DNA from: Candidatus Vogelbacteria bacterium
GTDB taxonomy: Bacteria > Patescibacteriota > Minisyncoccia > Phycocordibacterales > XYD1-FULL-46-19
DNA length: 37,128 bases
Direction of reading: 5' to 3'
Assembly (NCBI GenBank): GCA_903864935.1
Contig: CAIPHT010000006.1
Span: forward strand, 1 to 37,128
Shown in pieces: positions 1-37,128 of this stretch (its first letter is position 1; every line of letters starts with the position of its first letter). Position numbers and translations under genes: made by a program. A model generated the notes under the pieces. The model ran no database searches, was not told the origin of the DNA, and worked only from the letters and a program-made list of their open reading frames with translations.

Positions 1-33
1 ATCCCGCGCAACGGCTTGGCCGTTGCGCGGGAT
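1..33. terminator. Perfect 15-bp inverted repeat, 3-nt loop; likely terminator for the minus-strand gene 48-398
   Basis: ATCCCGCGCAACGGC-TTG-GCCGTTGCGCGGGAT. Confidence 0.75.
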
Positions 34-47
34 TTTGGTGGGACAGG

Positions 48-398
48 TCAGGATTTGGCCACAAGGATCTTTGTACCTTTTGACGCTTTGAAGAGCGCTC
101 CGAGCAATTCGCTTGTTTCTGTCGTCCGAGCCTGTCGACTGCCGAAATATTCGTCCTGGTTCCCTGGATCATGATAGGTCTCGTCTTTCCAGGTCATGAC
201 CAATTCAACCCCTTCGGTGTCTTTCTCTTCGACTTGAACTTTCTCGAATGGTATCGAAAGGGGAACGGCAACATTTTCCCCCTCAGGCACTGCCAGTGCA
301 TAGACTGTTGCCGGTTTGGAGAGAATCCACTTCTGTGGCTCGAACCAGACCTCGGTCACTAGGTAGCGTAATACTCTCTCTGTTGCTGTAGCGGGCAT
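48..398 (-). CDS. Hypothetical protein, 116 aa
   Basis: ORF with AAGGAGG SD and a TTGACA-N17-TTAAAT promoter upstream on the minus strand. Confidence 0.75.
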   Translation of the reverse strand: MPATATERVLRYLVTEVWFEPQKWILSKPATVYALAVPEGENVAVPLSIPFEKVQVEEKDTEGVELVMTWKDETYHDPGNQDEYFGSRQARTTETSELLGALFKASKGTKILVAKS

Positions 399-455
399 TT
401 TGTCGCCTCCTTATGTTATGTTTGTCCAGTAAATCAAGTCAAAGCATCTAAATTT

Positions 456-484
456 ATTTAAGCAGAGTAAATATTTCTTGTCAA
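456..484 (-). promoter_or_regulatory. Sigma70-type promoter for gene 48-398
   Basis: Minus strand TTGACA-N17-TTAAAT. Confidence 0.6.
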
Positions 485-520
485 GTATTGTAAAAAAATA
501 ATCCATTGTATAATGAAGGG

Positions 521-1546
521 ATGAAAATACAATTTTTTGAGTTAGAAGATTGGGAGAAGGATCATATCGAGAAGCTTGCCTTGTCTGGTGAAGTTAGTTT
601 TATCGACGGGAGTTTGAACGAAGCAAAAATTCCTTTTGACACAAGCGCCGAGATTATCTCAATTTTTGTAAACTCGGTGATTAATGAAGGAGTCCTGTCT
701 CGTTTACCTAATCTAAAAATGATTGCCACTCGCTCTACTGGTTATGACCATATCGATATCGAGGCCTGCAAGGCGAAGGGTGTCGTCGTAGCGACTGTGC
801 CTAGCTATGGTGAAGATACTGTTGCTGAATATACTTTTGCCTTAATGCTCAATCTCTCGCGCAAGGTGGGCGAGAGTAGTGAACGTATTAAAGAGACGGG
901 CAGTTTTAGTCTCTCTGGTTTACGCGGCTTCGATCTCAAAGGTAAAACTCTCGGCGTGGTGGGTACCGGCAAGATTGGTAAGAATGTTATTGAGATTGCC
1001 ACCGGCTTCAATATGAATATTATCGCTTATGATAAATTTCCTGATGAGGCTTATGCGACGAAGATGAACTATAAATATCTCACTCTTGATGAAGTCCTCG
1101 CTCAAGCCGATATTGTGACTCTGCATGTACCATATCTGCCCGAGAATCATCACCTGATCAATGCTGATGCTCTCTCTAAAATGAAAAAGGGTGCTTATCT
1201 TATCAACACCGCTCGTGGGGCATTGGTTGAGACGGACGCCTTACTCAAGAGTTTGAAAGAGGGCACTCTTGCCCCGGGGAAAGCGGGGTTGGCTGGAGCT
1301 GGTCTTGATGTTTTAGAGGAGGAGGGGGTGATTAAAGATGAACTTAATTTCTTAACCGGCTCTCATCCAGGCGAACATGATATTAAGGTGGTACTCGAGA
1401 ATCATATGTTGATTGATATGCCCAATGTTATCATTACTCCCCACAACGCCTTCAACACTTGGGAGGCGCTCCAACGTATTTTGAATACAACGGTTACCAA
1501 TGTCTCCAATTTTGTCGCTGGCCAGCCAGTCAATCTCGTTAAGTAG
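521..1546 (+). CDS. D-isomer specific 2-hydroxyacid dehydrogenase (D-lactate dehydrogenase-like)
   Basis: GVVGTGKIGKNV Rossmann motif, NTARGALVETDALL, GAGLDVLEEEG, NVIITPHNAF. Start placed at ATG 521 (TATAAT at 509-514) rather than TTG 506. Confidence 0.9.
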   Translation: MKIQFFELEDWEKDHIEKLALSGEVSFIDGSLNEAKIPFDTSAEIISIFVNSVINEGVLSRLPNLKMIATRSTGYDHIDIEACKAKGVVVATVPSYGEDTVAEYTFALMLNLSRKVGESSERIKETGSFSLSGLRGFDLKGKTLGVVGTGKIGKNVIEIATGFNMNIIAYDKFPDEAYATKMNYKYLTLDEVLAQADIVTLHVPYLPENHHLINADALSKMKKGAYLINTARGALVETDALLKSLKEGTLAPGKAGLAGAGLDVLEEEGVIKDELNFLTGSHPGEHDIKVVLENHMLIDMPNVIITPHNAFNTWEALQRILNTTVTNVSNFVAGQPVNLVK

Positions 1547-1554
1547 CCCACCTA

Positions 1555-1583
1555 TTGGCAATTTTGTCAAATAGGTGTAGAGT
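1555..1583 (+). promoter_or_regulatory. Promoter TTGGCA-N17-TAGAGT
   Basis: Near-copy of the promoter at 1743-1771 (shared TCAAAWAGGTGTARAGTCT). Confidence 0.55.
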
Positions 1584-1618
1584 CTAGGGTGGAAGACAAC
1601 CAAGAAAGGAATTTGATC

Positions 1619-1684
1619 ATGCCGTACGGATTCGTGCTTTTTTGCGTCGTCGTGCCGAAGTGGGTGAGCCGGCTCATCCGCTAG
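1619..1684 (+). CDS. Micro-ORF, 21 aa: MPYGFVLFCVVVPKWVSRLIR
   Basis: AAAGGAA SD, own promoter and own terminator; hydrophobic peptide with basic tail. Confidence 0.5.
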   Translation: MPYGFVLFCVVVPKWVSRLIR

Positions 1685-1703
1685 CCCTCCCCCATTCGCC
1701 CCA

Positions 1704-1740
1704 CCCGCCAGAACTCTCACGAGGCTCTGGCGGGGTTTCT
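1704..1740 (+). terminator. Rho-independent terminator
   Basis: CCCGCCAGA...TCTGGCGGGGTTTCTG. Confidence 0.7.
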
Positions 1741-1742
1741 GT

Positions 1743-1771
1743 TTGGCAAAAGTTTTCAAAAGGTGTAAAGT
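1743..1771 (+). promoter_or_regulatory. Promoter TTGGCA-N17-TAAAGT
   Basis: Same layout as 1555-1583. Confidence 0.55.
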
Positions 1772-1848
1772 CTTAATCAGAAGGTCTTCAAATCTTGTGT
1801 TTTCAAACAACTCGACTCCCTCCAGGGGGTTAGGAAAGGGAACTTGCC

Positions 1849-2346
1849 ATGTTGCTCGCCTATATTATTATCCGTATTTTGGGGGATGTTTTGATTGTTG
1901 GCGCTCTGGTCGCCCTTATGGTCTGCGACCATTACAGCTCAGGGCGATTGTCCAAGACCTTGCGTCTGATGGACGTTGCTGTTTGTGGCATCTTTGTCTT
2001 GGTATTGTTCCTCGTCAATCGTGCCATGGATTATCCTGGCTGGGTCGCCCTTGCCAATTGTTTTGCGGCGGTGCGCATCGAGCAATACCTTTGGTATGTC
2101 GGGCCATTTCAACCAGTGCGCGCTTGGTGGGTGACCTATCGCCAAGAGTGTTGGGCGAGGAAACTCCAGTGGTATGACGAGGAGGGGATTCCTGATGCCC
2201 AGCAACACTTCTATGAAATGGACGCTGATGAGAACCCCGGCTGCCGGGCCTGTAATCGCCGATACTACCGAGCCGAGGCCCGCGTCAAGAAGTTGGAGAA
2301 GCGACGAGAGTCCCTCAAAAACAAGATGGCGGCAATCGTCCCGTGA
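1849..2346 (+). CDS. Hypothetical membrane protein, 165 aa
   Basis: N-terminal hydrophobic segments, GGAAAGGG SD preceded by CCCTCCAGGGGG hairpin, terminator downstream. Confidence 0.75.
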   Translation: MLLAYIIIRILGDVLIVGALVALMVCDHYSSGRLSKTLRLMDVAVCGIFVLVLFLVNRAMDYPGWVALANCFAAVRIEQYLWYVGPFQPVRAWWVTYRQECWARKLQWYDEEGIPDAQQHFYEMDADENPGCRACNRRYYRAEARVKKLEKRRESLKNKMAAIVP

Positions 2347-2360
2347 TGATGGCCATCAGC

Positions 2361-2420
2361 CCCGCCCTCGACCTGCAGTGCAGAAACCCTGCCTAGGTCG
2401 AAGGCGGGTTTTCTGTTTTT
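2361..2420 (+). terminator. Rho-independent terminator
   Basis: CCCGCCCTCGACCT...AGGTCGAAGGCGGGTTTTCTGTTTTTT. Confidence 0.8.
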
Positions 2421-2441
2421 TAAATCAAATAAGCACTAATT

Positions 2442-2508
2442 ATTTTCTCACGGTCGTGAAAATATTGTTAGCACTAAAAAACTTCACGGTCGTAGATTTT
2501 TTTAGTGC
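2442..2508 (+). promoter_or_regulatory. Two ACGGTCGT palindromes with flanking inverted arms upstream of tgt
   Basis: TCACGGTCGTGA at 2448-2459; CACGGTCGTA at 2485-2494 flanked by GCACTAAAAAA (2471-2481) and TTTTTTAGTGC (2498-2508). Confidence 0.6.
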
Positions 2509-2545
2509 GGGTGCAATTTCAGTGTTGTTTTGCTAAGATACTCTT

Positions 2546-3874
2546 GTGAAAGAATTTGGTTTCAAAATTGAGAAGAAAATTCCTGGCCGTCTTGGGCGAG
2601 CGGGGGTCATTACCACACCTCACGGAGAGATCAAAACTCCGGCTTTTGTGACCGTGGGAACTAAGGCGACTGTTAAAGCTCTGACACCAGAAATGGTAAA
2701 TAGTTTGGGTGCCCAAGTTGTGCTCTCTAACACTTATCATTTATATCTCCAACCTGGCGATGAACTTGTCGCTAAAGCGGGAGGTCTTCATAAATTTATG
2801 AATTGGGATGGTCCCATGATGACCGATTCGGGCGGCTTCCAAGTTTTCTCGCTTGGTGCGGCTTTTGGTGAAGGCGGAGTATCTAAATTTGCAAAAGAAG
2901 GTGTGCAGAAAATTGATGGCGGAGAGAAGTTGGACTTCGATGAGCCCGGAAGTCCAACTTCGCATAGCCAGAAATTAGCTAAAATTGACGAAGACGGCGT
3001 CACTTTTAAATCACACATAGATGGTTCGGAGCATCGCTTCACTCCCGAACGTTCAATGCAGATTCAACACAACTTAGGCGCCGATATTATTTTTGCTTTT
3101 GACGAATGCACTTCGCCATCGGCCGACTATGATTATCAGAAACAGGCCATGGAGCGAACACATCGTTGGGCAGAGAGAAGTTTAGCAGAGCACCAGCGTC
3201 TGCTTCAGGAGCAAGAAGCTCCCTCTCAAAAAGTCCTCGGATCTCCTCGCGATGCTCGGCCAGACATTTTTGATAGGGACTTCTTGTCTCCTTCGCTCGG
3301 CCAGACATTTTCATCAGGAACTTCTTCTCACCCCGCTTTGTTCGGAATTGTTCAAGGTGGCCGTCATCAAGATTTGAGAGAAGAAAGTGCCCGCGTAATT
3401 GGTGGGATGGATTTTGACGGCTTCGGTATTGGTGGCTCATTTGATAAAGAAGATATGGGTACAGCTGTGGGTTGGGTCTCGGCGATCCTTCCCGAAGATA
3501 AACCTCGTCACTTGCTCGGTATTGGCGAGCCTGAAGATATTATTGAGGGGGTTAAGAATGGCGCTGATACTTTTGATTGTGTTACTCCCACCCGTATGGC
3601 CCGTAACGGCACCCTTATTACCAAGGCTGGGAGGTTAAATATTTTGAATGCTCAATATCGTGAAGACTTCACACCAATTGAAGAAGGTTGTGGTTGTTAT
3701 ACTTGTTCACCCCGCCCGGATGGCGGGGCACGTTATACTCGTGCCTATCTCGCCCATCTCTTCCGCGCCAAAGAAATGTTGGCCGGCACTTTGGCCTCGG
3801 TGCATAATCTCTATTTTCTCATCAACCTCACCAATCAAATCCGTGAGAAGATTCTCAAAGGGGAGGAGTTTTAG
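2546..3874 (+). CDS. tgt: tRNA-guanine transglycosylase, with three apparent insertions
   Basis: DSGGFQVFSL, FGIVQGGRHQDLR, FDCVTPTRMARNG, CGCYTC zinc site; GTG start 6 nt after TAAGAT. Confidence 0.93.
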   Translation: MKEFGFKIEKKIPGRLGRAGVITTPHGEIKTPAFVTVGTKATVKALTPEMVNSLGAQVVLSNTYHLYLQPGDELVAKAGGLHKFMNWDGPMMTDSGGFQVFSLGAAFGEGGVSKFAKEGVQKIDGGEKLDFDEPGSPTSHSQKLAKIDEDGVTFKSHIDGSEHRFTPERSMQIQHNLGADIIFAFDECTSPSADYDYQKQAMERTHRWAERSLAEHQRLLQEQEAPSQKVLGSPRDARPDIFDRDFLSPSLGQTFSSGTSSHPALFGIVQGGRHQDLREESARVIGGMDFDGFGIGGSFDKEDMGTAVGWVSAILPEDKPRHLLGIGEPEDIIEGVKNGADTFDCVTPTRMARNGTLITKAGRLNILNAQYREDFTPIEEGCGCYTCSPRPDGGARYTRAYLAHLFRAKEMLAGTLASVHNLYFLINLTNQIREKILKGEEF

Positions 3875-3903
3875 TTTTATTGTAAATCTTATATAATTGC
3901 TGT

Positions 3904-4707
3904 ATGGAAAATCTAGATCAAAAAACGCCTCGACTCCTGACCCCGGAAGAAATCGCCGGCTTAGAGGGAAACGGCGTTATAGTCATCGAAGACCGACCAG
4001 AAATTTGTTATTTGAAGTGTGACCAAGAAAAGAATCTCAAAAGGGCTATGGCTAGAGGGACCATTATCATAACTAAGCCAGCAGTAGTTTTAACGGGGAA
4101 AAGGGCTGACGGTGGGGAAGAGAAATCTGACAATATTCCTAGCCTAGAAGGGTCAATAAATTTACTTATTGAAAGGAACAGATCCTTAGGGGGCTACATT
4201 GATTTAGAAAAATTTAAAGATACTCCTCCGACAGATAGGGGTGTGATAAAAAACGACGAAGACGCAGATTATGATTCTGTTTTTTATGTTATTGGCCACT
4301 GGAATAATATTTTGTTCATGAAAGCCTTTCTCCCCGAAGATATTGCATTTAAAGAAGTTTTTCTCCTAAATGAGCCAACTAGTTCTCAAGATGAATGGCT
4401 CAAAATCAAAATGCTGGAGCACTTTTCTTCAACGTATTTAGAACCGCGAGGCAGATCAAAAAGTTTTTATGAGGAACATGGCTTGGAAGAGGATTCCTTG
4501 AGAATATTAGAAGATCTTGATTTTTTGAAAGAGGCTACGGGGGCTCGTGTTGGGAAAGTCGTTGAAGAAAATTTTAGCGGTGACTGGGAAGTCTTTCAGA
4601 AAAGCTGGCGGGAATTTTACCATGATTGGTGGCCAACTCAATTTCAGAAGATGATGGCTTGTCAAGAAAAGGTTATTGAATGGTTACAAACGATTGTTAA
4701 GAAGTAG
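3904..4707 (+). CDS. Hypothetical protein, 267 aa
   Basis: ORF; TATAAT-N6-ATG start; followed by terminator. Confidence 0.75.
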   Translation: MENLDQKTPRLLTPEEIAGLEGNGVIVIEDRPEICYLKCDQEKNLKRAMARGTIIITKPAVVLTGKRADGGEEKSDNIPSLEGSINLLIERNRSLGGYIDLEKFKDTPPTDRGVIKNDEDADYDSVFYVIGHWNNILFMKAFLPEDIAFKEVFLLNEPTSSQDEWLKIKMLEHFSSTYLEPRGRSKSFYEEHGLEEDSLRILEDLDFLKEATGARVGKVVEENFSGDWEVFQKSWREFYHDWWPTQFQKMMACQEKVIEWLQTIVKK

Positions 4708-4721
4708 TATCCTCTAAATTT

Positions 4722-4764
4722 CGCCCCGTCGCTTGCCGTAAGATGAGTCACGGGGCGGTTTTTG
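4722..4764 (+). terminator. Terminator T0 of the array
   Basis: CGCCCCGTCGCTTGCCGTAAGATGAGTCACGGGGCGGTTTTTG. Confidence 0.8.
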
Positions 4765-4773
4765 TTTACCAAA

Positions 4774-4809
4774 TGTTACTCATTTCGACGGTCGTCTAAA
4801 AAGGTAACA
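4774..4809 (+). promoter_or_regulatory. GACGGTCGTC palindrome with TGTTAC/GTAACA arms
   Basis: Core 4787-4796, arms 4774-4779 and 4804-4809, both spaced 7 nt. Confidence 0.6.
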
Positions 4810-4833
4810 AAATTTACAATTGCAAAAAATGTT
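4806..4833. repeat. 28-nt post-terminator repeat, variant copy
   Basis: AACAAAATTTACAATTGCAAAAAATGTT; related copies at 5149, 5921, 6430. Confidence 0.7.
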
Positions 4834-4839
4834 ACTAAT

Positions 4840-4868
4840 TTGACATGATAAATCAGGAGTGACATATT
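4840..4868 (+). promoter_or_regulatory. Promoter TTGACA-N17-CATATT
   Basis: Same layout at 6033-6061. Confidence 0.65.
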
Positions 4869-4918
4869 AGAGGGCAGAATGTAACCAACGCCTCGAAAGG
4901 GGAAAGGAAATATTGATC

Positions 4919-5074
4919 ATGGATATTCCCGAGAAAGAGACCCAGGAAGACGCCCTTGCCAGGTACAAGAGGCTCCTCGATGAGGGGGAAATCACCCAAG
5001 AAGATTACCGAGCCTTGTGCTCTCACCGGCAATTGAAAGATGCCCTGACTGGGGCTGGTCGCCAGACATTGTGA
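4919..5074 (+). CDS. Orphan small ORF 1, 51 aa, SHOCT-like
   Basis: MDIPEKETQEDALARYKRLLDEGEITQEDYRALCSHRQLKDALTGAGRQTL; AAAGGAA SD; not in the supplied track because it is under 60 aa. Confidence 0.65.
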   Translation: MDIPEKETQEDALARYKRLLDEGEITQEDYRALCSHRQLKDALTGAGRQTL

Positions 5075-5104
5075 GATTGTCGTGGCGTCCCACATCCATA
5101 TCTT

Positions 5105-5141
5105 CGCGACGTTCTCCATAAGGAGCACGTCGCGGTTTTTG
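5105..5141 (+). terminator. Terminator T1, different stem but same tail
   Basis: CGCGACGTTCTCCATAAGGAGCACGTCGCGGTTTTTG. Confidence 0.8.
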
Positions 5142-5148
5142 TTTACTG

Positions 5149-5176
5149 AACAAAATTTACAATCGTAAAAAATGTT
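5149..5176. repeat. 28-nt post-terminator repeat
   Basis: AACAAAATTTACAATCGTAAAAAATGTT, identical at 5921 and 6430. Confidence 0.8.
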
Positions 5177-5187
5177 TAGTTAAGAAA

Positions 5188-5223
5188 AGGTAACACTCGT
5201 GACGGTCGTCAGCAGTGTTACCT
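5188..5223 (+). promoter_or_regulatory. 36-nt extended palindrome with GACGGTCGTC core
   Basis: AGGTAACACT-cgt-GACGGTCGTC-agc-AGTGTTACCT. Confidence 0.7.
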
Positions 5224-5225
5224 AT

Positions 5226-5254
5226 TTGACAGAAGAGAGAAGACAGGATATTTT
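5226..5254 (+). promoter_or_regulatory. Promoter TTGACA-N17-TATTTT
   Basis: Same layout at 5564-5592. Confidence 0.65.
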
Positions 5255-5289
5255 GGAAGAAGAGTTGCAACAAGGAAAGGGTGGTATTA

Positions 5290-5492
5290 TGCCAGGATAT
5301 ACAAAAGAAGGCGTTGAGAGGAACTTCTTGGGTAAGGAGGTAACGATTAATGTCTCTGGCCAGAAGATTGTCGGGAGAATTACTTCTTCCGCCGAAGACG
5401 ACCAGCCATTTTATTGCCTTTCTGTTACCACCCCTACTGGGGCCGTTGTTTCAGTTGATGTCGCCGACATCAGCCAGGTCAAAAGGAAATAA
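5290..5492 (+). CDS. Orphan small ORF 2, 67 aa
   Basis: MPGYTKEGVERNFLGKEVTINVSGQKIVGRITSS...; start chosen at 5290, after GGAAAGG. Confidence 0.65.
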
Positions 5493-5505
5493 TTGTGTCG
5501 CTTTT

Positions 5506-5542
5506 GAGGCCACCCCAGGGGAAAGGGGTGGCCGTTGTTCAT
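5506..5542 (+). terminator. Terminator T2
   Basis: GGCCACCCC-AGGGGAAA-GGGGTGGCC followed by a weak T tract. Confidence 0.6.
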
Positions 5543-5563
5543 AATCTTTATTTCCTAATTCAT

Positions 5564-5592
5564 TTGACAGAATAAATTAGACAGGATATTTT
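5564..5592 (+). promoter_or_regulatory. Promoter TTGACA-N17-TATTTT
   Basis: Consensus -35, N17, near-consensus -10. Confidence 0.65.
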
Positions 5593-5640
5593 GGAGGGCA
5601 GAATGTAGCCAACGCCTCGAAAGGGGAAAGGAATAGTATT

Positions 5641-5853
5641 ATGGCCACTAAAAAGAAAATGGGACTTACACCCGTTCGCGTTACCCATCCTGTTTTACCA
5701 ACAGCAAAAGATCTTGTTGAAGGGCTTTATCGGATATGCCGTATTTCTTGGCAGGAGTGCCAGGATATCAAAGATGCCATCGACCGGGACAGGAAAGAAT
5801 CATTACAGAGCGGAGCTGCTGCCTACCGAGACCGTGGATCTGGCAGGGGATGA
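5641..5853 (+). CDS. Orphan small ORF 3, 70 aa
   Basis: Leader GGCAGAATGTAGCCAACGCCTCGAAAGGGGAAAGGAA shared with ORF 1; terminator downstream. Confidence 0.65.
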   Translation: MATKKKMGLTPVRVTHPVLPTAKDLVEGLYRICRISWQECQDIKDAIDRDRKESLQSGAAAYRDRGSGRG

Positions 5854-5870
5854 TGATTTACTTCTCTTCT

Positions 5871-5914
5871 CGCCCCGTTGCTTGCCGTAAGGTGAGCCAC
5901 GGGGCGGTTTTTGT
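5871..5914 (+). terminator. Terminator T3
   Basis: CGCCCCGTTGCTTGCCGTAAGGTGAGCCACGGGGCGGTTTTTG. Confidence 0.85.
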
Positions 5915-5920
5915 TTACTA

Positions 5921-5948
5921 AACAAAATTTACAATCGTAAAAAATGTT
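5921..5948. repeat. 28-nt post-terminator repeat
   Basis: Identical to 5149-5176. Confidence 0.8.
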
Positions 5949-5989
5949 AACAAAATTGACGATCGGCGGAGATTGATAACAAATTCCAA

Positions 5990-6027
5990 TATGTACAAAA
6001 TCAGACGGCCGTCCAAAAGTGTACATA
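5990..6027 (+). promoter_or_regulatory. GACGGCCGTC palindrome with TATGTACA/TGTACATA arms
   Basis: Core 6004-6013, arms each 6 nt away; weaker site GACGATCGGC at 5958-5967. Confidence 0.7.
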
Positions 6028-6032
6028 AATAT

Positions 6033-6061
6033 TTGACAGAACAAACTAGGAGTGACATATT
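6033..6061 (+). promoter_or_regulatory. Promoter TTGACA-N17-CATATT
   Basis: Same spacing and -10 as 4840-4868. Confidence 0.65.
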
Positions 6062-6111
6062 AGAAGGCAGAATGTAACCAACACCCTCTAGGAGGGGGAA
6101 GGAATATCTTT

Positions 6112-6351
6112 ATGTGCGGACAACATGGTTTTCCGCCTTCGTCGACCGTTGCTGTCCCGGTGGCACTCGTAGAGAAGAAGAATTTCATGGGCCTGCTGGT
6201 GGACGCGCAAAACCGTGACCGAATCTACGTTCTTCTTATCCAAATGAAGGACACTGACCGCATTAGCCAGGAGGAATATGCTTTTCTCTATAAGGCCCTT
6301 GTGGACAAAATTGATTTGGTTATTGAGACCGAGAAGTCATGGTCACAGTAA
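6112..6351 (+). CDS. Orphan small ORF 4, 79 aa
   Basis: Leader with CCCTCTAGGAGGG hairpin then GGAAGGAA SD; terminator T4. Confidence 0.7.
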   Translation: MCGQHGFPPSSTVAVPVALVEKKNFMGLLVDAQNRDRIYVLLIQMKDTDRISQEEYAFLYKALVDKIDLVIETEKSWSQ

Positions 6352-6379
6352 CCGATTTCTGCGGTCACTCATCTCTCTT

Positions 6380-6422
6380 CGCCCCGTTGCTTGCCGTAAG
6401 GTGGGCCACGGGGCGGTTTTTG
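6380..6422 (+). terminator. Terminator T4
   Basis: CGCCCCGTTGCTTGCCGTAAGGTGGGCCACGGGGCGGTTTTTG. Confidence 0.85.
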
Positions 6423-6429
6423 TTTACTG

Positions 6430-6457
6430 AACAAAATTTACAATCGTAAAAAATGTT
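6430..6457. repeat. 28-nt post-terminator repeat
   Basis: Identical to 5149-5176. Confidence 0.8.
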
Positions 6458-6471
6458 AAGTAGTTTTCAGG

Positions 6472-6547
6472 ACTAACTATAATATGACGACCGCACTAAA
6501 ATAGTTAGTATTAATAAAAACAAGACGGCCGTCTCGGAAGTGTTAAT
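6472..6547 (+). promoter_or_regulatory. Two palindromic sites upstream of uvrB
   Basis: ACTAACTA (6472-6479)/TAGTTAGT (6502-6509) around GACGACCGCA; AGACGGCCGTCT at 6523-6534 with ATTAATA/TGTTAAT arms. Confidence 0.65.
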
Positions 6548-6626
6548 ATGTGATTTTCCAAAAAGGGAAATTTGTGGTATTGTGTGGATTCTTGTATTAA
6601 AGAAGAGTAAAAATAAGAACGAAGAA

Positions 6627-8732
6627 ATGTCTAAGATTTTTAAACTACAATCTAAATTTGAGCCCGCGGGTGACCAACCTAAAGCGATTAAGGAATTGGT
6701 GGCGGGGCTTAAGAAGGGGCTGAAACATCAGACCTTATTAGGCGTGACGGGTTCGGGCAAGACCTTCACCATGGCCAATGTGATTGAGGCTTATAATAAG
6801 CCGACCCTAGTGATTGCTCACAATAAGACCTTGGCCGCACAATTGGCCCAGGAGTATCGCGACTTCTTCCCCGACCATGCCGTGCATTATTTTGTTTCTT
6901 ACTACGACTACTATCAGCCAGAGGCCTACATCGCGCACTCCGATACTTATATCGAGAAGGATGCCAGCATTAACGAAGAGATTGAGCGCTTGCGTCACGC
7001 CTCGACCGAAGCTTTGCTCACTCGCCAGGATGTGATTATTGTGGCCTCAGTCTCCTGTATTTATGGTCTTGGGAGTCCTGAGGAATATGCCAAGAGCTTC
7101 GTGCGCCTCCTTGTTGGTGACAAATATACCCGCCAAGAAATTATTGAGAAATTAATTAGCGTTTATTTTGAGCGCACCAATGCTGACCTCACACCCGGAA
7201 CCTTCCGCGCCATCGGTAACTCGGTAGAGATAATGTTGCCGGGTAGTCGCGAGATTGTGAATTTGAAATTAGGCAGTGACCCCGCCGTTGACGGGGCAAG
7301 CACCATCGATGAAATTCTTATGGTTGATTCTATCTCTCGTCGCGTTATGAGCACCCCCAACGAGACTTATATTTATCCGGCCAAACACTTCATCACCAGT
7401 GAGGACGACAGAAATCGCGCTATCAAATCTATTAAGGCGGAGCTTGAAGGGCGGCTTAAAGAATTAGAAAAAGAAGGCCAGCCTGCGCAGGCAGGCAAGC
7501 CTCTTGAAGCCGAGCGCTTGAAGCGTCGCACCAATTATGATCTCGCCATGATTAAGGAGGTGGGCTATTGCAATGGGATTGAGAATTATTCGCGCCACCT
7601 GACCGGACGCAAGAAAGGGGAGGCGCCGGCGACTCTCTTAGATTATTTCCCTCATAACGAAGACGGTTCGGCCGACTTCTTAACCATTATTGATGAATCC
7701 CATGTCGCCGTGCCCCAAATTCGCGGGATGTTTGCTGGTGATGAGAGTCGTAAGAAGAACTTGGTAGAATACGGCTTCCGCCTCCCCTCGGCACTTGATA
7801 ATCGCCCCTTACGCTTTCCCGAGTTCGAAGAGCGAGTCAATCAGGTTATTTATACTAGTGCCACGCCCGCGGACTATGAATTAGAAAAAAGTGGCAATGA
7901 GGGTATAATTGAACAGATTATTCGCCCGACGGGTCTTATTGATCCGGTTATTGAAATAAGGCCAATAGTCTCAAGAATAACCCCGAAGAAGAATAAGCAA
8001 GATTCTTCTTCGGGGAGCTACCCTGGCCAAATAAAAGATTTCATCACCGAAGCGCAAAAAGAAATTAAGAACGGACATCGTGTCATTGCCACTACTCTCA
8101 CCAAGAAGATGGCTGAGGACTTGGCCGAGTATCTCAAGAATGAGGGCGTGAAGTCGGAGTATATCCATAGTGATGTGAAGACAATGGAACGTATTAAGAT
8201 CCTGACCGAGTTTCGTCGCGGGACTTTTGATTGCATCGTCGGCGTGAACTTATTGCGTGAGGGCTTAGACTTACCTGAAGTTTCTTTTATTGGGATTCTC
8301 GATGCTGACAAGGAAGGCTTCTTGCGGTCTGAAGTAGCTCTCGTTCAGACTATCGGTCGCGCGGCGCGCAATTTGGCTGGACGCGTGATTCTCTATGCTG
8401 ACGTGGTGACCGGCTCGATGAAACGGGCAATAGACGAGACTAACCGTCGTCGGGCTATCCAGATTACTTACAACAAAAAGCACAATATTACTCCACAATC
8501 TGTCTTAAAGAGTATTCATGATATTACCGACTCAATTGCCAACGAACGCAACAAAGCGGTGGGTGAGTTGCTGGCCATCGATGCCCATATGTTTGGCGGC
8601 AACTTGAAGAAGATTCTCAAAGAGAAGAATAAACAAATGAACGAAGCGGTCAAAGCTCTCGATTTTGAAACAGCGGCCATCTTGCGTGATGAGATTAGGG
8701 CGCTTGAGGTTGAAAACAATGGTAAGAAGTGA
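6627..8732 (+). CDS. uvrB: Excinuclease ABC subunit B, with apparent insertions
   Basis: LLGVTGSGKTFTMANV, YYDYYQPEAY, NYSRHLTGR, DESHVAVPQ, TIGRAARN, C-terminal UVR motif. Start set at MSKIFKLQSKFEPAGDQP. Confidence 0.95.
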   Translation: MSKIFKLQSKFEPAGDQPKAIKELVAGLKKGLKHQTLLGVTGSGKTFTMANVIEAYNKPTLVIAHNKTLAAQLAQEYRDFFPDHAVHYFVSYYDYYQPEAYIAHSDTYIEKDASINEEIERLRHASTEALLTRQDVIIVASVSCIYGLGSPEEYAKSFVRLLVGDKYTRQEIIEKLISVYFERTNADLTPGTFRAIGNSVEIMLPGSREIVNLKLGSDPAVDGASTIDEILMVDSISRRVMSTPNETYIYPAKHFITSEDDRNRAIKSIKAELEGRLKELEKEGQPAQAGKPLEAERLKRRTNYDLAMIKEVGYCNGIENYSRHLTGRKKGEAPATLLDYFPHNEDGSADFLTIIDESHVAVPQIRGMFAGDESRKKNLVEYGFRLPSALDNRPLRFPEFEERVNQVIYTSATPADYELEKSGNEGIIEQIIRPTGLIDPVIEIRPIVSRITPKKNKQDSSSGSYPGQIKDFITEAQKEIKNGHRVIATTLTKKMAEDLAEYLKNEGVKSEYIHSDVKTMERIKILTEFRRGTFDCIVGVNLLREGLDLPEVSFIGILDADKEGFLRSEVALVQTIGRAARNLAGRVILYADVVTGSMKRAIDETNRRRAIQITYNKKHNITPQSVLKSIHDITDSIANERNKAVGELLAIDAHMFGGNLKKILKEKNKQMNEAVKALDFETAAILRDEIRALEVENNGKK

Positions 8733-8769
8733 TAGCTTGTAGCTAGCCAGAAGCCCCCAGTTTCTGAGC

Positions 8770-8860
8770 TACCCTTTTCGCGGGGGGAGGTGTCGCCTTT
8801 TCGTCCTCATTGTACTAACAGTGTGGGCCGGATGTGCAGGGTGGCATCTCCCTTTTTTAT
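8770..8860 (+). ncRNA. Structured region/terminator downstream of uvrB
   Basis: GGGAGGTGTCGCC pairs with GGTGGCATCTCCC over 13 positions (wobbles), then CCTTTTTTATTTTTT. Confidence 0.4.
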
Positions 8861-8872
8861 TTTTTCTTATAA

Positions 8873-8901
8873 TTGACAAGAGAACAAACTATATGTAGAA
8901 T
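8873..8901 (+). promoter_or_regulatory. Promoter TTGACA-N17-TAGAAT for a candidate small RNA
   Basis: Consensus spacing; no convincing ORF immediately downstream. Confidence 0.55.
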
Positions 8902-8907
8902 CTCTCA

Positions 8908-9112
8908 CAGGGCTTGAGCCTATATTCTCAGGTTCTCGGTGCCGTCATCTTTCCGGGCGTTAGGGCGGCGGCACCACCTTTTGTTCTTTAAACTATTTTT
9001 GCGTCCGTCGGTCGTTGTGGATTGTTGACGACTACCTGCTAACGGCCAACCCACCCGGCGGACGCCTAATTTGTCCCCTCTGTCCTCATCGAGAAATTGA
9101 TGAGGGCTTTTC
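8908..9112 (+). ncRNA. Candidate structured small RNA, about 205 nt
   Basis: GGTGCCG/CGGCACC stem, GCGTCCG/CGGACGC stem at 9001-9065, terminator CCTCATC-gagaaatt-GATGAGGGCTTTT. Confidence 0.45.
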
Positions 9113-9152
9113 TTTTATAGTTGAGGATTTATTTATTTTTGTTATCATACAA

Positions 9153-9283
9153 GAGCCCGACCTTGAAGAGGGGAGGTTCCTTCCTTGGCGCCGCAGGTCC
9201 CAGCCCGATCTGCGTCGCCACCCTTTCATTCTTCCCAGCCCTTGCTCCCAGGTATTACACTGGTCGAGCGAGGGCTTTTTTAC
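9153..9283 (+). ncRNA. Candidate structured small RNA, about 130 nt
   Basis: TTGAGG-N16-TATCAT promoter at 9121-9148; hairpin TGGCGCCGCAG/CTGCGTCGCCA; terminator AGCCCTTGCTC/GAGCGAGGGCT-TTTTTT. Confidence 0.45.
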
Positions 9284-9312
9284 TTAAAAATTTATGTGGT
9301 ATGATGATGGGC

Positions 9313-11316
9313 ATGGAAGAATCAACCCTAGTAAAAACTTTCAAAAATATTTCTAAATCGGACGCTAATATTGCCGGTGGCAAAGGCGCTTCTCTTGGTG
9401 AGATGACTCAGTCTGGCATACCTGTCCCTCCCGGTTTTGTTATTTTGGCCGAGAGTTTTGAGAATTTCATTACGGCCACAGACCTTAATGTAGAGATTGA
9501 TTCTATTTTGCATCAGGTCAATCATCAGGATGTGGCGACGGTGGAGAACGCCTCGGAAAAAATTCAGGCCCTTATCTTAGACGCCGCCATGCCCGCCGAT
9601 ATTGAGCAAGAAATTGAAAAATATTTTGCCGAACTCGACACCGAGTATGTCGCTGTCCGTTCCTCGGCCACGGCTGAAGATGGCGCCGAGAATGCTTGGG
9701 CGGGACAACTCGACAGCTTCCTCAATACCACTGAGAAAGATTTGCTGATTAATGTTAAGAAATGTTGGGCCTCACTCTTTACTCCCCGAGCCATCTTCTA
9801 CCGTTTCGAGAAGGGTCTGCATGATACTAAGATCTCCGTGGCCGTGGTGGTGCAAAAAATGGTAAATAGTGAAATCTCAGGCATTGCCTTCTCTGTCCAT
9901 CCTGTGACCGAAGACTATAACCAATTGATAATTGAGGCCGGCTATGGCCTGGGTGAAGCTATCGTCTCAGGCCAAATTACCCCCAATAGCTATGTCGTTG
10001 AGAAAAAACCACAGCGAATAATTGATATTAATGTCTTCAATCAAGGCCGAGGCCTCTATCGCGTCGAAGGTGGCGGTAGTGAGTGGCGCGACCTCTCCGC
10101 TGAAGTCGGCGACAAACAAGTGCTCTCTGATGAGCAAATTCTTAAATTCTCTGACTTAATTCTCAAAATCGAAGATCATTATGGCTTCCCTTGTGATATT
10201 GAATGGGCCTTCGAAAAAGGCGAATTCTATATTGTGCAAAGTAGGCCAATTACGACGCTGAGCCAAAAAAAAGATGGCTCCCCAACTCTTTATCAGAAAT
10301 TTACCAACCGGACCATGTTCCTTATGGACTGCGAGATTTGGGATGCAGGAGAAAGGGTTAAGTTGCCTGAGGCCGTAAAGGGGGCCTATTATCTTGACCC
10401 TATTTTTTATCACAAAGGGGGAAGAGGTGTTGATGTTTATTATAACTTCACTGACCCAGCTCAAGCTGTTAATTACCTCATAGATTATTTGGTAGAAAAT
10501 CCTGGCTGGTTGGCTGACGAAAAACAAAAGTTTGACAATAACTGCGCAGAAATAAGAAATTTAACTAAGAATAGTGAGCCCAAAGATTTTAAGAAATTGT
10601 ATGAATTAATTGTTGAAATCTGGCCACTGATTGCGATAAGTGTCTTGGTTATCTCGAATGAGAATGTTTACCCCATTGGTCATAATATTATTTCTCTCGC
10701 CTACGCCATAAGAAAAGAAAGCGATGGTGTCTTGCACTGGGGCACTGAGAAGGTCTTGGCTTTGGCCGAAGAACTTATCCCGGAGCAATATAAAAAGTGG
10801 TCTGAGTATATTAGCTATAACGAAATTATTAAGAATGAATTTCCGAACGAGAGTGATCTGGCTGAGCGAAAAAAGAATTACGTTTTCCATAAAGGGAAAC
10901 TTTATTCCGGCATTTCTCTAGACCAATATGCCAAGGATCACAATTTTGAGATCAAGGGTTATATCGGCGAAGAGGCTTATGACCCCAAGGCTCTCTTAAG
11001 AGGCGCAACCGCTTTCCCTGGCAAAATTCAGGGCCGAGTCGCCCTGGTCTTCGAACGCTCAGATATTGATAAGGTTAAAGAAGGGGACATTCTTGTCACT
11101 CCAATGACTACCCCCAATCTTCTCCCGGCCATGAACAAAGCGGCCGCCTTTGTCACCGACGAGGGTGGGGTGACCTGCCATGCGGCGATTGTCGCTCGCG
11201 AGATTGCCAAACCTTGCATCATTGGCACCAAGATTGCCACCCAAGTTCTCAAAGATGGTGATATGGTAGAAGTTGATGCGGATAATGGCGTTGTGCGGGT
11301 TTTAGAAAATAAATAA
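9313..11316 (+). CDS. PEP synthase/PPDK-like phosphotransferase: N-terminal ATP-grasp, unknown middle region, C-terminal phosphohistidine swivel domain, no TIM barrel
   Basis: IAGGKGASLGEMTQSGIPVPPGFVI, AVRSSATAEDGAENAWAGQLDSFLN, DIEWAFEKGEFYIVQSRPI, DEGGVTCHAAIVAREIAKPCIIGT; start after TATGAT-N7. Confidence 0.85.
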   Translation: MEESTLVKTFKNISKSDANIAGGKGASLGEMTQSGIPVPPGFVILAESFENFITATDLNVEIDSILHQVNHQDVATVENASEKIQALILDAAMPADIEQEIEKYFAELDTEYVAVRSSATAEDGAENAWAGQLDSFLNTTEKDLLINVKKCWASLFTPRAIFYRFEKGLHDTKISVAVVVQKMVNSEISGIAFSVHPVTEDYNQLIIEAGYGLGEAIVSGQITPNSYVVEKKPQRIIDINVFNQGRGLYRVEGGGSEWRDLSAEVGDKQVLSDEQILKFSDLILKIEDHYGFPCDIEWAFEKGEFYIVQSRPITTLSQKKDGSPTLYQKFTNRTMFLMDCEIWDAGERVKLPEAVKGAYYLDPIFYHKGGRGVDVYYNFTDPAQAVNYLIDYLVENPGWLADEKQKFDNNCAEIRNLTKNSEPKDFKKLYELIVEIWPLIAISVLVISNENVYPIGHNIISLAYAIRKESDGVLHWGTEKVLALAEELIPEQYKKWSEYISYNEIIKNEFPNESDLAERKKNYVFHKGKLYSGISLDQYAKDHNFEIKGYIGEEAYDPKALLRGATAFPGKIQGRVALVFERSDIDKVKEGDILVTPMTTPNLLPAMNKAAAFVTDEGGVTCHAAIVAREIAKPCIIGTKIATQVLKDGDMVEVDADNGVVRVLENK

Positions 11317-11326
11317 AGCAAAAAAG

Positions 11327-12499
11327 ATGGAGACCAAACCAGTTTTAGACTACATAAAAAATAATAAATGGTTTATCGGCACAAGAGGCGAAGAGTCCCT
11401 TCTATTTTTTAGTATAAAATTCTTGGGACGGAAAAAATTTGGCAAGGAAGTCTATGGTATGGACTTTGTAGAATCTCTGCTCTTGCCCAAAGATCAAGAC
11501 AATCTGGTCCGAGCCTTCAATTCGACTCAGGCTAAGGCCTATCACGCTTATTCGGAGGAGAAGATAAAGGAGAGACCAGAAATAATTCTTGATTATCTAG
11601 AAAAGGAGACGGCCTTATGGCCAGAGATGGAGATGAAGTGTCAAAGTCTGGCCAAATCTATCGAGGATAATGATTTAGAGCAAGGCGCCAATATCTTCAA
11701 AGAACTTGTCGCTCTCTATGAGAAGCACGGCCTGTATTTCTTCATTATTTTCTCTCTTGGTCTCAAGTTGACTGAGTTTTCTCAGGAGGGGAAATTTCTT
11801 TCGGAGAATATCGAATCAACTATCAAGCGACATGACGAGTGGCGCAATGGGCACACCTTCAGCGAAGGCGAGGACAAACTGGGTGAAGGGCTATACCACT
11901 TTCTCGATTTTTTCTTGAAACAAAAAGGCTTTGGTCTAAAAACGCTTGACCTTATGACTTATATGACCGAAGAAGAAATCTTAGATTTGCTCGATAACAA
12001 ATTGACCGAGGAGGACTTAAGTTCCATTATTGCGAAAATAAAAAATGGTTATCTTTTTGTCGGGACGGACAATCCCGAAACTTACGGCGTCTATTTGGAC
12101 CAAGCCCTGATCAATGAAGTGAGCGACTTCCTCTTGCCCAAAGAAGAGGTGTCAGGGGAGAAGGTCAGCTTGTCTGGCCAAGTCGCCTTTGCTGTCACCG
12201 AGGTAGTGAGAGGGGAAATAATTTTGGTGAAGGATTATCGCGAGCTGAAGGATCTTGAAGCTGGAGCTATTGCCGGCAAAATTCTCGTGGCGATCCAAAC
12301 TCGACCGCAATATCTACCATATATGAATGACGTCAAAGCGATTATTACTGACGAGGGCGGCATTACTTGCCATGCGGCCATTGTCGCTCGTGAGAGGAAG
12401 ATTCCTTGTCTCGTCGGGGTCAAAAATGCGACCAAGATTCTAAAGAATGGAGATCTCGTTGAGGTTGATACAAAACAGGGGATTATAAAGATTGTGTAA
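11327..12499 (+). CDS. PEP-utilising swivel-domain protein lacking an ATP-grasp domain
   Basis: C-terminal DEGGITCHAAIVARERKIPCLVGVKNATKILKNGDLVEVD; no PPDK_N motifs; 10 nt downstream of the previous gene. Confidence 0.8.
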   Translation: METKPVLDYIKNNKWFIGTRGEESLLFFSIKFLGRKKFGKEVYGMDFVESLLLPKDQDNLVRAFNSTQAKAYHAYSEEKIKERPEIILDYLEKETALWPEMEMKCQSLAKSIEDNDLEQGANIFKELVALYEKHGLYFFIIFSLGLKLTEFSQEGKFLSENIESTIKRHDEWRNGHTFSEGEDKLGEGLYHFLDFFLKQKGFGLKTLDLMTYMTEEEILDLLDNKLTEEDLSSIIAKIKNGYLFVGTDNPETYGVYLDQALINEVSDFLLPKEEVSGEKVSLSGQVAFAVTEVVRGEIILVKDYRELKDLEAGAIAGKILVAIQTRPQYLPYMNDVKAIITDEGGITCHAAIVARERKIPCLVGVKNATKILKNGDLVEVDTKQGIIKIV

Positions 12500-12512
12500 A
12501 TTATATTAAACA

Positions 12513-12550
12513 ACTAAGGCCCACCGTCTCCGGAGAGAGGGTGGGCCTTG
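12513..12550. terminator. Bidirectional terminator
   Basis: AAGGCCCACC...GGTGGGCCTT between convergent genes. Confidence 0.7.
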
Positions 12551-12579
12551 CGAACCTGAGGGTTGAAGACAGTGGGGGG

Positions 12580-13146
12580 CTAGGCGATGTCGAGGATGCG
12601 GTAGGACCCTTTCGCGATCCCTTTCTCGAACTTGTGGCCGTAGTAGCTGGCGATGAGGATATCGTGCGGACCATGGGTCATGCACATCATCACCTCAGCT
12701 CCTCCGGCCTGAGCGGCCTTGAGAGCCTTGACGGTGCGCACGGCACAGTCCTCGACCATCTCGCCGGCGAACTCCATAACGGCCGCGACTTCGCCATTTT
12801 TGGTCTTCGCGTCCAGGAATTTCTCGCGCTGGGAGATGGCAATGTCGGCCCACTTAGCGTCCTCTTCTTTTGTCGAGAAGAATTGCTTGTCCATCTGGTA
12901 TTCCCAGATCTGGATGCCCTTCTCCAAGAGGACGGACCAGTAGATGGCGAAGGTCTGGCTGCCCCGGATCGAGCCCGAAACGACGGCATGATCAATGGCC
13001 GTAATGCCCAGCGATGCCAATTGACTGGCGAGCTGTCCGGCGTCGAGTCTTGCATCGACCTTGCCTTCTTCCGTCAAGGGGCCATCGCCGGTGGCCTCTT
13101 TCGTCTTGGTGTAATCGGCATGGCGGCCGATAATCAACTTTGCCAT
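12580..13146 (-). CDS. Histidine phosphatase superfamily protein
   Basis: MAKLIIGRHADYT, MCMTHGPHD; consensus promoter TTGACA-N17-TATAAT upstream. Confidence 0.7.
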   Translation of the reverse strand: MAKLIIGRHADYTKTKEATGDGPLTEEGKVDARLDAGQLASQLASLGITAIDHAVVSGSIRGSQTFAIYWSVLLEKGIQIWEYQMDKQFFSTKEEDAKWADIAISQREKFLDAKTKNGEVAAVMEFAGEMVEDCAVRTVKALKAAQAGGAEVMMCMTHGPHDILIASYYGHKFEKGIAKGSYRILDIA

Positions 13147-13225
13147 GGTTCAATCTCCTTCTTTCTTTGTCTTCTTCTATGTTCACCGCCCTCCCAAGAG
13201 AAGCGGATCTTGTCAATTCTGCCCC

Positions 13226-13256
13226 CATTATATACCATATAGAGTGATTTGTCAAG
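13226..13256 (-). promoter_or_regulatory. Consensus promoter for the histidine phosphatase gene
   Basis: Minus strand TTGACAAATCACTCTATATGGTATATAAT. Confidence 0.75.
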
Positions 13257-13333
13257 TCCATTAGGGATAGGGTAAAAAGCGTTAATAATTAAGCACAGGG
13301 ACATTGTTTGCTGGATGATTTATAATATCTAGT

Positions 13334-15118
13334 GTGAAGACTAAGAAAAACAACCGGATTAGAGAGACTCTCGGTTTCTATTGGGCCGAAACCAAGAAAT
13401 ATAAATGGATGGCTTCTTTTCTGATTCTCGCCGTTGTGGCTAAGATGGTGGGCGAACTTATTGCGCCACTTTTCTATAAAAAATTATTCAATCTCTTAGC
13501 CTCTTCTCCGGCCCTGGCTGACCGAACATCACTCTTGGCCCCCCTCTTGGCAATTGTCGTCTGGGTGGCCGTAATCTACCTCTTCCAATGGGTCGCAATG
13601 CGCTTCGCCAATCATCTTATTGCGAGGTTTGAGACGGAGGCCATGGCTGGGCTAACCAATTTTTGTTTTGCCAAATTGCATTTACATTCTTTTTCTTTCT
13701 TCAACAATAATTTTACTGGCACTCTCACTAAGAAGATAAAATATTTTACTGGCGCCTACGAAGCTATTATCGATCGATTGGTCTGGGACATTATTCCCTT
13801 TATTGTTTCGGCCATCGTTATTTTAGTTGTCCTCGCTTTTACTAATATTTGGATATCCATAGCCCTGCTTATTTGGATGATCGTTTTTTTGACGGTCAAC
13901 GGCTTCTTCGCTGTCTCCAAATTGAAGTATGCGGCTATCCGTAATGCGGCTGAATCAGAGAATTCGGGTCTCTTAGCCGATACGGTGGTCAATAATGCCA
14001 ATGTCAAACTCTTCACTGGTTATGACAACGAGCTCAAGAGTTTTGCGGTCTCGGCTGATAAGGTGAAGAAGTCGCGCTTCTTCGTTTGGAATATCGAGAA
14101 CCAATTCGGCGCCGTGCAAGATATTCTCGCTTCAGCTATAGAAATTTTTATTATCTATCTGGCGATAAGATTATGGATGAAGGGGCTCATCACTATTGGA
14201 GACTTCGCTCTGATCCAGGCTTATCTTCTTAATCTTTTCTATAAGATTTGGGGCCTCGGCAATGTGATGCGTCGAATCTTCCAATCTTTGTCTGATGCCG
14301 AAGAAATGACCGAGATTCTTCTTACTCCGCCTGAGGTTCAAGATGTTGTTGGGGCTAAGAAACTCAAGGTTAAGTCAGGTGAGATTAATTTTTCAAATGT
14401 TGTTTTCAGATATGGGGATAAAGGACGAACCGTGATTGATAACCTAAATCTTCAGATCAGGCCAGGAGAGAAGGTTGCTTTTATTGGTCCGTCTGGAGCT
14501 GGTAAGACGACGATTATTAAATTAATTTTACGAATGAACGACCTTTCTTCGGGCCAAATTACGATTGATGGCCAAGATATTTCTAAAGTAACGCAAGATA
14601 GTTTATGGAAGAATATTAGCCTCGTTCCTCAAGATCCAATCCTCTTCCATCGTACCTTAAAGGAGAATATCCGTTATGGCCGGCCAGAGGCGAGCGATAA
14701 GCAGGTGATTGAAGCAGCCAAGAAGGCTCGTTGCCATGATTTTATCACGAGGCAAGAATTAGGCTATGACACTTATGTTGGTGAACGAGGTATTAAGTTG
14801 TCGGGTGGCGAACGTCAACGTGTCGCTATTGCTCGGGCCATTCTTCGTAATGCGCCAATTCTCGTGCTCGATGAAGCGACCTCCAGCCTTGATTCGGAAT
14901 CGGAGCATTTAATCCAAGAAGCGCTTAATGAATTAATGGACGGGAAGACTGTCTTGGTGGTGGCTCATCGTCTCTCAACTATTCGTCACGTTGACCGTAT
15001 TATTGTCATTGATGATGGTCAGGTTATCGAAGAAGGAACTCACGAAGAACTCTCCAATCAGACTGACGGTATCTATGCCAAGCTCTGGCAACTCCAAGCG
15101 GGAGGCTTTATTGCGTAA
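13334..15118 (+). CDS. ABC transporter, fused permease/ATPase (MsbA/MdlB-like)
   Basis: GPSGAGKTT, LSGGERQRVAIARAIL, LDEATSSLD; GTG start 7 nt after TATAAT. Confidence 0.93.
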   Translation: MKTKKNNRIRETLGFYWAETKKYKWMASFLILAVVAKMVGELIAPLFYKKLFNLLASSPALADRTSLLAPLLAIVVWVAVIYLFQWVAMRFANHLIARFETEAMAGLTNFCFAKLHLHSFSFFNNNFTGTLTKKIKYFTGAYEAIIDRLVWDIIPFIVSAIVILVVLAFTNIWISIALLIWMIVFLTVNGFFAVSKLKYAAIRNAAESENSGLLADTVVNNANVKLFTGYDNELKSFAVSADKVKKSRFFVWNIENQFGAVQDILASAIEIFIIYLAIRLWMKGLITIGDFALIQAYLLNLFYKIWGLGNVMRRIFQSLSDAEEMTEILLTPPEVQDVVGAKKLKVKSGEINFSNVVFRYGDKGRTVIDNLNLQIRPGEKVAFIGPSGAGKTTIIKLILRMNDLSSGQITIDGQDISKVTQDSLWKNISLVPQDPILFHRTLKENIRYGRPEASDKQVIEAAKKARCHDFITRQELGYDTYVGERGIKLSGGERQRVAIARAILRNAPILVLDEATSSLDSESEHLIQEALNELMDGKTVLVVAHRLSTIRHVDRIIVIDDGQVIEEGTHEELSNQTDGIYAKLWQLQAGGFIA

Positions 15119-15182
15119 ATAGTAATATCTATATTTGACAACCCTACATAATCTTGATATTACAAAAGAGGATGCACAACTA

Positions 15183-15225
15183 AGTTCGAATGGGCGCTAC
15201 TGCATCCGGCGCAGTGATTCGAACT
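15183..15225 (+). promoter_or_regulatory. 5' UTR stem-loop upstream of gene 15243
   Basis: AGTTCGAAT...ATTCGAACT followed by GAGAAAGGGAAATTGTC-ATG. Confidence 0.5.
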
Positions 15226-15242
15226 GAGAAAGGGAAATTGTC

Positions 15243-15623
15243 ATGCAAGTTACTAGTCAGGCTCCAACGTTAGAAGGGTGTCTCTTCGAATTCTTTGAGC
15301 AGTATTGGTCGAAGTTACCAGAAGTCGCCGAAACCGCCCGTGGAATTGAAGTTGATTTCAGGGGTGAGTCGAAAATCAAACCACGTTTTCGGGTTCCGGC
15401 CGCCGATACTGGAAATGACATATTCTTCAACAACCGCGAGTTGTTTTGTCGCTTTGCCAGTATGCCGACACCAACCCAGAGACGTTTCCTTGCTTCTTTG
15501 CGTCAAGCGATGCAGGAACATGACGTCAAGCGGGTTGTTCTGACCGTGCCGTGGTCTGCTTCGAATGAGAAGAGAATCGAGGTTGTTTCGTCGCTCTTTT
15601 CTTTAGATTTTGAACTCCTGTAG
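15243..15623 (+). CDS. Hypothetical protein, 126 aa
   Basis: AAAGGGA SD and downstream terminator. Confidence 0.7.
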   Translation: MQVTSQAPTLEGCLFEFFEQYWSKLPEVAETARGIEVDFRGESKIKPRFRVPAADTGNDIFFNNRELFCRFASMPTPTQRRFLASLRQAMQEHDVKRVVLTVPWSASNEKRIEVVSSLFSLDFELL

Positions 15624-15629
15624 AGCCTC

Positions 15630-15692
15630 TTGCCCGTCTCAACCAATGCGCTTTTGGAAAGCTCGTTCCGGTTGGGACGGGCTTTCTGTTTA
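15630..15692 (+). terminator. Rho-independent terminator
   Basis: GCCCGTCTCAACC...GGTTGGGACGGGCTTTCTG. Confidence 0.75.
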
Positions 15693-15757
15693 TTGGCGAA
15701 CGTGGTATAATCGCATAACAACCCTATGGGCAAACCAGAGGGGGATTAGGCGTTGGT

Positions 15758-15848
15758 AATCACTAATTTCTAATTATTCTAATTTCTAAAATTGGGAATT
15801 GGGATTTATTTAGGTCAATTAGGTTAATTAGAGTTTAGGTTAATTTAA
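15758..15848. repeat. AT-rich degenerate repeat tract upstream of uvrA
   Basis: CTAATTTCTAATTATTCTAATTTCTAA...AATTGGGAATTGGG...TTAGGTCAATTAGGTTAATTAGAGTTTAGGTTAATTT. Confidence 0.45.
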
Positions 15849-15852
15849 AAAC

Positions 15853-18474
15853 ATGGAAGAACATAAAATCAAAATTAAGGGTGCGCGGACGCATAACCTT
15901 AAGAATATTAGCTTGGAGATCCCGAGAAATAAACTCGTGGTCTTTACCGGTCTCTCGGGTTCTGGTAAATCGAGCTTAGCTTTTGATACCATCTTTGCCG
16001 AGGGTCAGCGTCGTTATGTCGAGTCGCTCTCGGCTTATGCTCGACAATTCTTGAAGCAATTACCTAAGCCTGATGTCGATGAGATCACTGGCCTCTCTCC
16101 AGCTATTTCGATTGACCAAAAATCTCGTTCACATAACCCACGCTCGACTGTTGCTACGATCACGGAAATTTATGATTATTTGCGCGTACTCTTTGCCCGT
16201 ATTGGTCAGCCTCACTGCCCAGTTTGCGGGACAAGGATTGAGAAACTTTCTCATGAAGAGATTGTTAATTTTATTAAAGACAAAATAAAGGGGCAATCCC
16301 TTTCTTCCACTGTTACTTTGCTTGCCCCTGTCGTCAGAGGTCGCAAGGGTGAATATTACCAACTGCTCTATGACCTAATTGATAAAGGTTATTCGGAGGT
16401 CTTGGTGGATGGCAAGCGTTACAAATTACGCGAACGAATAATTCTTACTAAAACCAAGAAGCATGACATCGATGTGGTGATTGATGAGATACCTTTGGCT
16501 GATTTAAACACTCTCGCTAAAACTGTAATCAAAAAAGTTAAAGGTAAAGAAAAGAATAAAAAGGAGAGTACTTTGGCCTCTGTTGTCGCCGAAGCTAAAA
16601 CTGACTCGGCCAACGAACGATTAACTGAGGGCGTAGAGCGAGCTCTTAAAGAGGCCGAGGGTTTGGTTAAAATTTCTATAGCGAACGAGACTTTTCTCTT
16701 GTCATCTAAATTTGCTTGTCCCAACGACGGCTTCTCTTTCCCCGAAATTGAGCCACGTCTTTTCTCTTTTAATTCTCCTTACGGGGCTTGCCCGGCCTGC
16801 CACGGCCTTGGTACTAAACACATGTTTGGCGAAGAACTTTGCCCAGAATGTATTGGGGCACGTTTGCGCAAAGAGGCTCTAGAGGTGCGTATCGGCGGTA
16901 AAAACATTGTTAATGTGACAGGTATGTCGATTAAAGAGAGTAATGAATTTTTTACTAAGCTTAAACTCTCGCCTAAAGATAAGGCTATCTCTGAAGTCCT
17001 CTTGAATGAGGTCGAATCTCGCCTTAAGTTCTTACTTGATGTTGGCCTCGACTATATTGAGCTTAATCGTCGCGCCGACACTCTTAGTGGTGGTGAAGCC
17101 CAGCGTATTCGCTTGGCCTCGCAACTTGGCTCACGCTTGGTGGGGACTCTCTATGTCTTAGACGAACCGACTATCGGTCTGCATGCCCGTGATAATGACA
17201 AATTGATTAAAACTTTGGTCGAATTACGTGATCTTGGTAACACGATTGTTGTAGTTGAACACGACGAAGACACCATTTTTGCTTCAGATTATCTCGTTGA
17301 TATCGGCCCTGGAGCCGGTATTCATGGAGGGCACGTCGTCGTGGCCGGCGAGACCGAGAAACTATTAACCTCAAAGAAGAATGACTATAACTCCCTAACG
17401 GTTGATTACTTGAGAGGGGATAGAGAGATTCCCCTACCTGAGAAAAGACGCACTAATGATAAGGGCGTGTTGCGTATTCGTGGTGGCAATATTTTTAATA
17501 TTAAGAATCTTAATGTTGATGTTCCTCTTGGTAAGATGGTGGCGATTACTGGTGTTTCAGGCTCGGGTAAGTCCTCTTTTATCTATGAAATCTTGCATAA
17601 GAACTTGCAGGGGCGCCTTGAGCGACGTTATCGCACCAATGAATTATACAATTGTTCTGAATTTTCTGGTTCGGAGTATGTGGGACGCGTTGTCATGATT
17701 GATCAATCAGCAATCGGGCGCACTCCGCGTTCTAACCCCGCCACTTATACTGGTTCTTTTACTTTTATTCGCGAATTATTCGCCTCTACACCCTTGGCAC
17801 GCGCTCGTGGTTGGAAGGCGTCTCGATTTTCTTTTAACGTGGCCGGCGGTCGTTGTGAGGCCTGTCAGGGTAATGGAGAAGTGGCAGTAGAGATGCATTT
17901 CTTACCCACCATCTTCGTGCCCTGCGATGTCTGTATGGGTAAACGCTATGAGAAAGATACGCTTGAGGTCTTATACAAGAGAAAGAGTATTTATGACGTC
18001 TTGCACATGACGATTGAAGAGGCTCTCGATTTCTTCGACGATATTCCCGCTATCTATGATCGACTGAAGACTCTCAATGAAGTTGGTTTGGGTTATCTTG
18101 AGTTGGGACAATCGGCCACCACACTCTCGGGTGGTGAAGCCCAACGAGTAAAAGTTTCATCTGAGCTCTATCGCCCCTTCACCCAACGGACCATCTATAT
18201 TCTCGATGAGCCGACAGTCGGTCTGCACTATGAGGATGTGAAGAATTTAAATGAAATTTTGCAAAAATTAGTCGAGAAGGGGAATACAGTGGTGGTGATT
18301 GAGCACAATATGGAAGTGATTAAATCTTCGGATTATATTATTGATATGGGGCCAGAGGGTGGTAACGGTGGCGGGCAAGTGGTGGCTAAGGGGACACCCG
18401 AGGAGGTGGCCTATGCCACTGGTTCATATACGGCGAAGTATTTGAAGCGTGCCTTACAGCCTCATAAAAAGTAA
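15853..18474 (+). CDS. uvrA: Excinuclease ABC subunit A, compact form
   Basis: [89 protein letters not shown]. Confidence 0.95.
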
Positions 18475-18513
18475 AACCGCCCCGGTGCCAGATGGCACGA
18501 GGGCGGTGGGTGA
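18475..18513. terminator. Terminator between uvrA and the convergent small genes
   Basis: CCGCCCCGGTGCC-AGAT-GGCACGAGGGCGG. Confidence 0.7.
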
Positions 18514-18524
18514 ACAAAAACGGA

Positions 18525-18731
18525 TTACTTCAGGTTAAGGCGGATTCGTTGGTGAGCCCGCCTCTTGGTCTCGAGCAAGTCCAGGATCCTCTCAGCCGGA
18601 TCCTTCTTCGGGGCACTTCGTTTGAAGAGTTGCGAGGAGAGACTCTGGCTATTTTTTGGAGTTCCTCGTCTCACGGCCTCTCCATAAGGAAAGTCGTCCT
18701 CGTCATCGAAAGCCTTAGCTTTCGTACTCAT
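18525..18731 (-). CDS. Small hypothetical protein, 68 aa
   Basis: MSTKAKAFDDEDDFPYGEAVRRG...; GGAGAAAGG upstream; terminator downstream on the minus strand. Confidence 0.5.
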   Translation of the reverse strand: MSTKAKAFDDEDDFPYGEAVRRGTPKNSQSLSSQLFKRSAPKKDPAERILDLLETKRRAHQRIRLNLK

Positions 18732-18754
18732 AACAACATAGACCTTTCTCCTTT

Positions 18755-19012
18755 TTACTTCTTGCGAGTGACCACCCGCTTGAAGCGATGTCTCTCCACA
18801 ATCCCAAGGGCAATGTCTTCGCTTGGCCCCGGAGATTCGGGGGAAACGTTGATTCGTGACTCAGGTTTGGGTGGATGGCCTTTTGTTCGGCCGTCCTCCC
18901 TTCGCCCCATTGTCGTCCCTGGACCTTCATCCAAGACAAGAGACAGATACCTCTCCATATGAGGCATCTTACGGACTTCGTCATCCTTGCTTGTGGCGCG
19001 GAGCACTGCCAT
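18755..19012 (-). CDS. Small hypothetical protein, 85 aa
   Basis: MAVLRATSKDDEVRKMPHMERYLSLVLDEGPG...; GTAGGGAG upstream; divergent from uvrC. Confidence 0.45.
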   Translation of the reverse strand: MAVLRATSKDDEVRKMPHMERYLSLVLDEGPGTTMGRREDGRTKGHPPKPESRINVSPESPGPSEDIALGIVERHRFKRVVTRKK

Positions 19013-19063
19013 ACTTCTTACTCCCTACCTCTGTTAAAAACCCAAAAAACAAAAACTCAACAG

Positions 19064-19092
19064 TTGAGTTTCTCTATTTAATATTGTAGAAT
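19064..19092 (+). promoter_or_regulatory. uvrC promoter TTGAGT-N17-TAGAAT
   Basis: -35 lies in the palindrome AAACTCAAC-A-GTTGAGTTT (19053-19071). Confidence 0.6.
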
Positions 19093-19099
19093 AGACAAA

Positions 19100-20482
19100 A
19101 TGATTAGTCAAGACTTAAAACAATATAAATTACCCGATAAGCCAGGGGTCTACCGCTTCTACCAAGGCAAGAACCTCCTCTATATTGGCAAAGCGACTTC
19201 GCTCAAGGACCGAGTGCGGAGCTATTTTGCTGGGGATCTGGGAGAAACTCCCGCCTCCGCAGGGAGCTCTGGCGTGGCAAAGCGTGGCCCCAAGATTTGG
19301 CGCATGGTTGAGATTGCGGACAGAATAGAATGGCAAGAGACCGACTCAGTGCTTGAGGCTTTGCTTCTGGAGACCGAGTTAATTAAGAAACATCAGCCCA
19401 AATACAATTCGCGAGAGAAGGATGATAAGAGTTATTGGTATGTGGTGATTACGGACGAAGATTATCCACGGGTTCTTTCTGTCAGGGGGAAAGAATTATT
19501 TTCTAAAAGCTACCAGCTAAAAGCTAAAAGCTTGCGCTTTGGCCCCTTCCCCTATGCCACCGAGATTAAAGAGGCGCTGAAGATTATTCGCAAGATTTTC
19601 CCATATCGCGACACTTGCGTTCCCGGCGCTTCTTTACGGGGGTGTTTCAACCGCCAGATTGGTCTCTGCCCTGGTGTTTGCACGAGTGAAATTTCTAAAA
19701 CGGACTATCGCAAAATTGTTCGCAATATCAAATTACTCTTTTCTGGCAAGAAACAAGAGATTCTGAGGAATTTAGAAAAGGAGATGAAGGTTCTGGCTAA
19801 GAAACAAGAATTCGAGAAAGCCGGCAAAATTCGCGACCAAATTTTTGCCCTCAATCATATTAGGGATGTGTCGCTACTTAAAAACAATGGGGCAATAGGT
19901 GGTGCCGACCGAAGTCCAACTTCGGCCTGCCCGCAATGCTTTGCAACGCAAGGCAGGCGGGGCTCTCTTGAAGTTGGACTTCACAAGAACTCGGCTCATT
20001 CAATTAGAATTGAGGCCTACGACATTGCTCACCTAAGTGGCAAGAAGACAGTGGGAGCCATGACCGTCTGGCAGGATGGTGAACTGGATAAAAGTGAGTA
20101 TAAGAAATTCGAATTAAGAGGCCCTAAAGCAAATCAGGCCGATGATCCGGCGAACCTACGTGAAATTCTTGAACGTCGTTTTAATCATCCGGGGTGGGGT
20201 TGGCCAGATATTATCGTGGTGGATGGGAATCAGGTGCAGGTTAATGTGGTCCAAAGTGTGATTGGAGGACTCACCTCTGGGCAGCCTCTCGAGGAGAGAC
20301 CTCCAATCTCTCAGAAAATTGCGATTATTGGCGTGACCAAAGATGCCAAACATAAAGCGAGCAAATTACTTGGCGACCAGCATATTATCCACGATTATCA
20401 TCGCGCCATTATTGAGGTTAATGCCGAGGCGCATCGCTTCGCCATAAGTTATCACCGCAAAAAGATGCGAGAGATATTATAG
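19100..20482 (+). CDS. uvrC: Excinuclease ABC subunit C, short form without C-terminal HhH region, with apparent insertions
   Basis: DKPGVYRFYQGKNLLYIGKATSLKDRVRSYF (GIY-YIG), UVR-type helix, AYDIAHLSGKKTVGAM, IIVVDGNQVQVN, FAISYHRKKMREIL. Confidence 0.92.
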   Translation: MISQDLKQYKLPDKPGVYRFYQGKNLLYIGKATSLKDRVRSYFAGDLGETPASAGSSGVAKRGPKIWRMVEIADRIEWQETDSVLEALLLETELIKKHQPKYNSREKDDKSYWYVVITDEDYPRVLSVRGKELFSKSYQLKAKSLRFGPFPYATEIKEALKIIRKIFPYRDTCVPGASLRGCFNRQIGLCPGVCTSEISKTDYRKIVRNIKLLFSGKKQEILRNLEKEMKVLAKKQEFEKAGKIRDQIFALNHIRDVSLLKNNGAIGGADRSPTSACPQCFATQGRRGSLEVGLHKNSAHSIRIEAYDIAHLSGKKTVGAMTVWQDGELDKSEYKKFELRGPKANQADDPANLREILERRFNHPGWGWPDIIVVDGNQVQVNVVQSVIGGLTSGQPLEERPPISQKIAIIGVTKDAKHKASKLLGDQHIIHDYHRAIIEVNAEAHRFAISYHRKKMREIL

Positions 20483-20503
20483 TTGTGTTAAAATAGAGAC
20501 ACT

Positions 20504-21508
20504 ATGTCTTGGGAAACTTTATCCTTCGCCTTTATCTCTGAACCAGGGTTCTTGATTCTGTCTGTTGTCTTCTTCACCATCGCCTTCTGCTTTGGTTATT
20601 ACTGGCAGGGGCGCGAGAGTCGCGTCAAGTTATTGATTGATGAAGCGAATTTTAAAACCAATCAGATTCTTGAATTAGAGAAGGTCAATCTTACCCTAGA
20701 GAGCAAGAACCGCGAACTCTATGCCAAAGAACTGGAGCTCACCATGGCCAATACCCGTCTCTCGTCACTTGAGCAGGCCAAATCTAAATTCATCTCAGTT
20801 ACCACCCACCAACTTCGCACACCTCTGGCCGCCGTGAAGTGGACTCTTGATATGGCGGCCAAAGGGGACTTAGGGACGGTTAACGATGAGCAGAAAAAGT
20901 TCTTGGGCAAGGGCCTAGAGAGTGTCAATCGGGTTATCTCGATTGTTAACGACCTGCTCAAGGTAGACTCAATTGATTCTTCGCGCGAAGAATACAATTT
21001 CAAGCCAACCGATATTATAAAATTACTTGATGATGTTCTCTTCGAGTTTGCCAATCAAGCTGCCGTTAAGAAAATCAGTCTCGTAACGGAGAAGCCAAAT
21101 AGCTTAATCCCGCAAATTGAGATTGATGATGACAAAATCCGCATGGTCTTAGAGAACTTCATTGATAATGCCATCAAATACACGCCCGAGGGAGGCAAAG
21201 TCGTCGTGCGTTTGTCTGATGACAAAGTTAATACGGCTGAGGGCACACTAGAGCTCTCTATCTCTGATTCGGGCATCGGCATACCGCCCGAGGAGTCCAA
21301 CAAAGTCTTCCAGAAATTCTTCCGCGCTACCAACGCTATTAAGAAAGAGCCCGACGGCTCTGGTCTCGGCCTCTTCATTGCCCATGATATTATTGAGAAA
21401 CACGGGGGGACGGTCTGGTTTAATACTGAGACAGGCCAAGGAGATTCGACTGATAAGGCCGGTACGACATTCTTCTTCACTTTACCTTTACATCAGAAGA
21501 AAGTATAA
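20504..21508 (+). CDS. Sensor histidine kinase
   Basis: SVTTHQLRTPLAAVKW H-box, NFIDNAIKYTPEGG, DSGIGIPPEESNKVFQKFFRA, GSGLGLFIAHDIIEKHGG. Confidence 0.93.
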   Translation: MSWETLSFAFISEPGFLILSVVFFTIAFCFGYYWQGRESRVKLLIDEANFKTNQILELEKVNLTLESKNRELYAKELELTMANTRLSSLEQAKSKFISVTTHQLRTPLAAVKWTLDMAAKGDLGTVNDEQKKFLGKGLESVNRVISIVNDLLKVDSIDSSREEYNFKPTDIIKLLDDVLFEFANQAAVKKISLVTEKPNSLIPQIEIDDDKIRMVLENFIDNAIKYTPEGGKVVVRLSDDKVNTAEGTLELSISDSGIGIPPEESNKVFQKFFRATNAIKKEPDGSGLGLFIAHDIIEKHGGTVWFNTETGQGDSTDKAGTTFFFTLPLHQKKV

Positions 21509-21555
21509 TTTAAGTAATTAACAATAATCTCGCTTAGCGGGGCAAAATAATAATT

Positions 21556-21936
21556 ATGGCAGACGGCAAAAAAAAGATTTTTATAGTTGAGGACGACGAA
21601 TTCTTGCGTTCTCTAAACGCCAAGAAACTTGAGAGCGAAGGTTACGAGGTCTCTGTTGCCATTGACGGCCCAAGCGCTATGACGGCTATCCCAGAGGCAG
21701 CACCCGACCTTATTTTCCTTGATCTTCTCCTCCCTGGGGGCAAAGACGGCTTCGACGTTCTCACGGCCATTAAGGCTGATGAGAAAACCAAGAATATCCC
21801 CGTAGTGGTCTTCTCCAATCTTGGTCAAACCGAAGATATTGAGAAAGCTCGCGCTCTCGGAGCGGTGGACTTCTTGGTTAAAGCCAATTTTACTCTCGAC
21901 GACGTTGTTCTTAAGATTAAAGAGGTTCTAAAATAA
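21556..21936 (+). CDS. Response regulator receiver-domain protein
   Basis: IVEDDEFLR, DLIFLDLLLPGGKDGFDVL, VVVFSNLG, ALGAVDFLVKA. Confidence 0.92.
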   Translation: MADGKKKIFIVEDDEFLRSLNAKKLESEGYEVSVAIDGPSAMTAIPEAAPDLIFLDLLLPGGKDGFDVLTAIKADEKTKNIPVVVFSNLGQTEDIEKARALGAVDFLVKANFTLDDVVLKIKEVLK

Positions 21937-21939
21937 TAA

Positions 21940-22914
21940 ATGGGGTTAATTAAAGTGGGAATTTTGCGTGGTGGAATTGGGCACGAATATGAAGTGTCGC
22001 TTAAAACTGGTGCCAGCGTTATTAAGAATCTGCCCAAAGACAAATACCAACCCATCGATATTCTCATCACCCGTGATGGGACTTGGCACCTGGGTGGCAA
22101 AGAAATCTTGCCTGAGAACGCCATTCGCAGTGTGGATGTTGTCTTCAATGCTCTTCATGGTGAATTCGGCGAAGACGGGCAGGTTCAGCAGATTCTTGAA
22201 GCGGTTAAATCGCCCTATACGGGCTCAGGCGCAGTGGCTTCAGCCTTGGGGATGGATAAGCATAAGGCCAAAGAAATTTTCAAACAAGCGGGCTTTAAAG
22301 TGCCCAACGGAATTGTTATTAAGCGAGATTATCAAACCGATGCCGAGGCCATTGCCTACGACGCCTTCCAAAAAATTGCTCCGCCTTGGATCGTGAAGCC
22401 GGCGGGGAGTGGCTCGTCGGTTGGTTTGTATTTGGCCAAGACTTTCCCCGAACTTATTCAAGCGCTCGAAGCCTGCTTTGAGGTTAGCGATCGTGTCTTG
22501 GTAGAAGAATATATCAGGGGCAAAGAGGCCACTTGTGGTGTGGTTGAGGCCTTCCGCGATCAAGACCATTACGCCTTAATGCCGATAGAGATTGTAACTG
22601 CGCCAAACAAAAAGCTTTTCGATTATGAGGCTAAGTATGGTGGCGAAACTTCAGAAATTTGCCCTGGTCGCTTTACTAAAGAAGAGAAAGCTGAGCTCGA
22701 GAGATTGGCTCGAGAGGTTCACAAAATCCTGGGCCTTCGCCATTACTCTCGCTCCGATTTTATTATCTCACCTCGGGGCATCTATGTGCTTGAGGTAAAT
22801 ACCTTACCTGGTATGACCGAGGAGTCCTTGGTACCCAAGGCGCTCAAGGCGGCTGGTATTTCCTACGAACATTTTTTGGATCATATCATCGGCTTGGCTT
22901 TAGGAAATAAATAA
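21940..22914 (+). CDS. ddl: D-alanine--D-alanine ligase
   Basis: GGIGHEYEVSLKTG, NALHGEFGEDGQVQQILE, KPAGSGSSVGLYLAK, LEVNTLPGMTEESLVPK. Confidence 0.92.
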   Translation: MGLIKVGILRGGIGHEYEVSLKTGASVIKNLPKDKYQPIDILITRDGTWHLGGKEILPENAIRSVDVVFNALHGEFGEDGQVQQILEAVKSPYTGSGAVASALGMDKHKAKEIFKQAGFKVPNGIVIKRDYQTDAEAIAYDAFQKIAPPWIVKPAGSGSSVGLYLAKTFPELIQALEACFEVSDRVLVEEYIRGKEATCGVVEAFRDQDHYALMPIEIVTAPNKKLFDYEAKYGGETSEICPGRFTKEEKAELERLAREVHKILGLRHYSRSDFIISPRGIYVLEVNTLPGMTEESLVPKALKAAGISYEHFLDHIIGLALGNK

Positions 22915-22917
22915 AAA

Positions 22918-22996
22918 GGAGCCTGGTTATGGTCATACGACCATTGCTCCGCTCACTACGTTCGCGGGTTATCCACAGTTTATAACACTTGGCTCC
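22918..22996. other. Nested inverted-repeat element containing a DnaA-box match
   Basis: Outer GGAGCC/GGCTCC, inner ATGGTC-ATAC-GACCAT, TTATCCACA at 22969-22977. Confidence 0.4.
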
Positions 22997-23199
22997 AATT
23001 GAAATTTTGGTGGCCACTTTTGAAATCTTATTATTTTGAGCCTTTTCCTATTGGACACTTAATTTTTGTCCTTTAGAAACAAAAAATTCTTCTTTTTTAG
23101 CCCAAAAATCTCACTTGACTTTAGCCCTAATCGCGCTATTTTCAGTGAATAAGTCTTTATTATTAACAGATTAGCAGTTTTATTAATTTTAATATTATT

Positions 23200-25013
23200 A
23201 TGAAAAACAAACTTTTCGGATTATCTCTTCTTGCTTTTGTCATCCTCCTTGGGGGATTAGTTTTGGGGCCTGTCTCCGCTCAGGCTTTAAGCATGGGACC
23301 GAACAACGCCGGGACAGGAGCCAGTGTCACAGGTATTGGTACCATTGCATGGTCAAATACCGGGAACATAACGTCAGCGGGAAGCCCTTACTCAGTTTCT
23401 GGAAGCGTCCCGGCAAATGGGGGCTCCACCAACTATCTTCGAGGTACAAACTATTCCTTAGGATTACCGGCTGGATCGACAATAGATGGTATTGTTGTAA
23501 AAATAAACAGAGAATCAACAGGGACGACAGCCCATTCCTTAGAGACAACGTAGTTAAGCTCGTTAAAGGGGGAACTATCGTCGGGGATAATAAAGCTCTC
23601 ACCAGCACAGATTGGCCAAACTGTAATTCTGGTAGCTGTTTTTCTTCTGTTACTTATGGAAGTCCTTCTGATCTTTGGGGTACGACTTGGACAGCTTCTG
23701 ATATTAATTCTTCAAATTTTGGTGTTGTATTGTCTGCCATTAATTCTAATACTAATGGATCAAGAACTCGTATTGGAACCGTTGATTATATTCAAATGAC
23801 TGTTTACTATACCCCTCCAATTGTAAAGACAAATCCTGTTTTGTCTGTTACAAATTCCCCCGTTATTTATAACGGAACAGCTCAGTCAGCCGTTGTTACT
23901 GGCTCAGTTGCAGGAACGGTTAGCAATATCTTGTACGATGGTTCAGCTACAGTCCCAACAGCAACCGGTACTTATGCCGTTACTGCTGATTTTGCTCCAG
24001 ACGACACCATTAATTACAATAGTTTGAGTGGCGCTTCAGCTGGTAGTTTCATTATCAATGAGGCCCCAATAACGATCACATCCGTTAATTCTCTCGATGA
24101 TATTAATGTCGCTAATGGTACAACTTTAGGCTCGATAGGGTTACCATCATCTGTCGTTGTTACTCTAAGTGACGGGAGTACCCCTTCTCTCTCTGTTGTC
24201 TGGGATGGGGGAACACCGACCTACGACGGGGCAACCGCTGGAGCATATGTTTTCTCCGGAGATTTAGCTTTACCTAGTGGAGTCACTAACCCAAGTGCTC
24301 TAAAGGCGAGCGTTAGGGTGATTGTCGCCGCGCCAGTTCCAACATTACAAAGCATTGCCATTACAACCCCAGCCAGCAAACTCTCTTATTATGTCGGTGA
24401 CGGTCTTGATATTACCGGACTCATTGTCACTGGCACATACAGTGACACTTCATCAAAAGTAGAAACGGTTACCATTGGTGACATCTCTGGTTTTGACAGC
24501 TCTGCTCCAGTAACTGGCCAAGTATTAACGATTACGGTAAATGGCCAGGCAGCTACTTATACAATCGACATCGTTCCTGCTCCGATCATCACCCCAGAAC
24601 CAACACCGGCCACGACAACCCCGTCAGAGCATCACGGTGGGGGATTTGCGCCAGGGTGGGGACCAGACGGTTATCATGGTTTGGGTAATCTAGGAGACGA
24701 GGGTCAGGTCTTAGGTACTTCGACCGAGAGAAATCCGATCATTAGGCACAAATTGACCGATCAAGAGAAGAAGATGCGTGACTTGAGAAGGAGATTGAAT
24801 GGAATTAAGATTGGCCTCTATGACTTGCGCCATCCTCACTTCATTCCTCAAGGGGTCCCTGTTGCCGTTGATTTTGGCACCAGCAGTGCCTCAACCTCAG
24901 TTAATCCGGTCCCGCTTGTCTCCTCACAACTAACAGTTACCGATACAGGCGAGATTGCCACCGGGACACGAGCGACCGGAACTCCCAAGAAGCCTTGGTG
25001 GAAGATTTGGTAA
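23200..25013 (+). pseudogene. Secreted Ig-like/MBG-domain surface protein split by an apparent frameshift near 23540
   Basis: Signal peptide MKNKLFGLSLLAFVILLGGLVLGPVSAQA in frame 1 (23200-23553); beta-sandwich domains continue in frame 3 to 25013. Confidence 0.7.
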
Positions 25014-25023
25014 TTTAGAAAGT

Positions 25024-25054
25024 AAAATGTCCAACATCCGATGTTGGACATTTT
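25024..25054. repeat. 31-bp perfect palindrome
   Basis: AAAATGTCCAACATC-C-GATGTTGGACATTTT, 15-bp arms. Confidence 0.85.
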
Positions 25055-25065
25055 AGGGTAATTCA

Positions 25066-25102
25066 AAAGGCCTGAGCTCCGCGATGCGGGGCTCAGGCCT
25101 TG
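25066..25102 (-). terminator. Terminator overlapping the 3' end of gene 25093
   Basis: AAGGCCTGAGC...GCTCAGGCCTT; the TGA stop is inside the stem. Confidence 0.7.
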
Positions 25103-25626
25103 GTGTTTTCTCTCCTTTTTTCTTCCTCTTTTTCTTCCTTCTCTTCTTTTCCTCGCCTCAACTTCTCGGCCCGCTGGACCTCGTCAATTAGTTTACAATT
25201 GACGTGGCCAGTCAAGATTGACTGACTGAGGTTGAGGTAGAAAATGAGCTCCAGTTGTCTGGCTGATGTCCCTACTACCCAGAGGCAAAACATGAAGCTT
25301 CCAGTCTTCAAAACAATGATAAACAAGGTGTTGAAGACCACTTCTCTCCAACCGCCCTCAATCTGGTAGTGGGCCAGGATCCTTCTCCTTATCGGCTGGA
25401 GCATGAGGTTTCCCCCTTGATCGAAGACTCCAGCCAGGAGTCTGGCCCCGAGGTTCATCCAGAAGCCCATTCCGATCACCCAGAGTTCAATTGGCCAACC
25501 GGTGGCCGTTCGAAAGAGGGAAACAAGGTTGGACATCGACCAACCAGCCCCAGGATCAGTGCCCAGAAGAATCCACCTGACCTTAAGGAAGGCCCAATGG
25601 AATCTGGCAATTGTTGCCTTGCGCAT
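25093..25626 (-). CDS. Hypothetical membrane protein
   Basis: Start at MRKATIARFHWAFLKVRW after GGAGGGGCTA; hydrophobic segments; charged KEEKEEKEEEKRRE tail. Confidence 0.7.
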   Translation of the reverse strand: MRKATIARFHWAFLKVRWILLGTDPGAGWSMSNLVSLFRTATGWPIELWVIGMGFWMNLGARLLAGVFDQGGNLMLQPIRRRILAHYQIEGGWREVVFNTLFIIVLKTGSFMFCLWVVGTSARQLELIFYLNLSQSILTGHVNCKLIDEVQRAEKLRRGKEEKEEKEEEKRRENTKA

Positions 25627-25703
25627 TAGCCCCTCCTTTCTTGATGGGGTTAAGGTTGAACACAAAAAAAGATGACAATAAGTCTGAAATTATTATAACA
25701 AAT

Positions 25704-25736
25704 AAAAAGGCTCTTGTCTAGCCGAGAAGCCTTTAG
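25704..25736 (-). terminator. Terminator of the LysE-like gene
   Basis: Minus strand AAAGGCT...AGCCTTTTT. Confidence 0.65.
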
Positions 25737-26404
25737 GTGATAAAATGATAGAGCCAGTTGAAGACGTCTTTGTTAACCTGAGTGGAGAGAAGGAGAACGA
25801 CAGCAATGATAAGAACGATGAAGCCAAGCAAGCGATCCAGCCGGCCTAAGGTCTGCGGACTTAATTTGGTTCGGCCATAATTGGCCAAGAGACAGACAAA
25901 GATCCACCAGAAGAGGCCGCTAGTTATTAAACCAAGAACGGCGACCGACAGATTAAGTAAACCATTGCCGTTACTCAAGCCAAGCCAAGGGAAGACGATG
26001 AAGAATTGGAGTAAGGTCGTAGGATTGGTGATGATAAGAAAGAAGATGGAGAGAAAATCGGTCTTCCAGCGAGATTTAGAACCATTCTCTCCATCAACTT
26101 CAGGCTTCTTAACCTTAGGCGGAGACAATAAGATACTCGTCCCAATAATGAAGAGGAAGAGGGCACTCACGCCGGCCAAAGCCAGTCGATTGTTGTTGAT
26201 GATATTAATGATGGATAGCGTACCGAAGCCAGCTAGGAAGGCACAAATTGTGTCGGCCGTGACGGCGCCTAGCCCAGAGATAAAACCGGCCCAGAAGCCC
26301 CGCTCGAGAACGCGACGCACGCTAATGGGAGTGGCCGGACCAAAGGGGGCAAAAATGACTAAGCCGGTTAGAGAACTTTTTAGAAATAAGAGGAGTAAGT
26401 TCAC
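25733..26404 (-). CDS. LysE-type translocator
   Basis: GLVIFAPFGPATPISVRRVLERGFWAGFISGLGAVTADTICAFLAGFG; GTG start at 26404 just after tRNA-Ala; upstream ORF extension runs through the tRNA. Confidence 0.75.
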   Translation of the reverse strand: MNLLLLFLKSSLTGLVIFAPFGPATPISVRRVLERGFWAGFISGLGAVTADTICAFLAGFGTLSIINIINNNRLALAGVSALFLFIIGTSILLSPPKVKKPEVDGENGSKSRWKTDFLSIFFLIITNPTTLLQFFIVFPWLGLSNGNGLLNLSVAVLGLITSGLFWWIFVCLLANYGRTKLSPQTLGRLDRLLGFIVLIIAVVLLLSTQVNKDVFNWLYHFIT

Positions 26405-26408
26405 AGGG

Positions 26409-26481
26409 TGGACCATAGCGGGATCGAACCGCTTACCTCTTCCATGCCATGGAAGCGCTCTACCAATTGAGCTAATGGCCC
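26409..26481 (-). tRNA. tRNA-Ala (anticodon GGC)
   Basis: 73-nt cloverleaf GGGCCATTAGCTCAATTGGTAGAGCGCTTCCATGGCATGGAAGAGGTAAGCGGTTCGATCCCGCTATGGTCCA; CCA not encoded. Confidence 0.95.
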
Positions 26482-26522
26482 TACGTTTGATAATATAACA
26501 AATCTTCGTTAAAATGTGAAGT

Positions 26523-26924
26523 ATGTTTAAAGAATTCAAACAATTTTTGCTTCGAGGCAATGTCGTTGACTTGGCCGTGGGTGTGGTTATCGGCGCCTCC
26601 TTTGGGACCATTGTCACAGCCTTGGTCTCGGACCTTCTCACCCCACTTATTGCCGCCCTGGTTAAAGTGCCCGATTTTAGCGGGATGGCCTTCACCCTAA
26701 ATGGGAGCCACTTCATGTATGGTCACTTTATCAACGCCCTTTTCTCCTTCTTACTGGTGGCCGGAGCCGTCTTTTTCTTCGTCATTAAGCCAATGAATCT
26801 CCTCGTTGCCCGTGCTCACAAGGAGGCGCCGGCTGACCCCGCCACCAAGAAATGTCCCGAGTGTCTCTCTGAGATTCCGCGAGAAGCCAAACGTTGTTCC
26901 CACTGCGCGCAAATTGTGGGATAG
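26523..26924 (+). CDS. mscL: Large-conductance mechanosensitive channel with C-terminal zinc ribbon
   Basis: FLLRGNVVDLAVGVVIGASFGTIVTALVSDLLTPLI; CPECLSEIPREAKRCSHC. Confidence 0.93.
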   Translation: MFKEFKQFLLRGNVVDLAVGVVIGASFGTIVTALVSDLLTPLIAALVKVPDFSGMAFTLNGSHFMYGHFINALFSFLLVAGAVFFFVIKPMNLLVARAHKEAPADPATKKCPECLSEIPREAKRCSHCAQIVG

Positions 26925-26949
26925 AAGACATTTAAATTTAAATAACGCA

Positions 26950-26977
26950 AAAGAGAGCTGGTCAGGCTCTCTCGAAT
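26950..26977. terminator. Terminator between convergent mscL and gene 27002
   Basis: AGAGAGC-TGGTCAG-GCTCTCT. Confidence 0.6.
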
Positions 26978-27001
26978 TTCTTTAGTGACCGTTTTCGAAC
27001 T

Positions 27002-27412
27002 CTACTTTTTCGACTTGGCCTTGCTTGTCGCGGCAAGGGACTTTTTTCCTTTCGCCCTTTTTTCGCCCTCGCGACGATAAAGCTTCTCAGCGTTTATCGT
27101 TACCGCGAAAGCAACAATGTCCGGTCGGCCGGGGAGGAAGACGTCGAAACTCATCCCGCCCCTGGCTGTTCTGTTGCCGATAGCAGCCAACCTCATCAGC
27201 GGGTTTTCCTTGAGGTCAGCCACGACCTCAGGCATCACCCAGACGTGATTGTTAGCTGTCTTAGCTCGAAGCCCTATTAACTTCGGGTTTCGTGCCGGAA
27301 CCTCCTCGAACACCAGTTTCGGGGGGAGGCCGATCCAAACTTCCCAGTGCTCAAACAGAAGAGCCTCTGGTTCCTGGGGCTGATAAATGATATAGCCTTC
27401 TTCTAGCTTCAA
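27002..27412 (-). CDS. Hypothetical protein, 136 aa
   Basis: AGGAGG SD; minus-strand promoter TTGACA-N17-CATAAT. Confidence 0.75.
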   Translation of the reverse strand: MKLEEGYIIYQPQEPEALLFEHWEVWIGLPPKLVFEEVPARNPKLIGLRAKTANNHVWVMPEVVADLKENPLMRLAAIGNRTARGGMSFDVFLPGRPDIVAFAVTINAEKLYRREGEKRAKGKKSLAATSKAKSKK

Positions 27413-27595
27413 CTCATTTCCTCCTATGGTTTTTGGCGGACAGGGCCAATTTTTGGTCTGTTTTGATTATGTCCACTAAAAATCAAAATGTCAAGCTTTT
27501 GAGCCTTAGTCTCTGGACATACCTCTTCTTTTGTGTTAGTCTAATAACGGAAAGGTAACTGAAGTTAAACTCAAACAAAAAAAGGATTTCACGAA

Positions 27596-28036
27596 ATGAA
27601 CAGTGCAGAAGCAATCAGCCTTCCAGGGCTAGTGGAAGAGGTGCGGGAGGCTGAAAAAACGGAGGTCAGGCATGGATGCTTTGTTCTCCCGACACGGTAT
27701 ATCCTGCACCAGCACGATTATGCCGCCGCCGGTGGTCATGCCTATATCGAAGTGCTCGAGATTGAAAATTGTCCCGACAATCGTTGTGGGACAGTCATCA
27801 ATTGGTATGGCAACGGCCTGCGGTGCTTCCTGGAATGGGAATCACTTGAGGTGGCCATGGAGGCCTTCAAGCGTTACGTTTGCGGGGTCGAATTAGAGAA
27901 GAGGCTTCGGGCCTGCCCCGGCATGATCCGTTTTGTCGAGTGGAGTCCCCGTCGGCCCTGGTTTTACGCCAAAGGAGATGAGGATCTCGACGGTGATTGG
28001 GTCGTTGAGGCCCCCACCAAGAAAGAAGAAGAATAA
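27596..28036 (+). CDS. Hypothetical protein, 146 aa
   Basis: AAAAGGA SD; terminator downstream. Confidence 0.75.
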   Translation: MNSAEAISLPGLVEEVREAEKTEVRHGCFVLPTRYILHQHDYAAAGGHAYIEVLEIENCPDNRCGTVINWYGNGLRCFLEWESLEVAMEAFKRYVCGVELEKRLRACPGMIRFVEWSPRRPWFYAKGDEDLDGDWVVEAPTKKEEE

Positions 28037-28050
28037 CAACAGTTCCGTCA

Positions 28051-28095
28051 CCGGCCGCGAGCTCCCATCTTGGGATCTCGCGGCCTTTTACTTTC
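28051..28095 (+). terminator. Rho-independent terminator
   Basis: GGCCGCGAGCTCCCATCTTGGGATCTCGCGGCCTTTT. Confidence 0.8.
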
Positions 28096-28124
28096 TAAAT
28101 AATTAATTAAGATCTCTAACGGGG

Positions 28125-28197
28125 TGGACCCTAGCGGGCTCGAACCGCTCACCTCCTGCTTGCAAAGCAGGCGCTCTACCAGATGAGCTAAGGGCCC
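28125..28197 (-). tRNA. tRNA-Ala (anticodon TGC)
   Basis: GGGCCCTTAGCTCATCTGGTAGAGCGCCTGCTTTGCAAGCAGGAGGTGAGCGGTTCGAGCCCGCTAGGGTCCA. Confidence 0.95.
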
Positions 28198-28272
28198 TTG
28201 TTGATAACAAGAACAGAATCATTAAAGCATAAAATAGCAAAAAAAGGAAAATTAGTATAATATTACCAACAT

Positions 28273-29046
28273 ATGTTTAAAGAATATGCCAAAGAAGTCG
28301 AGGTAGCCGAGAAGATCGCTCTAATGGCTGGGGAGATAATGCTGCAATATTTTGATATTGATCAACAGGTTCAAACCAAAGAAGATAATTCGTCTGTGAC
28401 GATTGCTGATACGATGATCAACAGCATGGTCATTAAAGAATTAACCAAAGAATTTCCCGAAGATGGGGTAATTGGTGAAGAAGAGAGCACTTCGGAGTAT
28501 GGTTTGGGACGAAAGTGGTTTTGCGATCCAATTGATGGTACCGAGGGTTATATTTGGGGCACACCCACCGCCATGTTTTCGCTCGGTCTCGTCATTAATG
28601 GCGTCCCTACCGTTGGTATTGTTTATGACCCATTTCTCAAGAGATTATACCGAGCAGTTAAAGGCCAAGGGAGCTTCAGCAATGAGAGAAGGCTCTCTGT
28701 ATCAAATAAAGATTTAATCAACGGTATAATTGCTGTTACCAGTCGCCCGATGAAGATAATCAGCTTAAAATATATTCCTGAGCTCAATATGGAGGGAGCA
28801 AAATTTGCTATGTTTAGTGGCGCTGTCTGCAAATCATGTCTCGTCGCCAGAGGAAAATTCGAAGGTTATGTTGAGCAAGGCGTAAATGCTCATGACATGG
28901 CCGCTGTTCAAGTCATTGTTGAGGAAGCTGGTGGCAAAGTCACAGGCTTTGATGGCCAGACGCTTGATTATAGTAAGAGGTTCAAAGGGGCCGTTGTTTC
29001 TAATGGTAAAATTCACGATGAATTCTTAGCAATAATCTCAAGATAA
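28273..29046 (+). CDS. Inositol monophosphatase family protein
   Basis: GEEES, DPIDGTEGYIWGTPTAMFSLGLV, GIVYDPF, HDMAAVQVIVEEAGG. Confidence 0.9.
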   Translation: MFKEYAKEVEVAEKIALMAGEIMLQYFDIDQQVQTKEDNSSVTIADTMINSMVIKELTKEFPEDGVIGEEESTSEYGLGRKWFCDPIDGTEGYIWGTPTAMFSLGLVINGVPTVGIVYDPFLKRLYRAVKGQGSFSNERRLSVSNKDLINGIIAVTSRPMKIISLKYIPELNMEGAKFAMFSGAVCKSCLVARGKFEGYVEQGVNAHDMAAVQVIVEEAGGKVTGFDGQTLDYSKRFKGAVVSNGKIHDEFLAIISR

Positions 29047-29094
29047 ATCGGTTGTCAATTGTCATCATCGCATCAATTCTGCTACAATCAATTT

Positions 29095-29322
29095 ATGTTT
29101 AAAGAATTTTTTATTAAAAAGATGCTCAAGAGCAAGGGTGTGCCGGAGGAACAGATTGCGCCATTAATGGAGGTTATCGAGAAGAATCCTGCCCTCTTCC
29201 AAAAGATTGCCGAAGAGGTCCAAGTAAAATTAAAAAATGGCGGTGGCGACCAGATGCAAGTCACCATGGCCGTGATGCAGAAGTATCAAGACGAATTAAA
29301 GAAGGTTTTTCCTAAACCCTAA
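29095..29322 (+). CDS. Small hypothetical protein, 75 aa
   Basis: MFKEFFIKKMLKSKGVPEEQIAPLMEVIEKNP...; TACAAT-N6-ATG. Confidence 0.75.
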   Translation: MFKEFFIKKMLKSKGVPEEQIAPLMEVIEKNPALFQKIAEEVQVKLKNGGGDQMQVTMAVMQKYQDELKKVFPKP

Positions 29323-29463
29323 ATTTTGCTATTTAATAAGGCCTGTGGTTTAATAGAATCAGGTTAGTTCTTTGTCGTCAAAACAAAAAAGAAATCCAGG
29401 AGGGCTTCTTCAGACTAAGAGAACCTAACCCGTGTGTTCAGTCTTGTGTTTATCATTCCAACC

Positions 29464-29484
29464 GAGTCTCAGAAGGTGAGACTC
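29464..29484 (+). promoter_or_regulatory. 5' UTR hairpin upstream of gene 29499
   Basis: GAGTCTCA-GAAGG-TGAGACTC; further pairing GGTTAG...CTAACC at 29362-29430. Confidence 0.5.
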
Positions 29485-29498
29485 TCCACGGAGGTTCT

Positions 29499-29918
29499 AT
29501 GGTCCAATACTCTTCGTTCTATGTTGGCGAGGACGTCATCCCGCCAAGTGATACGGTTCGCGTTGCGTGGGTGACGCGTCATGTTCCGACAGAGTTTTTC
29601 CTGTCGGTTCTGCAGAAGATTTATCGAAATGTTTTTGTCGTGCACTTTGACGACAAGATCTTCGGATCCTACATTGACTTTGCCAGCTACATGAGAGCGC
29701 TAAACCGTAATGGTTTTGTCCCGTTCCCAGTAGCTCCTGAGCAAATGTTGCTTCGGGCTCAGAAAGATGACTTCAGTTTTGGGCGCTTCGCGGTCTACAG
29801 CGATAATGGAGAAACGACCCTTCGTTATGTCGATTTCTTCACTGCCGGTGAACGCGAAATTCTAATAACGGGGAATACTCTTGGGATTATCTCGGAGCGA
29901 GCAAGGCAAATAGCCTAG
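29499..29918 (+). CDS. Hypothetical protein, 139 aa
   Basis: GGAGG SD, structured leader, terminator downstream. Confidence 0.7.
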   Translation: MVQYSSFYVGEDVIPPSDTVRVAWVTRHVPTEFFLSVLQKIYRNVFVVHFDDKIFGSYIDFASYMRALNRNGFVPFPVAPEQMLLRAQKDDFSFGRFAVYSDNGETTLRYVDFFTAGEREILITGNTLGIISERARQIA

Positions 29919-29967
29919 AGCTCGAAAGTTTTCGGCCTCATATAATATACATTTTTGTTTTGACTTC

Positions 29968-30002
29968 ACCGTCGGGCCACACGCCAGTGGCCCGATTTTT
30001 TT
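29968..30002 (+). terminator. Rho-independent terminator
   Basis: TCGGGCCAC-ACGCCA-GTGGCCCGA-TTTTTTT. Confidence 0.85.
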
Positions 30003-30044
30003 GACTATTAAATTAAATAAATTTTTTGCCACATTAATAACAAA

Positions 30045-30108
30045 ACCCGCCCCCATAATGAAACAAGGGCGAGCTTGTTTCCCTAGGGACGGGTGGGTTG
30101 TGGCCAGG
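30045..30108 (-). terminator. Terminator of gene 30125
   Basis: GAAACAAG/CTTGTTTC inside an outer AACCCGCCC/GGGTGGGTT stem. Confidence 0.55.
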
Positions 30109-30124
30109 CTTCTTCACTGTACCG

Positions 30125-30925
30125 TTACCGGCGGCGGCGACATTTCTCAGCCTCTTCCTCCAGTAATTGAACAAATTGTTCTCCTTGTTCAAGACTTGCC
30201 GCCTGCTCGAGCACAACCTTCCACAAGCTTTGGTCTTTAGAGAAGTTGTCCGCGACGACGAAGGCAAAAATTGCTTGACCCTTAACTTCGGGGTGTCTGT
30301 TGCAAATCTCGGCCAGACGACTGGCGGCCACAGCAGGATCAAGAGCCGTCAATAACCGGTAGGCGAGGAGGCCTGATTCGCCCCTGTCATGGAGATCTTC
30401 TTCAACCCTTGACCACAAGAAGCTGAGCCGCTCTTTTTGGCAGCAAGCTTCTACCTGTCTGATCAGTGCCTGCACGATAGGGATCTGAATACTCCGGCCC
30501 TCGACCTCGAACGCAAAGCGGGGGTCATGTCGCATCACACTGATGAATTTGCAAGCCTCGACCGGGTCTGACGCCGGTGCACGCTGCAAAATCAAAAGCA
30601 GGTTGTACACGTAGTCGCCGAGACGGCCGACATCCTCCTTTCTAATAGGAAGGCGCAGGAGGAGAACAAGACAGGCATCTCCCAGCCTGTTGATCAATGT
30701 CATACTGAGAACGAGAACCCTTCTTTTGCAGAAAGGAAGACCCCCGATATAGGTTCCGGGATGACAATCGTCGCCCCGGCCACCAACCTGAGGCCGGTAG
30801 ATCTCCGGAAAAGGCGAGTTGACCTCCAGAGTCCCCATTAGGTAGCCCTGAAGCCATACGACAACATCCGAAAGATCCATATTCAACATGATCCTTAATT
30901 TTTGAATCTCAATATCCTGGAACAT
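30125..30925 (-). CDS. Hypothetical protein, 266 aa
   Basis: Long ORF with AAAGGAGG SD upstream; terminator downstream. Confidence 0.75.
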   Translation of the reverse strand: MFQDIEIQKLRIMLNMDLSDVVVWLQGYLMGTLEVNSPFPEIYRPQVGGRGDDCHPGTYIGGLPFCKRRVLVLSMTLINRLGDACLVLLLRLPIRKEDVGRLGDYVYNLLLILQRAPASDPVEACKFISVMRHDPRFAFEVEGRSIQIPIVQALIRQVEACCQKERLSFLWSRVEEDLHDRGESGLLAYRLLTALDPAVAASRLAEICNRHPEVKGQAIFAFVVADNFSKDQSLWKVVLEQAASLEQGEQFVQLLEEEAEKCRRRR

Positions 30926-31103
30926 GATGGCAATCCTCCTTTCTGAGAGTTTGAGCCTTTAATCCTTATTCACAAAGAATTTCTACTTGTATTCTCTCCA
31001 TATTAAGAGATAACAGTCAAGCTTAAGAGGTGAACTGCCACCCCTCTTAATTTTTTGAATCAAATCAGGTAAAATGAAGGACGAGGGTTTCCAAGAAAAA
31101 ATA

Positions 31104-31634
31104 ATGAAAAATGTTGCTTATATCGATGGGGCTAATTTGCACAATGGAGTCAAACAGCTTGGCTGGACTTTTGATTATAAACGTTTTCGAGTTTGGCTTC
31201 GTGAAAAATATGAAATTGAACAGGCTTACTTATTCTTGGGCCTAGTCCCAAAGTACAAAGATCTTTATACTTATTTGCAGGAAATTGGCTACACCTTAGT
31301 TTTCAAAGAAGTTATTTTTGACAACGAAGGGAAAGCTAAGGGAAATTGTGATGCCGATATCGTTGTCTTGGCAATGCGGGACGCCTACGAAAATAAATTT
31401 GATAATTCAATCCTTATTTCGAGCGATGGTGACTATACTCCGCTTGTTAAATTCTTGATTGAGAAAAATAAAATTCAGACAGTAATTTCACCATACGAAA
31501 CAAGCAAGTGCTCGGTCTTACTCAAAAGAACAGGAGTAAAAATTTCTTACATAACCGATCAACAAACAATTTTAGAAAAACAAAAAGAAAAAGCCCCCAG
31601 TGGGGACAAAACCTCACAAGGGTCTTTTTCGTAA
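31104..31634 (+). CDS. NYN/LabA-like (DUF88-type) PIN-fold protein
   Basis: NVAYIDGANLHNG, CDADIVVLAMRDA, SILISSDGDYTPLVKFL. Confidence 0.85.
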   Translation: MKNVAYIDGANLHNGVKQLGWTFDYKRFRVWLREKYEIEQAYLFLGLVPKYKDLYTYLQEIGYTLVFKEVIFDNEGKAKGNCDADIVVLAMRDAYENKFDNSILISSDGDYTPLVKFLIEKNKIQTVISPYETSKCSVLLKRTGVKISYITDQQTILEKQKEKAPSGDKTSQGSFS

Positions 31635-31722
31635 GAATACACTATATATACCAGTTTTTTGCGAAAAAATCAAGTCCTTGTGGATAAACTAAATAACTGT
31701 TTAAATTAAAGGTAAATATATT

Positions 31723-32838
31723 ATGTCATTAAGTATCGGAATTGTCGGGTTGCCAAACGTCGGGAAATCGACGCTTTTTAATGCGTTAACACAGAAAGGC
31801 GTGCCGGCGGAGAATTATCCTTTCTGCACTATTGACCCCGCGGTGGGCATTGTGGCTGTGCCTGATGAGAGAGTGGATATTCTGGCTGAATTCTCCAAAT
31901 CAATTAAGAAAATCCCAGCCGCGATTGAATTCGTCGACATTGCCGGTTTAGTTAAGGGCGCTTCAGAGGGCGAAGGTTTAGGCAATAAGTTCTTAGCTCA
32001 TATTCGCGAGGTGGATGCTATTGCTGAAGTGGTGCGCATTTATGAGGATTCTAATATTACTCATGTCTCCAATAAGATAAATCCAATTGATGATATCGAG
32101 ACTATTAATCTTGAACTTATCTTAGCTGACCTGCAAACTGTTACCAAAAGAATCAACAATATTGCCCGCGAAGTAAAAAGGGGAGATAAGGCCGAAGTAG
32201 CTGAGAATGTTGTCTTAGTAAAAATGGAAGAGGTTTTGAAAGCAGGGCAAATGGCTAGTTCAATAACCTTAACCGAAGACGAGGCGAAGATTGTCAAAGG
32301 CTTGTCCCTAATCTCAGCTAAACCAATTCTTTATGTTTTAAACACCAAAGGAGGAAAGGGGGGAAGCTTAGCTTCCCCCCTAGGGCAACTTGGAGGCGAA
32401 ACCTCCAAGTTGCCAGTAGTTGAATACTTAGAAAAATTAGGGGCGAATTGGGTTATCGTTGATGCCAAAATAGAAGGGGAGTTATCAGAATTGGAGAAGA
32501 ATGACAAAGAAGTCTTCAAAAAAGAATTAGGCGTCGAAGATGACGGTATCAACGATTTGATAAAAGAAAGCTACAAGTTGCTTGGTCTCATGACCTACCT
32601 CACCACTGGCGAAGACGAGACCCGAGCTTGGACCGTCAGACAAGGGTCAACGGCACCCGAGGCGGGCATGGCCATCCACACCGACTTTAAAGAGAAATTT
32701 ATTCGGGCCGAAATCATTAACTGGCAAGATCTGCTCAAAGCCGGCTCTTATGTCAAGGCCCGCGAACAAGGCCTCGTTCGCACTGAAGGTAAAGAATATA
32801 TTGTCAAAGACGGTGACGTGATTGAATTTAAGATTTAG
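31723..32838 (+). CDS. ychF: Redox-regulated GTPase/ATPase YchF, with insertion
   Basis: [50 protein letters not shown]-terminal TGS domain. Confidence 0.95.
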
Positions 32839-32892
32839 GCTGTTGACAATCAGTTAATTAACTAGTATTGTTTAGCTTGAAAGGAGAACTTT

Positions 32893-33036
32893 ATGACTCT
32901 TATAAGGTTCATAGTGTTCTGCGCAGTTGGATTAGGAATATACGGAATTGGACGCTGGCGAAAAGATCGAGACCTAATGGTTGTTGGAAGGGTCACGATT
33001 ATCACCACTGTTCTGATTACGATTTTCCCGCGCTGA
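32893..33036 (+). CDS. Small membrane protein, 47 aa
   Basis: MTLIRFIVFCAVGLGIYGIGRWRKDRDLMVVGRVTIITTVLITIFPR; TTGACA-N17-TATTGT promoter, AAAGGAGA SD, terminator downstream. Confidence 0.6.
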   Translation: MTLIRFIVFCAVGLGIYGIGRWRKDRDLMVVGRVTIITTVLITIFPR

Positions 33037-33041
33037 ACCGA

Positions 33042-33084
33042 AAACCCCATCTTCTAGCGAAAGCGGAGGTGGGGTTCAGTCTTT
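33042..33084 (+). terminator. Terminator of gene 32893
   Basis: AACCCCATCTTCTAGCGAAAGCGGAGGTGGGGTTCAGTCTTTT. Confidence 0.7.
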
Positions 33085-33120
33085 TAAAAGATAAGTCTAT
33101 ATATATTTTAAAATCTAAAA

Positions 33121-33150
33121 TGCTCCCCCGGCCAAGCAGGCCAGAGGAGC
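33121..33150 (-). terminator. Terminator of gene 33178
   Basis: Minus strand TGCTCC...GGCC..GGCC...GGAGCATTTT. Confidence 0.65.
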
Positions 33151-33177
33151 AATTGAGGACACCTAGATTATGTGGTG

Positions 33178-33405
33178 CTACTCGGAAAAGAGTAAATCTA
33201 CGTCCTCTTGACTCAAGAATACCTTTCCGCAGTATTCACAATCCCCAATCTGATGTCCTCGATACTCCCGTATGTGAGGATGGGGGCAGAGCCCTTGCAG
33301 AACCTCAAGGTGATTATTTGTCACCTCAATTCTGCGCCGAAGGACTCTTATTTCGTCACGAAAGAGATCCTTATTTCTGGAAATCTCGGCCAGCGTGTTT
33401 TCCAT
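33178..33405 (-). CDS. Small putative zinc-binding protein
   Basis: MENTLAEISRNKDLF...GLCPHPHIREYRGHQIGDCEYCGKVF; AAAGGA SD; minus promoter TTGACA-N17-TATCCT. Confidence 0.65.
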   Translation of the reverse strand: MENTLAEISRNKDLFRDEIRVLRRRIEVTNNHLEVLQGLCPHPHIREYRGHQIGDCEYCGKVFLSQEDVDLLFSE

Positions 33406-33545
33406 AATTTCACCGTCCTTTCTGCCTCTGAGGATAGTACGGATGATTAAGACTGTCAAATTGACAACTTAGCAAGTTTTATGCAATAATATAGACGAAC
33501 CTGAACACCCTCTCTCTGGAGAGGTAAAAAGAAAGGATGAGGATC

Positions 33546-33794
33546 ATGGGAGACAAGCCAATGAAGAAGCGAGGGAGAAAGCCCGCAGCGCCAGTGATGC
33601 CGGCTCCGAAGGCAAAGCGAAAACCGCGGGGGACGTCCATCAAAACCCCTCGCGGACCAGTGGAGCTCGTGATCGAGTACCACCTGCACGTTGCCGGTCG
33701 GCCGGAGATTTGTGGCCATGGCGACACAATCAGCGAGGCTCTCTATATGCTCGTTGCAGGGCACGGAGAAGAGCTCAAGCTGAAGTTCAAGTAG
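33546..33794 (+). CDS. Small basic hypothetical protein, about 82 aa
   Basis: MGDKPMKKRGRKPAAPVMPAPKAKRKPRGTSIKTPRGP...; leader hairpin CCTCTC-TCTG-GAGAGG then AAAGGA SD. Confidence 0.65.
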   Translation: MGDKPMKKRGRKPAAPVMPAPKAKRKPRGTSIKTPRGPVELVIEYHLHVAGRPEICGHGDTISEALYMLVAGHGEELKLKFK

Positions 33795-33813
33795 TCCTCC
33801 ATTCGCTAGTTCC

Positions 33814-33858
33814 CGCCCCGTCGTGACGCGTAAGCGCACGACGGGGCATTGTTGTTTA
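33814..33858 (+). terminator. Rho-independent terminator
   Basis: GCCCCGTCGTG...CACGACGGGGCATTGTTGTTT. Confidence 0.75.
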
Positions 33859-33877
33859 TCTGTGCTATAATCAACCC

Positions 33878-34447
33878 ATGGCAAATAAAAACCTCTTAAA
33901 GTGGGCCCTGATTATTGGAATTGTAATTGTTCTTAATTTATTCTTCTATTTTGCAACCAAGCTCGTCTATGACGAACCAAAGTATGAGAATTTCTGTCAG
34001 ACTAGCCAAGTGAATATCCAACCTGAAGGGCAGGTCGCCTGTGTGAAGGCTGGTGGCGCGTGGAATGCCAATCCTAATGAGAAAGTTCCCGTCCCGGCTC
34101 CTGTTTCTCCCTCTGTTGATATAAATGGCCAAGCCAAGCCGGTGATAGCCAGTGGCTACTGTGATGTGTATTTTACTTGCCAGAAAAATTTTAATACCGC
34201 TCGTGATCTCTACAATCGGAATGTCTTCTTGGTTCTTGTTGGTTTAGGGATTATCTCAATTGTTATTGGTTTATTGCTCGCCGCTAATGTCGTTATCTCG
34301 ACCGGCTTATCTTATGGCGGTATTTTATCCTTTATCATAGGCACTATCCGTTATTGGTCAGCCATGGATGATTATCTGCGGGTGATTGTTCTCGGCCTCG
34401 TCCTCGCTATCCTCATTTGGCTCGGCTGGAAGAAATTTAAAGATTAA
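33878..34447 (+). CDS. Hypothetical membrane protein, 189 aa
   Basis: N-terminal TM plus C-terminal TM segments; TATAAT-N6-ATG. Confidence 0.8.
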   Translation: MANKNLLKWALIIGIVIVLNLFFYFATKLVYDEPKYENFCQTSQVNIQPEGQVACVKAGGAWNANPNEKVPVPAPVSPSVDINGQAKPVIASGYCDVYFTCQKNFNTARDLYNRNVFLVLVGLGIISIVIGLLLAANVVISTGLSYGGILSFIIGTIRYWSAMDDYLRVIVLGLVLAILIWLGWKKFKD

Positions 34448-34472
34448 GATAAATTTTTAACATATAAAAATT

Positions 34473-36137
34473 ATGGAGGGATTAGAAATAAATACTACCC
34501 CAGAAAAAAATGGGGGCGCTCGGCGAGAACAAAGAAATGAGCTTATCGCCAACCGTTTTGAAATTGCAATTCAGGCTTATGACCTCGAAAAGATGTTGGT
34601 AGGCAAAGCAACAAAAGAGGAGGTTGATGCTTTTTTGGCGCAACTACCAAAAGAAAGAAGGGTTCGTCTCTCTTGGATTGCCTCCGACTATCGAGAATTC
34701 ACAGAGAAAGCTAAGTCCTGGCAGCGAACAATTGACAAATATTGTGTGGGCCATAATCTCGCTGAGGCTAACTCACAGATTCTTGGGGGGATGATTTTTG
34801 AAGACAATACAGGAGAAAAGCCCAAAGGAGAAGTGACATTAGAAATTATGGATATGTATCCGCTAATTATCTTTGCCAATGAAGAAGATTATGTCACTTT
34901 TAGAGCGAAGGGGATGGACGCGGACGAAGAGAAAGCTAAACAAAGTGGGGGAGTTTTCTGCAAGGCCCGAACGATAAAATATTTTGGGTATGAGAATTAC
35001 ACCGTCCCTCTCATTTTAGTTAGTAGCGAAAAAAATATAGAGAAAACTCTTTTGCACGAACGGCAACATGCCATTAATCATGGCCTATTAAATCTTTTTG
35101 AAACAACAGAAATTGGTAAAGATAGCGGAATAAGCAATGAAGAAAAAGAGGCAAGAAACGGGATCAAAGATGAGGTCGTGAGCTACGTCAGAGGTGGCCA
35201 GAGCGGAGAAAGTCTAGTTGAAGTCATGTCCTCTCCTTTATATGAACACTTGTTTAATGACTTAAGAGACAGAACAGAGGCAATAAAGATAATCTCCCGA
35301 ACGGGTGATTTCTTAGAAGAAAATTGGGGTGTTTTTCGTCAATCACCCGTTAGAGCCATCCTGGCCAACGAACTTGCTATGATCCCCTTTGGCAAAATCT
35401 TGCATTGGTTAGAAGCAATGAGCCGGAGCATTAAGGAAAAAGAGGCTTTACCCTTAGACAAAAAGATTAAATATTTCTATTTTGATGAAGGAAAAGACAC
35501 TCTCTTGCGCCTTCTTGGGACACATCTCACTCAAAGATATATCTCAAAACTTCCTACCGCCAAAGCAACTTTCAAAATGTTGCTTGAGGAAGAGGAGACA
35601 TTAAGAAACGCCTGGGAAATTACTAAGATTTCAGGCTGTTCGGTTGATGACCCTAAAGTTCTTTATATTAGAGACAGATTCAACCAACTACAAGAAGAAA
35701 TGGGATTACTCCTTGATTCGTTCAAAGAAGATGGCCATCTCCCTGTCCGAGGGAATTGGTCAGATAAAATGATTCTTCTCTCTGGAGAATGGGAGGAAGA
35801 GGAGCTAAAAGAACAAAAAGAAAAAATGACCAAAGCCAAGACCGCCTTAATCGAAGAATTTTCCACTTGGCCGGTCGAAGATTTTGCAAAAATATATGAC
35901 AATCTTGAGGCAAACGAACTCCCCGAGAGAGTGCGAGCAATTAATCTAATCATGACAACTCTCAACCAAAATTTTCCTCAGGTTGAAATTTCAATTTCTT
36001 TTCATAAAAAAACTTTTACCGAAGAAAAAGCTTTATTAATCTATGTGGATTATTCGCTGACTCCAGAAGCAGGACTAGCCGACAACAAAAACCGAAAGAT
36101 GGAGGACAAGCTCACAATTGATTGCCCGGCAAAATAA
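34473..36137 (+). CDS. Hypothetical protein with HExxH motif (possible metallopeptidase)
   Basis: KTLLHERQHAINHGLLNLFETT; long ORF. Confidence 0.75.
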   Translation: MEGLEINTTPEKNGGARREQRNELIANRFEIAIQAYDLEKMLVGKATKEEVDAFLAQLPKERRVRLSWIASDYREFTEKAKSWQRTIDKYCVGHNLAEANSQILGGMIFEDNTGEKPKGEVTLEIMDMYPLIIFANEEDYVTFRAKGMDADEEKAKQSGGVFCKARTIKYFGYENYTVPLILVSSEKNIEKTLLHERQHAINHGLLNLFETTEIGKDSGISNEEKEARNGIKDEVVSYVRGGQSGESLVEVMSSPLYEHLFNDLRDRTEAIKIISRTGDFLEENWGVFRQSPVRAILANELAMIPFGKILHWLEAMSRSIKEKEALPLDKKIKYFYFDEGKDTLLRLLGTHLTQRYISKLPTAKATFKMLLEEEETLRNAWEITKISGCSVDDPKVLYIRDRFNQLQEEMGLLLDSFKEDGHLPVRGNWSDKMILLSGEWEEEELKEQKEKMTKAKTALIEEFSTWPVEDFAKIYDNLEANELPERVRAINLIMTTLNQNFPQVEISISFHKKTFTEEKALLIYVDYSLTPEAGLADNKNRKMEDKLTIDCPAK

Positions 36138-36185
36138 ACGTTTTGCTGTCTTGGACTAAGGGTTATTTTTTGCTATAATTGTCCT

Positions 36186-37128
36186 ATGAAAAATTTATTC
36201 TCAAAGATTAAAAAATATTGGTTAGTCGTGATTCTTATTATTGTTGTGGCTTTAATTGCCAGTTATTTTGTCTGGTTTAGATCAAGCACAGTCAAACCAG
36301 AGATAATCACCATCGCCCCAACTGATTTCCTCCAAACCGTGGCAGTCTCAGGCAAGGTTGTTCCCGCCAAGACTGTTGAGCTCGGCTTCAACAAGAGTGG
36401 CCCGGTCGCGGAGGTGCCGGTAAGTGTTGGGCAATATGTGGGCGCCGGACAACTAATTGCCGCGCTTGATTCACGTGATGCCGCGATTGCGATTGAGAAT
36501 GCCAAAATTGATTTGCAAAAGATGCTCGAAACGGGGAAATTGAATAGTTCTAATAACCTTTCTAAAGAAGATGAGAGCAGTTTAGCCACGATTGATAAAT
36601 CTTATCTTGATATGTCCACCATCTTTGACGGCCTAAATTCAATCCTCAACAATTATCAAGTTTCTACCTACAAGACAAATCTACCCAACGATACGGCAAG
36701 ATCTTACTATCAGACCGCTCAGACTTCTTATTACAAAGCTAAGAAGAGCTATGACCCAGCGCTCGTCAATTACCATCAACTCAAACGACCTTTGTCTAAG
36801 ACCGATATTGCCAAGCTGGTAGAGGATACCTATGTCTTAGCTCAGAGCCTCTCTCAAGCGGTTAATGATAGCTATAATTTTGTTTCCTTCACTTATGATC
36901 AATATGGTGATGATAGCCGTTCGCCGGCTTTAGGTATTGATAAGAGCAATCTAGCGACTTGGCGAATGACAGTGAGCAATATGATCCCGCTTCTTGGTAG
37001 TGGGCGCAACGATATTAATGATTCGTCTCTCAGTATTGAAGCGCAAAAATTGGTTATTGCTCAGAAGGAGAACGATTACGCCAATTATTTCCTCCGCGCC
37101 CCTTTTGCTGGTGTGATTACTCGTCTTG
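36186..37128 (+). CDS. HlyD/MFP-family efflux periplasmic adaptor (truncated by window end)
   Basis: Open frame from ATG 36186: MKNLFSKIKKYWLVVILIIVVALIASYFVWF...VAVSGKVVPAKTVELGF...GPVAEVPVSVGQYVGAGQLIAALD...YFLRAPFAGVITRL. Confidence 0.85.
   Translation, partial: MKNLFSKIKKYWLVVILIIVVALIASYFVWFRSSTVKPEIITIAPTDFLQTVAVSGKVVPAKTVELGFNKSGPVAEVPVSVGQYVGAGQLIAALDSRDAAIAIENAKIDLQKMLETGKLNSSNNLSKEDESSLATIDKSYLDMSTIFDGLNSILNNYQVSTYKTNLPNDTARSYYQTAQTSYYKAKKSYDPALVNYHQLKRPLSKTDIAKLVEDTYVLAQSLSQAVNDSYNFVSFTYDQYGDDSRSPALGIDKSNLATWRMTVSNMIPLLGSGRNDINDSSLSIEAQKLVIAQKENDYANYFLRAPFAGVITRL

Follow-up and report, generated by a model that had tools for sequence, protein, structure and literature searches.

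A tandem array of small genes framed by copies of the tgt 3' end, and a probable family of palindrome-bounded miniature elements carrying a Cas2-like gene

How do four small genes without evident kinship come to lie one behind the other in near-identical regulatory frames? The question is raised by the DNA between tgt and uvrB in a Candidatus Vogelbacteria genome (G000; 825 kb, 98.8% complete). The window, meaning the whole stretch analysed (37,128 nt), makes up the opening 37 kb of a contig of 165 kb. A preliminary description of the locus had seen ORFs of 51, 67, 70 and 79 aa in common promoter, leader and terminator frames next to uvrB, and proposed that cassettes turn over by recombination between the flanks or that new genes are recruited into a standard expression unit. 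The parts are all present as it described. The promoters read TTGACA-N17-CATATT at 4840 and 6033, and TTGACA-N17-TATTTT at 5226 and 5564. The leader GGCAGAATGTARCCAAC occurs at 4873, 5597 and 6066 (0.14 matches expected with up to 3 mismatches), a common terminator at 4722, 5871 and 6380, and a 28-nt repeat is found exactly at 5149, 5921 and 6430 (chance expectation 0), with a fourth copy in the array at 4806 differing by 2 mismatches. The features of the locus are as follows.

2546..3874, + strand: tgt (queuine tRNA-ribosyltransferase), source of the promoter/leader copies; tgt-uvrB synteny by tblastn in G001, G003 and others
3904..4707, + strand: orphan 267-aa ORF, candidate module 0 of the array
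4722..4770, + strand: terminator T0, common to the 5871 and 6380 sites only
4774..4808, no strand: type B palindrome (core 4787) with TGTTAC arms and GACGGTCGTC core; one arm in common with the adjoining type A palindrome
4803..4836, no strand: type A palindrome, diverged copy of the 28-nt repeat
4838..4884, + strand: promoter P1 and leader, copy of the tgt 3' end; reads LT-stop-stop-IRSDILEGRM-stop
4919..5074, + strand: ORF1, 51 aa, SHOCT-like (PF09851, 27.2 bits, cut-off 27)
5105..5146, + strand: terminator T1; stem differs, T-run junction alike
5149..5176, no strand: type A palindrome, exact 28-nt repeat
5189..5222, no strand: type B palindrome (core 5201), GGTAACACT arms, folding energy -19.1 kcal/mol
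5224..5288, + strand: promoter P2, degenerate copy of the tgt end; reads LTEERRQDILEEEL
5289..5492, + strand: ORF2, 67 aa, zero family matches over cut-off
5536..5608, + strand: promoter P3 and leader, longest copy of the tgt 3' end; reads VHNLYFLIHLTE-stop-IRQDILEGRM-stop
5641..5853, + strand: ORF3, 70 aa, without homologues in 60 relatives
5871..5919, + strand: terminator T3, in a block matching that of T4 at 95% over 88 nt
5921..5948, no strand: type A palindrome, exact 28-nt repeat
5989..6027, no strand: type B palindrome (core 6004), TGTACA arms; subtype as in the element at 69.9-70.5 kb of contig C6
6031..6077, + strand: promoter P4 and leader, copy of the tgt 3' end; reads LTEQTRSDILEGRM-stop
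6112..6351, + strand: ORF4, 79 aa, without homologues in 60 relatives
6380..6427, + strand: terminator T4, the terminator common to T0 and T3
6430..6457, no strand: type A palindrome, exact 28-nt repeat
6473..6510, no strand: type C palindrome, ACTAACTA...TAGTTAGT; same type as in the Cas2-like element at 65.7-66.3 kb of contig C17
6508..6549, no strand: type B palindrome (core 6524), TATTAA arms
6627..8732, + strand: uvrB, right neighbour of the array

No known RNA families were found in the array. What serves as promoter and leader in the array is a copied 3' end of the adjacent tgt gene, as seen in the in-frame reading and in the alignment to the tgt end of G001, a genome of the same genus. 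The leader GGCAGAATGTAR consists of the last tgt codons and the stop (...Glu-Gly-Arg-Met-stop). The C-terminus of tgt itself is SVHNLYFLINLTNQIREKILKGEEF, and the TTGACA box has been lost from its own 3' end; in another relative (G010) the tgt C-terminus is RDVLEGRL, followed by the stop. Aligned to the G001 tgt end, P1, P3 and P4 scored above 500 of 500 shuffles, the 62-nt alignment of P3 scoring 59 against a shuffle maximum of 26. P2 on its own gives a weak alignment with tgt; over 34 nt, however, it matches P3 at 88% identity. That the promoter and leader are copies of the tgt end had gone unremarked in the preliminary description.

The tgt and uvrB genes adjoin in relatives, with 0, 1 or 2 small ORFs in between. 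The tgt 3' end of G001 codes for SVHNLYFLINLTEQIRRDILEGGTGRRW-stop and has a TTGACA...GATATACTA promoter within its last codons; downstream lie one small ORF and a terminator, which makes a single module. G003, which belongs to the same family and another genus, has two modules at this locus, with terminators 90% identical over 58 nt and ORFs that are unrelated (979/1000 shuffles). Within genome G000 the leader and the terminator are found at the array and nowhere else, so the frame is a local array and not a set of dispersed cassettes; a dispersed standard expression unit is ruled out by the same restriction. The frames are of local make, built by copying of the tgt end, and are no travelling cassette. 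A promoter in the final codons of tgt would drive a small gene closed by a terminator; this end of tgt, with its promoter, and the terminator would have been copied in tandem, and the small ORFs inside the copied frames may have diverged or been exchanged past recognition. The array would then be an example of a promoter hidden in the final codons of a gene and copied into a row of expression units for orphan genes.

The enclosed ORFs behave differently from their frames. When the region 3700-6627 was compared with itself (BLAST, E<=0.5), matches were confined to the promoter/leader and terminator/palindrome blocks, and none lay inside any array ORF. Among the six ORF pairs, protein shuffles showed none to be clearly related, the best being ORF1-ORF4, equalled by 18 of 1000 shuffles. 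The four ORFs are absent elsewhere in the genome and have no homologues in 60 relatives, which rules them out as ORFs conserved among relatives; ORF1 is the sole one to reach a Pfam family (SHOCT, at the cut-off). Since frames are 79-95% identical while the ORFs within them are without common sequence, simple tandem duplication fails for the cores, and the deep homology that the preliminary description would have taken as a sign of plain tandem duplication was found neither by protein shuffles nor by self-BLAST.

Divergence accompanied by gene conversion of the flanks, or replacement of the cores, would both fit, and the first is slightly favoured. A related sub-question of the tgt-array part, not a rival to the explanation as a whole, is whether the four ORFs, as SHOCT-like hairpin proteins, descend from an ancient tandem duplication and diverged past recognition, with promoters and terminators kept alike by gene conversion. 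This is a real possibility that falls somewhat short of probable. The SHOCT match of ORF1 at the cut-off and the weak ORF1-ORF4 similarity are consistent with it, as are a short motif common to the first ORFs of G001 and G003 (13/1000 shuffles) and the terminator identity of 92-95%, which exceeds the promoter identity of 79-86%, as expected of conversion; however, the remaining ORF pairs score the same as shuffles, ORF2 is unlike the other array ORFs, and bridging homologues are missing from the 60 relatives.

The 28-nt repeat, which the preliminary description had counted as part of the cassette frame, turned out to be something else: an imperfect palindrome, here called type A, that has no relation to the small genes, is dispersed in the genome and belongs to a different genetic element. 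Pattern searches of genome G000 identified at least three dispersed families of imperfect palindromes. Type A has 10 copies in G000 and none in 60 relatives. Type B has the core GACGGYCGTC and arms that vary yet remain self-complementary; its core is found at 22 distinct sites in G000, one of which (on C17) is without palindromic arms, and gives no more than 4 matches per genome in 20 relatives. Type C has the arms ACTAACTA and TAGTTAGT. Nine solo ends lie in the array: four palindromes of type A, four of type B and one of type C. The four with the GACGGYCGTC core (4787, 5201, 6004 and 6524) and the third type (6473-6510) were missed in the preliminary description.

Elsewhere in the genome the palindromes pair around a single gene, at C6:70k, C6:137k (where the gene is broken), C15:42k, C5:45k and C17:66k. 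The two members of a pair are always of one type: the C5 pair is A, those at C6 and C15 are B subtypes, and the C17 pair is C. Each of the five Cas2-like genes in G000 has paired palindromes of a type that also occurs solo. Palindrome sites also lie after terminators and in gene ends, e.g., L046 and L047. Another genome, G061, has 12 palindrome sites; five solo palindromes of G061 have one core and arms that differ wholly yet are perfectly complementary. The palindrome of G025 was found at the two ends of its element, with no solo copies.

A complete element is about 450-700 bp long and consists of a palindrome, one winged-helix/Cas2-like gene and a second palindrome. In a scan of bacterial genomes 80 loci were recovered, almost all of them from Paceibacterota where named, the carriers being labelled Patescibacteria group, Nomurabacteria, Zambryskibacteria, Jorgensenbacteria and Taylorbacteria. 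A matching palindrome pair surrounds the gene at 54 of 75 analysed Paceibacterota loci, compared to 0 of 412 shifted control positions (22/72 versus 0/262 in a stricter first test). Across 57 elements the similarity of palindrome cores covaries with that of the proteins (Mantel r 0.51, equalled in 0 of 2000 permutations), to which common descent of the hosts may contribute.

Two elements from the Nomurabacteria genome RIFOXYB1_FULL_39_16 (L138 and L157) have 479 bp in common at 91% identity within unrelated flanks, and the identity starts and stops within 1-4 nt of the outer palindrome edges. Homology extended more than 60 nt past the palindromes in none of 107 pairs of elements without common neighbours and in 13 of 22 pairs with common neighbours. 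As the identity of L138 and L157 stops at the palindromes, and none of the 107 pairs extends beyond them, the palindromes mark where the moving unit ends. Some elements occupy the same locus in related genomes and can therefore be inherited vertically for long periods. L124 and L148 are one locus in two genomes, with five common neighbours; they have the same core and wholly different arms that are still perfectly complementary. The C15 element of G000 (L047) is missing from G001, where the genes on either side of it lie directly next to each other. The G000 site holds 1.35 kb, an orphan ORF with its own terminator as well as the element, and the comparison thus documents absence of the element from a sister species rather than one clean insertion event. 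Neither a target-site duplication nor a clean empty site lacking just an element turned up.

Taken as one explanation, it is quite probable that the array is two things laid over one another, a local locus of tgt-end copies and the solo ends of mobile elements, and that the complete elements are palindrome-bounded miniature mobile elements following a REP/RAYT-like logic with an unrelated protein. The array palindromes would be solo ends of such dispersed elements. The family is apparently a kind of miniature mobile DNA that has not been described before; a search of the open-access literature found no paper joining Cas2/PaaX-like genes with palindromes or with Patescibacteria, and a report elsewhere is possible.

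The gene between the palindromes specifies a protein of 170-200 aa in which a winged helix at the N-terminus is followed by a Cas2-like domain at the C-terminus, the latter matching PaaX_M (PF20803, E about 1e-13). All 38 aligned proteins match PaaX_M, and 36 of them match CRISPR_Cas2 (PF09827) at E<=0.01, the G000 members being under the curated cut-off. An AlphaFold2 model of one relative (mean pLDDT 84.7, pTM 0.60) returned E. coli PaaX as the best match in the PDB (8a39, E 3.7e-4), followed by Cas2 structures. The full-length PaaX profile (NCBIfam TIGR02277) gave 20.8 bits, far under its cut-off of 264.55.

The Cas2-like protein most likely recognises the core of its own palindrome as a dimer and promotes the spread of the element and of solo palindromes, much as has been proposed for RAYT transposases and REPs. 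That the protein itself is the mobilising enzyme of widespread palindrome-ended miniature elements in Paceibacterota, reading the core only while the arms are freely rewritten as perfect inverted copies, is put forward tentatively, as close to an even matter. If so, the elements would move by a system that belongs to none of the DDE, HUH, tyrosine, serine or Cas1 classes, and would bear on how Cas2 came to accompany Cas1.

Mobilisation in trans by the Y1/RAYT transposases of the genome, with the palindromes as ordinary REP-like sequences and the Cas2-like gene as a passenger or regulator caught between two of them, is unlikely. G000 does have seven Y1_Tnp genes of RAYT size, and the palindrome mosaics resemble BIMEs, but palindromes of types A, B and C flank none of the seven (other palindromes flank two), and the palindrome core covaries with the Cas2-like protein. 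G025, which is 100% complete, carries an element and has no Y1_Tnp match, yet as noted it also lacks solo copies. RAYT ownership of types A, B and C is thus unsupported by the flanks of the Y1 genes.

The proteins could also be PaaX-type repressors and the palindromes their operators at many genes, including the array promoters. A PaaX-like winged helix joined to a Cas2-like domain would suit this, palindromic sites fit a dimeric regulator, and palindromes abut the -35 boxes of P1, P2 and P4. Such a regulon is nonetheless quite improbable: the palindrome lies downstream as well as upstream of the gene at the 54 paired loci, within-genome duplicates end at palindromes, sites occur after terminators and in gene ends, and type A as well as the type B expansion are missing from the same-genus genome.

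An integron-like exchange, in which recombination at the 28-nt repeats replaces the small genes and leaves the flanks constant, is very unlikely, for although variable cores sit in constant frames both in the array and in G003, and the repeat ends in AAC...GTT, the ORFs occur nowhere else in the genome or relatives, leader and terminator are restricted to a single locus, and the repeat bounds a Cas2-like gene elsewhere. From the original cassette proposal there survive the common frames with differing cores, in the array and in G003; the mobile cassette and the standard expression unit do not, the leader being a tgt C-terminus with its stop, and no cognate recombinase acting on the small ORFs was found. 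An attC identity is rejected on the dispersal of the repeat and its place around a Cas2-like gene, a phage origin because neither a relative of the Cas2-like protein nor the 28-nt repeat was found in viral contigs, and a plasmid origin on two weak PaaX-like matches only.

REP-like palindromes are common in bacteria, and REPs associated with RAYTs have a GTAG or GTCG tetranucleotide 5' of the palindrome. The elements resemble REP/RAYT systems (REPtrons, BIMEs) in their short palindromes dispersed in intergenic DNA (10 type A and 22 type B sites in G000), mosaics, a gene between two copies of its own palindrome (54/75), palindrome-protein covariation, and long vertical persistence with compensatory changes of the arms. 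They differ in that the protein is of winged-helix and Cas2-like (PaaX_M) type and not a Y1 HUH transposase, in palindromes that in many cases are nearly perfect and vary freely in the arms while the core is conserved, and in a low copy number of about 10-25 sites. As the defining Y1 transposase is absent from the unit, the elements are not members of REP/RAYT.

Casposons use Cas1 as integrase and are many kb long; they share with the present elements the presence of a relative of a CRISPR-adaptation protein inside a mobile element, whereas the latter hold a Cas2-like gene only. Integron cassette arrays have short ORFs with imperfect palindromes in between, as does the tgt-uvrB array, but in the latter every ORF is served by a promoter and a terminator of its own, copied from the adjacent gene, and the palindromes belong to another element. 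The proteins have the winged helix and the following central Cas2-like domain of PaaX regulators (PF20803 in 38/38), and PaaX as best PDB fold, but are about 170-200 aa long compared to about 300, fall far under the NCBIfam PaaX cut-off, and their genes are palindrome-bounded on both sides. With CRISPR Cas2 they share the ferredoxin-like domain, a (F/Y)D(I/V) strand and a Q-x-SVW motif, but they have an extra N-terminal winged helix, and the gene stands alone between palindromes in an element of about 450-700 bp.

In REP/RAYT systems the gene always lies between two inverted REPs, and REP and protein coevolve (PMC2817692, PMC8266576); in these papers the protein family tied to REPs is the Y1 RAYT. 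If a second family, unrelated and of Cas2-type fold, follows the same genetic logic, this would mean that palindrome-based miniature mobility arose more than once. It would also offer a non-CRISPR mobile setting for relatives of Cas2, and would give the 'orphan Cas2/PaaX' genes of Patescibacteria a testable function.

Two smaller observations concern the edges of the array. The A-C-B mosaic at its right end (6430-6549) is seen again on contig C4 (L050, 3960-4090). At its left end, the orphan 267-aa ORF returned zero matches in Pfam, NCBIfam and PADLOC and is unmatched beside tgt or uvrB among the relatives examined; it is probably module 0 of the array.

The strongest natural evidence that the palindrome-gene-palindrome unit is mobile is a copy pair in one genome, Nomurabacteria RIFOXYB1_FULL_39_16, where two units of ~475 bp share 91% identity and lie in flanks unrelated to each other.

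L138 2873–3344, first copy
L157 2872–3345, second copy

The 12 palindromes of genome G061 (L231–L242) have a single common core, ACGCTATMGCGT, around which the arms differ while remaining mostly perfectly self-complementary, and this suggests that arms are rewritten through hairpin-templated repair or compensatory change. Across genomes, a few types account for the palindrome centres (GCTATAGC, GCGATCGC, GCCATGGC, CACGGTCGTG and GCGGCCGC; example sites are L137 2936 and 3493, L155 2796 and further loci of the 75-locus flanking-palindrome survey), hinting at a common recognition pattern.

Y1 (RAYT-like) transposase genes at two loci of the source genome, L214 and L215, each lie between palindromes of their own kind (TGTCCAACATCGGATGTTGGACA; GGGGGGAAGCTTAGCTTCCCCCC). 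Judged by this arrangement, classical REP/RAYT-like systems coexist there with the Cas2-like ones.

Intergenic gaps of the source genome also hold many orphan small genes, often beside the palindromes; these genes have a promoter and a terminator of their own as well as a strong ribosome site.

L047 1109–1524, orphan small genes
L050 3310–3618 and 4260–5240, orphan small genes
L043 and L054, orphan small genes

At 3904–4707 of the window, tgt is separated from the array by an orphan ORF of 267 aa for which a family match was not found; it is probably the first unit of the array. A dispersed terminator-like hairpin of ~38 nt (CCCGCCAGACCTC...GAGGTCTGGCGGG) is also present in the source genome (L047 949–987), recurs at at least six places in the congeneric G001, and occurs at several places in G003, of the same family.
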